The position numbers were made by a program, and so were the translations under genes. From NCBI RefSeq assembly GCF_008330225.1, contig NZ_CP042466.1:2846001-2910000 (forward strand): 64,000 nt of DNA. The letters are read 5' to 3'. This document shows, in pieces, positions 1 to 64,000 of this stretch. The notes beneath the pieces were generated by a model. The model had not been told where the DNA came from and searched no databases. It saw only the letters and a program-made list of their open reading frames with translations. Within the stretch, counting starts at the first letter, position 1, and every line of letters starts with the position of its first letter. The DNA comes from Geobacter sp. FeAm09. GTDB taxonomy: Bacteria; Desulfobacterota; Desulfuromonadia; Geobacterales; Pseudopelobacteraceae.

Positions 1-172
1 CATATATCCGGTAGAATTGCCCGGCATGCTCCCGCTCTTCCTTTGCCAGCACTTCGAAGGTGCGGCGGGCCGCCGGGTCCTTCATCTGTCCGGCCCCCAC
101 CTGGTAGAAATTCATGGCGTTCTTTTCGGTCTGAATTGAACGTTTGACAGCCTCCTGAACGTTGATACTCAT
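1..172 (-). CDS. Ferritin-like/rubrerythrin family protein, N-terminal part (cut by window edge)
   Basis: The gene reads leftward and runs off the window, so only about 57 N-terminal residues are visible. They begin MSINVQEAVKRSIQTEKNAM and continue with FEVLAKEEREHAGQFY. The spaced acidic and histidine residues (E-K-N-A-M-N-F-Y, then E-x-x-H) match the first half of the four-helix di-iron fold of rubrerythrin-like proteins, which handle peroxide or iron. The ATG at 172-170 follows an AAGGAG-type ribosome site. A second ferritin-like gene lies at 14459-14914. Family assignment is fairly safe; the exact role cannot be set from the fragment. Confidence 0.75.
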   Translation of the reverse strand, partial: MSINVQEAVKRSIQTEKNAMNFYQVGAGQMKDPAARRTFEVLAKEEREHAGQFYRIY

Positions 173-290
173 GAGACATGATCTCCTTTCCCTGGATTCT
201 GATACGGCCGGCACCTGCCGTGCGGATAGACATAAACACTACCTATGAAGCCTTATTTGTCAAGCGATTGCCGAAAAAAATCCAAAGCGG

Positions 291-319
291 TTGACAGCCG
301 CAACGAGCGGCGTGTAAAA
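291..319 (+). promoter_or_regulatory. Sigma-70-type promoter for ettA
   Basis: A perfect TTGACA at 291-296 is followed after 16-17 bases by TGTAAA/GTAAAA at 313-319. Transcription would begin near 325. That supports the GTG at 356 as the ettA start, because earlier in-frame ATG codons lie upstream of the promoter. Confidence 0.55.
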
Positions 320-355
320 GGATGTGACATTTTTGGTTCCCAAAGGAGGCGGCGC

Positions 356-2035
<1,680 letters not shown>

Positions 2036-2061
2036 CGCGCAACGGAACGGCTTCGAGCCAA

Positions 2062-2121
2062 AACCCGACAGCCCCGGACCTCCGTGAGCGACTCACGAAG
2101 ACCGGGGCTGTCGGGTTTTTT
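2062..2121 (+). terminator. Rho-independent terminator after ettA, probably bidirectional
   Basis: A perfect 16-bp inverted repeat (AACCCGACAGCCCCGG at 2062-2077 with its complement at 2102-2117) is followed by a T run to 2120. It separates ettA from the convergent gene ending at 2128 and could serve both. Confidence 0.85.
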
Positions 2122-2127
2122 CGTATT

Positions 2128-2616
2128 TCACCTGCCTGACGGTGAGCGACCCCGTTCGAACGAGGTCGTCATCAGCGCGGCAAAGGCCTCCCGGATTTCA
2201 GGGTCGGCAATGCCGGCCGCCTGTTCGGCAACAAACATCCTTTGTTGCTCGCTCAGCGTTCTCGGCGGCTCCGGTTCGTCCTCAACGTCGGACAGCGTCT
2301 TTTCAAACGTACCGGGCCGGAGCACGATCTCCCTGATCAACTCCGCCCCAAGCTGCTCGTTGAGCTTTTGTTTCATCATGGTGGTGAGGAAGCGCAACTC
2401 CTGCATCCAGGCGGCGCTCGACACGGCGACGGTCAGGGTGCCGTTGATGATCCGCAGCGGTTGCGCCCGCGAAGCCACGGCCGGGCCGACCACCTCGGGC
2501 CAGAGGCGCCAGATCTCCACCTCCCGCAGCCGCTCCGCCACCCCGAGCCCCGCCATCTGTTGCTTGAGCAGGTCCGGCAGGGGTTGGGGGAAGCGCATCC
2601 GTGTCCGTCTAGCCAT
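2128..2616 (-). CDS. DUF721 (DciA-like) protein
   Basis: This 162-residue protein has the DUF721 core, with W-R-L-W-P-E-V-V-G near residue 35 and V-x-V-x-S-x-A-W-M-Q-E-L-R near residue 62. Family members are linked to DnaB loading (DciA) or are uncharacterised. The C-terminal third is acidic, then polar, and unlike DciA. The ATG at 2616 overlaps the end of the upstream small membrane-protein gene by 8 bases, so the two are probably co-translated. A longer upstream open frame has no supporting start site. Function beyond the domain is inference. Confidence 0.75.
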   Translation of the reverse strand: MARRTRMRFPQPLPDLLKQQMAGLGVAERLREVEIWRLWPEVVGPAVASRAQPLRIINGTLTVAVSSAAWMQELRFLTTMMKQKLNEQLGAELIREIVLRPGTFEKTLSDVEDEPEPPRTLSEQQRMFVAEQAAGIADPEIREAFAALMTTSFERGRSPSGR

Positions 2617-2866
2617 TCTGTTTTCTCCGCCGGTTGATGATGCCGCCCGTAATCTGGCCGGCCACCGCCCCGCCCACGGTGAGGGGGATGACACGCCAGC
2701 TGAGGCCGGCAGAGATGCGCAACAGGGCAATGATGGGGATCGAAACGTGGATGAGCAAAAACCACATGAAGGAATATTTTTTGTAGTTCTGGCGCAGATA
2801 CCCGCACGGTACACTGGAAAGGAACGCCGCACAAACCACCAGTACGACTATCAAAGACTCTTGCAT
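2609..2866 (-). CDS. Small two-helix membrane protein, unknown function
   Basis: The 85-residue product starts MQESLIVVLVVCAAFLSSV. One hydrophobic helix spans about residues 5-20 and a second about 32-52. A glycine-rich stretch (GGAVAGQITGGII) follows and the tail ends RRRKQNG, suggesting an inner-membrane protein with a basic cytoplasmic tail. GGAG lies seven bases before the ATG at 2866; an in-frame TTG two codons earlier is less likely. It overlaps the DUF721 gene. I do not recognise a named family. Confidence 0.6.
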   Translation of the reverse strand: MQESLIVVLVVCAAFLSSVPCGYLRQNYKKYSFMWFLLIHVSIPIIALLRISAGLSWRVIPLTVGGAVAGQITGGIINRRRKQNG

Positions 2867-2941
2867 GAACAACTCCTTTCAAGCATAGTAGAAATTCGTC
2901 TACAGTTTGTCAATCCGCTTATGTTCTAACAGGATGGGGAG

Positions 2942-3241
2942 ATGGAGAAACGCCTTATGGTGCAGGAGGGACATTTACTGGCGGTATTCAATTCCGGCCA
3001 CCGGGTCATGAAGGCCGAGGGCGTGCTCAAGGCCCTGGGGCTGCCGGTGCTGCTCATACCCGCCCCCCGCCAGCTCCAGACCGACTGCGGGCTGGCCCTG
3101 CGCTTCGGCGAGGAGGCCCGGGAGGAGATCATGCAGGCCCTGGAGCGGGAGGATCTGCTGCCGGCCTTTGTCAGCCGCTACACGGGGGGGGAGTTCGTTA
3201 CATCCTGGGTCAACGAGGCACACGAGCCTCCAACAATGTGA
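2942..3241 (+). CDS. DUF3343 (putative Se/S carrier-like) protein
   Basis: This 99-residue protein has the DUF3343 pattern: an N-terminal strand LLAVFNSGHRVMKAEGVLK, then P-R-x-L-Q-T-D-C-G-L-A-L-R with a conserved cysteine near residue 43. Members are found beside yedF in selenium-using anaerobes and are proposed, not proven, to carry selenium or sulfur. Here the yedF gene starts 16 bases after its stop, which supports a shared operon. The ATG at 2942 follows a GGGGAG site at about 2936. The biochemical role is inferred from context only. Confidence 0.7.
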   Translation: MEKRLMVQEGHLLAVFNSGHRVMKAEGVLKALGLPVLLIPAPRQLQTDCGLALRFGEEAREEIMQALEREDLLPAFVSRYTGGEFVTSWVNEAHEPPTM

Positions 3242-3257
3242 GAAAGAGGTTGAAAGA

Positions 3258-3836
3258 ATGACTACCATCGATTGCAGGAACCTGGCCTGCCCGGCCCCGG
3301 TGATTACCGTGAAGAAGGCGCTGGCGGAACAGACGGAGCTGAGGGTACTCCTGGACGACGGCGCACCGCGGGAGAACGTCACCCGCTTTGCCCGCAACCG
3401 CGGCTGCCAGGTGAGCGAGGAACGCGACGGCAACGGCTGGGCCCTGACCATCACCGGTGGCGGCGAACCGGCACCAAAACCGGCGACGGCCGCCGCCACC
3501 GGCGAACGGGTGCTGTTGATCACCTCCGACCGCCTGGGGGACGGCCCGGAGGAATTGGGGCGCCTGCTGATGAAAAACTTCATCCACACCCTGCTGGAGA
3601 CGAGCGAACTCCCGGCGCGCATGCTCTTCCTCAACACCGGGGTATTCCTTACCACGGAAGGGTCGGATCTGCTGGAGGCGCTGGAAAAACTGGGGGGCAT
3701 GGGGGTGGAAATCCTCTCCTGCGGCCTCTGCCTCGACTTCTTCAAACTCAAGGACAAACTGAAGGCCGGAGGCACCACCAACATGCTTACCACCGCAGAA
3801 AGCCTGCTTTCGGCAGGACAGGCAATACGGCTTTAA
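3258..3836 (+). CDS. yedF: YedF family sulfurtransferase-like selenium metabolism protein
   Basis: The 192-residue protein has two parts. The N-terminal TusA/SirA-like domain starts MTTIDCRNLACPAPVITVKK and holds the C-P-x-P motif with its persulfide-type cysteine. The C-terminal DsrE-like domain includes RMLFLNTGVFLTTEGS and the cysteine pair CGLCLDF. This architecture matches the selenium-associated YedF family, often beside selD or DUF3343 genes. The start at 3258 is chosen because it begins the TusA domain; the open frame extends 30 codons upstream into the preceding gene. A bacterium with selenoproteins is implied, but none is seen in this window. Confidence 0.85.
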   Translation: MTTIDCRNLACPAPVITVKKALAEQTELRVLLDDGAPRENVTRFARNRGCQVSEERDGNGWALTITGGGEPAPKPATAAATGERVLLITSDRLGDGPEELGRLLMKNFIHTLLETSELPARMLFLNTGVFLTTEGSDLLEALEKLGGMGVEILSCGLCLDFFKLKDKLKAGGTTNMLTTAESLLSAGQAIRL

Positions 3837-3849
3837 AAACAAATAGTTC

Positions 3850-3878
3850 TTGACAGTTCTCCAAAGGCTACTTTATAG
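3850..3878 (+). promoter_or_regulatory. Sigma-70-type promoter for ffh and the downstream translation operon
   Basis: TTGACA at 3850-3855 is separated by 17 bases from TTATAG at 3873-3878. The predicted transcript starts near 3885, some 40 bases before the ffh ATG. Confidence 0.6.
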
Positions 3879-3924
3879 TAAACCCCTTTTGGAATATTCC
3901 GTACCATGAGACGACGCAACGACG

Positions 3925-5286
3925 ATGTTTGACAGCCTTTCGGAAAAACTTGAATCGGTCTTCAAAAAGCTCCGCGGCCAGGGGGTAATGACCGAGGAGA
4001 ACATCAAGGAGGCGCTGCGGGAAGTCCGCCTGGCGCTCCTTGAGGCCGACGTCAACTTCAAGGTCGTCAAGGACTTCGTCGAGAGCGTGCGCGTCAAGGC
4101 GGTCGGCACCGAAGTCGTGCAGAGCCTGACGCCCGGCCAGCAGGTCATCAAGATCGTCCATGACGAGCTGGTGGCCGTCATGGGCGGCAACGAGGACAAT
4201 GGCCTCAACCTGGCGGCCAAACCGCCGGTGGCGATCATGATGGTCGGCCTCCAGGGGGCGGGTAAGACCACCACCTGCGGCAAGCTGGGCCGGCACCTGA
4301 AAAACCTGAAACGCCGCCCATTGCTGGTTCCGGCGGATATTTACCGGCCGGCGGCCATCGAGCAGCTTACCACCGTCGGCAGGCAGCTCGGCCTTGAGGT
4401 GTTCCCCTCCTCGGCCGACCGGAAACCGGTGGACATCTGTGCGGACGCCATGCGTTTCGCCGAACTGAACGGCTTCGACACGGTTATCCTCGATACGGCC
4501 GGCAGGCACCAGATCGACGATTTCCTGATGAACGAACTGGCCGAGATCAAGGCCTCCGTTTCGCCGCTGGAAATCCTCTTCGTAGCCGACGCCATGACCG
4601 GCCAGGAGGCCGTCAACGTTGCCGGCGGCTTCAACGAGCGGCTGGACATCACCGGCGTGGTCCTCACCAAGCTGGATGGCGACGCCAAAGGTGGCGCCGC
4701 CCTTTCCGTCAAGGCGGTCACCGGCAAGCCGGTCAAATTCGTCGGCCTGGGGGAAAAACTCGACGCCCTGGAGGTCTTCCACGCCGATCGCCTCGTGTCG
4801 CGCATCCTGGGCATGGGCGATGTCCTCACGCTGGTGGAGAAGGCCCAGTCGGTCTTTGACGAAAAAGAGGCGGCCCGGCTCCAGCAGAAACTGAAGAAAA
4901 GCCAGTTCGACCTGGAAGATTTCCTGGCCCAGCTCCAGCAGATCAAGAAGATGGGCTCACTGGAATCGCTCATGGGGATGATCCCCGGCATGGGCAAAAT
5001 GATGAAGCAGATGCAGGGGGCTCAGCCCAGCGAGAACGAGATGAAGCGGATCGAGGCCATCATCCGTTCCATGACGCCGGGAGAGAGGGCCAACCACGGC
5101 ATCATCAACGGCAGTCGGCGCCTGCGCATCGCCAAGGGGAGCGGCACCACCGTGCAGGAGGTCAACCAGCTGCTCAAACGCTTCACCGAGGCGCAAAAGG
5201 TTGTGAAACAGCTCCAGAAACTCGGCCCCAAGGGGCTCCTCAAGGGTATGGGGGGGCTTGGCAGGGGCATGCTTCCGTTCGGCTAG
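3925..5286 (+). CDS. ffh: Signal recognition particle GTPase Ffh (SRP54)
   Basis: Ffh binds 4.5S RNA and signal sequences and docks nascent membrane proteins at FtsY. The 453-residue length is normal. The N domain occupies about residues 1-95. The G domain has GLQGAGKTTTCGKLG near residue 108, DTAGR near 192 and TKLDGDAKGG near 248. The M domain (about 300-453) is methionine- and glycine-rich, with GMIPGMGKMMKQMQG. One oddity is histidine after DTAGR, where leucine is usual. The gene opens the classic ffh-rpsP-rimM-trmD-rplS order, with a promoter just upstream. Confidence 0.97.
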   Translation: MFDSLSEKLESVFKKLRGQGVMTEENIKEALREVRLALLEADVNFKVVKDFVESVRVKAVGTEVVQSLTPGQQVIKIVHDELVAVMGGNEDNGLNLAAKPPVAIMMVGLQGAGKTTTCGKLGRHLKNLKRRPLLVPADIYRPAAIEQLTTVGRQLGLEVFPSSADRKPVDICADAMRFAELNGFDTVILDTAGRHQIDDFLMNELAEIKASVSPLEILFVADAMTGQEAVNVAGGFNERLDITGVVLTKLDGDAKGGAALSVKAVTGKPVKFVGLGEKLDALEVFHADRLVSRILGMGDVLTLVEKAQSVFDEKEAARLQQKLKKSQFDLEDFLAQLQQIKKMGSLESLMGMIPGMGKMMKQMQGAQPSENEMKRIEAIIRSMTPGERANHGIINGSRRLRIAKGSGTTVQEVNQLLKRFTEAQKVVKQLQKLGPKGLLKGMGGLGRGMLPFG

Positions 5287-5349
5287 ACACCATACCGCAT
5301 TAACGGTTTTACTTAAACTTCGCAGAAGGAAAGAATCAGGAGGATTCAG

Positions 5350-5616
5350 ATGGCAATCAAGATCAGGCTTGCACGCGCAGGCGCAAAGAAAAGACCTTTC
5401 TACCAGGTGGTTGTGGCCGATGAGCGCTGCCGCAGGGATGGACGTTTCATTGAGAATGTGGGAACCTACGACCCTACCAAGAATCCGGCGGCCGTCAAGC
5501 TGAACGCGGAAAAGGCCCAGGCCTGGCTTGAAAAGGGCGCACAACCGACCGACACCGTTCGCCAGCTTCTCAAGAATGCCGGCATTCTGGACAAGGCGGC
5601 GGCTCCGACGGCATAG
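5350..5616 (+). CDS. rpsP: 30S ribosomal protein S16
   Basis: The 88-residue protein begins [20 protein letters not shown] and contains [14 protein letters not shown], both diagnostic of bS16, which helps assemble the 16S 5' domain. A strong AGGAGG lies just before the ATG at 5350. It follows ffh by 63 bases and precedes the KH protein gene, as in many bacteria. Confidence 0.97.
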
Positions 5617-5670
5617 CGAGTGTATCCACCCCGGTCCGCCGGCGATTCTACATGAGCAGAGGATACCGAC

Positions 5671-5901
5671 ATGAAAGCACTTGTTGAAACCATCGCAAAG
5701 GCATTGGTTGACGATCCGACTCAGGTCAAGGCGGCCGAGGAAACGGAAGAGGACACCCTGGTCATCAAACTGACCGTCGCCAAAGAGGACATGGGGCGTA
5801 TCATCGGCAAGGAAGGCCGCACTGCCAAAGCGATCCGCACGATCCTCAACGCCGTGTCCACCAAGGACAACAAGAAAGCTATCCTCAAAATCGTAGAATA
5901 A
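5671..5901 (+). CDS. KH domain RNA-binding protein (KhpA/YlqC family)
   Basis: The 76-residue protein is a single KH domain. Its GRIIGKEGRTAKAIRTIL segment carries the G-K-E-G form of the G-x-x-G RNA-binding loop. Relatives (KhpA/YlqC) bind RNA and in some bacteria pair with KhpB to influence cell elongation and division. The position between rpsP and rimM is typical. Its TAA overlaps the rimM ATG by one base (TAATG), implying translational coupling. Confidence 0.9.
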   Translation: MKALVETIAKALVDDPTQVKAAEETEEDTLVIKLTVAKEDMGRIIGKEGRTAKAIRTILNAVSTKDNKKAILKIVE

Positions 5902-6425
5902 TGGGCGATCCGGACGAACTGATTACCGTGGGCAAGATCAGCGGGACCCATGGGATCAAGGGGCATCTCAAGGTCTACTCCTATTCGGGCAACCTCGAGA
6001 GCCTGGGCGCTGCACGGATCATCACCCTGAGAAGCCCCGACGGCGCGACCCTACGGGAATTCGGCATCAAGGGAGTAAAGCCGCACAGTGCCGGCTTCAT
6101 CCTCGGCCTGAAGGATTTCGACAGTATCGACCAGGCCCTTCCCCTGGTGGGCAGCGAGTTGTGCCTCCGGCGCAGCCAGTTGCCGGAACCGGAAGATGAC
6201 GAGTATTACTGGTGCGACCTGCTCGGCCTCCGGGTCGTGACCGACACCGGGGTCGAACTCGGCACGCTGGCCGACATCTTCGAGACCGGAAGCAACGACG
6301 TCTACGTGGTGCGCAAGGACAAGCAGGAGTACCTGATCCCGGCGGTGGCCTCCGTCGTCAGGTCCGTTGACCTGGCGGGCGGCACCATGGTCATCACTCC
6401 GCTGGACGGGCTTCTGGATTTATGA
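5901..6425 (+). CDS. rimM: Ribosome maturation factor RimM
   Basis: RimM assists maturation of the 16S 3' domain and contacts S19. The 174-residue protein has the N-terminal domain with [19 protein letters not shown], and a PRC-barrel C-terminal domain with [29 protein letters not shown] and ending TPLDGLLDL. Length and motifs are ordinary. It overlaps the KH gene by one base and trmD by four. Confidence 0.95.
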
Positions 6426-7168
6426 TTTTCGATATATTGACCCTCTTCCCCGGGATGTTCGCCGGTCCGTTCGACGAGAGCATCATCAGGAGAGGGAAAG
6501 ATAAGCAGCTCATTGAGATTGGCTTGCACAACATCCGCGACTGGGCCGTTGACCGGCACCAGACCGCCGATGACGCCCCCTATGGCGGCGGCGCCGGCAT
6601 GGTCATGAAGGTGGAGCCGCTGGCCGCCTGCATCGAAACGGTCAAGGCCCGCCGACCCACCTCGACGGTGGTGATGACCTCCCCCCAGGGGCGGCGCCTC
6701 ACCCACCAGGTGGCTGCGGAACTGGCCGGACGCGACGGCCTGATCATCATCTGCGGCCGCTACGAAGGGATCGACGAACGCATCCGGCAGTTGTACGTGG
6801 AAGACGACATCTCGTTGGGCGACTACGTTCTTTCCGGCGGCGAGATCGCCGCCATGGCCATCGTGGATGCCGTGACGCGGCTGGTGCCCGGCGTGCTCGG
6901 CAGCGACGAATCGGCTGAGACCGATTCGTTCTGCGACGGTCTTCTGGAATACCCCCAGTACACGCGCCCACCGGCATTCGGCGGCATCAGCGTGCCGGAG
7001 GTACTCCTGTCCGGCAACCACGAGCTGATCAGGAAATGGCGACGGCGCGAATCGTTGCGCAAGACGCGCTCGCTCAGGCCGGACCTGCTGGAGGGAATCG
7101 CCCTGAACAAGGAAGACCGCGCACTGCTGGCCGAGATCCAACGGGAAGAGGGCGCCTGTGGCTGCTGA
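6422..7168 (+). CDS. trmD: tRNA (guanine-N1-)-methyltransferase TrmD
   Basis: TrmD methylates G37 of tRNAs using S-adenosylmethionine, preventing +1 frameshifting. The 248-residue protein begins [20 protein letters not shown], and the knotted active-site region includes [14 protein letters not shown] and [15 protein letters not shown]. The C-terminal end has [20 protein letters not shown]. It overlaps rimM through ATGA and overlaps the next gene by 11 bases, so the operon is tightly packed. Confidence 0.97.
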
Positions 7169-7742
7169 CAGGCACAACCTGGCCATAGCGCTGCTGCACC
7201 ACCCGGTGTACAACAAGCGCCGCGAGGTGGTGACCACCGCCCTGACCAACCTGGACCTGCACGATATCGCCCGTTCATCGCGCACCTTTGGCCTGGAGCG
7301 CTTCTATATCGTGACCCCGTCCGCCGAACAGCGCAACCTGGCGGAGCGGATCACCGGCCACTGGCAGGAAGGATGGGGCGCGGACTACAACCCGGACCGT
7401 CGCGAGGCGCTCGGCATCGTCAGGATCTGCACGGATCTGGAAGCCGCCATACGCGATCTCCAGGCCGGCTTTGCCAAGCCGGTCAAGACGATCATCACCG
7501 GGGCGGCACGGCGGCCGGACAGCATTACCTTTCCGGCTTTCCGACGGATGCTGAACGAGGCCGACCAACCGCACCTGCTTTTGCTGGGTACCGGCTGGGG
7601 CCTGACGGATGAATGCTTTATCGCGGCAGACCACGTCCTTGAACCCATTGCGGGCACAGGAGCTTACAATCACCTCTCGGTCCGTTCGGCGGCGGCCATC
7701 ATGCTCGACCGCCTGAGGGGAACACAACAAGAGGCACTTTAA
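7158..7742 (+). CDS. SPOUT-class RNA methyltransferase (Methyltrans_RNA family)
   Basis: The 194-residue protein starts at a GTG inside the trmD 3' end ([20 protein letters not shown]). Near the C terminus are [13 protein letters not shown] and the [17 protein letters not shown] helix typical of a SPOUT trefoil-knot fold. This is the SAM-dependent RNA methyltransferase family (PF09936) that often sits between trmD and rplS. Its RNA target is not established. The overlap with trmD suggests translational coupling. Confidence 0.85.
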
Positions 7743-7775
7743 CAGGAAGCAGATACATAGAGGAGGAAGGCACTC

Positions 7776-8132
7776 ATGAACACCATCGATATTCTGGAAT
7801 TCGAACAGATGAAGAAAAACATCCCCCCCTTCAAGGTCGGGGATACGGTCAAGGTACAGGTTGCGATCGTCGAAGGCGACAAACGTCGTCTCCAGGCCTA
7901 TCAGGGCGTGGTGATCGCCCGTCAGAACGGCGGCATTCGCGAGTCCTTCACGGTCCGCAAGATCTCCAACGGCATCGGCGTGGAGAGGGTGTTCCCGCTC
8001 CACTCCCCCAGCATCGAGGCCATCGAGATCGTGACCCGCGGCCATGTCCGCCGCGCCAAGCTGTACTACCTGCGCAAACTGCGCGGCAAGGCGGCCCGCA
8101 TCCGCGAGAAGAAATACATCGCCGAAGCCTGA
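7776..8132 (+). CDS. rplS: 50S ribosomal protein L19
   Basis: The 118-residue bL19 protein sits at the 30S-50S interface. Diagnostic segments are [11 protein letters not shown] near residue 20, the central [20 protein letters not shown] and the C-terminal [18 protein letters not shown]. An AGGAGG-like site precedes the ATG at 7776. It closes the operon; a strong terminator begins five bases after the stop codon. Confidence 0.97.
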
Positions 8133-8136
8133 GAAG

Positions 8137-8173
8137 AACCGAAAAAGCCCCGCTCAGCGGGGCTTTTTCGGTT
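8137..8173 (+). terminator. Rho-independent terminator of the ffh-rplS operon
   Basis: An 18-bp perfect inverted repeat (8137-8154 and 8156-8173) has a GC core GCCCCGCT/AGCGGGGC and A/T-rich flanks, so a T run follows the GC stem on either strand. Confidence 0.9.
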
Positions 8174-8185
8174 CAGGGACCGACC

Positions 8186-8835
8186 ATGCGCCAAACGGAA
8201 CTCTTCGCCTCCCCCCCCTGGACACCCTGGCATTGGAGCAGCACGCCTGCAGCCGGGGCTTTGCCCTGGTCGCCGGCGTGGACGAGGCCGGGCGCGGTCC
8301 CCTGGCCGGCCCCGTGGTTGCTGCGGCGGTCATCCTCCCCGAAGGGCTGCGCATCCCCGGGGTCGATGACTCGAAAAAACTCTCGCCGGAGACCCGCGAA
8401 CGCCTTTTCGACGTCATCCAGTCCCAGGCCCTGGCCATCGGCGTCGGCATGGGCAGCCCGGAGCTCATCGACCGCATCAATATCCTGCAGGCCACCCGGC
8501 ACGCCATGCTGGAAGCGGTGTCCGCCCTGTCCCCCCTGCCCGATTTCATTCTGATCGACGGGATCACCCCGATCGACTCCGTCATCCCCCAGCAGACCGT
8601 CAAAAAAGGGGACTCCCTCAGCCTCTCCATCGCCGCCGCCTCGATCATCGCCAAGGTCACCCGCGACCGCCTGATGCGCGAACTTGACGCCGTGCATCCC
8701 GGCTACGGCTTTGCCGGGCACAAGGGGTACGGCAGCGCCGCCCACCTTGCGGCGATCCGCCGGCTCGGCCCATCACCGGTCCACCGCCTGAGCTTCGGCG
8801 GGGTAAAGGAACACGTCCCATGTCCCTCTTCCTGA
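8186..8835 (+). CDS. rnhB: Ribonuclease HII, interrupted by an apparent one-base frameshift near its start
   Basis: RNase HII cleaves the RNA strand of RNA-DNA hybrids and removes misincorporated ribonucleotides. The body has AGVDEAGRGPLAGPVVAAAV and DDSKKL, a DGI segment near the middle, then SIAAASIIAKVTRD and HPGYGFAGHKGYG, giving the usual catalytic acidic residues. The ATG at 8186 with an AGGGA site encodes MRQTELFASPP in one frame, then the reading moves to another frame at a C8 run (8211-8218). One extra C restores MRQTELFASPPLDTLALEQH, a normal family N terminus. If the sequence is correct, translation could start at TTG 8233 and give 200 residues. A sequencing deletion seems likelier. 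Confidence 0.88.
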
Positions 8836-9992
8836 TCACCTTCCTGAGCCTCTACGGCGGCATGCACGCCTACGCCTTCGTCCGGCTGCGCGGCGCCTTC
8901 CTGCCGAGCCACCCCCTCACCCTGGCCCTGGCGGCATGGATGGTCCTGATGACCGTCGCCCCCCTGCTGGTACGCCTGGCCGAAAGCGCCGGCCTGGAAC
9001 GGGGCGCCCTTTTTCTGGCATGGCCCGGCTACACCTGGATGGGGGTGATCTTCATCTTCGTCGCCACCCTGCTGGCATGCGACGCGCTCCGACTGTTCGC
9101 CTGGCTGTCGCACCGCCTCTGGGGGACCGCCACCCCGGGATTCCTGAGCGCGACCGCCACCTGCGCCGCCGCCCTGGCGGTCGCGTTCCTTGCCAGCGCC
9201 TACGCCTTCTACGACGCCCGGCGCATCAGGACCGACCAGGTGACGGTGACCACCGCCAAGCTTCCGCCGTCGGCCGGCCGGATCAGGATTGTGCAGATCT
9301 CCGATGTCCACATTGGACTCCTGTTCCGCGAGTCCCGGCTGAACGGCATCCTGGCGGCCGTCCGCGCCGCCCGGCCCGACGTTCTGGTCTCCACCGGCGA
9401 TCTGGTGGACGGCAGGCTCTCCCGGGAGGACGTCATGTCGCACCAGAACAGGCTGGCGGCCATACTGGCGTCGGTCGCGACCCCGGGCGGAAAATACGCC
9501 GTGACCGGCAACCACGAATTCTACGCCGGCCTGGACCAGGCGCTTGCCTTCACCCGCACGGCCGGCTTTACCGTGCTCCGCAACCAGGCGGCCCCCCTGC
9601 CCAACGGCATCACCGTCGCCGGGATCGACGATCCGGCCAGCCGGCGCGTGGGGGGTTCCGCCCCGCCCCTTTCGGAACAGGCGCTGCTGCAATCCGTCCC
9701 CAGGGACCGTTTTTGCCTGCTGCTCAAGCATCGGCCGGATGTACCGGCCGCCAGCGACGGTCTTTTCGACCTGCAGCTGTCGGGGCATGTCCACAAGGGG
9801 CAGATATTTCCCTTCAACCTGCTGGTGCGCCTCCAGTACCCCATCCCCTGCGGAACCACCGCCACCGCGAAAAAGTCCCTCATCCACGTCTCCCGCGGCA
9901 GCGGCACCTGGGGTCCGCCGCTGCGCCTGCTGGCACCTCCCGAGGTCACCGTCATCGACATCGTGCCCCAAGGGGCGCAGAGCCCTCCGTAG
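8820..9992 (+). CDS. Membrane-anchored metallophosphoesterase (YkuE/YaeI-like)
   Basis: The 390-residue protein has about four hydrophobic helices in residues 1-130, then a calcineurin-like phosphoesterase domain. Metal-ligand motifs are visible: ISDVHIG near 160, STGDLVDG near 192, TGNHEFYAG near 228 and LSGHVHKGQ near 320. Family members hydrolyse phosphoester or lipid-linked substrates at the membrane; the substrate here is unknown. The start overlaps the rnhB end by 16 bases. Confidence 0.85.
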   Translation: MSLFLITFLSLYGGMHAYAFVRLRGAFLPSHPLTLALAAWMVLMTVAPLLVRLAESAGLERGALFLAWPGYTWMGVIFIFVATLLACDALRLFAWLSHRLWGTATPGFLSATATCAAALAVAFLASAYAFYDARRIRTDQVTVTTAKLPPSAGRIRIVQISDVHIGLLFRESRLNGILAAVRAARPDVLVSTGDLVDGRLSREDVMSHQNRLAAILASVATPGGKYAVTGNHEFYAGLDQALAFTRTAGFTVLRNQAAPLPNGITVAGIDDPASRRVGGSAPPLSEQALLQSVPRDRFCLLLKHRPDVPAASDGLFDLQLSGHVHKGQIFPFNLLVRLQYPIPCGTTATAKKSLIHVSRGSGTWGPPLRLLAPPEVTVIDIVPQGAQSPP

Positions 9993-10137
9993 GGTGGTTT
10001 CGTCCGCCCCCTGCCCTCCCCCTGTGGTGACGCCGCGCCGGGGGGCAAAACGGGGCCGGCACGGAAAACCCATTGATTTCTCGGACTTGATACGTGTAAA
10101 GTACGGGGCAATCAGACCTGTCTCCTGTGAGGGCCCC

Positions 10138-12042
10138 ATGACCCAAGCAAACACCATCAGCCCGGCCACAGTCCCCCCCATGGAAAGCACGGGGCTCATT
10201 TCGGCGCTTCTGCTGAAAGACGGCGTCATCGACGAGCGGCAACTCTCCTATGCCACCAGGGTCCGTTCCAAGCTCAGCACCCCCCGGACCATGATGGACA
10301 CCCTCCTGGACCTGGGCTACGTAACCCAGGAGCAGCTCCAGAAAACCCTGCGCAGCAACCAGATGAACATCCGCCTCGGCGACCTCCTGGTGGAGCTGGG
10401 GTATCTGCGGCAGGCAGACCTCCAGCAGGCCCTGGGGATACAAAAAGAGTACCTGGGCAAAAAGCGGTTGGGGGAGATCCTGGTGGAACGGGGCTTCATC
10501 GAGGAGCGCCGGCTGCTGGAAACCCTCGCCTACCAGCTCGGCTACCCCCTCATCGAGTTGAGCTTCGTCACCCTCGACCGTTCCCTGCTTGCCACCATAC
10601 CGCTCAACGTCTGCCGGGAACACAAATTCGTGCCGGTCAGGCGCGAAGGCGACGACATTGTCCTGGCCTTCTCCGACCCCCTCGACCAGAAAGCCCAGGA
10701 TGCGGCCCGGAAGATTCTGGGACAGGGTCTCAAGATCGCCATCGCCCCCCGGGAGTCGATCCTGGAGAATCTGGCCGCCCTGGAGCGGACGTCGAGCCAG
10801 GCCGCCATTTCGGACGAATCCACCATCATCGGCATGATCAACACGCTCTTCGAGGAAGCCATCGAGGAATGCGCCAGCGACATCCACATCGAGCCGATGA
10901 AGGACCGCCTGCGCATCCGTCTCCGCTGCGACGGCGTCATGCAGCAGCACAAGGACTTTCCCCGGGAGATAGCCCCCCAGCTCACCAGCCGGATCAAGGT
11001 CATGGCCCAGGCCGACATTGCCGAGCGACGGCGCCACCAGGACGGGCGCATCCTGTTCGCCAGCGCCAAGCACGGCATCAACCTGGACATGCGCGTCTCC
11101 TTCTTCATCACCATCTACGGCGAGAAGATCGTCCTGCGGCTTTTGAACAACAAGGGGACCCTGCTGGACATCAGGGAGATCGGCATGGCGCCGCGCATGC
11201 TGGAGCATTTCATCTACGAGGCCCTGGAGGTCCCCACCGGCGTCATGATCATCACCGGCCCCACCGGGTCGGGCAAGACCAGCACCATGTACAGCTGCGT
11301 CAACTTCCTGAACAACATCAACACCAGCATCATTACCGCCGAAGACCCGGTGGAATACATCATCAACGGCATCACCCAGTGCTCCATCAACCCCAAGATC
11401 GGCGTCACCTTCGAGGAGACCCTGCGCCACATCGTCCGCCAGGACCCGGACGTCATCGTCCTGGGGGAGATCCGCGACCATTTTTCCGCCGAGACCGCCA
11501 TCCAGGCGGCCCTGACCGGCCACAAGGTACTTACCACCTTTCACACCGAAGACAGCATCGGCGGCCTGATCCGTCTGATGAACATGGAGATCGAGGCCTT
11601 CCTCATCTCCTCCACCGTGGTCTGCGTGGTGGCGCAGCGCCTGCTCCGGCGGGTCTGTCCCGACTGCGCCGAGACCTACATCCCCACCCCCCTCGACCTG
11701 TCCCGTCTCGGCATGTCGCCCAACGACCTGGTGGGGGCGGAGTTCAGGGTCGGCCGGGGATGCACCTCCTGCCGTTTCAGCGGCTATCGCGGCAGGGTCG
11801 GCATCTTCGAACTGCTGGTGATGAACGAGATGGTCAAAAACGCCATCCTGAACAACAAGAGTTCGTACGATATCCGCAGGATCAGCATCGAGACCTCGGG
11901 CATGGTGACGCTCGTGGAGGACGGCCTCGTGAAAGGGGCGCAGGGTCTGGTCTCCATGAAGGAGATCATCACCGATCTGCCGCGCCTGGGAAAACCACGC
12001 CCACTCGGCGAACTTCGAAGGATACTGGGGGTCAGGCAATGA
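10138..12042 (+). CDS. GspE/PilB-family ATPase with MshEN-type N-terminal domain
   Basis: The 634-residue protein is a type II secretion/type IV pilus assembly ATPase. The N terminus has two good copies of the RLGxxLVxxG(x)nLxxxLxxQ pattern (residues 79-102 and 110-133) and a weaker one at 51-75. This resembles the c-di-GMP-binding MshEN motif pair. The ATPase part has GPTGSGKTS near 374, the Asp box around LGEIRD and the His box TTFHTEDS, followed by a C-x-x-C pair (CPDC and CTSC) as in zinc-binding GspE/PilB. No pilus genes flank it; an HDOD gene overlaps by ATGA. Start 10138 is chosen because the preceding open frame is the shadow of the phosphoesterase gene. Confidence 0.9.
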   Translation: MTQANTISPATVPPMESTGLISALLLKDGVIDERQLSYATRVRSKLSTPRTMMDTLLDLGYVTQEQLQKTLRSNQMNIRLGDLLVELGYLRQADLQQALGIQKEYLGKKRLGEILVERGFIEERRLLETLAYQLGYPLIELSFVTLDRSLLATIPLNVCREHKFVPVRREGDDIVLAFSDPLDQKAQDAARKILGQGLKIAIAPRESILENLAALERTSSQAAISDESTIIGMINTLFEEAIEECASDIHIEPMKDRLRIRLRCDGVMQQHKDFPREIAPQLTSRIKVMAQADIAERRRHQDGRILFASAKHGINLDMRVSFFITIYGEKIVLRLLNNKGTLLDIREIGMAPRMLEHFIYEALEVPTGVMIITGPTGSGKTSTMYSCVNFLNNINTSIITAEDPVEYIINGITQCSINPKIGVTFEETLRHIVRQDPDVIVLGEIRDHFSAETAIQAALTGHKVLTTFHTEDSIGGLIRLMNMEIEAFLISSTVVCVVAQRLLRRVCPDCAETYIPTPLDLSRLGMSPNDLVGAEFRVGRGCTSCRFSGYRGRVGIFELLVMNEMVKNAILNNKSSYDIRRISIETSGMVTLVEDGLVKGAQGLVSMKEIITDLPRLGKPRPLGELRRILGVRQ

Positions 12043-12893
12043 CCACGGAACAACCGCTCGTTGAGATGATCAGAGACCGGCTGGCCGGTGACCTGCGCGG
12101 CCTGCCGGTCTTTCATTCGGTGGCGGTCAAGCTCCAGCAGATGCTTGCCAGCCGGGATTTCCGCATGGAAGAGGTCATCAGGCTGATCGGCGAGGACCAG
12201 GCCCTGGCCAGCCAGGTGCTCAAGATGGGGAACTCGTCCTTTTATACCGGCCTCTCCAAGGTGGCCACCATCAAGGACGCCGTCGTCCGCCTGGGCGCCC
12301 AGGAGATCGCCAATCTGGTCATGATGGCGTCCCAGGCCGAACAGTACACGTCCGGCCACCCGGTCCTGGACAGCTTCCTGCAGAAGCTGTGGGACCATGC
12401 GCTCTGCTGCGCCACGGGGGCCGCGTGGCTGGCCTCACGGGCGGGCTACGCCTCACTCGCGGCCGAGGCGTTCATGGGGGGCCTGCTGCACGATATCGGC
12501 AAGCTGGCCATCATCAAGGCGCTGGACGGGATCCTGCAAGCCGGCGGTACCAAGGCCAATGTCTCGGAGGTACTCATCAACGAGATCCTGGACACCATGC
12601 ACGAGGATGTGGGCCACCGCCTGATGCTCGCCTGGTGCCTCCCCGAGACCTATTGCTCCATCGCCGTCAACCATCACCGTGCCGAGTATGACGGCAACGA
12701 CATCCTGCTCGTCATCGTCAGGCTTGCCAACCTGGCCTGCCGCAAGGTGGGCAAGGCCCTCTCCCCCGACCCCACGGTCGCCCTTTTCGGGGCGCCCGAG
12801 GCGCAATTCCTGGGGGTCAAGGAGATCACCCTCGCCGAGTTGGAGATTGTCGTGGAGGATGCGGGAACGCAGGCGGCCGGCGTGCCGGGGTAA
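12039..12893 (+). CDS. HDOD domain protein
   Basis: The 284-residue protein starts by ATGA overlap with the ATPase gene. It carries an HDOD domain, with LPVFHSVAVKLQQMLASRD, then a helical region containing ALASQVLKMGNSSFYTG and the HD-like GGLLHDIGKLAIIKAL. The later NHHRAEYDGN matches the C-terminal helix of the family. HDOD proteins usually act as signalling adaptors. The coupling to a predicted c-di-GMP-responsive ATPase suggests a common motility or secretion function, which is inference. Confidence 0.85.
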   Translation: MTTEQPLVEMIRDRLAGDLRGLPVFHSVAVKLQQMLASRDFRMEEVIRLIGEDQALASQVLKMGNSSFYTGLSKVATIKDAVVRLGAQEIANLVMMASQAEQYTSGHPVLDSFLQKLWDHALCCATGAAWLASRAGYASLAAEAFMGGLLHDIGKLAIIKALDGILQAGGTKANVSEVLINEILDTMHEDVGHRLMLAWCLPETYCSIAVNHHRAEYDGNDILLVIVRLANLACRKVGKALSPDPTVALFGAPEAQFLGVKEITLAELEIVVEDAGTQAAGVPG

Positions 12894-12946
12894 ACGGACA
12901 CGCGTGGCGCGGTTTACGGAAATTTTACCTTTTTCGCCACACTCGC

Positions 12947-12976
12947 TTCACATTTTGCCGTTAGATTTGGTATAAT
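12947..12976 (+). promoter_or_regulatory. Sigma-70-type promoter for the 59-residue gene
   Basis: TTCACA at 12947-12952 and a perfect TATAAT at 12971-12976 are separated by 18 bases. A strong AAAAGGAGG ribosome site and ATG follow about 45 bases downstream. Confidence 0.6.
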
Positions 12977-13026
12977 GCATAACATTTCGGGAGGTGCTCG
13001 GCAAAGGCTGAAAAAGGAGGTAGATA

Positions 13027-13206
13027 ATGGGTAAAAAGATCCGCAATTCCATCGAAATCGTTGTGGAACAATTTCAGAATCTTCTCGAGAAATGCCTGCA
13101 AACCAAGGACGACAACGAAAGGGTCGTGCTGGTCCGACGACTCATCAACCTGGTTGGGGTCATTCAGTTCCTGGTCTCGGTGCAAAAGGCCACGCCCCAC
13201 GTCTGA
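13027..13206 (+). CDS. Small 59-residue protein, unknown function
   Basis: A complete short gene encodes MGKKIRNSIEIVVEQFQNLL and ends SVQKATPHV. It is helical and amphipathic, with a charged middle (QTKDDNERVVLVRRL) and a hydrophobic stretch NLVGVIQFLV. It has its own promoter (TATAAT at 12971), an excellent AAGGAGG site and a terminator 25 bases after its stop. A monocistronic unit this well equipped suggests a real, possibly abundant product. No family recognised. Confidence 0.7.
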   Translation: MGKKIRNSIEIVVEQFQNLLEKCLQTKDDNERVVLVRRLINLVGVIQFLVSVQKATPHV

Positions 13207-13230
13207 AACCCGTATCAACAAAAGAAACGG

Positions 13231-13267
13231 AAAGCCGGGGACCTGCGACAGGTCACCCGGCTTTTTT
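13231..13267 (+). terminator. Rho-independent terminator after the small gene
   Basis: The stem AAGCCGGG with GACCTG pairs with CAGGTC and CCCGGCTT across 13232-13262, with one bulged A, and is followed by TTTTTT. It lies between this gene and convergent mltG and may serve both. Confidence 0.85.
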
Positions 13268-13295
13268 CTTGCGGAACTCCCCCATGGCGCGGGGA

Positions 13296-14309
13296 TCAGT
13301 TTTTGAGATAGCGGGCGACGGCCCGGTTGTGTTCCTCCAGGGTACGGGAAAAATAGTGGGTGCCGTCCTGGCGGGCCACGAAATAGAGGTAGTCGCTGCG
13401 GGCCGGATGGAGGGCGGCGCGCAGCGCGTCGGCCCCCGGGTTGCCGATGGGGCCGGGGGGCAGCCCCTTGACCAGATAGGTGTTGTAGGGGGAAGGGCGG
13501 CCGATGTCGGCCTTGGTGACCTTGCCCGAAAAGGCCCGCACACCGTAGACCGCCGTGGGATCGCTCTGGAGCGGCATCCCCAGGCGCAGGCGGTTGTAAA
13601 AGACCGAGGAGATTACGGGTTTTTCCTCGCCGGAGACCGCCTCCTTTTCGATGAGCGAAGCCAGGGTCACGATCTCGTGGGACGACAGCCGGGTCTGCCC
13701 GCGGCCGGCCGCGGTCACATCGGCGTACACCTTCCGGAAGCGGCCAACCATCTGGGTGACCAACTGTTCCTCCGTACCGTTGCGCGCCAGGTTGTAGGTG
13801 GCCGGAGCGAGGTACCCCTCGGCGCTGGCGGCGTGGATGTCCAGGCGTTCCAGCAGCGCGGCGTCACGGCAGGCGGCCAGAAACGCATCCCGCTTGAAAT
13901 ATCCTTTCTGATCGAGCAGTTCGGCGGCCTGGTAGACGGAGTACCCCTCCGGCAGGGCAAAGCGGCGGTAATCCACGTCGCCCGTCGCCAGCTTGCGCAG
14001 GATATCCCCCGGCGTCATGGCGTCCGTAAGGCGATAGTCGCCCGCCTTGAGGCGGTGGGCCTGCCCCCGCAGACGGGTGAGAAGGATGAAGTGCCATGAG
14101 CTGCGGATAACACCGCCCTGTTTCAGCTCCCCAGCCAGCTTTCTGATGCCGCTGCCGGCCGGAAAAGAAACATCGCGGACAAGAGCGCCCTTTCCCGGCG
14201 GGATGAAGGTGCACGCCAGGTACCAGCCCAGCAGGAGCAGGAGACCGGCGCGGATGGAGAGTACGGCAATTTTTCGAGGTGTGGGGTTGAACGAAGGCAT
14301 TGGCCGCAT
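13296..14309 (-). CDS. mltG: Endolytic murein transglycosylase MltG
   Basis: MltG cleaves nascent peptidoglycan strands at the outer face of the inner membrane and ends glycan elongation. The 337-residue protein has one N-terminal membrane helix (about residues 16-33), a LysM-like region and the YceG catalytic domain. Visible are EGYLAPATYNL, then LASLIEKEAV with the catalytic glutamate, and PSPYNTYLVKGLPPGPIGNPG. The family usually has phenylalanine-proline-aspartate in the first motif, so the A-P-A here is a small deviation. ATG codons at 14309 and 14300 are both possible; neither has a strong ribosome site. Confidence 0.92.
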   Translation of the reverse strand: MRPMPSFNPTPRKIAVLSIRAGLLLLLGWYLACTFIPPGKGALVRDVSFPAGSGIRKLAGELKQGGVIRSSWHFILLTRLRGQAHRLKAGDYRLTDAMTPGDILRKLATGDVDYRRFALPEGYSVYQAAELLDQKGYFKRDAFLAACRDAALLERLDIHAASAEGYLAPATYNLARNGTEEQLVTQMVGRFRKVYADVTAAGRGQTRLSSHEIVTLASLIEKEAVSGEEKPVISSVFYNRLRLGMPLQSDPTAVYGVRAFSGKVTKADIGRPSPYNTYLVKGLPPGPIGNPGADALRAALHPARSDYLYFVARQDGTHYFSRTLEEHNRAVARYLKN

Positions 14310-14458
14310 TATGGGTTTTTTCCGGCCCACAGTCAAGCCCGTGGGCGTTCCTTGACATCGGGGGCGAATGTTGCTACAAAAATTCGTACCGGGAGGGCCG
14401 GAACAATTGGTGCACCGTCGTACTGGACCGCCCCGATAGGGCGGCGAAAGGGGAGTCC

Positions 14459-14914
14459 ATGCAACCGTTCAGGGATATCCGCGAGGTATTCGACTTTGCC
14501 ATCGAAAAGGAAGAGGCATCCTACCAGTTGTACACCAAGGCCGCCGCCATGGCGTCGTCCACCGCCAGCCGCAAGATGCTGGAGGAGATGGCAGGACAGG
14601 AGTTGGGACACAAACGCCTCCTCCAGGGCCTGGACCGGGAAAAGGTCCATGAATACCGCTTCGTCAAGGTACCCGACCTGAAGATCGGCGATTACCTGGT
14701 GGACATCGAGTACCGGGACGACATGACGTTCCAGGAGATCCTGGTCTTTGCCATGAAGGCCGAGGAAAAGGCGGCCCGGCTCTACAGCGAGGCCAGCCAC
14801 CTGAGCGACGTTCCCGAGATCCAGCGCATGCTGCTCATGCTGGCCAACGAGGAAAAGAAACACAAATTCAACCTGGAATCCCTGTACGACGACAAGATAC
14901 TGACCGAAAATTAG
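14459..14914 (+). CDS. Ferritin-like/rubrerythrin-family protein
   Basis: The 151-residue protein has two E-x-x-H/E-type helical pairs: FAIEKEEASYQLYTKAA with EMAGQELGHKRLL, then FAMKAEEKAARLYSEAS with LANEEKKHKFNLE. These give the carboxylate and histidine ligands of a di-iron four-helix bundle. No C-terminal rubredoxin-type Cys motifs are present, so it is a rubrerythrin-like protein lacking the electron-transfer domain. GGGGAG precedes the ATG at 14459. A role in peroxide or iron handling in an anaerobe is inferred from family. Confidence 0.85.
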   Translation: MQPFRDIREVFDFAIEKEEASYQLYTKAAAMASSTASRKMLEEMAGQELGHKRLLQGLDREKVHEYRFVKVPDLKIGDYLVDIEYRDDMTFQEILVFAMKAEEKAARLYSEASHLSDVPEIQRMLLMLANEEKKHKFNLESLYDDKILTEN

Positions 14915-14981
14915 CGGCCGGTTCTCCGCGCCGGGCACGAGCGATGCCGCCCCAGGGCGGCATTTTCTTTATGAGGTTATT

Positions 14982-15854
14982 ATGACGTTTCCCGAACAGG
15001 TTCATCTCCCCTTCAATTTCGGCATCATCAAAGAGAGCTTCAAACTCTGCTATCCCGCTGTGCACGAACCGACGGAAGAAGGCTACTGGGCTATCATCCA
15101 GGGCACCAGCATGCTGGTGGTGCGGGAGAACGCCGCCCTGGCGCTGCCCCGGGGCGGCCTGCCGGAGTGGCTCCACCCGGAAAGCCGCCCGATCTTCATC
15201 GGCCACTGGCACGGCAGGCCGCTCCGCGCCTTGAGCGTCGGCAGCGACCTGCCCCTGCAGCCCCCCTTCGAGGCCGAGGCATTCAACGCTGCTGAACAGC
15301 GTCTGGACATGGCGACCCTCAGCGTGGGCGGCCTTGCCAAACAGATTCTGCATTGGGACCGACAGAGCCGCCACTGCTCCCGCTGCGGCGCCCCCACCGA
15401 GCCCATGACCGGCAATTGGGGCAAACGGTGCACCGGCTGCAACGCGGAGCACTTCCCCCACATCCACCCCTGCGCCATCGTGCTGGTCAAACGGGGCGAC
15501 CACCTGCTCCTCACCCGCAAGGCCGAATGGCCGGCGGGCAGGTACAGCCTGGTGGCCGGCTTCGTGGACTTCGGCGAATCCCTGGAGGAATGCGCCATGC
15601 GCGAGGTCAGGGAAGAAACCGGGATCGGGATCGAAAACGTCCGCTACGTGGGCAGCCAGAACTGGCCCTTCCCGGCCCAGCTCATGGCCGGTTTCGTGGC
15701 CGACTATGCCGACGGCGAGATCGAGGTGGACACGAGCGAACTGGAGGACGCCCGCTGGTTCCCCCTGGACGCCCTCCCCTCGCTCCCGCCTCAGCGCAGC
15801 ATTGCGCGTTGGATCATCGACAACTTCAAAACGCCGACATCCTACCCCATTTGA
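14982..15854 (+). CDS. nudC: NAD+ diphosphatase NudC (Nudix hydrolase)
   Basis: NudC hydrolyses NAD(H) to NMN(H) and AMP and can remove NAD caps from RNA. The 290-residue protein has an N-terminal domain, a zinc ribbon with CSRCG and CTGCN, then a Nudix fold. The Nudix box runs from GFVDFGESLEE through REVREETGI, and SQNWPFPAQLMAGF is the NudC signature after it. Length is near the family norm. Start 14982 follows a short AT-rich leader. Confidence 0.93.
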   Translation: MTFPEQVHLPFNFGIIKESFKLCYPAVHEPTEEGYWAIIQGTSMLVVRENAALALPRGGLPEWLHPESRPIFIGHWHGRPLRALSVGSDLPLQPPFEAEAFNAAEQRLDMATLSVGGLAKQILHWDRQSRHCSRCGAPTEPMTGNWGKRCTGCNAEHFPHIHPCAIVLVKRGDHLLLTRKAEWPAGRYSLVAGFVDFGESLEECAMREVREETGIGIENVRYVGSQNWPFPAQLMAGFVADYADGEIEVDTSELEDARWFPLDALPSLPPQRSIARWIIDNFKTPTSYPI

Positions 15855-15977
15855 GGCAGCCCGGGGGACCGGCCCGCCGGAAAACGCCCGGTTACGCCAT
15901 TTCTCCCCACGGCATGCTCTTTGCGTTATACTCAATCAAAGAGACACCATCGCCCCAACCGGGGCAAGGAGGTTGTT

Positions 15978-17731
15978 ATGCAACGTATACTCTGGATAAT
16001 TCTCGTGCTGTTCATCGCCATTCCGCCATCCCTGTCCCTGGCCGGGGTCATCAGCCCGGCCAGGGTGCGCCTGCAGGCCGGAGACGCCTATTTCCGCACC
16101 CCCAGCGATGCCGACTGGCTGCCGGTTGCCGCCAACACCCCCCTGGACGAGGGGGATTCGGTCTGGTGCCCCGACGGCTCACGACTTGAGATCCAGTTGA
16201 ACGACGCGTCCCTGATCAGGATCGATGGCGGCTCCACCATGGAGATGCTCGCCGTGGAGGAAGGCTTCACCCAGATCCACCTCTCCTCCGGCCGCATGTA
16301 CGTGCACACCGTCAGCAGCACCAAGGAACGCAGCCTGCAGATCGATGCCGACGACACCACGGTGCTCCCCGCCAGCCGCTCGCGCTTGCGCATCGACATG
16401 CTGCCCGACCGTGAAGAGGACGTATCCATTTTCAAGGGTTCGGCCTATGTGGAAGGCAACGGCAGCCGCACCAGGGTGCGGGCCGGCGAACAAATCGCTC
16501 TGGAAGAGGGGCATAACGAACTTCTGGCGCTGAATCCCCCCGACGATTGGGAGCGCTGGAACACGGACCGCGACCGGGGCATCGTACGCAGCTCGCGCTC
16601 GGAGGCCAATCTCCCCGAGGAGATCAGGGGATATGCCGGCGAACTGGACGCCAGCGGGGAGTGGGTGCGGGTTCCCGACTACGGCATGGTCTGGCGCCCG
16701 ACGGTGATCCTGGCCGACGACTGGGCGCCGTACCGGAGCGGCCGCTGGATATGGAAAGGGGACGACTACGTCTGGATCTCCTATGAGAGCTGGGGATGGG
16801 TCCCCTATCACTACGGGCGCTGGATCGTGGTAAGCGGCCGCGGCTGGTGCTGGGTCCCGCCGGGGCGTGGCGATGTCTACTGGGGCCCGGGGTACGTGGG
16901 ATGGTACCGCACCGGCGACCGCGTCGGCTGGACGCCGCTGGCGCCGGGTGAAACCTATTACGGGCATCGTTCCTACGGCCGCAACAGCGTCAACGTGAAC
17001 ATCACCAACGTCAACGTCAGGAACACCACCGTGGTGTACCGGAACAGCCGGGCCCGGGGCGGGGTGACCATCGTTCCCCAGAACGATTTCCTGCGGGGCA
17101 GAACCGTGCACACCCCGGTGGGCGGAAGAAACGCAGCTCCCCCCCGGCGGCCGTATCGGTGGGCAGCCCGCGCATCCAGCCGACCCGGGAATCGCGCATG
17201 CCGGTGGTCAAGACCCTTCCCCCGCGCGTCGCACCGCCGGAGGTGAAACGGGTGGCGCCCCAGGAGATGCGGCAGCGCTTCCCGCGGATAACCCCGTCGG
17301 CGCCCGCCTCTGCCACCGCTCCGGCACGAACGCCGGCGGCAACGGCTGCCCCTGCGGCAGCACCGACGATGCGGGACCGGAAGAATACCCCCGCCGCACA
17401 ACCGGCTGGCAGAACGGCCCCGGCCGAGACCCGTGCCCCATCCACACCGGCACCGGCGGCCCAGGAGCGGGAGCGGCGCTCCATCATGCCGGTAACGACG
17501 CCGACGGTAACGGCGCCAACCGTGAAGACGGCCCCGGCCCCCCGCACGACGGCACCGGCGAGCCCCGCCCCCAACGCCGGGCAAATCCGGAGGGCGACGC
17601 CGTCGCCCCAGGCGCAGCCGAGAAAGGTCTGGAACGTCACCGCCCCGGAACAGCGCAATGAGAACAGGGGCACGTCGGCCACGGGAGGAGGGCGTTCGGA
17701 AGAACGCCGCGAAGGCCCGAAAGGCAGGTAA
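15978..17731 (+). CDS. FecR-domain/DUF6600 secreted protein, split by an apparent one-base frameshift
   Basis: The start MQRILWIILVLFIAIPPSLS is a signal peptide. A FecR-like beta domain spans about residues 40-165. A W/Y/G-rich DUF6600 region follows, with repeated short motifs such as SGRWIWKGDDYVWIS and GRGWCWVPPGRG, and then a Pro/Ala/Thr-rich tail. The frame changes at a C7 run (17139-17145). Adding one C joins the two parts as NAAPPPAAVSVGSPRIQPTR, giving about 584 residues. Such proteins are common in Geobacter-like genomes, with unknown function; an envelope or extracellular location is inferred. Confidence 0.8.
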
Positions 17732-17766
17732 GGGGCTGTGCCCCGCTCCTTTGCCCCGTGATACCA

Positions 17767-17796
17767 CAAAAGGCCCTCCTGATGGAGGGCCTTTTG
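17767..17796 (+). terminator. Bidirectional rho-independent terminator
   Basis: A 13-bp perfect stem CAAAAGGCCCTCC (17767-17779) with its complement at 17784-17796 surrounds a TGAT loop, with T and A runs on both sides. It separates the FecR/DUF6600 gene from convergent apgM. Confidence 0.85.
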
Positions 17797-17846
17797 CAAT
17801 GGCAACACATACGAAAGCGGGTGGGGATGCGCCATGAGAGCGGCGG

Positions 17847-19039
17847 CTACTTCACCAGCATCGCCATCAGGTCGTGCCCCTTCACCACCAGTCCGGTCGC
17901 CCCGGCCTGCTCCTCGTCGTAGGAGCCGGCGCCGTTGCCCGGCCCTTCTCCGCCGCGATAGATGACAAAGGGAACCGGCTCCGCCGTGTGGGTCATCAGG
18001 CGCACCGGCGTGGGGTGGTCGGGGGTGCAGAGGATGGCGAAGTCGCCGAACTTCCCGATCCCCTCAAGCACCGTGCCCACCACTTGGCGGTCGAAATCCT
18101 CGATGGCCTGAATCTTGTGGTCCATCCTGCCGGAATGGGATGCCTCGTCCGGCGCTTCCACATGCACGTAGACGAAATCGTGGGTCTCCAGGGCCGCCAG
18201 GGCGGCCTGGGCCTTGCCCAGGTAGTTGGTGTCGATGTAGCCGGTGGCGCCTTCCACGTTGATCACGTCCAGCCCGGCGCAGACGCCGATCCCCCTGATC
18301 AGGTCAACCGCCGAGATCACCGCTCCCGAGAGACCAAATTTTTCGCGGTAAGAATCGACCCGGGGGGTCTTGCCGTGCCCCCAGAGCCAGATGGAATTGG
18401 CCTGGCGCTTCCCCTCCTCCTTGCGTTTCTTGTTGAGGGGATGGTCGTGGAGCACCATCTGGGCGTGGTTCATGATGTTGTGCAGGGTGGCGGCGCCGTC
18501 GCCGCTGGGGAGGTACTCCAGTACCGCCTTGCCGGTGATGTCGTGGGGGGGGTGGCCGTCATGCCGTCCTTGCCGCCGCGCCAGACCATCAGGTGGCGGT
18601 AGCCGACCCCGGGGTGGAATTCGAACTCGGCGCTGCCGATCTCCTTCTGGAGCGTTGCCACCAGGCCGCGCCCCTCCTCGGTGGAGATATGGCCGGCCGA
18701 AAAATCCTCCATGTAGAGCGAAGCGCCGTGGGGTTTGAGGGTCACCAGGTTCATGCGGAAGGCCACGTCGTCGGGGCCGAGGGAGACCCCCATGCTGACC
18801 GCTTCCAGGGGGGAGCGGCCGGTGTAGCAGCTGCGCGGGTCGTAGCCGAAGATCGACAGGTTGGCCACGTCGCTGCCCGGCGGCAGCCCCTCGGGGACGG
18901 TGGCGGCCAAGCCGACCTGGCCGTGCCGGGCCATGAAATCCATGTTTGGGGTCGCGGCCGCCTGGAGCGGCGATTTGTTGCCGAGTTCGCTGTAGACCAC
19001 GTCCGACATGCCGTCGCCGAGGAGGATGATGACCTTCAT
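17847..19039 (-). CDS. apgM: Archaeal-type cofactor-independent phosphoglycerate mutase (or proposed homoserine kinase), with apparent frameshift
   Basis: The protein belongs to the alkaline-phosphatase-like ApgM family. MKVIILLGDGMSD carries metal ligands at the N terminus, PPGSDVANLSIFGYDP holds the active-site serine, and EAPDEASHSGRMDHKIQAIE and CTPDHPTP supply the C-terminal metal site. The frame changes at a G8 run on the plus strand (18545-18552). One more base restores TATPPHDITGKAVLEY and gives 397 residues, the family norm. A subfamily of ApgM-like proteins in anaerobes is a proposed homoserine kinase; I cannot separate these roles from sequence alone. Confidence 0.85.
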
Positions 19040-19089
19040 ATGCGCCTTTCAGGATGAAGATGGGGAACACGAAACTGTCGAGGTCACTA

Positions 19090-19119
19090 ATATTAGTTTC
19101 CGAATCCCCCCCTTGTCAA
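19090..19119 (-). promoter_or_regulatory. Promoter for apgM with a palindrome over its -10
   Basis: On the minus strand, TTGACA (19119-19114) is followed after 18 bases by TAATAT (19095-19090). The -10 lies inside a perfect 12-bp palindrome ACTAATATTAGT (19086-19097), which could be an operator. The apgM ATG is about 50 bases downstream. Confidence 0.5.
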
Positions 19120-19131
19120 CCTTCCTGGCCC

Positions 19132-19776
19132 CTATTTCCGCACAAAAATCTCTTTTGCCAGGTTGCTGTCGATGGCGAACTCGGAAAATCCGACCCGGAA
19201 GATATAGGAGGGAAACGCCTGCACCAGGACGATCCGGTTGCCCGGCAGGACCCCCATGGCCATCAGTTTCTGCATCTTCTTGCTGTCTTCGGTCTGGATG
19301 TAGGCGATCTCACCCTCCTGCCCCGACTTGAATTCGGTCAGGGCCACCACGCCAAGGTCGCCCTGGGCCCGGGCATCCGTGCAGCAGTCGCCCGGCGGAA
19401 TCGGCTTGCCATGGGGGCAGGTGGCGGGATGGTTGAGCATGGTGCAGATCTTCACGTCCACCCCTTCATTGAGCAGGTGTTCGAACTGGCACGCCTTGTC
19501 GTCGCCCGCATCGCCGCGCAGGTTGAACACATCCATCATCAGCCGCTCCGCCAGGCGGTGGCGGCGGATGGTCATCTTCCCCTCTTCACGCCCCTCGGGC
19601 CGGAAATAGACCATCCCCTGGCGCAGTTCCACCAGCGCGCGGTCGGTCAGCTCCCGGTAGGCCGGGTCGTCGGCCGGGAATCCCATCTTCTCCGGGTCGA
19701 GAAAACGCCCCCCCTCTTCTTCCACCGCGATCCACAGGGCTTCCAGGATCTCTTCCGCCTTTTCGGACAGTTTCAT
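19132..19776 (-). CDS. DtxR/MntR-type metal-dependent regulator fused to a FeoA (SH3-like) domain
   Basis: The 214-residue protein begins MKLSEKAEEILEALW, a DtxR-type winged-helix start. Metal-ligand-like residues follow in CQFEH and in LNHPATCPHGKPIPPGDCC. The C-terminal 75 residues, with LMAMGVLPGNRIVLVQAFPS, form a FeoA/SH3-like domain. AAGGAG precedes the ATG at 19776. It lies downstream of feoB and a Cys-rich gene on the same strand. The probable role is iron- or manganese-dependent repression, perhaps of the feo genes; the target is inference. Confidence 0.85.
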   Translation of the reverse strand: MKLSEKAEEILEALWIAVEEEGGRFLDPEKMGFPADDPAYRELTDRALVELRQGMVYFRPEGREEGKMTIRRHRLAERLMMDVFNLRGDAGDDKACQFEHLLNEGVDVKICTMLNHPATCPHGKPIPPGDCCTDARAQGDLGVVALTEFKSGQEGEIAYIQTEDSKKMQKLMAMGVLPGNRIVLVQAFPSYIFRVGFSEFAIDSNLAKEIFVRK

Positions 19777-19873
19777 ATACGCTCCTTCTTTGCCGCCAAA
19801 GATGTCAGGCATGCAGGGGAACAACCATCAGATCGGACATCGCGCCACAGCCGCTCCATCGGGAGCAACCATT

Positions 19874-20104
19874 TTAAGATGCCTTTGATTTTTTGTCCTC
19901 TGAATTCTCTGCGTCCTCGGCGCCGGATGATGTTTTCCGTTTCAACATATTTTTCAGCTTGCCGATAAAGGCCGGTTCCAGGGGGTTCTTGTAGTTGCAG
20001 CGCGGGCAGTGCACGCTGTGGCACCCGCCGGGGCAGCCGCCGCACCCTCGCTTTCCTGCATTTTCGTCGAATTCGTGTCCGCAAAATCCGCAAATCATCT
20101 TCAT
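19874..20104 (-). CDS. Small cysteine-rich FeoB-associated protein
   Basis: The 76-residue protein has four C-x-x-C-like pairs: CGFC near residue 5, CGGCPGGC near 21 and CPRC near 33, followed by a lysine- and serine-rich tail. This resembles a zinc ribbon or a metal-binding feo accessory protein. It starts 23 bases after the feoB stop codon, so it is probably co-transcribed. Cys-rich companions of FeoB are known in several lineages, but this one has no assigned name that I recognise. Confidence 0.75.
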   Translation of the reverse strand: MKMICGFCGHEFDENAGKRGCGGCPGGCHSVHCPRCNYKNPLEPAFIGKLKNMLKRKTSSGAEDAENSEDKKSKAS

Positions 20105-20127
20105 GTCTCCAAGGGGGCCACGGGGCG

Positions 20128-22119
20128 CTAGGAAAGAATCCCCGTTGCCAGAAGAAAACGGTTGAGCACATAGCCGCTGCCGAAGGCCAGCAGGCTGACG
20201 AACACACCGATGCTGCCCGCCACCTTCCACCCCCGCTCCTTCTTCATGATGAGAAACTGGGCCACACAGGGGATGAACAGGGTCAGGGTCACCGCGGCCA
20301 CCGTCAGTTGGCGGGCGTCCATCAACCCCTTGGTCTGCAGTTCGTACAGGCCGGCGGCACCGTAATCCCGGCGGAAGAAACCGAAGATGAAGGCCACGGC
20401 CGTCTCCCGGGGGAGGCCGATGGAGGCCATCACCGGCGTCATTGCCGCTATCAGTTTTTCGAAGAAGCCGGTGATCTTGCCGAGCCAAAGCAGTACAGAG
20501 GCCAGCACGAACAGGGGAAGGATCTCCATGAAATACCACTGCATGCGGGTATAGGTCTTGGTCAGCACGTTGGAAAACTGGGGCAGCCGCATGGGGGGCA
20601 GTTCCATGTAGAACATGGGGGCCTCGCCCGGCATGACCCGGGCCGCCAAAAGCCCCACCACCACGAACAGCAGCAGCAGACAGATACCCCACACCGCCAG
20701 GGCGCCGGGGAACTTGGACAAGAGCGCCAGGATCACCCCCAACTGGGCCGAACAGGGGATGGTCAGGGCCAGCAGCACGGTGGCGATGACCCGTTCGCGG
20801 GTCGTTTCCAGGGTGCGGGTCACCATGGTCGCCATGGTATCACAGCCGAACCCCAGCACCATGGGGATCACCGCCCTGCCGGTGAGCCCGAACCTCTTGA
20901 AGATCCGGTCAACCAAAAGGGCCAGGCGCGGAAAGTAGCCGGTGTCCTCCAGGAAGGAGAAGAAGATGAAGAAGGTCGCCACGATCGGCAGGATGATCCC
21001 CACCGCATAGCGAATCCCCAGGGTGATGATGCCGTACTCCCCCACGAACAGCTCCCGGATGATCTCCCAGGGGATGGCCGCCTTGACGATGCCGGTTATC
21101 CAGGGGTTGAACAGCTCCACAAAGAGCTGCTTCTCCAGCACGTCCACCAGCGTGCCGGCGCCGAAGTCCCCCACGAATTTGTACAGGCCGAAATAGAGCA
21201 CGATCAGGAGCAGGGGGATGCCGGTCAGGGGCTGCACCGAGATGCGCGACAGCCGCTCCCCCAGGGTGACGACCCGCTTCTCCGGGGTGATGAAAACCTC
21301 CTGGACCAGTTTCCTGACGATCTCCTTGCGCTCCAGGGAGAGGTCCAGGTGGAAGGACCCGCGGCGGTTGAAGGCAATGTCCCGCACCTTTTCCGCGATC
21401 ACCTCGAACCCCTCCCCCTCCCTGCGGCGCACCAGCGAGGTGATCTCCTCGTCCTGCTGGAACAGCAACAGGGCCAGGGAGCGGCGGGAAAGGATGTACT
21501 CCCCCGCCATGAGCCCGGCCACCTCGTTGATGTCGTGCTCCAGGAGCCGGCTGTAGGCAAAGTGCGGGGGACTGCCCGCATCCCGGCAATAGGTTGCGAT
21601 GGCGGAGCGGATTTCGCCGAGCCCCCGCTTGCGGGCCGTGGCCGCACCAATCACCGGGATGCCGAGCCTCTGCTGCAGCAGTTCCAGGTCGATCCTGAGC
21701 CCCATTCGCTCGGCCTCGTCCATGATGTTGACCACCAGGATCACCGGCAGGTCCGCCTCGATCAACTGGAGGGTCATGGCCAGCATCCGTTCCAGGTTGC
21801 GGGCATCGAGCACGTGCAGCACCACGTCCGGCGTTTCGTGCAGCAGGATCTCCCGGGCGACCCGCTCCTCCTCCGTGATGGTATGGATCGAATACATCCC
21901 CGGGGTGTCGATCACCTCCCACGGCTGGTCGTTGATCGTCGCATGGCCGCGGGATACCTCCACCGAGGTGCCCGGATAGTTGGAAACGGTCACGTACGAC
22001 CCGGTCAGGGCATTGAACAGCACACTCTTTCCCACATTGGGATTGCCCACCAGGGCGACCCGCCGGGCATTGGGCACCTTCCCCGGTGCTTCCGTCTGTT
22101 TACCGCAGCATGTAGCCAT
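20128..22119 (-). CDS. feoB: Ferrous iron transport protein FeoB
   Basis: FeoB imports Fe2+ across the inner membrane. The 663-residue protein has an N-terminal G domain with GNPNVGKSVLFNALTG, the G2/G3 region NYPGTSVEVSRG and DTPGMYS, and NIMDEAERMG as G4. A helical GDI-like linker follows, then the transmembrane gate regions with SFLEDTGYFPRLALL and VLGFGCDTMATM. A candidate Fur site lies 21 bases upstream of the start. The order fur, feoB, Cys-rich gene, DtxR-FeoA on one strand points to an iron-acquisition unit. Confidence 0.96.
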   Translation of the reverse strand: MATCCGKQTEAPGKVPNARRVALVGNPNVGKSVLFNALTGSYVTVSNYPGTSVEVSRGHATINDQPWEVIDTPGMYSIHTITEEERVAREILLHETPDVVLHVLDARNLERMLAMTLQLIEADLPVILVVNIMDEAERMGLRIDLELLQQRLGIPVIGAATARKRGLGEIRSAIATYCRDAGSPPHFAYSRLLEHDINEVAGLMAGEYILSRRSLALLLFQQDEEITSLVRRREGEGFEVIAEKVRDIAFNRRGSFHLDLSLERKEIVRKLVQEVFITPEKRVVTLGERLSRISVQPLTGIPLLLIVLYFGLYKFVGDFGAGTLVDVLEKQLFVELFNPWITGIVKAAIPWEIIRELFVGEYGIITLGIRYAVGIILPIVATFFIFFSFLEDTGYFPRLALLVDRIFKRFGLTGRAVIPMVLGFGCDTMATMVTRTLETTRERVIATVLLALTIPCSAQLGVILALLSKFPGALAVWGICLLLLFVVVGLLAARVMPGEAPMFYMELPPMRLPQFSNVLTKTYTRMQWYFMEILPLFVLASVLLWLGKITGFFEKLIAAMTPVMASIGLPRETAVAFIFGFFRRDYGAAGLYELQTKGLMDARQLTVAAVTLTLFIPCVAQFLIMKKERGWKVAGSIGVFVSLLAFGSGYVLNRFLLATGILS

Positions 22120-22139
22120 TACCTCATCCTTTTATGCTT

Positions 22140-22154
22140 TTGATTTTCAATTTC
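22140..22154 (-). promoter_or_regulatory. Candidate Fur box upstream of feoB
   Basis: The minus strand reads TGAAATTGAAAATCA. It matches 10 of 14 defined positions of the 7-1-7 Fur pattern TGATAATnATTATCA. It lies 21 bases before the feoB ATG. A similar dyad lies before fur itself. Confidence 0.5.
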
Positions 22155-22173
22155 AAATATGGCGTAAAAAAAA

Positions 22174-22611
22174 TTACTGGTTAGCTCTGCATGCCGCGCA
22201 CAGACCGTAAATCTCCAATTTATGGCTCCTGATCGTGAAGCCGTGGAGCTCGGCTATCTCCTTCTGCAACTTTTCGATGGTCTCATCCTCGAACTCGATG
22301 ATCGCGTTGCACCCGGTACAGACCAGATGGTCGTGGTGCTCGCCCGCCGACACGTGCTCGTAGCGGGTCTGACCGTCATGCAGCAGGATCTCGCGGGCCA
22401 GGCCGGCCTCGGTGAACAGCTTGAGGGTGCGGTACACCGTGGCATGGCCGATGCCGGGGTGGCTGGCCTTGATCTTCAGGTACAGCTCTTCGACGCTGAC
22501 GTGCTGGCGCGTGGAAAGAAAAAAGTCCAGGATGATGTCCCGTTGGCGGGTGGAGCGGAGCCCTTTGGCCGCAGCGAATGCGTTGAATGCCTTTTTCTTT
22601 TCGAGGATCAT
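22174..22611 (-). CDS. fur: Ferric uptake regulator, Fur family
   Basis: Fur represses iron-uptake genes when loaded with Fe2+. The 145-residue protein has the winged helix (STRQRDIILDFFLST, then HATVYRTLKLFTEAGL), the metal-site sequence HVSAGEHHDHLVCTGC and a C-terminal CAAC pair. These give the histidine cluster and the structural zinc cysteines. The ATG at 22611 follows AGGGGGCGGG and matches the family start; longer frames lack a site. A candidate self-regulatory Fur box is 14 bases upstream. Confidence 0.9.
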   Translation of the reverse strand: MILEKKKAFNAFAAAKGLRSTRQRDIILDFFLSTRQHVSVEELYLKIKASHPGIGHATVYRTLKLFTEAGLAREILLHDGQTRYEHVSAGEHHDHLVCTGCNAIIEFEDETIEKLQKEIAELHGFTIRSHKLEIYGLCAACRANQ

Positions 22612-22624
22612 CCCGCCCCCTTGT

Positions 22625-22639
22625 TGAACTTGAAATTCA
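22625..22639 (-). promoter_or_regulatory. Candidate Fur box upstream of fur
   Basis: The 15-base dyad reads TGAACTTGAAATTCA on the plus strand. It shares the TGA(A)...T(T)CA ends and seven-base half-site spacing of Fur boxes, but the inner bases fit weakly. It suggests autoregulation. Confidence 0.35.
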
Positions 22640-22759
22640 ATATAGTGGATGTGCCGCCGTCTTGTCAACGCAAAAAATAGCATTATTTAACGGCCTGTCG
22701 AAAAGGGACAGCCGCAGGAGGACAGCGGCTACGAAAGAGTGCGCGATAAGCCATGACCT

Positions 22760-23961
22760 TCAGTCGCTTTGCCTTCTCCCCGCAGGCGGCACGTGCTCAT
22801 AGGCCTTTTCTGCCGGAATCTGTGCCATGAACAGCGCCACGGCCCCGAGCCCCAGAACCCCGGCGGCGTAGAACACCGCCGTCAGCCCCAGGGCGCTCTG
22901 CAATCCCGCACCCAACAGCGGGCCAGAGACGAAACCAAGGTTCAGCACCGCGTTGCAGGTACCAACCGTCGCACCCATGCCGTGGCGGCTCCCCTCCTCC
23001 ACCAGCAGCGCCGTGCTCGCAGGCTGGGACAACACGCTGAACAGGCCGATACCCACCCCCAGCGCCAGGATCTGGCTAAAACCCGCCGCCACCGGGATCA
23101 GGAAGTAGAGCAGCGAGACCGCCGTGCCCCCGGCAACCACCAGGGATTTGCGCGGCGCCCGGTCCGAGAGCATGCCCATGGGGCGGAGCAAGAGGGTCAT
23201 CACCAGGGTGGAGGAGGCCATGACCAGACCGGCCCGGGTGCCGCTCAGCCCCAGCCGGGCCGTGAGCATGATGGGGAGGAAGGCCCCCAACAGCGAGATG
23301 CCGCAGGCCCGGCCGAAGACGAAGGCCAAAAGCCCCCGCAGGGAGCTGTGGCGGGTGGCACCCAGGAGGTCACCGAGGCGTTCGCTGTGGCTGGCCTGCC
23401 GTGGCGGGGGGGTGTGGCCGGGGATGCAGATGAGGGCCACGGCCAGGGCGACGACGCACAGGAGGGCCAGGGTGGTGAAGATCCCCTGAAAGCCCCACAG
23501 GTCCTTGAGCATCCCCCCACCACCGGCCCCAGGCTCAGGGCGCCGTAGAAGGAGATATCGAAGGTGCCCATGACCGTGGCCCGCTTGTGGTCCGGGGTGG
23601 CTTCGCCCACCAGGGAGAGCACCACGGGTCGGAACATGGCGCAGCCGATGCCCTGGAGCAGGCGCAGGAGGGTGATGAGGGGGAGACTGGCGGTGAAGAG
23701 GTAGGAGAGGGAGACGAAGAGGTAGAGGCCGAGGCTGGCGGCTGCGACCTTCTTGCGGCCGATGCGGTCGGCCCAGGCGCCCATGAAGGGGCTGAGGACG
23801 ATCTTGGAGAGGGAGTAGAGAACCAGCGGCAGTCCCAGGAGCGCTCCCCTTGCGCCCAGGCTGAAGACGTAGAGTGAGAAGAAGGCGTCGGCGATGCCGA
23901 AGCCCAGGGTGATGGCGAAGTTGATCAGGAACAGGCCCCGGAACAGGGTGCGGCTCTCCAT
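22760..23961 (-). CDS. MFS transporter, interrupted by an apparent one-base frameshift
   Basis: The protein has about twelve hydrophobic segments and the MFS loop motif GAWADRIGRKK after helix 2. LLRLLQGIGCAMFRP and GEATPDHKRATVMG are typical of drug- or metabolite-efflux MFS proteins. The frame changes at a G6 run on the minus strand (23514-23519). One extra base restores LGPVVGGMLKDLWGFQGIF, giving roughly 400 residues, normal for MFS. GGGAG eight bases before ATG 23961 selects that start. The preceding small Cys gene ends 20 bases upstream, suggesting co-transcription. The substrate is unknown. Confidence 0.85.
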
Positions 23962-23981
23962 GCCGTGCGCTCCCATGCTTG

Positions 23982-24179
23982 TCACGCACAGCTTCTCTGC
24001 GCATTTTGGCGATAGATGGGACATGAGGCGCTGTCATCGATACAGAACGTAATTATGCTGGGAATGTTTCTGCTGGTAAGCTCGAAACAGTAACATTCGG
24101 GAAAAGGCTGTTCCACAAAACGGCACATTACCGCCTCAGCACCCTGTTTTTCGCGTTTGACGCCCGTACCGCTTTCCAT
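23982..24179 (-). CDS. Small cysteine-containing protein, unknown function
   Basis: The 65-residue product begins MESGTGVKREKQGAEAVMCR and continues with QPFPECYCFELTS, FCIDD and SCPIYRQN. Six cysteines are spaced as possible metal or disulfide sites (C-x-C in ECYCF). A GGGGAGG site precedes the ATG at 24179. The shape, with a C-x(n)-P-x-C-x-C core and a terminal C-P-I-Y, recalls short conserved proteins seen in Geobacter-like genomes, but I have no firm family. Its stop lies 20 bases before the MFS start. Confidence 0.6.
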   Translation of the reverse strand: MESGTGVKREKQGAEAVMCRFVEQPFPECYCFELTSRNIPSIITFCIDDSASCPIYRQNAQRSCA

Positions 24180-24277
24180 GCCACCTCCCCGTGCGGATAT
24201 GCCCTATCGCGGCTTCGCTGCTGCCGGCTGCCATGATCCTGCTCCTCCATGAACCGCCGGCCGCTCGCCCGGGAAAA

Positions 24278-24310
24278 GCCCGTGGAGGAAGGAGGAACAA
24301 CTCCACGGGC
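24278..24310 (-). terminator. Rho-independent terminator-like hairpin
   Basis: On the minus strand a 10-bp perfect stem (GCCCGTGGAG with its complement) encloses a 13-base loop and is followed by TTTTCCC. It lies downstream of the minus-strand channel gene (stop at 24440) and could end that operon, 130 bases after its stop. Confidence 0.65.
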
Positions 24311-24313
24311 TCC

Positions 24314-24353
24314 CGTTACGCAGGCTTCGGGTCGGCGAACCCTTTCTGCGTTC
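24314..24353 (-). other. Structured hairpin next to the terminator, possible small RNA or 3' UTR element
   Basis: Directly beside the terminator an outer 6-bp stem (ACGCAG at 24318-24323 with CTGCGT at 24346-24351) encloses an inner GGGT/ACCC stem. Together with the terminator it forms a compact two-hairpin structure. I did not match it to a known riboswitch consensus. The rest of 24180-24439 holds no convincing gene. Confidence 0.3.
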
Positions 24354-24439
24354 AACGCCCACATTGACCTGATGGCATTTGATACCGGCGGGGACGCATC
24401 CCCCAAGCGCCGCCGCAGCCGTAGTATGCGGGGAATCAA

Positions 24440-25327
24440 TCAGAATACGTACAACAGGCGCGTGCCGAAGATATCGACTGCCGCGCCGTTTTTGGTGGAG
24501 AACGTATTCTGATACTGAAGCATCACCTGGACGCTGTCCGTGAGTTTGAAGTTGAAGCTGGCTCCCGCCTTGTGGCTGTCGATACGGCTGTTGGCATCGG
24601 AAACGCCGGCTGTTTTCGTTGCGGCGCCATTTTGATAGGTATAATCGCCTGCGATGAAGAAGGAGGGGGTGACGTCATAGCTCAGGTGGGTCTGGAGTTG
24701 AAAGAGCGGCTCCTTCGACTGGGTCACCTTTGCGCCGCCGCTCCCCGCATAGTCCGTGTTGTCGGTGTAAAACTCGACAGAGGGCTGAATGCCGACGACA
24801 AATCTGTCGCCGATGCCCTGTTCGATGCCGAACTCTTCCTTGAACGCCCATTGATTCGTTCCTGCGTTCAGGGTACGCGAACGGCTGTACTCGCCCAACG
24901 GCACGGTAAAGTAGGGTGAAAATCCTACGTATGTCTTGGAGGCGCGATTGTTGACCAGCCAAAACGTCGCCAGAAAACAGGGGTCCCCCATGCCCGAGGC
25001 CGAAAACTCGGGTTTGCCGCCACCTCCAAGATCAAGGTGCTGATCGTTAAAGAAAAACAGGGCTTGGTAATCAGCCATGATGCCGAAGGTCTCCTTGAAA
25101 TGGACCAACCTGAAGAAGCCCAGGTTCTGGGTATAGTTGAAGTCGCCATTTCTCTTGCCGTTGACATAGGTGCTGTCGGCGGTGATGTGTTTCGCGTACG
25201 TCAGCAGCAGGGTTGTGCCGTCGGGAGCGGGGATATAGTCCCTGGCATCGGTCTCGCCGCACCAGGCCGCTTTCGGCAGGGCCAGACAAAGACCCAACAG
25301 CAGGGTAACTCCTATTTTTCCATTCAT
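24440..25327 (-). CDS. Outer-membrane channel-like protein (Phenol MetA-degradation family)
   Basis: The 295-residue protein has a signal peptide MNGKIGVTLLLGLCLALPKA and then alternating beta strands, ending with aromatic YVF as outer-membrane barrels do. Segments such as GDPCFLATFWLVN, YVGFSPYFTVPLGEYS and the strand ending VMLQYQNTFSTKNG fit the MetA-pathway-of-phenol-degradation family (PF13557). Members sit beside hydrocarbon or aromatic-acid degradation genes and may admit the substrate. It is the third gene of a minus-strand unit after a tetrahaem cytochrome and a flavoprotein. Confidence 0.75.
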   Translation of the reverse strand: MNGKIGVTLLLGLCLALPKAAWCGETDARDYIPAPDGTTLLLTYAKHITADSTYVNGKRNGDFNYTQNLGFFRLVHFKETFGIMADYQALFFFNDQHLDLGGGGKPEFSASGMGDPCFLATFWLVNNRASKTYVGFSPYFTVPLGEYSRSRTLNAGTNQWAFKEEFGIEQGIGDRFVVGIQPSVEFYTDNTDYAGSGGAKVTQSKEPLFQLQTHLSYDVTPSFFIAGDYTYQNGAATKTAGVSDANSRIDSHKAGASFNFKLTDSVQVMLQYQNTFSTKNGAAVDIFGTRLLYVF

Positions 25328-25440
25328 TTATGCGGTTCCTTTCACGAGGTTGGGCTTTGCTCCATGCGCTCATCCCACGATCTCTCCACATTGCACGTCG
25401 TGGCAACGCGCACCTGCCCGTCTTGACAAGGCGCTGGCCG

Positions 25441-25800
25441 TTACGGAACAGCTACCTTGAAATGATGGCATTTATTGCACGACAGCGTCGAGGGGGCATG
25501 GACCTTGTGGCATAAGGCACATCTCAGCGTCTGCCCGGCGTCATGGGGCCCTCTGTGGGGGACAATGGTAATGTCCCTCCCCTCGTGGGATACGTGAAGC
25601 TCCTTCATGGGGATATTCTCGTGACACTTCAGGCAAGCCGACTTTGGGGCAGCCTTTTCCGGGGCAGCGGTACCATGGCAATCGGCACAGCTCACCTTCC
25701 CGTTATGCTTGCCCTTGACATCGTTGGAAAACGCCACGGCGGACGTCATGCTGATGCATGTGAATACGACGAAAGGCAGAACGACGATTCCTCTTTTCAT
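25441..25800 (-). CDS. Periplasmic tetrahaem c-type cytochrome
   Basis: The 119-residue protein has a signal peptide (MKRGIVVLPFVVFTCISMTS, cleavage near residue 24) and exactly four C-x-x-C-H sites at residues 38-42, 56-60, 94-98 and 108-112. Extra histidines (H32, H69, H72, H82, H86, H101, H113) can supply distal ligands. This resembles the tetrahaem electron donor of flavocytochrome c and methacrylate-reductase-like systems. It lies between the flavoprotein gene and the channel gene, so it most likely carries electrons from the membrane quinol pathway to the flavoprotein. Confidence 0.9.
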   Translation of the reverse strand: MKRGIVVLPFVVFTCISMTSAVAFSNDVKGKHNGKVSCADCHGTAAPEKAAPKSACLKCHENIPMKELHVSHEGRDITIVPHRGPHDAGQTLRCALCHKVHAPSTLSCNKCHHFKVAVP

Positions 25801-25843
25801 AACAACTCCTGGGTGTGGTTATTGGTGCCATTTCAGCAGTTAG

Positions 25844-25879
25844 CCCCGCTGCTGCGGACGTTTTGCCGCAGCAGCGGGG
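25844..25879 (-). other. Strong intercistronic hairpin
   Basis: A perfect 14-bp stem (CCCCGCTGCTGCGG at 25844-25857, complement at 25866-25879) sits between the flavoprotein stop and the cytochrome start. No T run follows on the minus strand, so it is more likely an mRNA-stabilising or partly terminating element than a full terminator. Confidence 0.6.
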
Positions 25880-25885
25880 GGGCAA

Positions 25886-27445
25886 CTATTTTTTGCCAAG
25901 CTCCTTGGCGATATGCTGTGAGGCAAAACGACCGGAAGCGATGGCGAAAGAACTGGCCATACCTTCCAGCTGCAGGTTGTAAGAATCGCCGTAAACACCG
26001 CCGGTCTCACAACCGGCAACATACAGGCCCGGGATCGGCTTCATGGTGGAGGCCTTGAGGACCTGCATGTCGGCGTTGGTGGAGGGACCCCCCAGGGTGA
26101 TCAGGGTGGCATTGGCGCCCCTTACGGCAAAGAAAGGTGCTTTGGATATAGTGCGGATCAGCGTGCGAGGTTTCGGGAATTCAGCATCGTATCCCTGAGC
26201 AGCGTAACGGTTGTTGTCTTCCACCGTCTTGGCAAATGCGGCAGGATCGACGCCCATTTTGTTTGCCAGTTCATCGGTGGAGTCGGCAACGACGATATAT
26301 CCCTTCTTCACGCCATCGGCAATGGCCTGGTCGAAGGTGTTCTTGTTGAGCTTGGTGCCGACACGGACCCAGTCGCTGTTGGAAACGTCGATCCCTTTTT
26401 CCTGCATGTAGGTTCTGATGTTGTCGTCAAATACGGACCAATATGAACCGCCGACACGTTCAACAGCCTTGTCCGCAACCATCCAGAGCGGGGCATAGCT
26501 TTCATCCATGAAGCGCTTCCCGTCTTTGGCCACCCACATATACGGCTGCCGCAACAGTGCGGCGCCAAGGCAGTCCGGCGTCGTTTTATTGGGCCTGCAA
26601 AGCTGGGTGTTGGGGTCCTGGCCGTACAGCCATGCGGCGATAGAGAGATGGGTGGACATGCTTTCGAGGCGGGCGCCGATCTTTTCAAACATCTTGATGC
26701 CGTCGCCCATATGGGAAGTCTTCGGCCCGATGATCAGGTAGTCCTGGCGAATGCCATACTTCTTCATCATTTCCGGATTGTTGTTGAAACCGCCGGTAGC
26801 CATGATGACGCCGCCCGTGGCATGCAAGCTGATCTTTTCGCCATCGGCATCAACGGCGACAAGGCCGGTGACCCTGCCATTATCGACAATCAGTTCTTTG
26901 CCGGTTGTTTCCGTCATAATGGTGCCGCCGGCCTTCTTGAATGCTTCCGTCAGCCTGGCGATAAACTCCACACCCTGGCCGTCCTTGAAGATGTGCCAGG
27001 TCCTGTTGCCGTCGTTAAACAGGGTACGAACATCGTGGAAGGTAATGCCACGGTCAGTCATCCAGTCGATGTTTTCCGCCGATGCATTAATCCAGCGCCG
27101 GATCAGCGGTCCGTTTATATGGCCATGATTGAATTCCATGGCATTCTTGAATGCCCAGTCCTTTGACAGAGCGATATACATCTGCTTCTGGAACTTTGAC
27201 TCCACGGCAAAAGTCCCTTCGATATAAAGGGAAGAACCGCCAAGAGTGGCTTCCTTTTCGACCAAAACCGTTTTGAGGCCGGACTCTGCGGCCTCGACAG
27301 CCGCGGCCAAACCGGCAGCGCCGGAGCCAACGACAACAACGTCAAAGTTCGCGTCTTTGGCATACGATGCCGTTGAAAAACCCACCAGGGAAACGGCAAC
27401 AGCAGTTAGTGAAATCATTCTTTTAATAATGCCGATCTTACTCAT
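25886..27445 (-). CDS. Periplasmic FAD-dependent reductase (fumarate reductase/flavocytochrome c-like flavoprotein)
   Basis: The 519-residue protein has a signal peptide (cleavage near residue 29), then an FAD fold with VVVGSGAAGLAAAVEAAESG. The GGSS and ATGGFNNNPEMM segments are typical of fumarate reductase/succinate dehydrogenase-family flavoproteins. It lacks a haem domain, but the next gene supplies a separate tetrahaem cytochrome. The expected His-His-Thr-Met-Gly-Gly region of soluble fumarate reductase is replaced by NATLITLGG. The usual Arg-containing HGANRLGGN region is replaced by VYGDSYNLQLEGMA. A substrate other than fumarate is therefore likely. Periplasmic reduction of an unsaturated acid is inference. 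Confidence 0.85.
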   Translation of the reverse strand: MSKIGIIKRMISLTAVAVSLVGFSTASYAKDANFDVVVVGSGAAGLAAAVEAAESGLKTVLVEKEATLGGSSLYIEGTFAVESKFQKQMYIALSKDWAFKNAMEFNHGHINGPLIRRWINASAENIDWMTDRGITFHDVRTLFNDGNRTWHIFKDGQGVEFIARLTEAFKKAGGTIMTETTGKELIVDNGRVTGLVAVDADGEKISLHATGGVIMATGGFNNNPEMMKKYGIRQDYLIIGPKTSHMGDGIKMFEKIGARLESMSTHLSIAAWLYGQDPNTQLCRPNKTTPDCLGAALLRQPYMWVAKDGKRFMDESYAPLWMVADKAVERVGGSYWSVFDDNIRTYMQEKGIDVSNSDWVRVGTKLNKNTFDQAIADGVKKGYIVVADSTDELANKMGVDPAAFAKTVEDNNRYAAQGYDAEFPKPRTLIRTISKAPFFAVRGANATLITLGGPSTNADMQVLKASTMKPIPGLYVAGCETGGVYGDSYNLQLEGMASSFAIASGRFASQHIAKELGKK

Positions 27446-27685
27446 AACGCCTCCTTATTGTTTTTGTGGAATAGATACTACTGTTACTATGAAACCATCT
27501 CCTTTCCGTCGAATATCCAACACTATTCGACTAATAGCAATTTCAAGCATCGAGAATAAAATACTGGTGTTGAGCAGAATTAACCCAAACATTCAATAAT
27601 TTGAGGTTTTAAAATACTAACCTGACAGTATGGCTTGCCTTGCTTATCCAGTATTCAACACCAATAACAAATGCCAAAACCAAAT

Positions 27686-27701
27686 AGCATTTAATATGCC
27701 A
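27686..27701 (-). promoter_or_regulatory. Sigma-54-type (-24/-12) promoter for the flavoprotein operon
   Basis: The minus strand reads TGGCATATTAAATGCT. It has GG and GC separated by exactly ten bases, matching TGGCAC-n5-TTGCW at most conserved positions. Transcription would begin near 27675 and run into the flavoprotein gene. No other site with correct spacing was found in the region. Confidence 0.55.
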
Positions 27702-27753
27702 TAACATAATATATTGTAATTATTAACTTTTTATGTTTACACATTGAAAGCGA

Positions 27754-27790
27754 AGTTCCGTTATGGTACCATTAGTTCCATTTTGGAACT
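27754..27790. promoter_or_regulatory. Two tandem dyads, probable activator binding sites (UAS)
   Basis: Site 1 is AGTTCCGTTATGGTACCA (27754-27771) and site 2 is AGTTCCATTTTGGAACT (27774-27790). They share AGTTCC-n-TT-n-TGG-n-AC and start 20 bases apart, two DNA turns. They are centred about 97 bases upstream of the predicted sigma-54 start and just ahead of the activator gene. Confidence 0.6.
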
Positions 27791-27817
27791 CAAGCGCGCT
27801 TTTGGGAAGGAGAGCAG

Positions 27818-29437
27818 ATGCAGGCGAGGGACTTCAGCGTTAAAGACCTTCTTACGTTTATCCCCGAGGAAGGGATCGTCCGCCTCATGGAACACCGCGT
27901 GCTCATCTTCGATGCGGTAGCCCTGGGACTCCTCCGGAAAGAGATCGTCGACACGTTTGGTGTTTTTGCCGCGCGAAGCATACTGACACGCTTCGGCTAT
28001 GCGCACGGCTGGCGGACCGCGGAGATATTGCGGTCGGAATATCCTGCGATATTCGCGGACTGGAGGGCCGGCTCCCACCTCCACATGATGTCGGGACTGA
28101 CCAAAACGGTCGAGTTCAACCAGTCCGACGGCAATGGAGACGAACCTTTAATCGAGGTATGTTGGCATAATTCATACGAAGCCGAGCAGCAGCTCTTGTC
28201 GTGCGGCTTGGCAGATGAACCGATATGCTGGACGCTTACCGGGTTTGCGAGCGGCTACGAGTCGTGCAAGAATCTGCGTGAAGTATATTTCGTCGAGGAC
28301 AGATGCTGCGGCAAGGGGGACTCCCATTGCCATATTGTTGGTCGCTTCAAGGAAAAATGGGGACCGGAACTCGAGCACCACATCCCCTTCTACAGCATGG
28401 AGTCCGCCGACGCCCTGCTCAGGGATTTGACCGACAAATTGAAAATCACGGAGAAACGGCTCAAGTCGAAACAGCGCCAATTGAATTTTTATGCTTCGGA
28501 AACGGAGGAGATATCCGGATTCATATCGCGCAGCAACGAGATGAAGGGCGTTATAGAACTTGCCCAGCGCATTGCGAAAGTGGATTCCTCAGTCATCGTC
28601 ACCGGAGAAAGCGGCGTCGGAAAAGAGCGCATATCCCGTTTTATCCACGACCAGTCGGTACGCACGGCCCACCCTTTTGTCGCCATAAACTGCGGGGCGC
28701 TCACGGAAACGTTGCTGGAAAGCGAACTCTTCGGCCATGCAAAAGGGGCATTTACCGGTGCGGACCGAGACCGGGCAGGACTGTTTGAAGACGCCAGCGG
28801 TGGAACCCTGTTTCTGGACGAAATAGGGGAGATCTCTCCCGCCATGCAGGTAAAGCTGCTCCGCGCGCTCCAGGAAAAGGAGATTCGGCGGGTTGGAGAC
28901 AACACGGTACGCCCCGTTAACGTCAGGATCATCGCGGCGACGAATCGCAACCTGAAGGACGATGTCGCGGCGGGGAGGTTTCGACGCGACCTGTACTACC
29001 GGCTCTGCGTCATCCAAATCACCGTCCCCCCGCTTCGTGAACGGTCTCAGGATATCCTGCCCCTTGCAAGGCTCTTCCTCGGCAAAACAGCCAGCACCAT
29101 GGGACGCGACATCGACGGTTTCTCTCCCCATGCATCGGAGCTGCTTTTGCGTTACACCTGGCCGGGAAATGTCCGCGAACTCCAAAACGTCATCGAACGG
29201 AGCCTGGTGGTCTGCAACGGGAGACGTATTGAGCCGGAAGACTTTCCCGAGGAAATCCACGTATCGCCCAGGACCCAGGTGCTGACAAACCAGGATCTTT
29301 CCCTGGAGGAAATGGAGCGGGAATATATTTTGGCCATGCTTCGCTCATGCGACGACAACAAGAAGCTTGCTGCGGCCAGACTCAAGATCGGCAAAACGAC
29401 TCTGTACCGGAAACTCGCCGAGTACGGAAAATTGTGA
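27818..29437 (+). CDS. XylR/DmpR-type sigma-54-dependent transcriptional activator
   Basis: The 539-residue activator has an XylR-N/V4R sensory part (about residues 1-220) with cysteines in ESCKNLREVYFVEDRCCGKG. A short linker helix leads to the AAA+ domain, with GESGVGKE near residue 262, the sigma-54 contact loop GAFTGAD near 310 and GGTLFLDEIGEIS. The Fis-type helix-turn-helix AAARLKIGKTTLYRKLAEYG ends the protein. XylR/DmpR relatives sense small aromatic compounds directly. It is divergent from the flavoprotein operon and has GGAAGGAGA before its ATG, so it very likely controls that operon. Confidence 0.92.
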   Translation: MQARDFSVKDLLTFIPEEGIVRLMEHRVLIFDAVALGLLRKEIVDTFGVFAARSILTRFGYAHGWRTAEILRSEYPAIFADWRAGSHLHMMSGLTKTVEFNQSDGNGDEPLIEVCWHNSYEAEQQLLSCGLADEPICWTLTGFASGYESCKNLREVYFVEDRCCGKGDSHCHIVGRFKEKWGPELEHHIPFYSMESADALLRDLTDKLKITEKRLKSKQRQLNFYASETEEISGFISRSNEMKGVIELAQRIAKVDSSVIVTGESGVGKERISRFIHDQSVRTAHPFVAINCGALTETLLESELFGHAKGAFTGADRDRAGLFEDASGGTLFLDEIGEISPAMQVKLLRALQEKEIRRVGDNTVRPVNVRIIAATNRNLKDDVAAGRFRRDLYYRLCVIQITVPPLRERSQDILPLARLFLGKTASTMGRDIDGFSPHASELLLRYTWPGNVRELQNVIERSLVVCNGRRIEPEDFPEEIHVSPRTQVLTNQDLSLEEMEREYILAMLRSCDDNKKLAAARLKIGKTTLYRKLAEYGKL

Positions 29438-29516
29438 CCCCTGCCCAATTCCGCCGAACCTTCGCGAGGCCAGGGTCATCAACTCAAAAAATACCGGCCG
29501 GCGGCGTGCCAATACC

Positions 29517-29545
29517 TTGAGTTACCCGGAACAGAATGCTATATA
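29517..29545 (+). promoter_or_regulatory. Sigma-70-type promoter for the HDOD/phosphorelay operon
   Basis: TTGAGT (29517-29522) is separated by 17 bases from TATATA (29540-29545). The leader to the GTG at 29641 contains a GCCCCGC/GCGGGGC hairpin near 29583-29598. Confidence 0.5.
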
Positions 29546-29640
29546 TGAGCGGATACAAATTTTACAGCTGCGCGCATTATCGAGCCCCGCAGGCGGGGCA
29601 GCGTGCGGTTTTGCCGGTTTTCCCGGCACCCAGGTGACGT

Positions 29641-29976
29641 GTGGGACTGACCCAGATCGACAACCTTGAAGTGGGCATGACCCTGGCAAGCGACGTTCAC
29701 GACCGCACCGGCAGGTTGCTCTTGGGCGCGGGCGTGGAGTTGAGCCAGAAACACCTTATGGTGTTGCGCACCTGGGGGGTGATGGAGGTCAACATCGTCG
29801 GCCTGGAGGAGGGTGACCCCAACGGCCACCTCCCCGCCGAGATCACCCATGAGCAAGTGGACGCCGCCATGGCGGCACTCGGACCGCTGTTCTGCAACAG
29901 CGATGTCCAGCATCCGGTCATGCGCGAACTGCTCCGCCTCGCCGCGTTGCGAAAGGCTGCCCATGAGCTTTGCTGA
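29641..29976 (+). CDS. Small regulatory protein with an HD-GYP/HDOD-associated N-terminal-type fold
   Basis: This 111-residue protein starts at GTG with LTQIDNLEVGMTLASDVHDR and GRLLLGAGVELSQKHLMVLR. The pattern L-x-x-G-M-x-L-A-x-D-V, then G-R-L-L-L, then K-H-L-x-x-L-R-x-W-G-V matches a small domain often found at the N terminus of HD-GYP or HDOD proteins, here as a free-standing gene. Its end overlaps the HDOD gene by 14 bases, so the two products probably work together. The exact function is unknown. Confidence 0.65.
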   Translation: MGLTQIDNLEVGMTLASDVHDRTGRLLLGAGVELSQKHLMVLRTWGVMEVNIVGLEEGDPNGHLPAEITHEQVDAAMAALGPLFCNSDVQHPVMRELLRLAALRKAAHELC

Positions 29977-30832
29977 ACGCCCCCCCATCACCCTGGAGCA
30001 GCTTGTGGAGCAGACGCGGACGATCTACTCCCTCCCCTATTTCTACGAGCGCTTCAACGAAGCCATCAACCACCCCCGCAGCTCCATCGCCGATATCGCC
30101 AAGATCATCATCGAGGACCAGGGCCTCACCGCCCGCATCCTCAAGCTGGCCAACAGCCCGATGTTCGGCTATTACTCCCGGGTCGATTCCATCACCAAGG
30201 CCGTGACCATCATCGGTACCCAGCAGTTGCGCGACCTGGCGTTTGCCGCCTCGGCCATGGGCGTGTTCAAAGGCATCCCCGAAGAACTGATGAACATGGC
30301 CTTTTTCTGGCGCCACAGCATCGCCTGCGGCATCGTCGCCCGCAATCTGGCGGCCTGCCTGCGCGAAAGCAACGTGGAACGTTTCTTCGTGGCCGGCATC
30401 CTCCACGACGTGGGGCAGTTGATCATGTGCGCCGCCATACCGGACACGGCCGGCGAACTGCTGGCGCTCAGCCGCTCGCGCCGGGAGCATTACCACCATA
30501 CCGAGCGGGACCGGCTGGGATTCGACCACGCCGACCTGGGCGGGGCGCTGCTGCAGGCCTGGAAACTGCCAGCCAATATCTTCGAGCCGGTGGCCTGCCA
30601 CCACACCCCCCGCGCCGCGGCCCAATTCCCCCTGGAATCGGCCATCATCCACCTGGCGGAGATCATCTGCCAGTCCTTCGAGTTCGGCGCCAGCGGCGAA
30701 TGGTGCGTCTCCCCCCTGGACCCGGCGGCCTGGGAGCGCCTCGGCATGCCGGTCAGCATCCTGGCGACGATCCTCAAACAGTCGGAACCGCAGATCGAGG
30801 AGACCTTCGACATCCTCATGGAGGGGCAATGA
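29963..30832 (+). CDS. HDOD domain protein
   Basis: The 289-residue protein contains an HDOD domain. [20 protein letters not shown] leads in, then [38 protein letters not shown] and the HD-like [17 protein letters not shown], with a late ACHHTPRAA. Catalytic HD-GYP residues are incomplete, so a signalling rather than enzymatic role is likely. The ATG at 29963 is inside the preceding gene. Its stop overlaps the hybrid kinase start (ATGA), placing all three in one transcript. Confidence 0.85.
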
Positions 30833-33393
30833 CGAGCAAAAACGCCCCCCTTTCCCACGAATTCCTCCAGGAGCGGGTCCAGTTTCTGGAAGAGGCCAAC
30901 CGGCGCTACATGTCGATTCTCGACCTGCTGGCGTCGAGCCTGGATTTCCACGGCGACCTCAACCGCGCCAAGGATTTTTCCGACATCTTCCGGGCCACCC
31001 AGGCCCAGATTTGCAGGATTCTGGCATGCCGCACCATGGGCTGCCTCGAGGCGATGGAGGACGGCAGTTTCGAGTTGGCCTCCTGGGAGCCCGGGGAGGC
31101 CCGGGACGAGATCCAGGCCGAGATCGACGCCAAGATCATGGACGGAACCTTTGCCTGGGCCCTGAACCGCAACCAGGCCATTCTGGTGCCCCTTGCCGGC
31201 AACCGGACCCTGCTCCTGCACAGCATTGCCACCCGCTCCCGCATCCTGGGGATGTTCGCGGCCATCCTGCCCGGAGATTCCACCGCGGTGGATGCGGCGG
31301 CCCTCAACGCCATCTCCATCATCCTGTACACCTGCGCCCACGCCCTGGAGAGCACCACCCTCAACGCCAAGCTGCATGAAAATATGGTCACCCTGGAGGA
31401 GAAGGTCCTGGAACGGACCCACGACCTGGCCATCGCCCGCGAACAGGCCGAAGAGGCCAGCCGCGCCAAAAGCGCCTTTCTTGCCAACATGAGCCACGAG
31501 ATCAGAACCCCCATGAACGGCATCATGGGGATGACCGACCTCCTGCTGGCGGGCGGACTCGCCCCCGGCCAGGAACGGCAATTCCACCGCGCCATCATGG
31601 ACTCGGCCGACAGCCTGATGGTCATCATCAACGATATTCTCGATTTTTCCAAGATCGAGGCGGGCAGGATCGTGCTCGACCACTCCCCGTTCCTGCTGCG
31701 TACGGTCATGGGGCAGGTGCTGCGCTCCCTGGCGCCCAAGGCGGCCGACAAAAACCTGGAACTGCTCTGCGTCCCGGAAACGAACGTGCCCGACGCGCTT
31801 TTGGGCGATGCGGGAAAACTGCGGCAGGTGCTGGTCAATCTCGTGGGCAACGCCATAAAATTCTCCGATCGCGGAGAAATCGCCGTGCATGCCATCCTCC
31901 TGGCAGACGACGGCGATCAGGTGTCGCTCCAGTTCTCGGTTTCGGACCGGGGGATCGGGATCACCCCGGAAGCCTGCGGCCGGATCTTCAACATGTTCGA
32001 GCAGGCCGACTCGTCCACGACCAAACGTTTCGGCGGCACCGGGCTCGGCCTGACCATCTCCCGGCGGATCGTGGAGCTGATGGGGGGCAGAATATGGGTT
32101 GACAGCACGCCGGGACAGGGGAGCACCTTTCATTTCACCATCCGCATGCCGGTGCAGCAGCACGTCCCTCCCCGCCCCGAGCCGGCCGAAATGGCGGGCC
32201 GGCGGGTCGTGGTGGTGGAGCAGATTGAACTGAACCGGCGCACCTTGGCCGAATACCTGACGGCATGGGGCATGCGGCCGTTCTGCGCGGCCCATGGGGA
32301 AGAGGCGCTGGAGCTCGTCCGCCGCCTGGCTGACGACACCAAGCCGCCCCTGCTGGCGCTGGTCGATCTGCAGACCCTGGGCGCCGACTGCTGGGGCCAG
32401 GTGGAACGGCTTCGGGACGCCGGGCGCGACGGCCTGTTGATGATCGTCATGACCAGCGCCGGAATCCGCGGCGACGCCGAACAGTGCCGCCAACTGGGGG
32501 TCGGCGGCTATCTCGCCAAACCGTGGGTGCATGACGAGCTGCGGGACGTCATCCTGGAGGTCCTGACCGGCCGGGGCACGGGGCAGCAGATGCCGGTAAC
32601 CCGGCACACCCTGCAGGAGGAGCGGGCCCGTCTCGACATTCTGGTGGCCGACGATGTGGAGGTCAACCGGATGCTGGCCATGGCCGTCCTCGAAAAACAG
32701 GGGCACCGGGTCACCCTGGCGACCAATGGCCAGGAGGCCGTTGCGGCGTATGCCGCGGGGCATTTCGATGCCATCCTCATGGATGTCCAGATGCCGGTCA
32801 AGGACGGGTTGCAGGCCACACGGGAGATCCGGGTGTTGGAGATGGCTGCCGGCCGAAAGTGTCCCATTCTCGCCCTGACGGCCTATGCCGGCCAGGAAGA
32901 CCGGGACAAGTGCCTGGCCGCGGGTATGGACGGCTATCTTTCCAAACCGTTCAAGGCGAGTGAACTGGAAGTGGCCCTGCACCGGCAATGCGGCCTCCCC
33001 TTGCCTCCCCAGGAGCCCGATTCAGGGGCAGCCGCCTCCCGGAATGCCGCAGAGCCGGACCTGCCGGTATTCGACCGGGGGGGGCTGCTTTCCCGCCTGG
33101 GGGGCAAGATCGAGCTGATCGGCAAGTTTGTGGCATTGTTCCGCAAGGGTATGGACGCCAACCTGGCGAATCTTCTCGCCGCCGCGGAACGCCATGACAG
33201 GGAAGGGATGCGGGTCAGCGCCCACACCATCAAAGGGGCCGCCGGCAATATCGGGGCGCCGCGGGTCCAGGACATCGCCCGGCGCATCGAGGAGGCCGCC
33301 CGGGAAGAGAGGCTGGCGGAGGCACAGAATCTGCTCCCCCGCCTCGACGACGAATACAATGCTTTTGTGCATCTGATCGAGGAAGGCCCATAA
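30829..33393 (+). CDS. Hybrid histidine kinase with GAF-like input, two receivers and an HPt domain
   Basis: The 854-residue soluble protein has an N-terminal sensor-like region (about 30-190), a coiled coil and HisKA with H223 in [13 protein letters not shown]. The ATPase domain follows at about 320-445 ([10 protein letters not shown] and [12 protein letters not shown]). REC1 is at about 455-580 with D513, REC2 at about 600-720 with D652, and an HPt domain with H799 in [12 protein letters not shown]1 lacks the usual acidic pair ([10 protein letters not shown]) and may be inactive, while REC2 ([10 protein letters not shown]) looks intact. The order implies a His-Asp-His relay to a separate regulator, plausibly the receivers encoded next. 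Confidence 0.93.
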
Positions 33394-33437
33394 CCGGCCG
33401 ACATCCCGCGATCGGAAGTCCCCAAAGGAGGAATCAC

Positions 33438-33851
33438 ATGGAACTCAAGAAATGCCTCGTCGTGGATGACGACGAGTTGGGCCGCGAGATCGTTGCCCAG
33501 TACCTGCAGAACGTTCCCGTCGTCGACACCGCCGCCGGCGGCCGGGATGCGGTGGAAAAATTCCAGGCAGCCCTGACGGAGGGCGTCCCCTATGAGCTGA
33601 TCCTGCTGGATATCGTCATGCCGGATATGGACGGGATCTCTGCCGGCAAAGAAATGAGGAAACTGGAGAAGCAGCTGGCCCTGCCGGTGGACAAGCAGGT
33701 CAAAATCGTCATGCTGACCGCCCTCAACACCCCCCAGGACGTCATGCAGTCCATGCTGACGGTGCAGTCGTCCGCCTACTTGGTCAAGCCGGTGGAGCCG
33801 GAGAAGGTCCGCAAGACGATCAGCCAGTTGGGGCTGCGGATCGCCGGTTAG
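33438..33851 (+). CDS. Single-domain response regulator (CheY-like)
   Basis: This 137-residue receiver has the acidic pair CLVVDDDELG, phosphoacceptor aspartate in ILLDIVMPDMDG near residue 57, threonine in MLTALNTP and lysine in LVKPVEPEKV. No output domain follows. A strong AAAGGAGG precedes the ATG at 33438. It lies 44 bases after the hybrid kinase, so it may accept phosphate from that HPt domain and act on a protein partner. Confidence 0.92.
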   Translation: MELKKCLVVDDDELGREIVAQYLQNVPVVDTAAGGRDAVEKFQAALTEGVPYELILLDIVMPDMDGISAGKEMRKLEKQLALPVDKQVKIVMLTALNTPQDVMQSMLTVQSSAYLVKPVEPEKVRKTISQLGLRIAG

Positions 33852-33978
33852 GGAATCCGGCACGCCGGCGTGGCGAATTGCCGGCGCAGGCGCGCCCTTG
33901 CCTTGCAATCGGGCCGTTTTGTGGTATGAAACCGGACTATGGCGATACCATCACTTTAATTCTTCGGGCGTGCAACCT

Positions 33979-35343
33979 ATGACTGTTCCGACAATCCTCG
34001 TTGTTGACGATGATGAACTGAGTGTCCGCATGCTGGAGGCCCAGCTCGGCGATGCGGGTTTCACCCCCGTAGCCGCATTCAGCGGCGCGGAAGCCCTGGA
34101 CATTATGGAACAACGGCAGATCGATCTGGTCATCTCCGATCTGGTCATGCATGAGATGGACGGCCTGGAACTCATCGAACAGGTGAGGAAGCGGCACGAA
34201 GGAATACCGGTCGTCGTGGTGACGGCAAACGGCAGTGTGGAGAGCGCGGTGGAGGCCATGCGGCGCGGGGCGTACGACTACCTGGAAAAACCGATCAATC
34301 CCGCCATCTTGCACATCACGCTCCAACATGCCCTCAATTACCACCACGTTGTCCGGGAAAACGAGCAGATCAAAGGGCTTTTGGGAGAGCGGTTCACCTT
34401 TCAAAGCATCGTAACCGTGAACCCGGCGATGAAAGAGCTGTTGCGGTTGGCCGCCAAGGTCGCCTCGGCACGCCAGACGACCATAGCCATCTATGGGGAA
34501 AGCGGTTCCGGCAAGGAGGTCCTGGCGCGGGCCATCCACTTTGCCGGTAACGGGCTGCCCAACGGTTTCGTCGCGGTGAACTGCGCCGCCATTCCCGAAC
34601 ACCTGCTGGAAAGCGAACTCTTCGGCCATGTGCGGGGCGCCTTCACCGGCGCCGATCGTGACCGGGAGGGCAAGTTCAGCCTGGCCCGGGGGGGCACCAT
34701 CCTGCTCGACGAGATCGGCGACATGCCCCTGCCGCTTCAGGCCAAGCTGCTCCGGGTTCTCCAGGAGCGCGTGTTCGAAAAGATCGGGAGCAACGCCCCG
34801 CTACCCGCCGACTGCCGGGTCATCGTGGCCACCAACCGCAATCTGGCCGAATGGGTCGCCGCCGGGCGATTCCGGGAGGATCTCTACCACCGGATCAACG
34901 TCTTTCCCCTCACCATCCCCCCCCTGCGGGACCGCACGGATGACATTCCCCTGCTCTGCGAGCATATGCTCGACCATTTGCGCCAGCATCTGGGCAAGGC
35001 GCTACCCGGCATCTCCCAAAAGGCCATGGACGTCATGCTCAACTACCACTGGCCGGGCAATGTCCGTGAACTGCGCAACTGTCTGGAACGCGCGGCCATC
35101 CTCACGGAAGGGGAGTTGATCCGGCCTGCCCATCTGGGGATCAGCCCGGCAGGTTCCGACGATGCCGCTCACGGTGCCGCCGGGGACAGCATCACCTATA
35201 CGCTGACGGTGCCGGGCGAACTCCTCTCCCTCGATACGCTGACGAAACGCATTCTCGCCATTACCCTGGAACGGTGCAACGGCAATAAATCAAAAGCCTC
35301 CCAGATGCTCAAGATCGGCCGCAAGGCGTTCTATCGCCCCTGA
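33979..35343 (+). CDS. NtrC-type sigma-54-dependent response regulator
   Basis: The 454-residue regulator has an N-terminal receiver with D54 in ISDLVMHEMDG. The AAA+ domain has GESGSGKE near residue 172, GAFTGADRDREG near 220 and GGTILLDEIGDMP. The C-terminal Fis-like helix reads NKSKASQMLKIGRKAFYRP and then stops. Most relatives continue R-K-L-x-E-Y after F-Y-R, so the last helix is about seven residues short. ATG 33979 has no strong ribosome site. It is probably the output of the preceding phosphorelay, though pairing is inferred. Confidence 0.9.
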   Translation: MTVPTILVVDDDELSVRMLEAQLGDAGFTPVAAFSGAEALDIMEQRQIDLVISDLVMHEMDGLELIEQVRKRHEGIPVVVVTANGSVESAVEAMRRGAYDYLEKPINPAILHITLQHALNYHHVVRENEQIKGLLGERFTFQSIVTVNPAMKELLRLAAKVASARQTTIAIYGESGSGKEVLARAIHFAGNGLPNGFVAVNCAAIPEHLLESELFGHVRGAFTGADRDREGKFSLARGGTILLDEIGDMPLPLQAKLLRVLQERVFEKIGSNAPLPADCRVIVATNRNLAEWVAAGRFREDLYHRINVFPLTIPPLRDRTDDIPLLCEHMLDHLRQHLGKALPGISQKAMDVMLNYHWPGNVRELRNCLERAAILTEGELIRPAHLGISPAGSDDAAHGAAGDSITYTLTVPGELLSLDTLTKRILAITLERCNGNKSKASQMLKIGRKAFYRP

Positions 35344-35468
35344 CCCGCTGCGCCGCGCCCCGCCGGACAGCTTCCCGGGCAAGGCCAAGGACGCAGGCCG
35401 CCCCACCGCGTACCGGCCGTCACGGAGCCGGCGGCGGGAATCGGGAGGGGGAATGCCACGAAAGGATT

Positions 35469-35861
35469 TCAGTAGGTAATACGGAGAAGGCCGACCGACA
35501 GGGCAAGCTTGTTGGAGGCCGCGGGCGAGTCCACAAACTCGGGAACGATGGTGGGCATGGCAAATTTGACTTTGCCGTCTTCGACTTCCGCCAGCGTCTT
35601 TACCGCCTTGGCCAGGCCGAAGATTGTGCCGCCAATGGCGCCGCAGCCCGCGCCTATCCCAAAATTGACGAGGTGTTTCGCCGGTTTTTTGGTGAAAGCG
35701 ACGGTGGCCCCACCGACTAACGTACCGATCATGACGCCGTACAGGGCATCCTGGAATGTTTCCTGGAGGGCCTGATCAACGGCGGAAGCCGGAATGGCCC
35801 CCAACAACAGGGAAGAGATAACGATCATCGAAACGATTTTACGGGTTTTAGGTGCTTTCAT
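35469..35861 (-). CDS. Small secreted or membrane protein with glycine-zipper segments, unknown function
   Basis: The 130-residue protein has a signal peptide (MKAPKTRKIVSMIVISSLLL, cleavage near ASA). Two glycine-rich hydrophobic stretches (VMIGTLVGGATVAF and FGIGAGCGAIGGTIFGLAKA) resemble glycine-zipper membrane segments. AGGAGG precedes the ATG at 35861. It ends a minus-strand set of envelope-type genes. I recognise no characterised homologue. Confidence 0.65.
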   Translation of the reverse strand: MKAPKTRKIVSMIVISSLLLGAIPASAVDQALQETFQDALYGVMIGTLVGGATVAFTKKPAKHLVNFGIGAGCGAIGGTIFGLAKAVKTLAEVEDGKVKFAMPTIVPEFVDSPAASNKLALSVGLLRITY

Positions 35862-35896
35862 CGAGCCTCCTGTGCATGGTGTAACCGGCTCCCGGT

Positions 35897-36307
35897 TCAT
35901 AGTTCCAGGCTTTTGATCTGACTGATGGAGCAAGAGCCGGATTGTATCCTGTGGACCCCGCCGCTGAAGTTTTCCTCGAAGGGGATGGTCAGATAGCGCC
36001 ACTCGCCCGCGCGCCTGAGCAGGAACGTGATCGGGGCCCGAGGCTGGTGTGCGGCCAGACACTCCTCGATATCCCTGAGCGTCCTGGTCGGCTTCCCGTC
36101 CATGCCGGCGATGATGTCGCCGGTCTCAATACCCGCGGTGGCCGCCGTCCCGCCCCAGCCGACGACCATGACGATAAGCCCATCCGCCATGTCCATGCCG
36201 CTTCGGATGGCAGAGGCACGGCCGACCGCGGTCACAATCATCCCGAGAAAATCCAGCATGGCGGGAGATTTCTCCTGCATCGTCCTTGTACCTCTGTCCG
36301 GCCTCAT
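35897..36307 (-). CDS. PDZ domain protein
   Basis: The protein consists mainly of one PDZ domain: GWGGTAATAGIETGDIIAGM, then DGKPTRTLRDIEECLA and the strand ITFLLRRAGEWRYLTIPFE. No protease domain or signal peptide is visible, so it may be a cytoplasmic adaptor. GGGAG seven bases before ATG 36307 supports this start; an alternative ATG lies at 36334. The gene follows a 129-residue unknown gene by 39 bases on the same strand. Confidence 0.75.
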   Translation of the reverse strand: MRPDRGTRTMQEKSPAMLDFLGMIVTAVGRASAIRSGMDMADGLIVMVVGWGGTAATAGIETGDIIAGMDGKPTRTLRDIEECLAAHQPRAPITFLLRRAGEWRYLTIPFEENFSGGVHRIQSGSCSISQIKSLEL

Positions 36308-36346
36308 CGTCGTCTCCCGTCTATCCGTTGCCATGGCTTCCCGGCA

Positions 36347-36736
36347 TCACCCCGCCAACGAGGCATCCCCGCGCGATGCGCTTTCAGGGCCATCCGCCGC
36401 TCGCGCAGCCATATACTGCATCTGCAGCAATTTTTCGTGAACATCCTTGCGGCAGAACACCTCGACGGCGATGATCTCGCCATCGACCACGTCAACCAGG
36501 ATATTGCCCTGTTTGGGAGCGAGGACAATCGTGGTCTGCCCCGCCCCCCACCCTCGTGAAGGCTGCAGCCCGGTACAGAGCATGGCGCAAAACTCCTCGC
36601 TGATGACACATCGATCCATATCCACCGGCATATTCTTCACTTGACAGGCAAACTCGGGCCTGTCTTCCGCAAGAAGCAGGCGTTCCAGTTCGCCCACGAA
36701 ATCCGGCAGGCAGTCTTTCAGATATATTTTTTGCAT
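36347..36736 (-). CDS. Hypothetical protein (129 residues)
   Basis: The protein starts MQKIYLKDCLPDFVGELERL. A middle part reads QTTIVLAPKQGNILVDVVDG, and four cysteines are scattered with no obvious metal motif. It has no signal peptide or membrane helix, so it is probably cytoplasmic. It is flanked on the same strand by a lipoprotein gene upstream and a PDZ gene downstream. I do not recognise the family. Confidence 0.6.
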   Translation of the reverse strand: MQKIYLKDCLPDFVGELERLLLAEDRPEFACQVKNMPVDMDRCVISEEFCAMLCTGLQPSRGWGAGQTTIVLAPKQGNILVDVVDGEIIAVEVFCRKDVHEKLLQMQYMAARAADGPESASRGDASLAG

Positions 36737-36815
36737 GGCCCTACCACATAATCGCTCATCTCGCCGGGCCGAGGTGCCGCCTCGCTGCGCCGACGGGGAT
36801 CAAGGTGTCCGAAAT

Positions 36816-37391
36816 TCACTCGGATTTCGTTTGTGCGGCCAGTGATTCGGGAAGTGCTTCCTTGATATCGGCCTTGCGGATCAAAGATTTCATGAGTTCC
36901 ATGGCGGTAAGATTCACGCCCTCCGATGTATCGTTGATGGTCACCCCCCACAGCAGTCTGCCGGTTGCGGTGTCGGCGATCTTGGCGGTCAGGGAAACGG
37001 TACAGCGGTTTTTCTTGTCCATATTGCTGGCCAGGCTGGCAACCAGCGAGGGGGACCGGATCGTTTCGCAACTGAAGTCATTGACGCTGCCGAAAACCAC
37101 GGCAGCGATATTGTGGGACTGCAAGGTGTTGCGCATGTCGTCACTCAAGCCCGAGCCGTAGAATTTCGTCTCGTTCACCAAGGCGGTGGCAGTGCTTCGA
37201 TCGATCACGACATACCCCTTGGCCACCATCTCCAATGCCACGCGGTCGGCAGCCTCCTGGCCGATGCTTTTGGTGCTGGAGGTGGAAAAGAAAGGCATGA
37301 GCGCCACCGTCTTCGAGTCAGGGGGGCTTCTGAACAGGGAACAGCCGGCCAGCGGTATGCAGAGAATAAGGTGGAGAATGATTCGTTTCAT
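36816..37391 (-). CDS. Lipoprotein resembling CsgG/FlgO/LpoB-type proteins
   Basis: The 191-residue protein begins MKRIILHLILCIPLAGCSLF, with a clear lipobox LAGC and predicted lipidation at cysteine 17. The mature part has VALMPF, then ADRVALEMVAKGYVVIDRST, then AAVVFGSVNDF and VSLTAKIADTATGRLLWG. This strand-helix pattern is typical of the CsgG-N/FlgO/LpoB superfamily of outer-membrane lipoproteins. Secretion or envelope function is plausible but unproven. It heads the minus-strand cluster that includes the PDZ protein. Confidence 0.65.
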   Translation of the reverse strand: MKRIILHLILCIPLAGCSLFRSPPDSKTVALMPFFSTSSTKSIGQEAADRVALEMVAKGYVVIDRSTATALVNETKFYGSGLSDDMRNTLQSHNIAAVVFGSVNDFSCETIRSPSLVASLASNMDKKNRCTVSLTAKIADTATGRLLWGVTINDTSEGVNLTAMELMKSLIRKADIKEALPESLAAQTKSE

Positions 37392-37440
37392 TGATGCTGT
37401 CTCCGTAACGTTTCTATGGTAAGTGCCGAGGAGAAAAAAA

Positions 37441-38112
37441 TCATGCGGCCTCGAATTTGTAGCCCGCGCCATACACGGAATGAATGAACTCCGTGTCCGG
37501 GTTGGCATCGGCAATCTTCTTGCGCAGCTTTTTGATGTGGCTGTCGATGGTTCGGCTGCTGACAACACGGCGATCGATATAGATCTGTTCCATCAGTTGC
37601 TGCCGGCTGTAGATACGCCCCGGCTTTGCCGCCAGAAACTGCAGCAGCTTGAATTCCACGGCGGTGAGATCGAGCTCGTGTTCGGCAAGCGTGGCCCGAT
37701 ACCGTGATTCGTCGAGCATAAGCCCGGCGGCTTGCGTGGTCTGTTCGTCGCCCATGCGGCGCAGGACAGCCTTGACCCGGGCGACGACCTCCCGGGGACT
37801 GAACGGTTTGCAGATGTAGTCGTCGGCGCCCAGTTCAAGCCCGAGCAGGCGATCGACCTCATCGATGCGCGCGGTCATCATGATGATCGGCACATTCGAG
37901 AAGGTCCTGATCTCTTTGCAGATATCTATTCCATCCCGCCCTGGCAGCATCAGGTCGAGAAGTATAAGGCTCGGACCATGTTCCTTCACCCACGGCGTAA
38001 CTTCAGTACCATTGAACAAACTGGACGCTTCAAATCCGGCAAGGTAGAGATAATCTTTCAATACATCGACAAGCTTCAGCTCATCTTCAACAATAAGTAT
38101 CTTTTTCGCCAT
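37441..38112 (-). CDS. OmpR/PhoB-family response regulator
   Basis: The 223-residue regulator has a receiver domain with ILIVEDELKL, phosphoacceptor aspartate in LILLDLMLPGRDG and lysine in YICKPFSPRE. A winged-helix output follows, with EFKLLQFLAAKPGRIYSRQQ and SRTIDSHIKKLRKKI. This is the OmpR/PhoB class, close to BaeR-like members. No kinase gene is adjacent, so its partner is unknown. ATG 38112 is chosen over an in-frame TTG two codons earlier because a GGGGA site fits the ATG. Confidence 0.92.
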   Translation of the reverse strand: MAKKILIVEDELKLVDVLKDYLYLAGFEASSLFNGTEVTPWVKEHGPSLILLDLMLPGRDGIDICKEIRTFSNVPIIMMTARIDEVDRLLGLELGADDYICKPFSPREVVARVKAVLRRMGDEQTTQAAGLMLDESRYRATLAEHELDLTAVEFKLLQFLAAKPGRIYSRQQLMEQIYIDRRVVSSRTIDSHIKKLRKKIADANPDTEFIHSVYGAGYKFEAA

Positions 38113-38299
38113 AGCCAATTCCCCGCTTCATGGAGTACGTAATAAAACAATAAGGCCACTTGCCGTGCACACTATTATCACAAGTCGGCTCGCCAGTATC
38201 GATACCTGCATGTCTTTTCCTATTTCTGACACATTGTGTTGACGTTTCCTTCTTTTCTGACCTTTTTGACACTGTCGCGCAGCGGCGGGTTGCATGACG

Positions 38300-40381
38300 T
38301 CACTCAAGCGTACCGCATACGACGAGGGACAGGGGGGCCGATGCTGTGGCCACCGTCGCCGCAGCCGCTGTCAGCGCCCCGGTCGTCTGGCTGACGGTGT
38401 ACAGGGAGATGGAGTTGTCATAGTAGTTTGCCGCGTAGGCGTATTTACCCGAGGGGTCGATGGCCAACGAGCGGGGCTGCTTGCCGGAAGTCGCGGCCGT
38501 ACCGGCTGTCAGCGTCCCGGTGGACTGGCCGATGGTATAGACGGATACGGTGCCGGAGCCGGAGTTCGCCGCATAGGCGTATTTCCCCGTGGGATCGACG
38601 GAAACCGCATAAGGGCTCGTGCCCGCAGCCACATCCGTCACCTTGACCAGCGCCCCGGTGGATTGTGTGATGGAGAATACCGAGATGGTGTTGGAGCCGC
38701 TATTGGCCACATAGACGAACCGTCCCGTGGGATCGGTGCTCACGGAGACGGGGTTGGTGCCGGCTGCCGCTGCCGTCCCCCCGACGCTGGTCAAGGCCCC
38801 GCTGGTCTGGTCGATGACAAAGGCAGCGATCGTGAACGTGGTGTAGTTCGCGGCATAAAGAAACCTTCCCGAGGGGTCAACGGCAACCGAGACGGGGTTG
38901 GTGCCGGTTCCCGTCGTTACCGTGGTCACCGCGGTCAAGGCGCCGCTGGTCTGGTCGATGGCGTAGGCCGAAATGGTGCTGGAACCGTAGTTCGCCACGT
39001 AGGCGAACCTTCCAGAGGGCTCCACGGCAACGGAGCGCGGCTCGCTGCCGGCAGCAACCGCCGTCCCGGCGGTCAAGGCTCCCGTGGTCTGGTCGATGGT
39101 ATACACCGAGACATTATCGGACGAGCGGTTTGCCACGTAGGCGTGTTTCCCGGAAGGATCGACGGCAATGCCGTAGGGGCCGGTCCCGGCGGCAACCGCC
39201 GTCCCGGCGGTCAAGGCCCCGCTGCTCTGGCTGATGCCGTAGACCGAGATGCTGTCCGAAGCATAATTTGCCGCATAGGCGAATTTCGGCACGTAGGTGA
39301 CGGCGGAGGTTCCCGATGTCATGGCCATGTGCACGGGACCGCTGCCGGCGGAAACCGTTCCCGCGGCGCTTAAGGCGCCGGTGGTCTGGTCGATGGCATA
39401 GACCGGGATGGCATAGGAATTGAAGCTCGTCGCATAGGCGAACTTGCCCGAAGGATCGACCATGACGGAAGCCGGGTTCGTCCCCGCGGCCACCGACGTT
39501 CCCTCGGTCAATGCCCCCGTGCTCTGGTTGATGGTGTAAACCGAAATGGTGTTGGAATCATAGTTGGCCACATAGGCGAATCTACTCGCAGAATCTACGG
39601 TCACGGCCATGGGGGTCACCTCGGTGAGGGCCGCCGTCCCTTTGGTCAAGACCCCGGTGGTCTGGTTGACGGTGTAGACCGAAATAGTATTGGAACCACT
39701 ATTGGCGGCATAGGCAAATTTGCCGGAGGGAGCTATGGTCACGGATACGGGGGTCGTGCCGGCGGCAATGTCGGTCTTCCCGCTCAGGGCTCCCGTGCTC
39801 TGATTGACGGTATAGACCGAGATGGTGTTGTCGCCGCTGTTGGCCACATAGGCAAAGCCGCCGGAGGGAGCGATGGTCACCGAGCTGGGGGTCGTGCCGG
39901 TAGCCACGGCGGTTCCGGCGGTCAGGGCACCCGTAGTCTGATTGATGGTATAGACCGAGATGGTCTTGTCGCCGCTATTGACCGCATAGGCGAATTTGCC
40001 CGTGGGGTCGACGGTGACGGACGAGGGGGCCGTGCCCGTGGCCACGGCGGTTCCGGCGGTCAGGGCCCCGGTGGCCTGGGTGACGGTATAGACCGAAATG
40101 TTATTGGAACCGTAATTTGCGGCGTAGGCGAATTTGCCGGATGGGGTAACGGTCACGGAACGGGGGTTCGTCCCGGCGGCCACATAGCCGCTATGGCGCA
40201 GTTGGCCGGTCGAGGCATTAACGCTGTAGATGGAAACCGTTCCGTCATTGTAGTTGGCGGCGTAGGCGAAGCGGGGATAGGTGGAGGTGGTGCTTGTACC
40301 GCTGTTTTCGCCGCTGCCGCACGAAGCCGATGCCAATAGAACAAGAATCAAGACCGCCGTTTTCATTACATCCCGGATCAT
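38300..40381 (-). CDS. Fourteen-repeat beta-propeller protein (lactonase/YVTN type), likely exported
   Basis: The 693-residue protein begins with MIRDVMKTAVLILVLLASAS and a cysteine, giving a signal peptide with a weak lipobox. It then has fourteen copies of a roughly 44-residue unit, each with F-A-Y-x-A-N-x-x-x-x-T-I-S-V-Y, then Q-x-T-G-A-L-T and P-x-x-x-x-V-x-P-S-G-K. After seven copies a short insert (TSGTSAVTYVPK) interrupts, then seven more follow. This suggests two seven-bladed propellers in one chain. Similar proteins bind or degrade lactones or act at the cell surface; no activity can be assigned. The repetitive DNA invites recombination or assembly error. Confidence 0.88.
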   Translation of the reverse strand: MIRDVMKTAVLILVLLASASCGSGENSGTSTTSTYPRFAYAANYNDGTVSIYSVNASTGQLRHSGYVAAGTNPRSVTVTPSGKFAYAANYGSNNISVYTVTQATGALTAGTAVATGTAPSSVTVDPTGKFAYAVNSGDKTISVYTINQTTGALTAGTAVATGTTPSSVTIAPSGGFAYVANSGDNTISVYTVNQSTGALSGKTDIAAGTTPVSVTIAPSGKFAYAANSGSNTISVYTVNQTTGVLTKGTAALTEVTPMAVTVDSASRFAYVANYDSNTISVYTINQSTGALTEGTSVAAGTNPASVMVDPSGKFAYATSFNSYAIPVYAIDQTTGALSAAGTVSAGSGPVHMAMTSGTSAVTYVPKFAYAANYASDSISVYGISQSSGALTAGTAVAAGTGPYGIAVDPSGKHAYVANRSSDNVSVYTIDQTTGALTAGTAVAAGSEPRSVAVEPSGRFAYVANYGSSTISAYAIDQTSGALTAVTTVTTGTGTNPVSVAVDPSGRFLYAANYTTFTIAAFVIDQTSGALTSVGGTAAAAGTNPVSVSTDPTGRFVYVANSGSNTISVFSITQSTGALVKVTDVAAGTSPYAVSVDPTGKYAYAANSGSGTVSVYTIGQSTGTLTAGTAATSGKQPRSLAIDPSGKYAYAANYYDNSISLYTVSQTTGALTAAAATVATASAPLSLVVCGTLE

Positions 40382-40827
40382 AGCCGTACCGCCCTCTTTG
40401 GATAGTATTTTTATCTAAAAAACAGATCTGTGCCGTTGCATGGGATTGTGCTGCCTTTGGGGAAAAAACACCGGTATACGGTTACTGTGCACGCTCTTTC
40501 GAGCGCCGGAATCTTCCAACCCGATAAACCGGATGCACCTGAACCTGCGATGGCAACCTAGAGCAGGAATGTGATTTAAATATGTTACAATTGAGCAAAT
40601 GTGGCAAAGCACAGCAAATTGTTTCGTTGCCGGCGGCATCATCCGCGCACGGGAAAGGCGCATGCCCGCCCTTGTCACGGGGCAATTTGATGTGTATACT
40701 GTGTTTGCATTAACAAAATCACATTTTAGGTCCACATTTTCCCAAAAAGAGTGGTGCACCACATCGTTCGACACACCAGATTCAACCGTTGCCACTGACC
40801 GCCATACCACCCAAAAGGAGATTTCCC
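40382..40827 (+). other. Intergenic region before cheW, no convincing gene
   Basis: This 446-base stretch lies between divergent genes and is less GC-rich than its surroundings. A minus-strand open frame at 40415-40810 has no recognisable motif and no supporting ribosome site. The region must carry the cheW and propeller-gene promoters, but I could not single out a convincing -35/-10 pair or sigma-28 site. Confidence 0.4.
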
Positions 40828-41328
40828 ATGAGCAACCTGCCTGTCGCCAAAACCGAAGTGGGCCAGATGGCCCACGAGATCATCCAACTCGTCAGCTTCG
40901 AACTAGGAGGTGAGGAGTACGGGGTGGACGTGCTTGCCGTCCGTGAGATCATCCGCATGCCCGGCATCACCAAGATGCCCAACACCCCGGATTACGTGGA
41001 CGGCATCATCAACCTGCGCGGCACGGTGGTGCCGATCATCTCCCTGCGCCGCCGCTTCGGCCTGGACGAACGGGAAAACGACCGCCAGAGCCGCATACTG
41101 GTCATGGAGGCCGGGGGGAGCCTGACCGGTTTCGTGGTCGATGCCGTGGCCGAGGTCATCCGCATTTCCTCCTCCGACATCCAGCCTCCCCCGGCCATCA
41201 CCCAGGGCAACCTGGCCCAGGAGTGCATTACCGGCGTACTCAACCGCACGGAGCGGCTGTTGATCGTACTTGACCTCAACCGCCTGTTCAGCGACGAGGA
41301 AAAGGCCCAGTTCGAGGGGTTGGCCTGA
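40828..41328 (+). CDS. cheW: Chemotaxis adaptor protein CheW
   Basis: CheW couples chemoreceptors to the kinase CheA. The 166-residue protein has the CheW fold: [40 protein letters not shown], then [27 protein letters not shown] lies seven bases before ATG 40828. Two chemoreceptor genes follow on the same strand, starting 73 bases downstream, suggesting a common transcript. Confidence 0.95.
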
Positions 41329-41401
41329 AGACACCGGCCGCACCATCAGAAGGGCACCATCACTCCCGGTCACGCCTCACCAGACAAAAAGGAGAACGAC
41401 C

Positions 41402-43033
41402 ATGGCATGGATACGAGACATGAAGATTGGCGCCAAGATGTTGGCAGTGGTATCGGTGGTGATCCTGCTGACGCTCCTTCTGGGGATCTTCTCCATCCGT
41501 CAACTGTCCCAGGTGAACAACTCGACGGTGGACCTCGCCACCAACTGGATGCCGAGCATCAAAGTGCTGGGAAAGGTCAGCAACGACATGAACCTGCTCC
41601 GCCGCAGGGAATTCCAGCATCTCCTCTCCACGGAGAAAGCCGATATGGATTCGTGGGAGAAAAAGATGGCGGTCGTCTTCGACGATTTGAAAACTGACCT
41701 CCAGGCGTACGAGAAGCTCGTCTCGTCACCGGAGGAAAAGGCGCTCTATGAAGAGATAAAAAAGAATTGGGCAGCCTACCTGGTGGAGCACGAGAAGCAG
41801 CTCGCCCTGTCGCGGCAGAACAAAACCGCCGAAGCCCTTGCCGTCATGCGGGGCGACTCCACGAAGTTCTTCAACGGCACCATAGCGCTGGTTGACAAGG
41901 GCATCGCCATAAACAGCAAGGGGGGCGACGACTCCTACCAGAAGTCCATCGCCACCTACAACAGCGCCCGGATCTATATCGTCGTGGCGATTGCCGCAGC
42001 CATACTGGCCGGGATACTCCTGGCGCTGTTTCTCAGCCGCATCATCACCAGAGCCCTCATAGAGGCGGTCTCCGTGGCCAACAGCCTGGCCAGGGGGGAT
42101 TTGACGGTGGAAGTCGAGACGAACTCCAAGGATGAGACCGGCCAACTGCTGCTGGCCATGAAGGACATGGTCCGGAACCTGCGCGACATGATCTCCAAAA
42201 CGGCTGAGATCTCGTCGGGAATAGCCTCGGCCTCCAATCAGCTCCACTCCACCTCGGAGCAGATCTCCACCGGCGCCGAGGAAGTGGCCTCCCAGACCAG
42301 CACCGTGGCCACCGCCAGCGAAGAGATGGCCGCCACCAGCGGCGACATCGCCCGCAACTGCACCATGGCCGCAGAGAGCTCCAAACGGACCAGCGAATCG
42401 GCAACCAGCGGCACGACCGTGGTTCACGAGACGATCGTCGGCATGGGCAAGATCGCCGAGCGGGTGAAGCAGACCGCCGACACCATCGGCGCCCTCGGCA
42501 CACGCTCCGAGCAGATCGGCGCCATCATCGGCACCATCGAGGACATTGCCGACCAGACCAATCTTCTGGCCCTGAACGCCGCCATCGAGGCGGCCCGCGC
42601 CGGAGAGCAGGGACGCGGCTTCGCGGTCGTCGCCGACGAGGTGCGCGCCCTGGCCGAGCGGACGACCCGCGCCACCAGGGAGATCGGGGAAATGATCAAG
42701 GCCATCCAGGCCGAGACCAGGGAGGCGGTAAAGGCCATGGAGGAAGGCGTCCGCGAGGTGGAGAAGGGGGCCACCTCTTCGCAGAAATCGGGCGAGGCCC
42801 TGGACGAAATCCTGAGCCGGATCAACGATGTGACCATGCAGATCAACCAGATCGCCACGGCCGCCGAAGAGCAGACCGCCACAACCGGAGAAATAACGTC
42901 GAACATTCAGCAGATAACCGAGGTGGTCCATCAAACGGCCCGGGGTGCGGAGGAAACGGCATTGGCCGCCGGCCAGCTTTCCGAACAGGCCCAACAGCTC
43001 CAGAGCCTGGTAAGCAGATTCAGGATAGCGTGA
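41402..43033 (+). CDS. Methyl-accepting chemotaxis protein, 4HB-type sensor
   Basis: This 543-residue receptor has a first membrane helix at about residues 13-34, a periplasmic four-helix-bundle sensor, a second helix at about 198-217, a HAMP domain and the signalling coiled coil. The hairpin tip reads [20 protein letters not shown], then [17 protein letters not shown]. It has no NWETF-type CheR tether at its C terminus. The C-terminal half is nearly identical in pattern to the next receptor, implying gene duplication with divergence of the sensor. Confidence 0.94.
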
Positions 43034-43199
43034 TCCGGCTTGCAGATGGGGGAGCGGCAAAAGTTTTTTCATAAATGACCGATAATGAAATTACTGCTGC
43101 TTTTTGAATTAATATAGTATAATGCGTCCACATTTCGCGAAGTCATGATGCTTGAGGACGTTCATTCTACAGACCCCCAACGGAGAGGGAGGAAGTTCC

Positions 43200-44849
43200 A
43201 TGAGTTTCTGGGCTGACCTGAAAGTACGGACGAAGCAACTGGTGTTGATCGGTATCTGCTGCCTTGCCATGCTTGTGGTGGGCGGCGTGGGAATGCTGGA
43301 CATGAAGAAGCTGAATACACACCTGGGCGCGTCCAACGAAAACCTGCGGCAGGTTGCCATCCTGGGGGAAATGAAGAACAGCTTTCTGACGATGCGCCTC
43401 ATGCTTTTGGCCAACGGCCTCACCAAGGAGCCGGCCAAGATACGGGAACGGCTTGTCGACTTCGGCAAGACCACGGCAAGCATCCGCGAAAAGATCAAGG
43501 CCCTTGAGGCCACGTCGCTGACCCCGGAAGGGAAGGAGAAACTGGACACCTTTAAAAAGGGGTTCGAGCTCTATGCAAGCACCGGACAGAAGTCGGGGGA
43601 AACGACCGCGGCCGCCATCGAAAGCCAGGACCCGAACGCGATAGACGCGGCCAACAAATGGGGACTCCAGAATCTCGCCCCGCTCTACGCCAAACCGGCC
43701 GAAGCGATCTCCCTGCTGGTGGAATCCCAGGTCAAAAGCTCGCAAATCAGCTATGAGACAGACCAGTCCATCTACCGGCGCGACGTGCTGCTCATGATGG
43801 TGATCATCTTTCTGGCGGTGACGGCATCCTTCACCATCGGCCTGTTCATCTCCCGTTCCATCACCGGCCCCTTGGGCAGGGTCTTCACCACCATGTCCAA
43901 GGTGGCTGCGGGGGACCTGACCGCCCATTCGGACGTGGATTCGCGTGATGAAATGGGGCTTTTGTCCACCGAGGTCAACACCATGTCCGCAAAGCTGCAG
44001 GGCATCATCACCCAGGTTGCGCAGTCCGCCGTACGGGTGGCGTCGTCCTCGGGCCACCTCCAGAGCACCTCGGACCAGATCGCCACCGGCGCCGAGGAGG
44101 TTGCCTCCCAGACCGGCACCGTAGCCACGGCCAGCGAAGAGATGGCCGCCACCTCCAGCGACATTGCCCGCAACTGCCTGAGCGCCGCGGAGAGTTCGAG
44201 TTTCGCCAGCGACACGGCACGCTCCGGGGCAGCGGTGGTTCAGGAAACCATCACCGGCATGGAGCGCATCGCCGGGCGGGTGAAGCAGGCGGCCAAGACC
44301 GTGGAGGAGTTGGGGGCGCGTTCGGACCAGATCGGCGCGATCATCGGCACCATCGAGGATATCGCCGACCAGACCAACCTGCTGGCCCTGAATGCCGCCA
44401 TCGAGGCCGCCAGGGCGGGCGACCAGGGACGCGGCTTTGCGGTCGTTGCGGACGAAGTCAGGGCGCTGGCCGAACGAACCACCCGCGCCACGCGCGAGAT
44501 CGGCGAGATGATCAAGGCGATCCAGACGGAAACCAAGGGGGCGGTAAACGCCATGGAAGAGGGGGTAAGCGAGGTCGAGAAGGGGACCGCCTCCTCCATG
44601 AAGTCGGGCGAGGCGCTCCAGGGGATCCTCAATCAGGTCAACGAGCTGACCATGCAGGTCAACCAGATCGCCACGGCCGCCGAGGAGCAGACTGCCACCA
44701 CCGGCGAGATAACGGTCAACATCCACCAAATCACCGATGTGGTCCACCAGACGGCCAAAGGCGCCACCGAAACGGCTACGGCGGCGGCCGACCTCGCCCG
44801 CCAGGCCGAAGAGCTGCAACGGCTGGTCGGCCAGTTCAAACTGGCCTGA
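43200..44849 (+). CDS. Methyl-accepting chemotaxis protein, second receptor
   Basis: This 549-residue receptor has [20 protein letters not shown] leading into a membrane helix, a periplasmic sensor of about 150 residues, a second helix near 200-220, HAMP and a signalling domain. The tip sequence ([20 protein letters not shown]) matches the first receptor. GGGAGG precedes ATG 43200. A separate promoter is likely, because a perfect TATAAT lies at 43118-43123. The sensor differs from the first receptor, so it probably sees another ligand. Confidence 0.94.
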
Positions 44850-44922
44850 GGCGCGCAGGCTGAAGCTCCGTTCCCGCCGGGCATGGCGGGAACGGGTACG
44901 CACGCGGAAAAGGGATTCCACT

Positions 44923-45336
44923 ATGGACCGCATTCTGGTTATCGACGACGATTTCCACATCCGGAAGACGTTGATCGACATCCTGAACTACAAGGGGTAC
45001 GAGGTTATCGCGGCAAAGGACGCTGCCGAGGGCCTCGCCCTGCTGCGCGAAAACAGCTTCAGCCTGGCGCTCATCGACCTCGGCCTGCCCGACATGCCCG
45101 GCTTCGAGGTGCTGGACAGGCTCAAGACGGAGTCCCCCGCCACCGAGGCCATCATCCTCACCGGAAACGCCCCCCTCGATTCGGCCGCGGAGGCGGCAAG
45201 CCGGGGCGCCTTCGCCTGCCTGGGCAAGCCCTGCGAGATCGACCAGCTCCTGCTGCAGGTGCGGCGAGCCATGGAAAAGCGGCAGGCGGCCCGGGAACCG
45301 GAGAAAAAGCAGCATGACGCCGTCTCCCGGCGATAG
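44923..45336 (+). CDS. Single-domain response regulator
   Basis: The 137-residue receiver has ILVIDDDFHIRKTLIDILNY, the acceptor aspartate in LALIDLGLPDMPGFEVLDRL, and ILTGNAPLDSAAEA where threonine binds phosphate. C-L-G-K-P supplies the lysine. There is no output domain. Lying between a receptor and a kinase gene, it may shuttle phosphate or control the kinase. Confidence 0.9.
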   Translation: MDRILVIDDDFHIRKTLIDILNYKGYEVIAAKDAAEGLALLRENSFSLALIDLGLPDMPGFEVLDRLKTESPATEAIILTGNAPLDSAAEAASRGAFACLGKPCEIDQLLLQVRRAMEKRQAAREPEKKQHDAVSRR

Positions 45337-45381
45337 ACGTCCGTTGGTTCGAAACGGCCCCCCGAAGCGGTACGACAGCCA

Positions 45382-46764
45382 ATGATACGACAGAATACGT
45401 CAATAGCTCGCATCGTTATTTTCGTCCTGGTGGCGGTTACGATCTTCGTGTCAACCGCCTTCGGCTTTTTCAGCTATTGGCAGGAGCGGAGCATACGCCT
45501 CAAGGAGCTTCATGCGGAGCTCACCATCGTTTCCGGGCAGCTCTCGAGCAGCCTGGCCCTGCCCGTGTGGAACTTCGACCAGCAGCAGACCGAGAAGATA
45601 CTCGAAAGCGCCATGCAGAACCGGCAGGTCGCGGGCATCATCGTCAAGGAGCCCGGCCCGGGTAAAGTCGTGGCGGGCCGGACGCGGGATCCCCAGTGGC
45701 GCGTCATCCCGACCGGGAGCGACATCCCGCCGCACGGGCTGCTCTCCGTTCAAACCCCCATCACGATCCACGACCGGCAGATCGGCACCGTGCACCTCTA
45801 TCTCACCCCCCGGTTCATGAAGGAACTGCTCCACAGCTATCTCATACGGTTTGCGTGCGGCATCGCCGTGCTCAATACCTGCATGGTCCTGATCCTGTTC
45901 CATCTGCTCAGGCGCGCGGTCATCAATCCGCTGAAAGCCGTCGTAGGCTATGCCCTGAAGGTCGGCGCCGGAGGGGCGGAAAAGGCCGCCATCGGCGCCG
46001 CCGGCTTCTACGGCGAACTGGACAACCTCAGACGCTCCATCGAGGATATGACCCACGCCCTCCTGGAGGCCCAGGAGCAACTGGTACGCAAGGAAAAGCT
46101 GGCGATCCTCGGACAGCTTGCCGGCAGCGTGGGGCATGAGCTGCGCAATCCGCTCGGCGTCATGAACAATGCCGTGTATTTTCTGAAGACGGTCCAGCCG
46201 GAGGCCGACGACACCGTCAAGGAATACCTGGAGATCATCAAAAAGGAGATCGACACCTCCCTGTGCATCATCACCGATCTCCTTGACTTCGCCCGTACCA
46301 GGAAACCGCGGATTGAAGCGGTAGCGGTCCGTCATCTGGTGGACGAGGCCCTCCAGAGATGCGCCGTGCCGGAAAATATCTCGCTTCGGATCGCGCTTCC
46401 CGACACCCTGCCCGCTCTCAGGGTTGACCCGCTCCAGATCGGCCAGGTGCTGTACAACCTCATCACCAACGCCATCCAGGCGATGCCCGACGGCGGAACC
46501 ATCGAAATCCTGGCACTGAAGCTTCCCGCCTCCTCCACCATGAAAATCAGCATCATCGACAGCGGTGACGGCATCCCGCCGGAGAGGGTGGCAAAACTCT
46601 TTCAACCGCTTTACACCACCAAGGCGCGCGGTATCGGGCTGGGGTTGACCCTCTGCCGGAACCTGAGCGAAGCCAATGGCGGCACCATAGAAGTAGCGAG
46701 CCTCGTGGGGCGCGGAACCACCTTTGCCGTGACATTGCCGGCCGAGGAACCGGAGGAGCCATGA
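45382..46764 (+). CDS. Membrane sensor histidine kinase
   Basis: The 460-residue kinase has a helix at about residues 10-31, a periplasmic sensor with LALPVWNFDQQQTEKIL, and a second helix at about 155-178. A HAMP-like linker is followed by HisKA with histidine in GSVGHELRNPLGVMNNAVY. The HATPase domain has NLITNAIQAMPDGG, IDSGDGIPPERV and GLGLTLCRNL. Its stop overlaps the next regulator start by ATGA, so the pair is translationally coupled. The ligand is unknown. Confidence 0.93.
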   Translation: MIRQNTSIARIVIFVLVAVTIFVSTAFGFFSYWQERSIRLKELHAELTIVSGQLSSSLALPVWNFDQQQTEKILESAMQNRQVAGIIVKEPGPGKVVAGRTRDPQWRVIPTGSDIPPHGLLSVQTPITIHDRQIGTVHLYLTPRFMKELLHSYLIRFACGIAVLNTCMVLILFHLLRRAVINPLKAVVGYALKVGAGGAEKAAIGAAGFYGELDNLRRSIEDMTHALLEAQEQLVRKEKLAILGQLAGSVGHELRNPLGVMNNAVYFLKTVQPEADDTVKEYLEIIKKEIDTSLCIITDLLDFARTRKPRIEAVAVRHLVDEALQRCAVPENISLRIALPDTLPALRVDPLQIGQVLYNLITNAIQAMPDGGTIEILALKLPASSTMKISIIDSGDGIPPERVAKLFQPLYTTKARGIGLGLTLCRNLSEANGGTIEVASLVGRGTTFAVTLPAEEPEEP

Positions 46765-47513
46765 ACGACGGAACAGTGACCGTCCTGGTGGTTGACGACG
46801 ACCGGCGCATGGTCAAGACCCTCTGCGACATTCTGGAGATAAAGGGGCACAGGACGCTGGCAGCCTATGGCGGTGACGAGGCATTGGGGCTGATGGGGCG
46901 GGAGAAGCCTGACTGCGTGCTGATGGACATCAAAATGCACGGGATGAGCGGCATCGAGGTGCTGAAACGCATGCAGGCGGCACACCTGGACCTGCCCGTG
47001 GTCATGATGAGCGCCAATGCCACGGAAGAACAGATCGAGGAAGCCAAACGCCTGGGAGCCTACGCGGTTCTCTCCAAGCCCATCGACCTGCAATCGATCC
47101 TCATGTTCCTCTCGCTCATCAAGAAAGAAGAGAGCATCCTCATCGTGGACGACGATCCGCTCTTTGCCAGAACGCTCAGGGACATCCTGCAGGCCAGCGG
47201 GTACCGGGTGGAAACGGAGTTCGACTCGGACAAGGTGCTTGGCCACATGGAGCATGACGATCAGTTGATCGTCGTCCTGGACCTCAAGCTCGGCACGGCG
47301 AACGGCCTGGATGTGCTGAAGGAGATCCGCTCCCGCTATAAAGCGAAACCGGTGGTGCTCGTCACCGGATACGGGAGCGAAATGACCGCCGCCATCGTCC
47401 AGGGCATGCAGATCGGCGCCTATACCTGTCTTTACAAACCCTTCGAGGCGGAGGTGTTGCTGCGCCTCATCGAAGAGGTCAGCCTCACCAAGCTGCAGGC
47501 GGTGCTCGGATAG
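46761..47513 (+). CDS. Tandem-receiver response regulator (REC-REC)
   Basis: The 250-residue protein consists of two receiver domains and no output. REC1 (about 1-120) has VLVVDDDRRMVKTL, acceptor aspartate in CVLMDIKMHGMSG and LSKPIDLQS. REC2 (about 125-250) has ILIVDDDPLFARTL, aspartate in VVLDLKLGTANG and LYKPFEAE. It overlaps the kinase gene by four bases. Tandem receivers often serve as phosphate sinks or two-step relays; the partner kinase is probably the one encoded upstream. Confidence 0.9.
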   Translation: MNDGTVTVLVVDDDRRMVKTLCDILEIKGHRTLAAYGGDEALGLMGREKPDCVLMDIKMHGMSGIEVLKRMQAAHLDLPVVMMSANATEEQIEEAKRLGAYAVLSKPIDLQSILMFLSLIKKEESILIVDDDPLFARTLRDILQASGYRVETEFDSDKVLGHMEHDDQLIVVLDLKLGTANGLDVLKEIRSRYKAKPVVLVTGYGSEMTAAIVQGMQIGAYTCLYKPFEAEVLLRLIEEVSLTKLQAVLG

Positions 47514-47613
47514 CCCCCGCAATCGTACCCGGCGGACACACATTGTATCCCACGGGTACACTTCCCCTCTCCCGCCAAATCATAACCCGCCGTAATTAAT
47601 GCTTTCTTAATAT

Positions 47614-47629
47614 TGGCATCCAACCTGCT
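47614..47629 (+). promoter_or_regulatory. Sigma-54-type promoter upstream of cheX
   Basis: TGGCATCCAACCTGCT has GG and GC separated by ten bases and matches the -24/-12 consensus at most key positions. Transcription would begin near 47640, about 90 bases before cheX. Confidence 0.45.
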
Positions 47630-47730
47630 AGATAAGTCCTGTAGCGCACGGACTGTCCCCATCCCGCGCAGACAGGGAGTGAGTACGGTGAGCGCCGTTG
47701 TGGGAATCATATCGTTACGGGGGGGGAAAC

Positions 47731-48240
47731 ATGGGATTTTCATCGGTCTTGCTGGAGAGACTTCATACAACTGAGGATGTGCTGGCAAAGCAGCTCGTAC
47801 GGGACGTGAAAGATGTCTTCAACACCATGGTCGGCATGGACGACCTGCTGCATCTCCCGCTGGAGATCAATCCCGTGAATCATTTTTCCGGCTGCACCAG
47901 CGCCCTGGTCGGCCTGGCGGGCACCTACAACGGCCTCATCAGCCTGCATGTCCCGGACGAATTGGCCAGAGGCATCACCACCAACATGCTTGGTCAGGAC
48001 GTGAGCGATTCCGGCGATGACATCCAGGACGCGCTGGGAGAGGTCGCCAACATGATTGCCGGCTCCTTCAAACAGCACCTGACCAGCAGCGGCCTGGACA
48101 TCCGGCTCTCGACGCCCTCGGTGGTCACCGGAAAGCGGTACGCCATCTCCCTCACCAACAAGCCGGAGGCGCTGGCGCTTCGTTTTGCCGCCTCGGACGA
48201 GGACTGGTTCATGGTCGCCGTGGCCCTGGAAGAGGGCTAG
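47731..48240 (+). CDS. cheX: Chemotaxis phosphatase CheX-like protein
   Basis: The 169-residue protein belongs to the CheC/CheX/FliY family that dephosphorylates CheY-P. The key E-x-x-N motif is in DALGEVANMIAGSFKQ. It starts MGFSSVLLERLHTTEDVLAK and has a CheX-like central sheet. A preceding run of G residues gives a weak ribosome site. It ends the chemosensory cluster, converging on rseP with a nine-base gap and no visible terminator. Confidence 0.8.
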   Translation: MGFSSVLLERLHTTEDVLAKQLVRDVKDVFNTMVGMDDLLHLPLEINPVNHFSGCTSALVGLAGTYNGLISLHVPDELARGITTNMLGQDVSDSGDDIQDALGEVANMIAGSFKQHLTSSGLDIRLSTPSVVTGKRYAISLTNKPEALALRFAASDEDWFMVAVALEEG

Positions 48241-48249
48241 GCGCCACCG

Positions 48250-49401
48250 TTATCCCTGGCCGACGAAATACCTGATGATATCGTTGTAGAACGCCAGGAT
48301 CATCAGCCCCAAAAGCAGCATCAGGCCGACCTGTTGGGCATATTCGCGGGCCTTTTGGCTGACCGGGCGGCGGAATATCAATTCCCAGAAAAAGAAGAAA
48401 AGATGCCCGCCGTCAAGAACCGGCACCGGCAGGAGGTTGAGTACCCCCAGGTTGACGCTGAGCAGCGCCATGAAGGCCAAAAAGCTGGAGCCGCCGGCCT
48501 GGGCGGTTTCACCGGCCATCTTGGCGATCATGATCGGCCCGCCGAGCGAATCCAGCGGCACGACGCGCTGGGCCAGTTTTACCAGCGACATGACCGTGAT
48601 CTCGATCACCTTCCCGGTTTGGACCGTACCCTTGCCGATCGCCTCGATGGGGCCGAAATGCTCGGTTACCACCTCGCCGGCCGAAGCCACGCCAATGGCG
48701 AAGCCGTTGACCTTTTCGCCGAACAGGTTCTTGCTGATGCGCGGTTCGGGCACGATGGTGAACTGCAGGTCCGCCCCATTGCGCTTCACCGCCACCACGA
48801 CCGGTTGGCCCTTGGTCGCGGCAATCGCTTCGGCCACCTCTTCCCAATGGGCAATGCCCTTACCGTTGATGGCGGTTATGACGTCGTTCTTCTGAACGCC
48901 GGCCTTTGCCGCGGGCTTGTCCTTCAGGACCTCGCCGATCTTGGTGGTGATGGAAGGTACGCCCAGCATGCAGAGCACGATGAAGGCCAGCCAGGCAAAG
49001 ACCAGGTTGAATGCCGGCCCGGCCATAACGATGGCGATCCGCGCCAGGGGCGGCTTATGGGCGAAGGAGCGGCTCTTTTCCTCCGCCGTCAACTCCCGAG
49101 GGACGGCGACAGCCTCGCCGGCAGGTGCGGCACCGTTTTCCTCCCCTTCCTCCGAAGCGGGATGGTGCGATTCCGCCCCCTCGATGAAGCCTCCCTCGCC
49201 GAACATCTTGACATAGCCGCCCAAGGGGAAGGCAGAGACCAGGTATTCCGTCTCGCCGATCTTCTTGCCCACCAGCTTGGGTCCGAAGCCGAGGGAAAAC
49301 TTCTCCACCTTGACGTTGAACAGCTTGGCCACCAGGAAATGCCCGAACTCATGGACGAAGATCAGTACCCCCAGGACGATTACGGCATAGACGATCATCA
49401 T
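48250..49401 (-). CDS. rseP: RIP metalloprotease RseP (site-2 protease)
   Basis: RseP cleaves transmembrane segments within the inner membrane, for example anti-sigma factors and remnant signal peptides. The 383-residue protein has the zinc motif HEFGH near residue 17 and the second motif LLPVPVLDGGHL near 320. One PDZ domain is visible (KPAAKAGVQKNDVITAINGK near residue 165). E. coli RseP has two PDZ domains and about 450 residues, so this is the shorter single-PDZ form seen in many bacteria. It lies directly downstream of dxr. Confidence 0.93.
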   Translation of the reverse strand: MMIVYAVIVLGVLIFVHEFGHFLVAKLFNVKVEKFSLGFGPKLVGKKIGETEYLVSAFPLGGYVKMFGEGGFIEGAESHHPASEEGEENGAAPAGEAVAVPRELTAEEKSRSFAHKPPLARIAIVMAGPAFNLVFAWLAFIVLCMLGVPSITTKIGEVLKDKPAAKAGVQKNDVITAINGKGIAHWEEVAEAIAATKGQPVVVAVKRNGADLQFTIVPEPRISKNLFGEKVNGFAIGVASAGEVVTEHFGPIEAIGKGTVQTGKVIEITVMSLVKLAQRVVPLDSLGGPIMIAKMAGETAQAGGSSFLAFMALLSVNLGVLNLLPVPVLDGGHLFFFFWELIFRRPVSQKAREYAQQVGLMLLLGLMILAFYNDIIRYFVGQG

Positions 49402-49402
49402 A

Positions 49403-50563
49403 TCAGTTCACCATTCCCCGGCAGATCTCGCGGGCCCGGTCGCGCCCCCAGCGGTCGGCCAGCAACACCTCTTCGATGGATTTCAGGTTATGGGCCTGGT
49501 GGGCATCCATGGTCCGCTCAATGACCTGGGCGATCTGCATGAAGCCGAGCCGTCCCTCCAGGAACGCCTCCACGGCGATCTCGTTGGCGGCATTCATCAC
49601 GGCCGGCATGCTCTCCCCCTCCTTGATGGCCCGATAGGCCAGTCCGAGGCAGCGGAACTTCTCCTGGTCCGGCCTGAAGAAGGTCAGCCCGGACAGGGCG
49701 GTCAGGTCGAGCGGCTTGACCCCGGTTGCCACCCTCTCCGGATAGGACAGGGCGTAGGCGATGGGAGCCTTCATGTCGGGCGTGCCCAACTGGGCGATGA
49801 CGCAGCCGTCCACGTATTCGACCATGGAGTGGATGATGCTCTGGGGGTGGATATTGACGTCGATCTTCTCCACCGGCACATCGAACAGCCAGCGCGCCTC
49901 CAGCACCTCCAGCCCCTTGTTCATCATGGTCGCCGAATCGATGGAGATCTTGCGCCCCATGCTCCAGTTGGGATGATTGAGGGCATCCCGCACGGTGACG
50001 CCGGCCAGCTGCTCGGTCGGCGTGTTCAGGAACGGGCCGCCCGAAGCGGTCAGGATGATCCGGGTGATGTCTTCGCTGCGATGCCCTTCCATGGACTGGA
50101 ACACGGCGCTATGCTCGCTGTCCACCGGGTAGAGCTTGACGCCGTACTCGGCCACCATCTCCATGAAGAGATGCCCGGCGGTGACGAGGGTCTCCTTGTT
50201 GGCCAGGGCGATGTCCTTGCCGGCCCGGATGGCGGCGGCGGTGGGAACCAGACCGGCGGCGCCGACGATGGCGGCCACCACCATCTCCGTTTCGTCGGCG
50301 ACGGCGGCGGCGATCAGGCCTTCAACGCCTCCCAGAATCTCAACCGCAATCCCGGAACACATCTCCCTGAGCCGGGGGACGTCCTCCTGGGCGGCGACAA
50401 CGGCGATGCGCGGCGAGAACGCTTTGATCTGGCGGGCGAACAGTTCGAGATTGCGGCCGGCGGTCATGGCAACCACGCGGAAACGGTCCGGGTACGCGGC
50501 GACGATCTCCAGGGTGCTGACGCCGATGGAGCCGGTTGAACCGAGAATGGTGAGATGTTTCAT
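49403..50563 (-). CDS. dxr: 1-deoxy-D-xylulose 5-phosphate reductoisomerase
   Basis: Dxr makes 2-C-methyl-D-erythritol 4-phosphate in the MEP isoprenoid pathway using NADPH. The 386-residue protein starts [20 protein letters not shown] with the nucleotide fold. Further markers are [49 protein letters not shown] and a C-terminal [11 protein letters not shown]. It is packed between cdsA and rseP with one- to four-base gaps. The pathway link is clear, because uppS upstream consumes isoprenoid precursors. Confidence 0.97.
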
Positions 50564-50567
50564 AGAG

Positions 50568-51362
50568 CTATCCCTTGAAAAAATAGATGACGTAGTAATA
50601 GAGGGCCGGCGCGGCGAAGATGATGCTGTCCAGACGGTCCAGAACGCCGCCGTGGCCGGGGATGATGGTCCCGGAATCCTTGACCCCGAAACTGCGCTTG
50701 AGGAGCGATTCGAACAGGTCGCCGGCCTGCCCGAGGGCTCCGATGAACAGGGCCGTCGCCAGGGCATCCCGAAAGCTCAGCTGGGGGAAAAAGCTGAACT
50801 TGGCGATCAGGGTGCCGCCAATGCTGCCGGCCAGCCCGCCCAGGGCCCCCTCGATGCTTTTCTTGGGGCTGACCAGCGGGTAGAGGCGGTGTTTGCCGAA
50901 GGCGCCGCCGGTGTAATAGGCCGCCGAATCGTTGGTCATGACGATCAGCATGATCACCAGGAGCCACTGGATGCCGTAGGGGGTCTGGCGCAGCATGACC
51001 AGATGCATCAGCAGGAACGGGATGTAGAGAAACGCCAGCATGGCATGGGCGATCTCCCGCGCGGCATCGGCCACCTCCCGGATGCGGAAGAGAAACAGAA
51101 GGGCAAAGGCCAGGAACAGGAAAGCGACCCCTGCCAGGAGGTGGCGGTCGTTGCCGAAAAAGGGGACGAAAATGAGGAGCGTGCCGCAGACGGCCGCCGG
51201 CCACACCTCGACGGTCCTGTCCGGCAGGGCCATGCGGTAGAATTCGTGAATGCCGATGAAGACGAAGATGGCCAGCAGGCAGGCGAACAACAGCGGGCCG
51301 CCCTTGAGAATGGTCAGGATCAGGACCGGCAGGAGGATAAGCGCTGAGATCAGGCGTTTAAT
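50568..51362 (-). CDS. cdsA: Phosphatidate cytidylyltransferase CdsA with an apparent ATT start codon
   Basis: CdsA makes CDP-diacylglycerol from phosphatidate and CTP in the inner membrane. The 264-residue protein is strongly hydrophobic with about seven helices. The CDP-DAG synthase signature is visible in [16 protein letters not shown] and the C-terminal [15 protein letters not shown]. The conserved start ([12 protein letters not shown]) begins right after an in-frame stop at a codon that reads ATT (51362-51360), preceded by AGGGG. The first in-frame TTG (51290) would remove the first membrane helix. ATT starts are rare (infC, pcnB); an ATG-to-ATT error is also possible. It overlaps uppS by 13 bases. 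Confidence 0.9.
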
Positions 51363-52105
51363 AAGGAGCCCCTATTCAGTAGTTGGTCGCTGGTTTTGCC
51401 GAAACGCCGCTCCCGGGACTGGAAATCGGCCAGCGCCTTGTGGAACTCGTTGATGGTGAAGTCGGGCCAGTAGGTTTCGGTAAAATACAGCTCGGTGTAG
51501 GCCAATTGCCACAAGAGGAAGTTGCTGATGCGCATTTCTCCGCTGGTGCGGATCAGGAAATCCGGATCGGGCAGGCCACCGGTGTCGAGATAACCGGAGA
51601 AAAGTTCCATGGTAATGTCGTCCGGCCTGACCGTGCCGGCCGCCACGTCCCGGGCCAGCCGGCGCGCCGCCATGCTGATCTCCTGCCGGCCGCCGTAGGA
51701 AAGCGCCAGGGTCAGCACCATGCCGGTATTGCCGGACGTTTCGCGGATGGCGTCCTCCAGGGTGGCGTTGACGTCGTCGGGTAGTTCGCTGCGGTTGCCG
51801 ATGACGTTATAGCGGATGTTCTTGCGCATCATGCGCGCCGTTTCCTGGCGGATGTACTTCTTGAGCAGCGCCATCAGCGCCTTGACCTCCATGGCGGGCC
51901 GCGACCAGTTTTCCGAGGAAAAGGCGAACAGGGTCAGATACCTGATCCCCAGAAGGGACGCCTGCTCCACCACCATTTTGATGGTCTCGGCCCCGCGCTG
52001 GTGGCCTACGATGCGCTTGAGCATGCGCTGCTGGGCCCACCGCCCGTTGCCGTCCATGATGACGGCAAGGTGCGTGGGCAGTTTGCCCGGTTCGAGCGGC
52101 TCCAT
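51350..52105 (-). CDS. uppS: Isoprenyl transferase (undecaprenyl diphosphate synthase) UppS
   Basis: UppS condenses farnesyl and isopentenyl diphosphates into the undecaprenyl carrier for peptidoglycan. The 251-residue protein has HLAVIMDGNGRWAQ with the catalytic aspartate, then GHQRGAETIK, LTLFAFSSENW, LALSYGGRQEI and DFLIRTSGEMRISNFLLWQ. Length is normal. Its start shares one base with the frr stop, so the genes are translated in series. It fits the envelope cluster with dxr and cdsA. Confidence 0.97.
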   Translation of the reverse strand: MEPLEPGKLPTHLAVIMDGNGRWAQQRMLKRIVGHQRGAETIKMVVEQASLLGIRYLTLFAFSSENWSRPAMEVKALMALLKKYIRQETARMMRKNIRYNVIGNRSELPDDVNATLEDAIRETSGNTGMVLTLALSYGGRQEISMAARRLARDVAAGTVRPDDITMELFSGYLDTGGLPDPDFLIRTSGEMRISNFLLWQLAYTELYFTETYWPDFTINEFHKALADFQSRERRFGKTSDQLLNRGSLLNA

Positions 52106-52662
52106 CAGACTTCCATGACCTCTTTTTCCTTATGGGCCACCGCTTCGTCGATCTTGGTCTCGAAGCTCTTGGTAATATCCTGTACATCCTTTTCATACTT
52201 CTTCAGTTCATCTTCCGTGACCGCCTTGTCCTTCTCCAGCTTCTTCAGCTTGTCCATGGCGTCGCGGCGGATGTTGCGCAGGGCGATCTTGTCCTCTTCG
52301 GCCTTTTTCTTGAGATCCCTGACGATTTCCTTGCGGCGTTCCTCGGTCAGCGGCGGCAGGTTGAGACGGATGATCTTGCCGTCGTTGGAGGGGGTCAGGC
52401 CGATATTGGCGTTGAGGATCGCCTTTTCGATGGGGCCGATCATCTTGGCCTCCCAGGGGGCGATGGTGATGGTGCGCGGCTCCGGCACCGCCAGGGTCGC
52501 CACCTGGCTGATGGAGGAGGGGTTGCCGTAATAGTCAACCTTGACCACATCCAGAATGCCGGTGCTGGCGCGACCGGTCCTGATCTTCTGGAATTCCCCC
52601 TTGAGAACGCTGACGGTCTTTTCCATATGGGACTTCATGTCGTCGATCACGGCCTTTGGCAT
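52105..52662 (-). CDS. frr: Ribosome recycling factor
   Basis: Frr with EF-G splits post-termination ribosomes. The 185-residue protein has the long helical bundle with KIRTGRASTGILDVV, VDYYGNPSSISQVATL, and the C-terminal IRRDAMDKLKKLEKDK. ATG 52662 gives MPKAVIDDMKSHMEKTV, matching the family; a longer frame upstream is not supported. It overlaps uppS by one base and follows pyrH by four, the usual tsf-pyrH-frr-uppS order. Confidence 0.97.
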   Translation of the reverse strand: MPKAVIDDMKSHMEKTVSVLKGEFQKIRTGRASTGILDVVKVDYYGNPSSISQVATLAVPEPRTITIAPWEAKMIGPIEKAILNANIGLTPSNDGKIIRLNLPPLTEERRKEIVRDLKKKAEEDKIALRNIRRDAMDKLKKLEKDKAVTEDELKKYEKDVQDITKSFETKIDEAVAHKEKEVMEV

Positions 52663-52666
52663 ATGT

Positions 52667-54150
<1,484 letters not shown>

Positions 54151-54196
54151 CATATCCTCCTTCCCCGTTCCAGGGGATCAATGTGTGGATCAGTCC

Positions 54197-54967
<771 letters not shown>

Positions 54968-55066
54968 ACTCTTCTCCTTTGGTTTTTCCTCCGCCCCGTT
55001 GAATCCCCGCAAGCCACAAGGGACACCGCCGGTTATTATCCGAGGCGTGTGAATTGTAATCGAAAT

Positions 55067-55096
55067 TTTATAGCACAATCGCCCAGAGGATGACAA
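55067..55096 (-). promoter_or_regulatory. Sigma-70-type promoter for rpsB-tsf
   Basis: On the minus strand TTGTCA (55096-55091) and TATAAA (55072-55067) are separated by 18 bases. The leader to rpsB is about 90 bases, room for autoregulation. Confidence 0.55.
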
Positions 55097-55171
55097 GTAA
55101 AATTAACTATCTGGAACCGCACCCTTACCCACGCCCCTTCCCCGGAGTTACGCAATTTTTCATTCTGGGGC

Positions 55172-55200
55172 TTGACAGAAACCGCGCGCTCTGCTATTCA
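55172..55200 (+). promoter_or_regulatory. Sigma-70-type promoter for tRNA-Val
   Basis: TTGACA (55172-55177) and TATTCA (55195-55200) are separated by 17 bases. The start point would be near 55207, six bases before the mature tRNA. Confidence 0.65.
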
Positions 55201-55212
55201 ATGGGAACAATC

Positions 55213-55287
55213 GGGCGCTTAGCTCAGCGGGAGAGCACTGCCTTCACACGGCAGGGGTCACTGGTTCAATCCCAGTAGCGCCCACCA
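55213..55287 (+). tRNA. tRNA-Val (anticodon CAC)
   Basis: A complete 75-base cloverleaf. The acceptor stem pairs GGGCGCT with AGCGCCC, the D arm is GCTC/GAGC, and the anticodon stem CTGCC/GGCAG encloses loop TTCACAC with anticodon CAC (valine GUG codon). The T arm is ACTGG/CCAGT with TTCAATC loop. The discriminator A and CCA are genomically encoded. It has its own promoter and a terminator at 55302-55329. Confidence 0.96.
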
Positions 55288-55301
55288 ACAAAAACCATAA
55301 A

Positions 55302-55329
55302 ATGGCTGGCCAACTGGCCGGCCATTTTT
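55302..55329 (+). terminator. Rho-independent terminator of tRNA-Val
   Basis: The stem ATGGCTGGCC (55302-55311) pairs with GGCCGGCCAT (55316-55325), with one G-T wobble and an AACT loop, followed by TTTT. It lies 14 bases past the tRNA. Confidence 0.85.
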
Positions 55330-55387
55330 CGTTCCAGCGCCCACAGGGCGCCACCGCTCCGCTATCGAAACCCCCGGGGACCTCGCA

Positions 55388-55687
55388 ATGAAAAAGCTCA
55401 TTTGGTTATTGCTGACCTGCCTTACCATTGCAACGGGGTGCAGCAAGCCCGAGTCCCAGATATACGGCACCTGGAAAGCCGAGGGCTTCGATTTTGTCGC
55501 CGAATTCGTGAATGACCACACCGGGATCTCCACGAACAACATGGGAAAGACCCCTTTCACCTGGATGGTTCTGGACGATGGCCGAATCAAGATCATCGAC
55601 CCCTTCAAAAAAGAGATTTATCTGAAATTCCACGGGGACGCCCTGAAAATCGACGGCAGCAACCTCACCCTGATCAAAATCAAATAA
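55388..55687 (+). CDS. Small lipoprotein, unknown function
   Basis: The 99-residue protein starts MKKLIWLLLTCLTIATGC with lipobox I-A-T-G-C, so the mature part is anchored at cysteine 18. It then runs as predicted beta strands (YGTWKAEGFDFVAEFVND, FTWMVLDDGRIKIIDP and LTLIKIK), a small barrel-like shape as in lipocalin-like or DUF-type envelope proteins. I recognise no named family. It is monocistronic, between tRNA-Val and the SAM riboswitch. Confidence 0.7.
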   Translation: MKKLIWLLLTCLTIATGCSKPESQIYGTWKAEGFDFVAEFVNDHTGISTNNMGKTPFTWMVLDDGRIKIIDPFKKEIYLKFHGDALKIDGSNLTLIKIK

Positions 55688-55706
55688 CCCGCACAACATA
55701 CCCGCC

Positions 55707-55753
55707 ACACGACCAAAGGCCGAAGGAATCCATTCCCCGGCCTTTGGTCGTGT
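55707..55753 (+). terminator. Terminator-like hairpin after the small lipoprotein gene
   Basis: ACACGACCAAAGGCCG (55707-55722) pairs perfectly with 55738-55753 as a 16-bp stem with a 15-base loop. No T run follows, so it is a weaker terminator or an mRNA 3' end protector. Confidence 0.5.
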
Positions 55754-55956
55754 CGGCATCCGGCAAAACCCAGCCCCCTCCCCCCTCCAAAAGCTTGGTA
55801 CGACTCCGCCACCGGACAATTTATCACTAAAATGAGTTACAATTTTATATAATAATATAAGATAATTACATTCTATAGTTCTTGAAAATCGTCCAGGTGT
55901 CACATTCATTCGAATAAAATACATCACCAATATGATAAAATTATCTCAAATATTTA

Positions 55957-55985
55957 TTGACAGAATATGTGTAGTTTAGTAAAGA
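55957..55985 (+). promoter_or_regulatory. Promoter of the SAM riboswitch-sulfhydrylase transcript
   Basis: TTGACA (55957-55962) is followed after 17 bases by TAAAGA (55980-55985). Transcription would start near 55992, about 25 bases before the aptamer. Confidence 0.55.
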
Positions 55986-56014
55986 TTGATTCAAGACAAT
56001 TTAACAGTACCCAG

Positions 56015-56117
56015 ACCTTATTGAGAGTGGTGGAGGGAAAGGCCCGACGAAACCACAGCAACCGGCCCGCACGGGGCGTCAGGTGCTAATTCCTGCCGAT
56101 ACGGGCGAAGATGAGGT
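56015..56117 (+). promoter_or_regulatory. SAM-I (S-box) riboswitch aptamer
   Basis: The RNA reads CCTTATTGAGAGTGGTGGAG at its 5' end, then GGCCCGACGAAACCACAGCA and GGTGCTAATTCC, with GAAGATGAGG closing the P1 helix. These are the conserved S-box segments: the GAG/GGTGGAGGGA core, the GAAACC turn of the second helix and the CTAATTCC joining region. When SAM is bound, the P1 helix should hold and let the downstream terminator form. It precedes a methionine-biosynthesis gene, the expected target. Confidence 0.9.
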
Positions 56118-56147
56118 GGGGATTACGAAGCCCATCCTTCGTGATAC

Positions 56148-56179
56148 CCATCCCATCTCCCCCCGGATGGGATTTTTTT
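56148..56179 (+). terminator. Riboswitch-controlled transcription terminator
   Basis: TCCCATC (56151-56157) pairs with GATGGGA (56166-56172), with an eight-base C-rich loop, followed by TTTTTTT (56173-56179). It immediately precedes the start codons of the sulfhydrylase gene. It would form with SAM bound and be disrupted by an antiterminator when SAM is low. Confidence 0.85.
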
Positions 56180-56194
56180 ATGGAGACACACCGC

Positions 56195-57439
56195 ATGGAT
56201 ACACCACTACGCTTTGATTCGCTCCTCGTGCACGGCGGCCTGGAACCGGGACCGGCGGGCGCCACCTCGGTCCCCATCGTGCAATCCAGTTCCTTTGCCT
56301 ACGAGAGCGCCGACGCCCTGGAAGATGTCTTTCGCGGCCGTGCGGCCGGCCAGGTCTATACCCGCCTGGGCAACCCGACCACCGAGGCCCTCGAGCGGCG
56401 CCTGGCGCTGCTGGAAGGGGGCGGCGCAGCCCTGGCGACCGCCTCCGGCATGGCGGCCATCACCACCACGGTCATGACCATCGCCCGGGCCGGCGACGAG
56501 ATCCTGGCCTCCTCATCCCTGTTCGGTGGCACTTTTTCCCTGTTTCGGGATACCCTCGCCAACTTCGGCATCACGGCCCGCTTCGTCGATCCCCTGGATC
56601 AGGAATCGGTCCAGGCCGCCATCAACGACCGGACCCGGCTTCTCTTCGTCGAAACCGTGGGCAACCCCAAACTGGATGTGCCCGACATCCCCGGACTGGC
56701 CGCGATCGCACATCAGGCGGGACTGCCGCTGGTCGTGGACGCCACCGTGACCACCCCCTATCTTGCCGACGGCGCCAAACTGGGGGCCGATATCGTGATC
56801 CATTCCACCAGCAAGTACATCAACGGCAGCGGCACCTCCATCGGTGGCGTCATCATCGACCGCGGGGTCTTCAACTGGAATTCGACCCGCTTTCCCCATT
56901 TTGAACTTTTTCATAAAAAGTACCGTCAATTCGCCTTCACCGCCCGCGCCCGCAAGCTGGTGCACAAGGATGTGGGGGCCTGCGCCGCGCCGTTCAACTC
57001 CTTCCTCCTGACCGAGGGCGTCCAGACCCTGGCCCTCAGGATGGAGCGGCACTGCAGCAACGCCCTGGCCCTGGCGCGCTTCCTCTCGACCCACCCCAAG
57101 GTGGCGTGGGTCAACTACCCCGGCCTGGAGAACACCCCCGGCCACGAGGTCGCCACGCGCCTGTACGGCGGACGTTACGGCGGGCTTTTGACCTTCGGCA
57201 CCGGCACCAAGGAAACGGCCTTCCGCGTCATCAACGCCCTGCGCATGGCCAAAAACCTGGCCAACATCGGCGACGCCAAGACCCTGGTGATCCACCCCGC
57301 CAGCACCATCTGCGCCGACTATCCCCTGGCGGACAAGGCGCTCATGGGGGTGAGCGAGGACCTGGTCCGGGTGTCGGTCGGCATCGAAGACAGCGCGGAC
57401 ATCATCGGGGATTTCAACCAGGCCCTGGACGCCATCTAG
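56195..57439 (+). CDS. O-acetyl/O-succinylhomoserine sulfhydrylase (PLP-dependent, MetY/MetZ type)
   Basis: The 414-residue protein belongs to the Cys/Met metabolism PLP family and makes homocysteine from an activated homoserine and a sulfur donor. It has TRLGNPTTEALERRLALLEG, the PLP-region TASGMAAITTTVM and the PLP lysine in HSTSKYINGSGTSIGG. SIGIED-type C-terminal motifs (VSVGIEDSADI) are also present. ATG 56195 has GGAG upstream; ATG 56180 is an alternative. The SAM-I riboswitch indicates a methionine-pathway role. Downstream sulfur-carrier genes suggest a protein thiocarboxylate as sulfur source. MetY versus MetZ cannot be decided. Confidence 0.92.
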   Translation: MDTPLRFDSLLVHGGLEPGPAGATSVPIVQSSSFAYESADALEDVFRGRAAGQVYTRLGNPTTEALERRLALLEGGGAALATASGMAAITTTVMTIARAGDEILASSSLFGGTFSLFRDTLANFGITARFVDPLDQESVQAAINDRTRLLFVETVGNPKLDVPDIPGLAAIAHQAGLPLVVDATVTTPYLADGAKLGADIVIHSTSKYINGSGTSIGGVIIDRGVFNWNSTRFPHFELFHKKYRQFAFTARARKLVHKDVGACAAPFNSFLLTEGVQTLALRMERHCSNALALARFLSTHPKVAWVNYPGLENTPGHEVATRLYGGRYGGLLTFGTGTKETAFRVINALRMAKNLANIGDAKTLVIHPASTICADYPLADKALMGVSEDLVRVSVGIEDSADIIGDFNQALDAI

Positions 57440-57482
57440 ACATCGAGACATCTATTAAAATTGAGATACACTGGAGAGTAAC

Positions 57483-57695
57483 ATGACCATCACTATTAAC
57501 GGAAAAGAAACCGCCCTCGCCGAAAACCCGGCCCGCACCGTCGAATCGCTGCTGGAGGAACTGGACGTGGCGCAACGCCAGTACGTCACCGTGGAACTGA
57601 ACGGCGAAATCCTGGAACGGGACGCCTTCGTGAAGACACCGGTACAGGGCGGCGACGCGCTGGAATTCATCTATTTCATGGGCGGAGGGCGCTAA
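57483..57695 (+). CDS. thiS: ThiS/HcyS-family sulfur carrier protein with C-terminal Arg extension
   Basis: The 70-residue ubiquitin-like protein begins MTITINGKETALAENPARTV and ends FIYFMGGGR. Mature sulfur carriers end in Gly-Gly, whose carboxylate is adenylated and turned into a thiocarboxylate. Here an arginine follows the glycines, so processing is required, and a JAMM-protease gene lies close by. This arrangement matches HcyS of the protein-thiocarboxylate methionine pathway described in Wolinella. A thiamin role cannot be excluded, but neighbours favour homocysteine synthesis. It follows the sulfhydrylase by 43 bases. Confidence 0.85.
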   Translation: MTITINGKETALAENPARTVESLLEELDVAQRQYVTVELNGEILERDAFVKTPVQGGDALEFIYFMGGGR

Positions 57696-57698
57696 ACC

Positions 57699-58508
57699 AT
57701 GCTGACCGACGAGCAGATCGAACGCTACTCCCGCCACATCATGCTGAAAGAGGTGGGGGGCAAGGGGCAGCAGCGGCTCTTCGACGGCCGCGTGCTGATC
57801 ATCGGCGCCGGCGGCCTGGGGGCGCCCATCGCCCTCTATCTGGCGGCGGCGGGAATAGGAACCATCGGTATCGCCGATGCGGACGACGTGGACCTGTCCA
57901 ATCTGCAGCGCCAGGTGATCCATTTCACCCCCGATGTGGGCAAGCCCAAGGTGGAATCGGCCCGGGAAAAGATGCAGGCCATCAACCCCGCCCTGCAGGT
58001 CAGGGCCTACAAGGAATGGATCAGTGCCGCCAACATTGCGGACATCATCCGCGACTACGACTTTGTCATCGACGGCACCGACAACTTCGCCGCCAAGTTC
58101 CTGATCAACGACGCCTGCGTCCTTGCCGGCATCCCCTACTCCCATGGCGGCATCCTGCAGTTCGACGGCCAGACCATGACGGTGCGGCCGGGGGAATCGG
58201 CCTGCTACCGCTGCATCTTCCCCGAGCCGCCCCCCAAGGACGCCATCCCCACCTGCTCCCAGGCCGGGGTGATCGGCGTGCTGCCGGGGGTCCTGGGCAC
58301 CATCCAGGCCACCGAGGCGATCAAGTACCTGCTGGGCAAGGGGGAGCTGCTGACCAACCGCCTCCTCACCTACAACGCCCTGCGCATGAAGTTCCGGGAG
58401 ATTCCGCTGAAGCGCAACCCGGCCTGCCCGCTCTGCGGCGAGCATCCGGCCATTACCGAGGTGCAGGACGAATTGGACGCGTTGACGGTGTGCGATTTAA
58501 AAAATTAG
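57699..58508 (+). CDS. ThiF/MoeB-family E1-like adenylyltransferase (HcyF-type)
   Basis: The 269-residue protein activates the C terminus of the sulfur carrier by adenylation. It has ERYSRHIMLKEVGGKGQQRL, the nucleotide fold GAGGLGAPIALYLAAAGIG, DLSNLQRQVIHF and the zinc cysteines in CYRCIFPEPP and CPLCGEH. It lacks a rhodanese domain, so sulfur must come from elsewhere, plausibly the sulfite reductase product. It starts three bases after the carrier gene, so the pair is tightly coupled. MoeB- or ThiF-type naming depends on the partner. Confidence 0.9.
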   Translation: MLTDEQIERYSRHIMLKEVGGKGQQRLFDGRVLIIGAGGLGAPIALYLAAAGIGTIGIADADDVDLSNLQRQVIHFTPDVGKPKVESAREKMQAINPALQVRAYKEWISAANIADIIRDYDFVIDGTDNFAAKFLINDACVLAGIPYSHGGILQFDGQTMTVRPGESACYRCIFPEPPPKDAIPTCSQAGVIGVLPGVLGTIQATEAIKYLLGKGELLTNRLLTYNALRMKFREIPLKRNPACPLCGEHPAITEVQDELDALTVCDLKN

Positions 58509-58555
58509 ATAGTGCAAGAACTCGTTCTCTCACTCGCTCGCTGCGTTCGCTCGAG

Positions 58556-58630
58556 CTCACAGAGACACAGAGAAACAATTTGTGATTCTATCATTTGAAT
58601 TCCTCCGTGCCTCTGTGTGCTCTGTGAGAG
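58556..58630. repeat. Fold-back repeat element, copy 1
   Basis: Imperfect inverted arms CTCACAGAGACACAGAG and CTCTGTGTGCTCTGTGAG lie around a short AT-rich centre between the E1-like gene and the JAMM gene. The arm sequence (CACAGAGACACAGAG type) recurs at 62465-62596 and 63522-63643. Confidence 0.7.
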
Positions 58631-58670
58631 ACCGTTTTTGATCGTTTTTCTTAACTTACGAGGTTTGAAC

Positions 58671-59069
58671 ATGCTGAAAATCCCCGTTTCCATCCATGAC
58701 GACCTGATCGCCCATGCCCGGGAGGGATTCCCGCTGGAAGTATGCGGGATTCTCGGCGGGGCGGACGATACCGTCTCCGCCATCTACCGCATGACCAACA
58801 CCGACGCCAGCAACGAGCATTTCATGATGGAACCGCGGGAGCAGTTCAGCGTGGTGAAGGATCTGCGGGCCAAGGGGCTTGCCATGCTGGCCATCTACCA
58901 CTCCCACCCCGAGACGCCGGCCCGTCCGTCCCGGGAGGACATCAGGCTGGCCCTCACCCCGCAGGTATCCCACGTCATCGTCTCCCTGGCGAATCCCGGG
59001 GAACCTGTGGTAAAATCCTACAAGATCAACGACGGAAACGTAGAGCCCGAGCCGCTTGAAACCATTTAA
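58671..59069 (+). CDS. JAMM/MPN+ metalloprotease (HcyD/Mec-type)
   Basis: The 132-residue protein contains the zinc-metalloprotease motif H-x-H-x7-S-x2-D in YHSHPETPARPSREDIRLA, with the upstream glutamate in PLEVCGILGG. Relatives (HcyD, Mec, BPS-type) remove residues from the C terminus of sulfur carrier proteins to expose Gly-Gly. Here the carrier encoded upstream ends Gly-Gly-Gly-Arg, a fitting substrate. ATG 58671 gives MLKIPVSIHDDLIAHAREGF. It lies between the E1-like enzyme and the sulfite reductase. Confidence 0.88.
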   Translation: MLKIPVSIHDDLIAHAREGFPLEVCGILGGADDTVSAIYRMTNTDASNEHFMMEPREQFSVVKDLRAKGLAMLAIYHSHPETPARPSREDIRLALTPQVSHVIVSLANPGEPVVKSYKINDGNVEPEPLETI

Positions 59070-59100
59070 CACCAAATCGATAAAAAATGAAAAAATATTC

Positions 59101-59128
59101 TTGACAATGTCTATGTATTTAATATAGG
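59101..59128 (+). promoter_or_regulatory. Sigma-70-type promoter for the sulfite reductase gene
   Basis: TTGACA (59101-59106) and TATAGG (59123-59128) are separated by 16 bases. This implies a separate transcript start within the sulfur cluster, 30 bases before the gene. Confidence 0.6.
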
Positions 59129-59158
59129 TTTAAACCATACTTTTCAGGAGAGCAACCA

Positions 59159-60112
59159 ATGTCCAAGGCACAACAACCCACAAAGATTGATTTGAGCAAT
59201 CTCAAGTCAGGCGGCTTCATCAAGGAACGGGGCAAGGACCTGTTCACCGTGCGCCTGCGGGTTCCCGGCGGCAGGATGTCGGTTCCCCGCCTGAAAAAGA
59301 TTGCGGAAGTGGCAGAGAAATACGGCGGCGAATTTGTCCATCTTTCCGTGCGGCAATCCATCGAGCTGATCAACATCAACTTCAGGGATTTCGACGTAGT
59401 GGTGGAGGAGTTGGGCGAGGCGGCCCAGAAGGTAGCCTCCTGCGGGGCACGGGTACGCGTCCCGGTTGCCTGCGGCGGGTGCGAGTACAACCCCAACGGC
59501 CTGGTGGACACCCAGAAATCGGCCCTGGAGGTGGATGAAAAGCTGTTCGGCACCGCCACCGGCCATCACAAGTTCAAGGTGGCCTTTGCCGGCTGTCCCT
59601 TCGACTGCCCCAAGTCGGCCACCAACGATGTGGGGTTCCAGGGTGCGATCTATCCCCAACTGGACAAGGACGCCTGCATCAGTTGCGGTCTGTGTGCCAA
59701 GAACTGTGTCCCCAAGGCGATCACCATGGGCGAGGACAACAAGCCGGTTTTCGACGCCGAACGCTGCATCTGGTGCGGCGACTGCGTCAAGGTCTGCCCC
59801 ACCAGCGCCTGGAGCGAGAAACGCCGCGGTTATACGGTGCGCATCGGCGGCAAGTGGGGACGCAACCCCCTGGTCGGCACGCTGTTCGCCACCTTCCTCC
59901 CCGAGGAACGGGTCGTGGATTTCATCTCGACCGTATTGGCGTGGTACAAGGAAAAAGCCGAGGCCCTGGGCCGCATCAGGCTGGGGGACGTGATCATCAA
60001 GGAAGGCCCCCAGGCCCTGCTCGACCATCTGCGGCAACAGTTCCCGGAAAATACGGTTACAGCGACCATACCGCCCCAGGTCATCGAGACCCAGGTGGGA
60101 ATACGATCATGA
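59159..60112 (+). CDS. Sirohaem/4Fe-4S sulfite reductase, single-subunit AsrC/small assimilatory type
   Basis: The 317-residue protein has the nitrite/sulfite reductase ferredoxin-like half-domain (GGFIKERGKDLFTVRLRVPG) and the sirohaem-cluster region with CGGCEYNPNG and AGCPFDCPKSATNDVGF. Two 4Fe-4S ferredoxin motifs follow (CISCGLCAKNC and CIWCGDCVKVCPTSAW). This compact form reduces sulfite to sulfide in anaerobes. The position beside sulfur-carrier and sulfate-import genes argues for assimilation, not respiration. Electron donor not shown; the 4Fe-4S domain suggests ferredoxin. Confidence 0.88.
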   Translation: MSKAQQPTKIDLSNLKSGGFIKERGKDLFTVRLRVPGGRMSVPRLKKIAEVAEKYGGEFVHLSVRQSIELININFRDFDVVVEELGEAAQKVASCGARVRVPVACGGCEYNPNGLVDTQKSALEVDEKLFGTATGHHKFKVAFAGCPFDCPKSATNDVGFQGAIYPQLDKDACISCGLCAKNCVPKAITMGEDNKPVFDAERCIWCGDCVKVCPTSAWSEKRRGYTVRIGGKWGRNPLVGTLFATFLPEERVVDFISTVLAWYKEKAEALGRIRLGDVIIKEGPQALLDHLRQQFPENTVTATIPPQVIETQVGIRS

Positions 60113-60125
60113 AAGGAGCATGCTC

Positions 60126-60353
60126 ATGCAGGTGATCGATCTGCGGGGCGTGGGTTGTCCCACGAACTTCGTCAAGGCCAAGCTGGCCCTGGAGGACATT
60201 GCGGCCGGAGAAACGGCCCAGATCCTCCTGGATGACGGGGAACCGGTCAAGAACGTCCCGCGCAGCCTCAAGGCCGAAGGGCACAAGCTTCTGGGACTGC
60301 GGCAGACGGATGAAGGCCACTATGTCCTGGAACTGGAAAAGGTTGAAGATTAA
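60126..60353 (+). CDS. TusA-family sulfur carrier with a C-P-T-N motif
   Basis: The 75-residue protein begins [20 protein letters not shown]. The conserved cysteine of TusA/SirA (usually C-P-x-P) is kept, but asparagine replaces the second proline. AGGAG fits ATG 60126 better than the ATG six bases earlier. TusA passes persulfide sulfur between enzymes; in this cluster it could link the sulfite reductase or a desulfurase to the ThiS-like carrier. That link is inferred from position. Confidence 0.8.
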
Positions 60354-60426
60354 CGCAGCATCAGCGTATTGTTTTAGGCTTTATATCTACAAATTCTATA
60401 GACAAAACACAGGAGGTAACGCCGTC

Positions 60427-61431
60427 ATGCACCCACGAAAGCTCGTCACCATCGTCTCCGTACTGTCGTTAACCCTTGCCGCCGCCCTGCCCGCCTTCTC
60501 CGCGCCGGGCGTCACCCTGCAGAACGTTTCCTACGACCCGACCCGCGAACTGTATCAGGATTTCAACAGCGCCTTTGCCAAATACTGGCAGAAAAAGAGC
60601 GGCCAGAGCGTCACCGTCAAACAGTCCCACGGCGGTTCCGGCAAACAGGCCCGTTCGGTCATCGACGGCCTCGACGCCGATGTGGTCACCCTGGCTCTGG
60701 CCTACGACATCGACGCCATCCAGGAGAAAGGGCTGGTCAAGCCCGGCTGGCAGAAGCGCCTGCCCCACAACAGCTCCCCCTACACCTCGACCATCGTCTT
60801 TCTGGTGCGCAAGGGCAATCCCAAGCATATCAAGGATTGGGGCGACCTCATCAAGCCCGGCATCTCGGTCATAACCCCCAACCCCAAGACCTCCGGCGGC
60901 GCCCGCTGGAATTACCTGGCAGCCTGGGGCTACGCCCTGCATCAGAAGGGGGGCAACGAGGCCAAGGCGAGGGAATTCATCACCAAACTCTTCAAAAACG
61001 TGCCGGTGCTTGACTCCGGCGCCCGCGGCGCCACCAACACCTTTGTGCAGCGCGGCATGGGCGATGTGCTCCTGGCGTGGGAAAACGAGGCCTTCCTGGC
61101 CATCAACGAGCTTGGCCCGGACAAGTTCGATGTCGTAACCCCGCCCGAGAGCATCCTGGCCGAACCGCCGGTGGCCGTGGTGGACAAGGTCGTGGATAAG
61201 CGCGGAACCCGCAAGGTGGCCGAGGAATACCTGAAATATCTCTACAGCGCCGAAGGGCAGCGGATCGCGGCCAAACATTACTACCGCCCCATCGACAAGA
61301 AGGTGCCCACCAAACTGGCCAAGCTCAAACTCTACACCATCGACCAGGCATTCGGCGGCTGGCAGAAGGCCCAGAAAACCCATTTCGCCGACGGCGGGGT
61401 GTTCGACCAGATCTACGGCGCCAAAAAATAA
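60427..61431 (+). CDS. sbp: Sulfate ABC transporter substrate-binding protein
   Basis: The 334-residue periplasmic protein has a signal peptide ([20 protein letters not shown], cleavage near AFSA) and the sulfate-binding fold ([40 protein letters not shown] and [20 protein letters not shown]). GGAGG precedes ATG 60427. The transporter imports sulfate, or thiosulfate, for assimilation. The gene starts the importer block and follows the TusA-like gene by 73 bases. Confidence 0.95.
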
Positions 61432-61452
61432 GGAAGACACCTGTACCGCACC

Positions 61453-61481
61453 GTCGGGGGCAGGCCCTCCCTGCCCCCGAC
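61453..61481 (+). other. GC-rich hairpin between the binding protein and permease genes
   Basis: A perfect 12-bp stem GTCGGGGGCAGG with its complement (61453-61464 and 61470-61481) has a five-base loop and no T run. Such hairpins after binding-protein genes often stabilise the upstream mRNA and give more binding protein than permease. Confidence 0.55.
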
Positions 61482-61613
61482 ACGACAAACCCATATACGT
61501 TTCAGCATGATCCCGAGCGAGAGGAAGCGCATGAAACCGACATCCCCCACACCTAGTGATGGGAACCGTCACCGCTCTTCCTCCCGGCTCGGCAGCATCC
61601 AGGGGCCTCAATC

Positions 61614-62444
61614 ATGAAACTTTTCAAGCGCCATAACAACGTCCTGCCCGGCTTCGGGCCGACCATGGGCTACACGCTCCTCTACCTGAGCCTGATCGTG
61701 CTGATCCCGCTTTCCGCCCTGATCTTCAAGACCGCGGGGCTGGGCTGGCACGACTTCGTGGCGGTGGTGACGGCGCCGCGGGTGCTGGCCTCCTACAAGG
61801 TCACCTTTGGCGCCGCCCTGGCGGCAGCCGGCATCAACGCCCTGTTCGGCGTCCTGGTGGCCTGGGTGCTGGTGCGCTACCCCTTTCCCGGCAAGCGGTT
61901 GGTGGACGCCCTGGTGGACCTCCCCTTTGCCCTGCCCACGGCGGTGGCCGGCATCACCCTGGCAACCGTCTACTCGGCCAACGGCTGGGCCGGGCGCTAC
62001 CTGGAGCCCCACGGCATCAAGGTGGCCTTTACCCCCTTGGGGATCATCGTGGCCATGACCTTCATCGGCCTCCCCTTCGTGGTGCGCACGGTCCAGCCGG
62101 TCATCGAGGAATTGGACAGCGAGATCGAGGAGGCGGCCGCCTGCCTGGGGGCCAACCGTCTGCAGACCTTCCGCCGGGTGCTTTTCCCGCTCCTGCTCCC
62201 GTCGGTTTTGACCGGTTTTGCCCTGGCCTTTGCCCGGGCCGTGGGCGAGTACGGTTCCATCATCTTCATCGCCGGCAACATGCCCATGGTCTCCGAGATC
62301 ACGCCGCTGATCATCATCACCAAGCTGGAGCAGTACGACTACCAGGGGGCAACGGCCGTAGCCACGGTGATGCTGGTGGCATCCTTCGCCATACTCCTGG
62401 TCATCAACCTGCTCCAGAAGTGGAGCAGAAGGTACGCCGAGTAA
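61614..62444 (+). CDS. cysT: Sulfate ABC transporter permease CysT
   Basis: The 276-residue inner-membrane permease has about six helices. It begins MKLFKRHNNVLPGFGPTMGY and carries the cytoplasmic EAA-loop in EEAAACLGANRLQTFRRVLF, where CysA docks. The CysT type is supported by FARAVGEYGSIIFIAGNMP. It lies between the binding protein and CysW genes, separated by 182 and 194 bases, wide gaps for an ABC operon; both gaps contain hairpins or repeats. Confidence 0.94.
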   Translation: MKLFKRHNNVLPGFGPTMGYTLLYLSLIVLIPLSALIFKTAGLGWHDFVAVVTAPRVLASYKVTFGAALAAAGINALFGVLVAWVLVRYPFPGKRLVDALVDLPFALPTAVAGITLATVYSANGWAGRYLEPHGIKVAFTPLGIIVAMTFIGLPFVVRTVQPVIEELDSEIEEAAACLGANRLQTFRRVLFPLLLPSVLTGFALAFARAVGEYGSIIFIAGNMPMVSEITPLIIITKLEQYDYQGATAVATVMLVASFAILLVINLLQKWSRRYAE

Positions 62445-62464
62445 TCGGCAGGCATTCAACACCC

Positions 62465-62596
62465 GCCACAGAGACACGGAGACACAGAGGTACACGGAGA
62501 GAGACGCAATGCTTTTGAGTAACACACATTATCTGGAATCCTTGTTCTTTGTTTGCCTTACCCCTGGTTTTCTCTGAGTCTCCGTGTCTCTGTGGC
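62465..62596. repeat. Fold-back repeat element, copy 2
   Basis: 25-base inverted arms (GCCACAGAGACACGGAGACA and on, at 62465-62489, with the complement at 62572-62596) differ at one position. They flank a central 80 bases. The element lies between cysT and cysW. Confidence 0.85.
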
Positions 62597-62638
62597 AGGT
62601 TTAAATTTTTTGCACAGATTTTTTAAATCGAGGTCCCC

Positions 62639-63505
62639 ATGTCCGCACCGATCACCACATACTCAGGGAAGACCACCGCCAACCACCGCATCACCGAACC
62701 GGCCCTCGTGCGCTGGGGTTTGACGGCCGCGGCCCTGGTCTTCCTGGCCCTGTTTCTCGTCCTCCCCCTGGCGGCGGTGTTCAGCCAGGCCTTCGACAAG
62801 GGGCTGGCAATCTATCTGGACGCCCTCAAGGAGCCGGACACCCTGTCGTCCATCAAGCTGACCCTGATCACCGCCGCCGTGGCGGTGCCGCTCAACCTGG
62901 TGTTCGGCGTGACGGCCGCCTGGGCCATTGCCAAGTTCACCTTTCCGGGCAAGAACCTGCTGATCACCCTGATCGACCTCCCCTTCTCGGTCTCCCCGGT
63001 CATCTCGGGCCTGATCTTCGTGCTGCTGTTCGGCCGCCAGGGGTGGCTCGGCCCGTGGCTCGACGCCCACGACACCAAGATCGTCTTCGCCGTGCCGGGC
63101 ATCATCCTGGCCACCATCTTCGTCACCTTCCCCTTCATCGCCCGGGAGTTGATCCCGCTCATGGAAGCCCAGGGGAGGGACGAGGAGGAGGCGGCCCTGG
63201 TGCTGGGCGCCAGCGGCTTGCAGACATTCTTCCGGGTGACCCTGCCCAACGTCAAGTGGGGCATCATCTACGGCGTGATCCTGTGCAACGCCCGGGCCAT
63301 GGGGGAATTCGGGGCCGTGTCGGTCGTCTCCGGCCATATCCGCGGCAGCACCAACACGGTGCCGCTGCACGTGGAGATCCTCTACAACGAGTACAACTAC
63401 ACGGCCGCCTTTGCCGTGGCCTCGCTCCTGGCCTTCCTGGCCCTGATCACCCTGGCGGTGAAGAGCGTGGCGGAATGGAAAGTGCGGCAGCAGTTGGGCG
63501 ACTGA
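62639..63505 (+). CDS. cysW: Sulfate ABC transporter permease CysW
   Basis: The 288-residue permease has an N-terminal cytoplasmic segment, then about six membrane helices. The EAA-loop is in [20 protein letters not shown], followed by [19 protein letters not shown], typical of CysW. It pairs with CysT and with the ATPase encoded at 63675. Start 62639 follows the repeat element closely; no strong ribosome site was seen. Confidence 0.94.
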
Positions 63506-63521
63506 TAGTTTAAATCTAAAA

Positions 63522-63643
63522 TCTGCCACAGAGACACAGAGACACGGAGAAAGTCAAAAGAGACACGACGGAAAGACAAAACGAGCTTTTCAACGCAGTT
63601 TAAGATTTATGTTTCCTCTGTGTCTCCGTGTCTCTGTGGCAGA
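63522..63643. repeat. Fold-back repeat element, copy 3
   Basis: 28-base inverted arms (63522-63549 and 63616-63643) of the same CACAGAGACAC family differ at two positions. The element lies between cysW and cysA, about 30 bases before the cysA start. Confidence 0.85.
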
Positions 63644-63674
63644 AGTTAAAGAATCTGATTTTATAGGTGATCCC

Positions 63675-64000
63675 ATGAGTATTGAGGTAGAAAACATCCA
63701 TAAGCAGTTCGGCAGCTTCACCGCCCTGGACGACGTCACCCTTTCCATCCCCTCGGGGGAACTGGTGGCGCTCCTGGGGCCGTCCGGGTCGGGCAAGACC
63801 ACCCTGCTGCGGATCATTGCCGGCCTGGAGCGCACGGACAGCGGGCGCATCCTCTTCAACGGCGAAGACACCACCGAGCGCCATGTGCGGGAACGCAAGG
63901 TCGGGTTCGTCTTCCAGCACTACGCCCTGTTCAAGCACATGACCGTCTTCGACAACGTGGCCTTTGGGCTGAACGTCAGGCCGCGCGGCACCCGCCCCGC
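63675..64000 (+). CDS. cysA: Sulfate ABC transporter ATPase CysA, N-terminal part (cut by window edge)
   Basis: The visible 108 residues start [20 protein letters not shown] and contain Walker [19 protein letters not shown] and the Q-loop region [16 protein letters not shown]. This is a typical CysA-type ABC ATPase that powers sulfate uptake with CysT and CysW. The rest lies beyond the window. Confidence 0.95.

Follow-up and report, generated by a model that had tools for sequence, protein, structure and literature searches.

The 64,000-nt stretch of the Geobacter sp. FeAm09 genome analysed here (the window) carries what is, somewhat more probably than not, a self-contained module for anaerobic respiration. 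As judged from its genes, the module would be induced by a phenol and would reduce the carbon-carbon double bond of a neutral class of phenolic compounds. We are less sure of the exact compound, and of the role of the transporter of the major facilitator superfamily (MFS), than of the nature of the module and the neutral phenolic class. The features are as follows.

22760-24024, minus strand: MFS inner-membrane transporter gene, frameshifted in the window copy (ORF list, Pfam)
24279-24309, minus strand: terminator-like hairpin between the barrel and MFS genes (genome-wide copies)
24440-25327, minus strand: outer-membrane barrel, PF13557 Phenol_MetA_deg, with a C-terminal Phe (Pfam, sequence)
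25441-25800, minus strand: tetrahaem c-type cytochrome, presumed electron donor (Pfam, CXXCH motifs)
25886-27445, minus strand: periplasmic FAD flavoprotein, Tyr-type, vinylphenol-reductase-like (Pfam, NCBIfam, alignment, tree)
27686-27701, minus strand: sigma-54 -24/-12 promoter motif of the flavoprotein operon (motif scan)
27755-27769, strand not applicable: second, imperfect copy (1 mismatch) of the repeat below (motif scan)
27775-27789, strand not applicable: inverted repeat GTTCC-N5-GGAAC, candidate activator-binding site (motif scan)
27818-29437, plus strand: DmpR/XylR-type sigma-54 activator with XylR_N and V4R sensor, AAA+ domain and Fis HTH (Pfam, PDB sequence matches)

The ORF list and Pfam profile searches place the activator, flavoprotein, cytochrome and barrel at these coordinates, with the activator gene divergent from the other three and the MFS gene further downstream on their strand. 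An earlier note on this DNA had proposed just such a set of sigma-54 activator, signal-peptide flavoprotein, tetrahaem cytochrome and phenol-degradation-family barrel, and both positions and families are borne out. However, the four genes are not complete, as that note had held: the MFS gene downstream of the barrel, which it overlooked, is a module member elsewhere and is frameshifted here, and ribBA and a haemerythrin-like gene accompany the module in some relatives. The proposal of an inducible periplasmic reductase module likewise stands, with synteny kept elsewhere. The XylR_N activator and tetrahaem cytochrome accompany the flavoprotein in all 19 relatives' loci (L089-L107) and in all five Shewanella loci, and similar modules occur in 5 of 129 Shewanella genomes as well as in relatives of the window's class. 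The note had named two observations that would count against it, an unconserved neighbourhood and a flavoprotein grouping firmly with fumarate reductases. Neither was made, because the neighbourhood recurs in relatives and in Shewanella, and the flavoprotein does not fall with the fumarate reductases. Of the papers listed in searches on the module, cofactor supply and vinylphenol respiration, the methacrylate one alone dealt with a near relative, judged by titles and opening lines of abstracts; the gene set recurs in bacteria and apparently has no name.

The flavoprotein matches FAD_binding_2 (165 bits). Signal peptides, judged by eye, are Sec-like, and no twin-arginine motif turned up when the first 60 residues of the flavoprotein were scanned. 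Its top curated model is vinyl phenol reductase (NF053717) at 319 bits (318.9), below the cut-off of 600, followed by flavo_cyto_c (TIGR01813) at 210 bits, below the cut-off of 285.45. Of the further proteins tested, the five of Tyr type likewise had vinyl phenol reductase as their top model, and the single one of Arg type had flavo_cyto_c.

In Fcc3, His504 and Arg544 bind the substrate carboxylate and Arg402 is the proton donor (numbering of Shewanella frigidimarina Fcc3). The window flavoprotein has Pro, Leu and Tyr at positions 402, 504 and 544, the only ones at which the alignment is sound (the 365-381 stretch is gappy). Absence of all three canonical residues, with Tyr at 544, is found in 26 of 27 aligned flavoproteins adjoining an XylR_N activator, the exception being the Arg-type flavoprotein of locus L104. 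Tyr-type flavoproteins also occur without such an adjoining activator, in L021 (two), L023, L025, L026, L035, L036, L108, L169 and L170. A Lactiplantibacillus protein scoring 784 against the NF053717 cut-off of 600, the one above-cut-off member from which we take the vinylphenol reductase signature, likewise lacks Arg402 and His504 and carries Tyr544. Moreover, a tree of 45 rows, which has long branches, splits a Tyr side from an Arg side with support of 100/100 and places vinylphenol reductase on the side of the window flavoprotein. Structure prediction from five sequences gave a pLDDT of 36. A Tat signal is not restricted to the Arg type, since L026 encodes a Tyr-type protein with a twin-arginine motif.

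Because the carboxylate- and proton-handling residues are gone, and because signature and branch are common to vinylphenol reductase, a neutral alkenyl-phenol is the likely acceptor. The substrate may nevertheless differ from that of vinylphenol reductase, given a score of 319 against a cut-off of 600. Ketosteroid dehydrogenases probably use a Tyr at the 544-equivalent position too, so the acceptor could be some other neutral ketone or phenol. It is very improbable that the enzyme is an ordinary periplasmic fumarate or methacrylate reductase: although the plan of flavoprotein plus multihaem cytochrome is that of the Mrd/Mcc methacrylate system, the protein falls short of the flavo_cyto_c cut-off (210 against 285), lacks Arg402, His504 and Arg544, lies outside the Arg side of the tree and has no twin-arginine motif. 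We reject this identity on the active-site residues, family scores and tree. The earlier note had favoured an aromatic unsaturated acid as electron acceptor, which is not supported. An acid of the cinnamate, coumarate or ferulate type would require a carboxylate site that evolved unlike that of fumarate reductase, and we regard it as unlikely. The outer-membrane channel and phenol-type sensor would also suit p-coumarate and ferulate, both of which carry a phenol hydroxyl, and specificity for cinnamate reportedly evolved several times among reductases of this kind (Little et al. 2024). However, the canonical residues are replaced by Pro, Leu and Tyr, and the nearest curated family acts on vinylphenols, which have no carboxylate.

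The activator matches XylR_N (91 bits), Sigma54_activat (236 bits) and HTH_8 (37 bits), with V4R at 28.8 bits, slightly below its cut-off of 31; apart from this marginal V4R, it has the XylR_N-V4R-AAA+-HTH_8 architecture of DmpR-type activators. Its PDB sequence matches are CapR/DmpR, PoxR and MopR. In known sensors, according to two reports, a His and a Trp position the phenol hydroxyl and a Cys-Glu-Cys-Cys set binds zinc (PMC7264223, PMC10715001). The His and Trp are kept in 24 of 25 module regulators and the zinc ligands in 25 of 25, the window's included in each case. The activator of L104, located between one Arg-type and one Tyr-type flavoprotein, has lost both His and Trp. From these residues, the module is probably switched on by a phenol through a DmpR-type sensor. 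The ligand of the sensor is not necessarily identical to the substrate of the reductase.

The sigma-54 motif upstream of the flavoprotein operon has two matches across the window, where 0.63 would be expected, and is present in 26 of 27 activator-operon intervals, whereas the opposite strand has it in none of the 27. The exact GTTCC-N5-GGAAC site also occurs in Shewanella loci L037-L040. At one mismatch, this repeat matches three times in the 64-kb window, with 2.9 expected, and is not rarer than chance; it is thus by position and conservation that it is a candidate binding site. When up to 3 mismatches are allowed, the genome holds seven copies of the terminator-like hairpin, against 0 for the control, six of them in the window or in stretches around reductase flavoproteins and the seventh near 2711955.

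The cytochrome matches Cytochrom_c3_2 (42.5 bits) and has four CXXCH motifs, at residues 38, 56, 94 and 108; a PDB sequence search with it gave no match at E 0.1. The barrel matches Phenol_MetA_deg with 90 bits. Alternatively, the module could serve to detoxify phenolics or act as a redox sink rather than conserve energy, which strikes us as improbable. Induction by a toxic phenol would suit such a role, as would the best NCBIfam model of the MFS protein, multidrug resistance (below cut-off), but the operon includes a tetrahaem cytochrome of its own, which suggests that the module is linked to the respiratory chain like the methacrylate system (PMC4427408).

Intact, near-identical copies of the frameshifted MFS gene exist elsewhere in the window's genome, and in 48 of 50 cases this MFS gene has a reductase flavoprotein of this kind nearby. 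The protein belongs to MFS_1 and not to the MATE family, such as Bfe or YeeO; structure prediction for the Shewanella MFS protein from four sequences gave a pLDDT of 36. Our best guess, from gene context and with some evidence against it, is that it is a candidate exporter of FAD to the periplasm. It is also quite plausible, if a little short of an even chance, that it moves the substrate, product or inducer of the reductase across the inner membrane instead. Some compound must cross this membrane, since XylR_N sensors are cytoplasmic and need their inducer inside the cell. Moreover, three Shewanella genomes searched hold one MFS match each, inside the module, in spite of many other flavoproteins in two of them, and Sec-type Fcc3-like proteins exist without an adjacent MFS protein of the same family. 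However, in the window's genome the same transporter, in copies 94.7-99.5% identical at the protein level among the four compared, serves both the Tyr-type modules and L088, a module of the Arg type and thus of the acid type. The gene is also present in modules that lack XylR_N, and in 7 of 50 cases its distance from ribBA is no more than 0.65 kb. The role of the MFS protein is most likely independent of the reductase substrate.

An MFS neighbour does not attend every Sec-type flavoprotein, as several Fcc3-like places are far from any MFS place. For example, no MFS match was found in the stretch around the Fcc3-like flavoprotein of L211, and in L212 the only one that follows is distant (27 bits). 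The signal-peptide survey over 30 loci is incomplete, in that an antisense ORF stood in for the flavoprotein at some of them (L176, L188, L189 and L202). In 10 loci of one genus, ribBA lies 3-3.8 kb beyond the MFS gene, as a module member or a housekeeping gene. No FMN riboswitch reached the gathering score in the seven loci with ribBA.

In the respiratory reading that we prefer, a small phenolic would enter through the barrel, reach the cytoplasm and bind the activator, turning on the operon. The flavoprotein, exported by Sec, would acquire in the periplasm FAD that the MFS protein may have brought there, and electrons would pass from the quinol pool through the tetrahaem cytochrome to the flavoprotein. 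The substrate of the enzyme would be a neutral alkenyl-phenol, for example 4-vinylphenol, 4-vinylguaiacol or coniferyl alcohol, whose C=C bond it would reduce, with Tyr in place of Arg544 holding a substrate oxygen instead of a carboxylate clamp. More tentatively, and in our view doubtfully, the module may be a portable kit that combines a sensor for phenols, a Tyr-type reductase linked to a cytochrome and acting on neutral alkenyl-phenols from lignin, an outer-membrane channel and a shared cofactor unit. This unit, made up of the MFS protein as FAD exporter and, in some relatives, ribBA, would be swapped between reductase modules by gene conversion. To our knowledge, no MFS-family exporter has been described that supplies FAD specifically to periplasmic flavoenzymes, nor any respiratory reductase of the vinylphenol type that comes with a phenol sensor of its own.

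If this is true, bacteria of this group can respire neutral lignin fragments by means of substrate-specific, phenol-inducible modules. The pairing of sensor and reductase would then offer a direct path from gene to candidate substrate, the main obstacle in this large reductase superfamily, and the linked MFS gene may answer how FAD is supplied to Sec-exported periplasmic flavoenzymes in the group.

The activator resembles DmpR, MopR and PoxR in domain order, phenol anchor, zinc ligands and sigma-54 promoter motif. However, those proteins govern phenol catabolism, whereas the window activator faces reductase genes, and its pocket lining differs from that of MopR (Phe132 to Val, Val112 and Val114 to Thr, Ser166 to Glu). 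Among PDB sequences the flavoprotein comes closest to the Shewanella flavocytochrome c3 fumarate reductase and urocanate reductase, both periplasmic, yet Fcc3-type rows retain the three residues that the window protein has lost. VprA (NF053717) is closer in family score, active-site signature of its member and side of the tree, although the window flavoprotein is only 28% identical to the Lactiplantibacillus member, which starts at the FAD domain and, by eye, has no signal peptide. VprA is under a LysR-type regulator (PMC10295242), not a sigma-54 activator. Bfe of Shewanella, described in two papers as a MATE protein that exports FAD (PMC8176591, PMC5655446), would share with the MFS protein the delivery of FAD to the periplasm, but not its family. 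The Mrd/Mcc system of Geobacter sulfurreducens AM-1 encodes a periplasmic FAD flavoprotein and a separate multihaem cytochrome in one operon, with a GTP cyclohydrolase gene 505 nt downstream of mcc, and Mrd carries a Tat signal, its substrates being methacrylate and acrylate (PMC4427408). In the window, the flavoprotein and cytochrome genes are likewise adjacent, and the cyclohydrolase gene recalls ribBA in some relatives of the module. The window module nevertheless differs from Mrd/Mcc in having a Sec-like signal and a Tyr-type site, and in encoding an outer-membrane barrel, an MFS protein and a sigma-54 activator of the phenol type.

The four open reading frames lie at the positions and belong to the families given in the earlier note, as borne out by ORF listing and Pfam matches. 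The activator has the domain order XylR_N-V4R-AAA+-Fis, and a sequence search with its sensor matched PoxR, MopR and CapR/DmpR in the PDB. The flavoprotein is a member of the FAD_binding_2 family with an N-terminus that appears Sec-like by eye, the cytochrome carries four CXXCH motifs, and the barrel belongs to PF13557. An MFS gene, divided over two frames in the window, lies downstream of the barrel gene and on its strand. G+C content is 54-56% in the four genes, versus 61% in the window and 67% in the MFS gene. The nearest flavoprotein found outside the window's genome comes from Shewanella (61-64% identity), whereas the best match in the other genomes of a set of 277 from the class is 43% identical. 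This pattern suggests horizontal transfer.

At E 1e-120 the flavoprotein is present in five of 129 Shewanella genomes, and all five loci read (L037-L040, L210; Pfam run on one) have the same order: activator, then divergent flavoprotein, cytochrome, MFS gene and PF13557-type barrel. Among the relatives, 19 loci (L089-L107) were chosen because their flavoproteins resemble that of the window. All 19 carry a tetrahaem cytochrome and an activator of XylR_N type, judged by its resemblance to that of the window. In 18 the flavoprotein is followed by a gene for a putative porin or OprD-like protein, the commoner porin type in these loci being without a Pfam match. The MFS gene is present in 17; the L096 stretch stops before that point, and L104 has neither porin nor MFS gene. 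A twentieth locus, L108, combines flavoprotein, barrel, seven-haem cytochrome and MFS gene without an XylR_N-type activator. Three more such activators adjoin flavoproteins in the window's genome: a pair in L022 and a single one in L030. Pfam confirmed XylR_N in the L030 activator and in one member of the pair. The module as such is well supported.

Other features neighbor these loci. A CRISPR array, in which a 37-base repeat occurs at least 53 times, directly adjoins two reductase modules in L022 (L022:672-4500, near 1222672 of G000:C1 in the window's genome). Genes resembling a 2-hydroxyacyl-CoA dehydratase or benzoyl-CoA-reductase-type system, with an activator (by eye), sit between reductase module and MFS copy at L022:15804-18231 and L086:2431-3216.

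The activator-operon intervals share a promoter-like motif, which in the window lies at:

27686-27701, operon direction, TGGCAY-N6-TGCW motif

When each interval was scanned with 200 bases of the first downstream ORF added, this motif was found in the operon direction in 26 of 27 intervals and in the opposite direction in none of the 27 (for L104, the side facing the Arg-type flavoprotein was used). Its strength lies in this recurrence, since the window's 64 kb contain two matches against 0.63 expected. Two GTTCC-N5-GGAAC-like repeats stand upstream of the window motif and likewise in the Shewanella loci, and are absent from most other intervals among the 27.

Excerpts of PMC7264223 describe His100 and Trp128 of DmpR as flanking the phenol hydroxyl, with Tyr replacing His100 in the toluene/xylene sensor XylR; in excerpts of PMC10715001, p-cresol and p-ethylphenol sensors have the same dyad and a modelled pocket that is larger on the far side. 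The dyad is kept in 24 of 25 aligned module regulators, the window activator among them, and the zinc ligands in all 25. In its pocket lining the window activator departs from MopR, with Val in place of Phe132. The dyad exception is the L104 regulator, with Cys and Leu instead.

An alignment of 60 flavoprotein ORFs (one a broken piece) includes 27 that adjoin an XylR_N activator. In 26 of these, with the window protein among them, Arg402, His504 and Arg544 are all missing and position 544 is Tyr; numbering and residue roles follow fumarate reductase. The only exception is an Arg-type flavoprotein in L104, located on the far side of the dyad-less activator. All three residues are present in Fcc3-type and other Arg-type rows, except L136, which lacks Arg402. 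Tyr-type flavoproteins also occur without an XylR_N neighbor (for example L023, L025, L026 and L036). The Tyr signature is also found in a Lactiplantibacillus plasmid protein whose vinylphenol reductase score, 784, exceeds the cut-off of 600. In a tree of 45 of 61 rows (one broken piece and 15 near-duplicates removed), a 100/100 branch divides Tyr-type from Arg-type with the Lactiplantibacillus protein on the Tyr side. Inner placements are uncertain owing to long branches, and the tree includes the residues by which the types were defined. A neutral alkenyl-phenol substrate class is moderately supported.

The dyad-less activator (L104:7504-9141, one of the 25) adjoins an Arg-type flavoprotein with a Tat signal, and L104 is possibly a natural control for sensor-reductase pairing. 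The window's genome holds an 82% identical homologue of that flavoprotein with one in-frame stop (G000:C1:3720712-3722271). At L160:14242-18999 a flavoprotein gene is in two pieces with IS21-type transposition genes (by eye) between them; barrel, ribBA and MFS genes adjoin.

At E 1e-30, 27 of the 277 genomes of the class have an MFS homologue, and these include all 21 that have a flavoprotein at E 1e-60. We read 50 MFS genes (46 of 47 homologue rows and four from Shewanella), 22 of them fetched for their flavoprotein. A flavoprotein lies within 5.3 kb on the same strand in 48 of 50, Fcc3-type flavocytochromes and Tyr-type reductases both being among these neighbors; the exceptions are L086, where by coordinates about 9 kb separate the MFS gene from the closest known flavoprotein, and L166, at a contig end. 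Five MFS copies in the window's genome are 97-98% identical in DNA for some 1.1 kb (a sixth, 86%), from gene start to near gene end without extension beyond the gene. Among four of them compared, protein identity is 94.7-99.5%, against 29-41% for the accompanying flavoproteins, and one of the four belongs to an Arg-type module (L088). In genome G003, two modules share at 99.9% identity a 2.8 kb stretch that covers the MFS gene, a haemerythrin-like gene and most of ribBA; their MFS proteins are 100% and their flavoproteins 39.5% identical. The reverse holds between counterparts in G003 and G005 (flavoprotein 96%, MFS 84-86%). This pattern is one of gene conversion or recent duplication.

In seven of 50 cases a ribBA gene (Pfam and NCBIfam) is found no more than 0.65 kb from the MFS gene; in ten cases, all of one genus, it follows the MFS gene at some 3-3.8 kb. 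FAD export would fit the MFS protein, a transporter exchangeable between acid- and neutral-type reductases, tied to FAD enzymes lacking a Tat motif and sometimes to riboflavin synthesis. Shewanella exports FAD by the MATE protein Bfe, according to excerpts of PMC8176591 and PMC5655446. Against FAD export by the MFS protein, three Shewanella genomes have one MFS match each, inside the module, and several Sec-like flavocytochromes are without a nearby MFS of this family.

A small haemerythrin-like gene (48 bits on the bacteriohemerythrin model, cut-off 84) stands just before the MFS gene at L021:11919-12347, L023:5554-6081 and L102:5781-6209, and for 18 of the 50 MFS genes one lies no more than 1.5 kb away. 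Rfam V_AS9 matches within ribBA genes (L105:14971-15074, L160:12042-12145) are probably coding sequence rather than RNA. A second ribB-type gene of the window's genome, split over two frames, lies away from the modules (G000:C1:2077911-2078485).

Among known systems, the methacrylate redox system is presented in excerpts of PMC4427408 without mention of a phenol sensor, channel or MFS gene, and its signal type differs from that of the module's flavoprotein. It is the nearest characterized system, and the two share a common plan of flavoprotein plus multihaem cytochrome.
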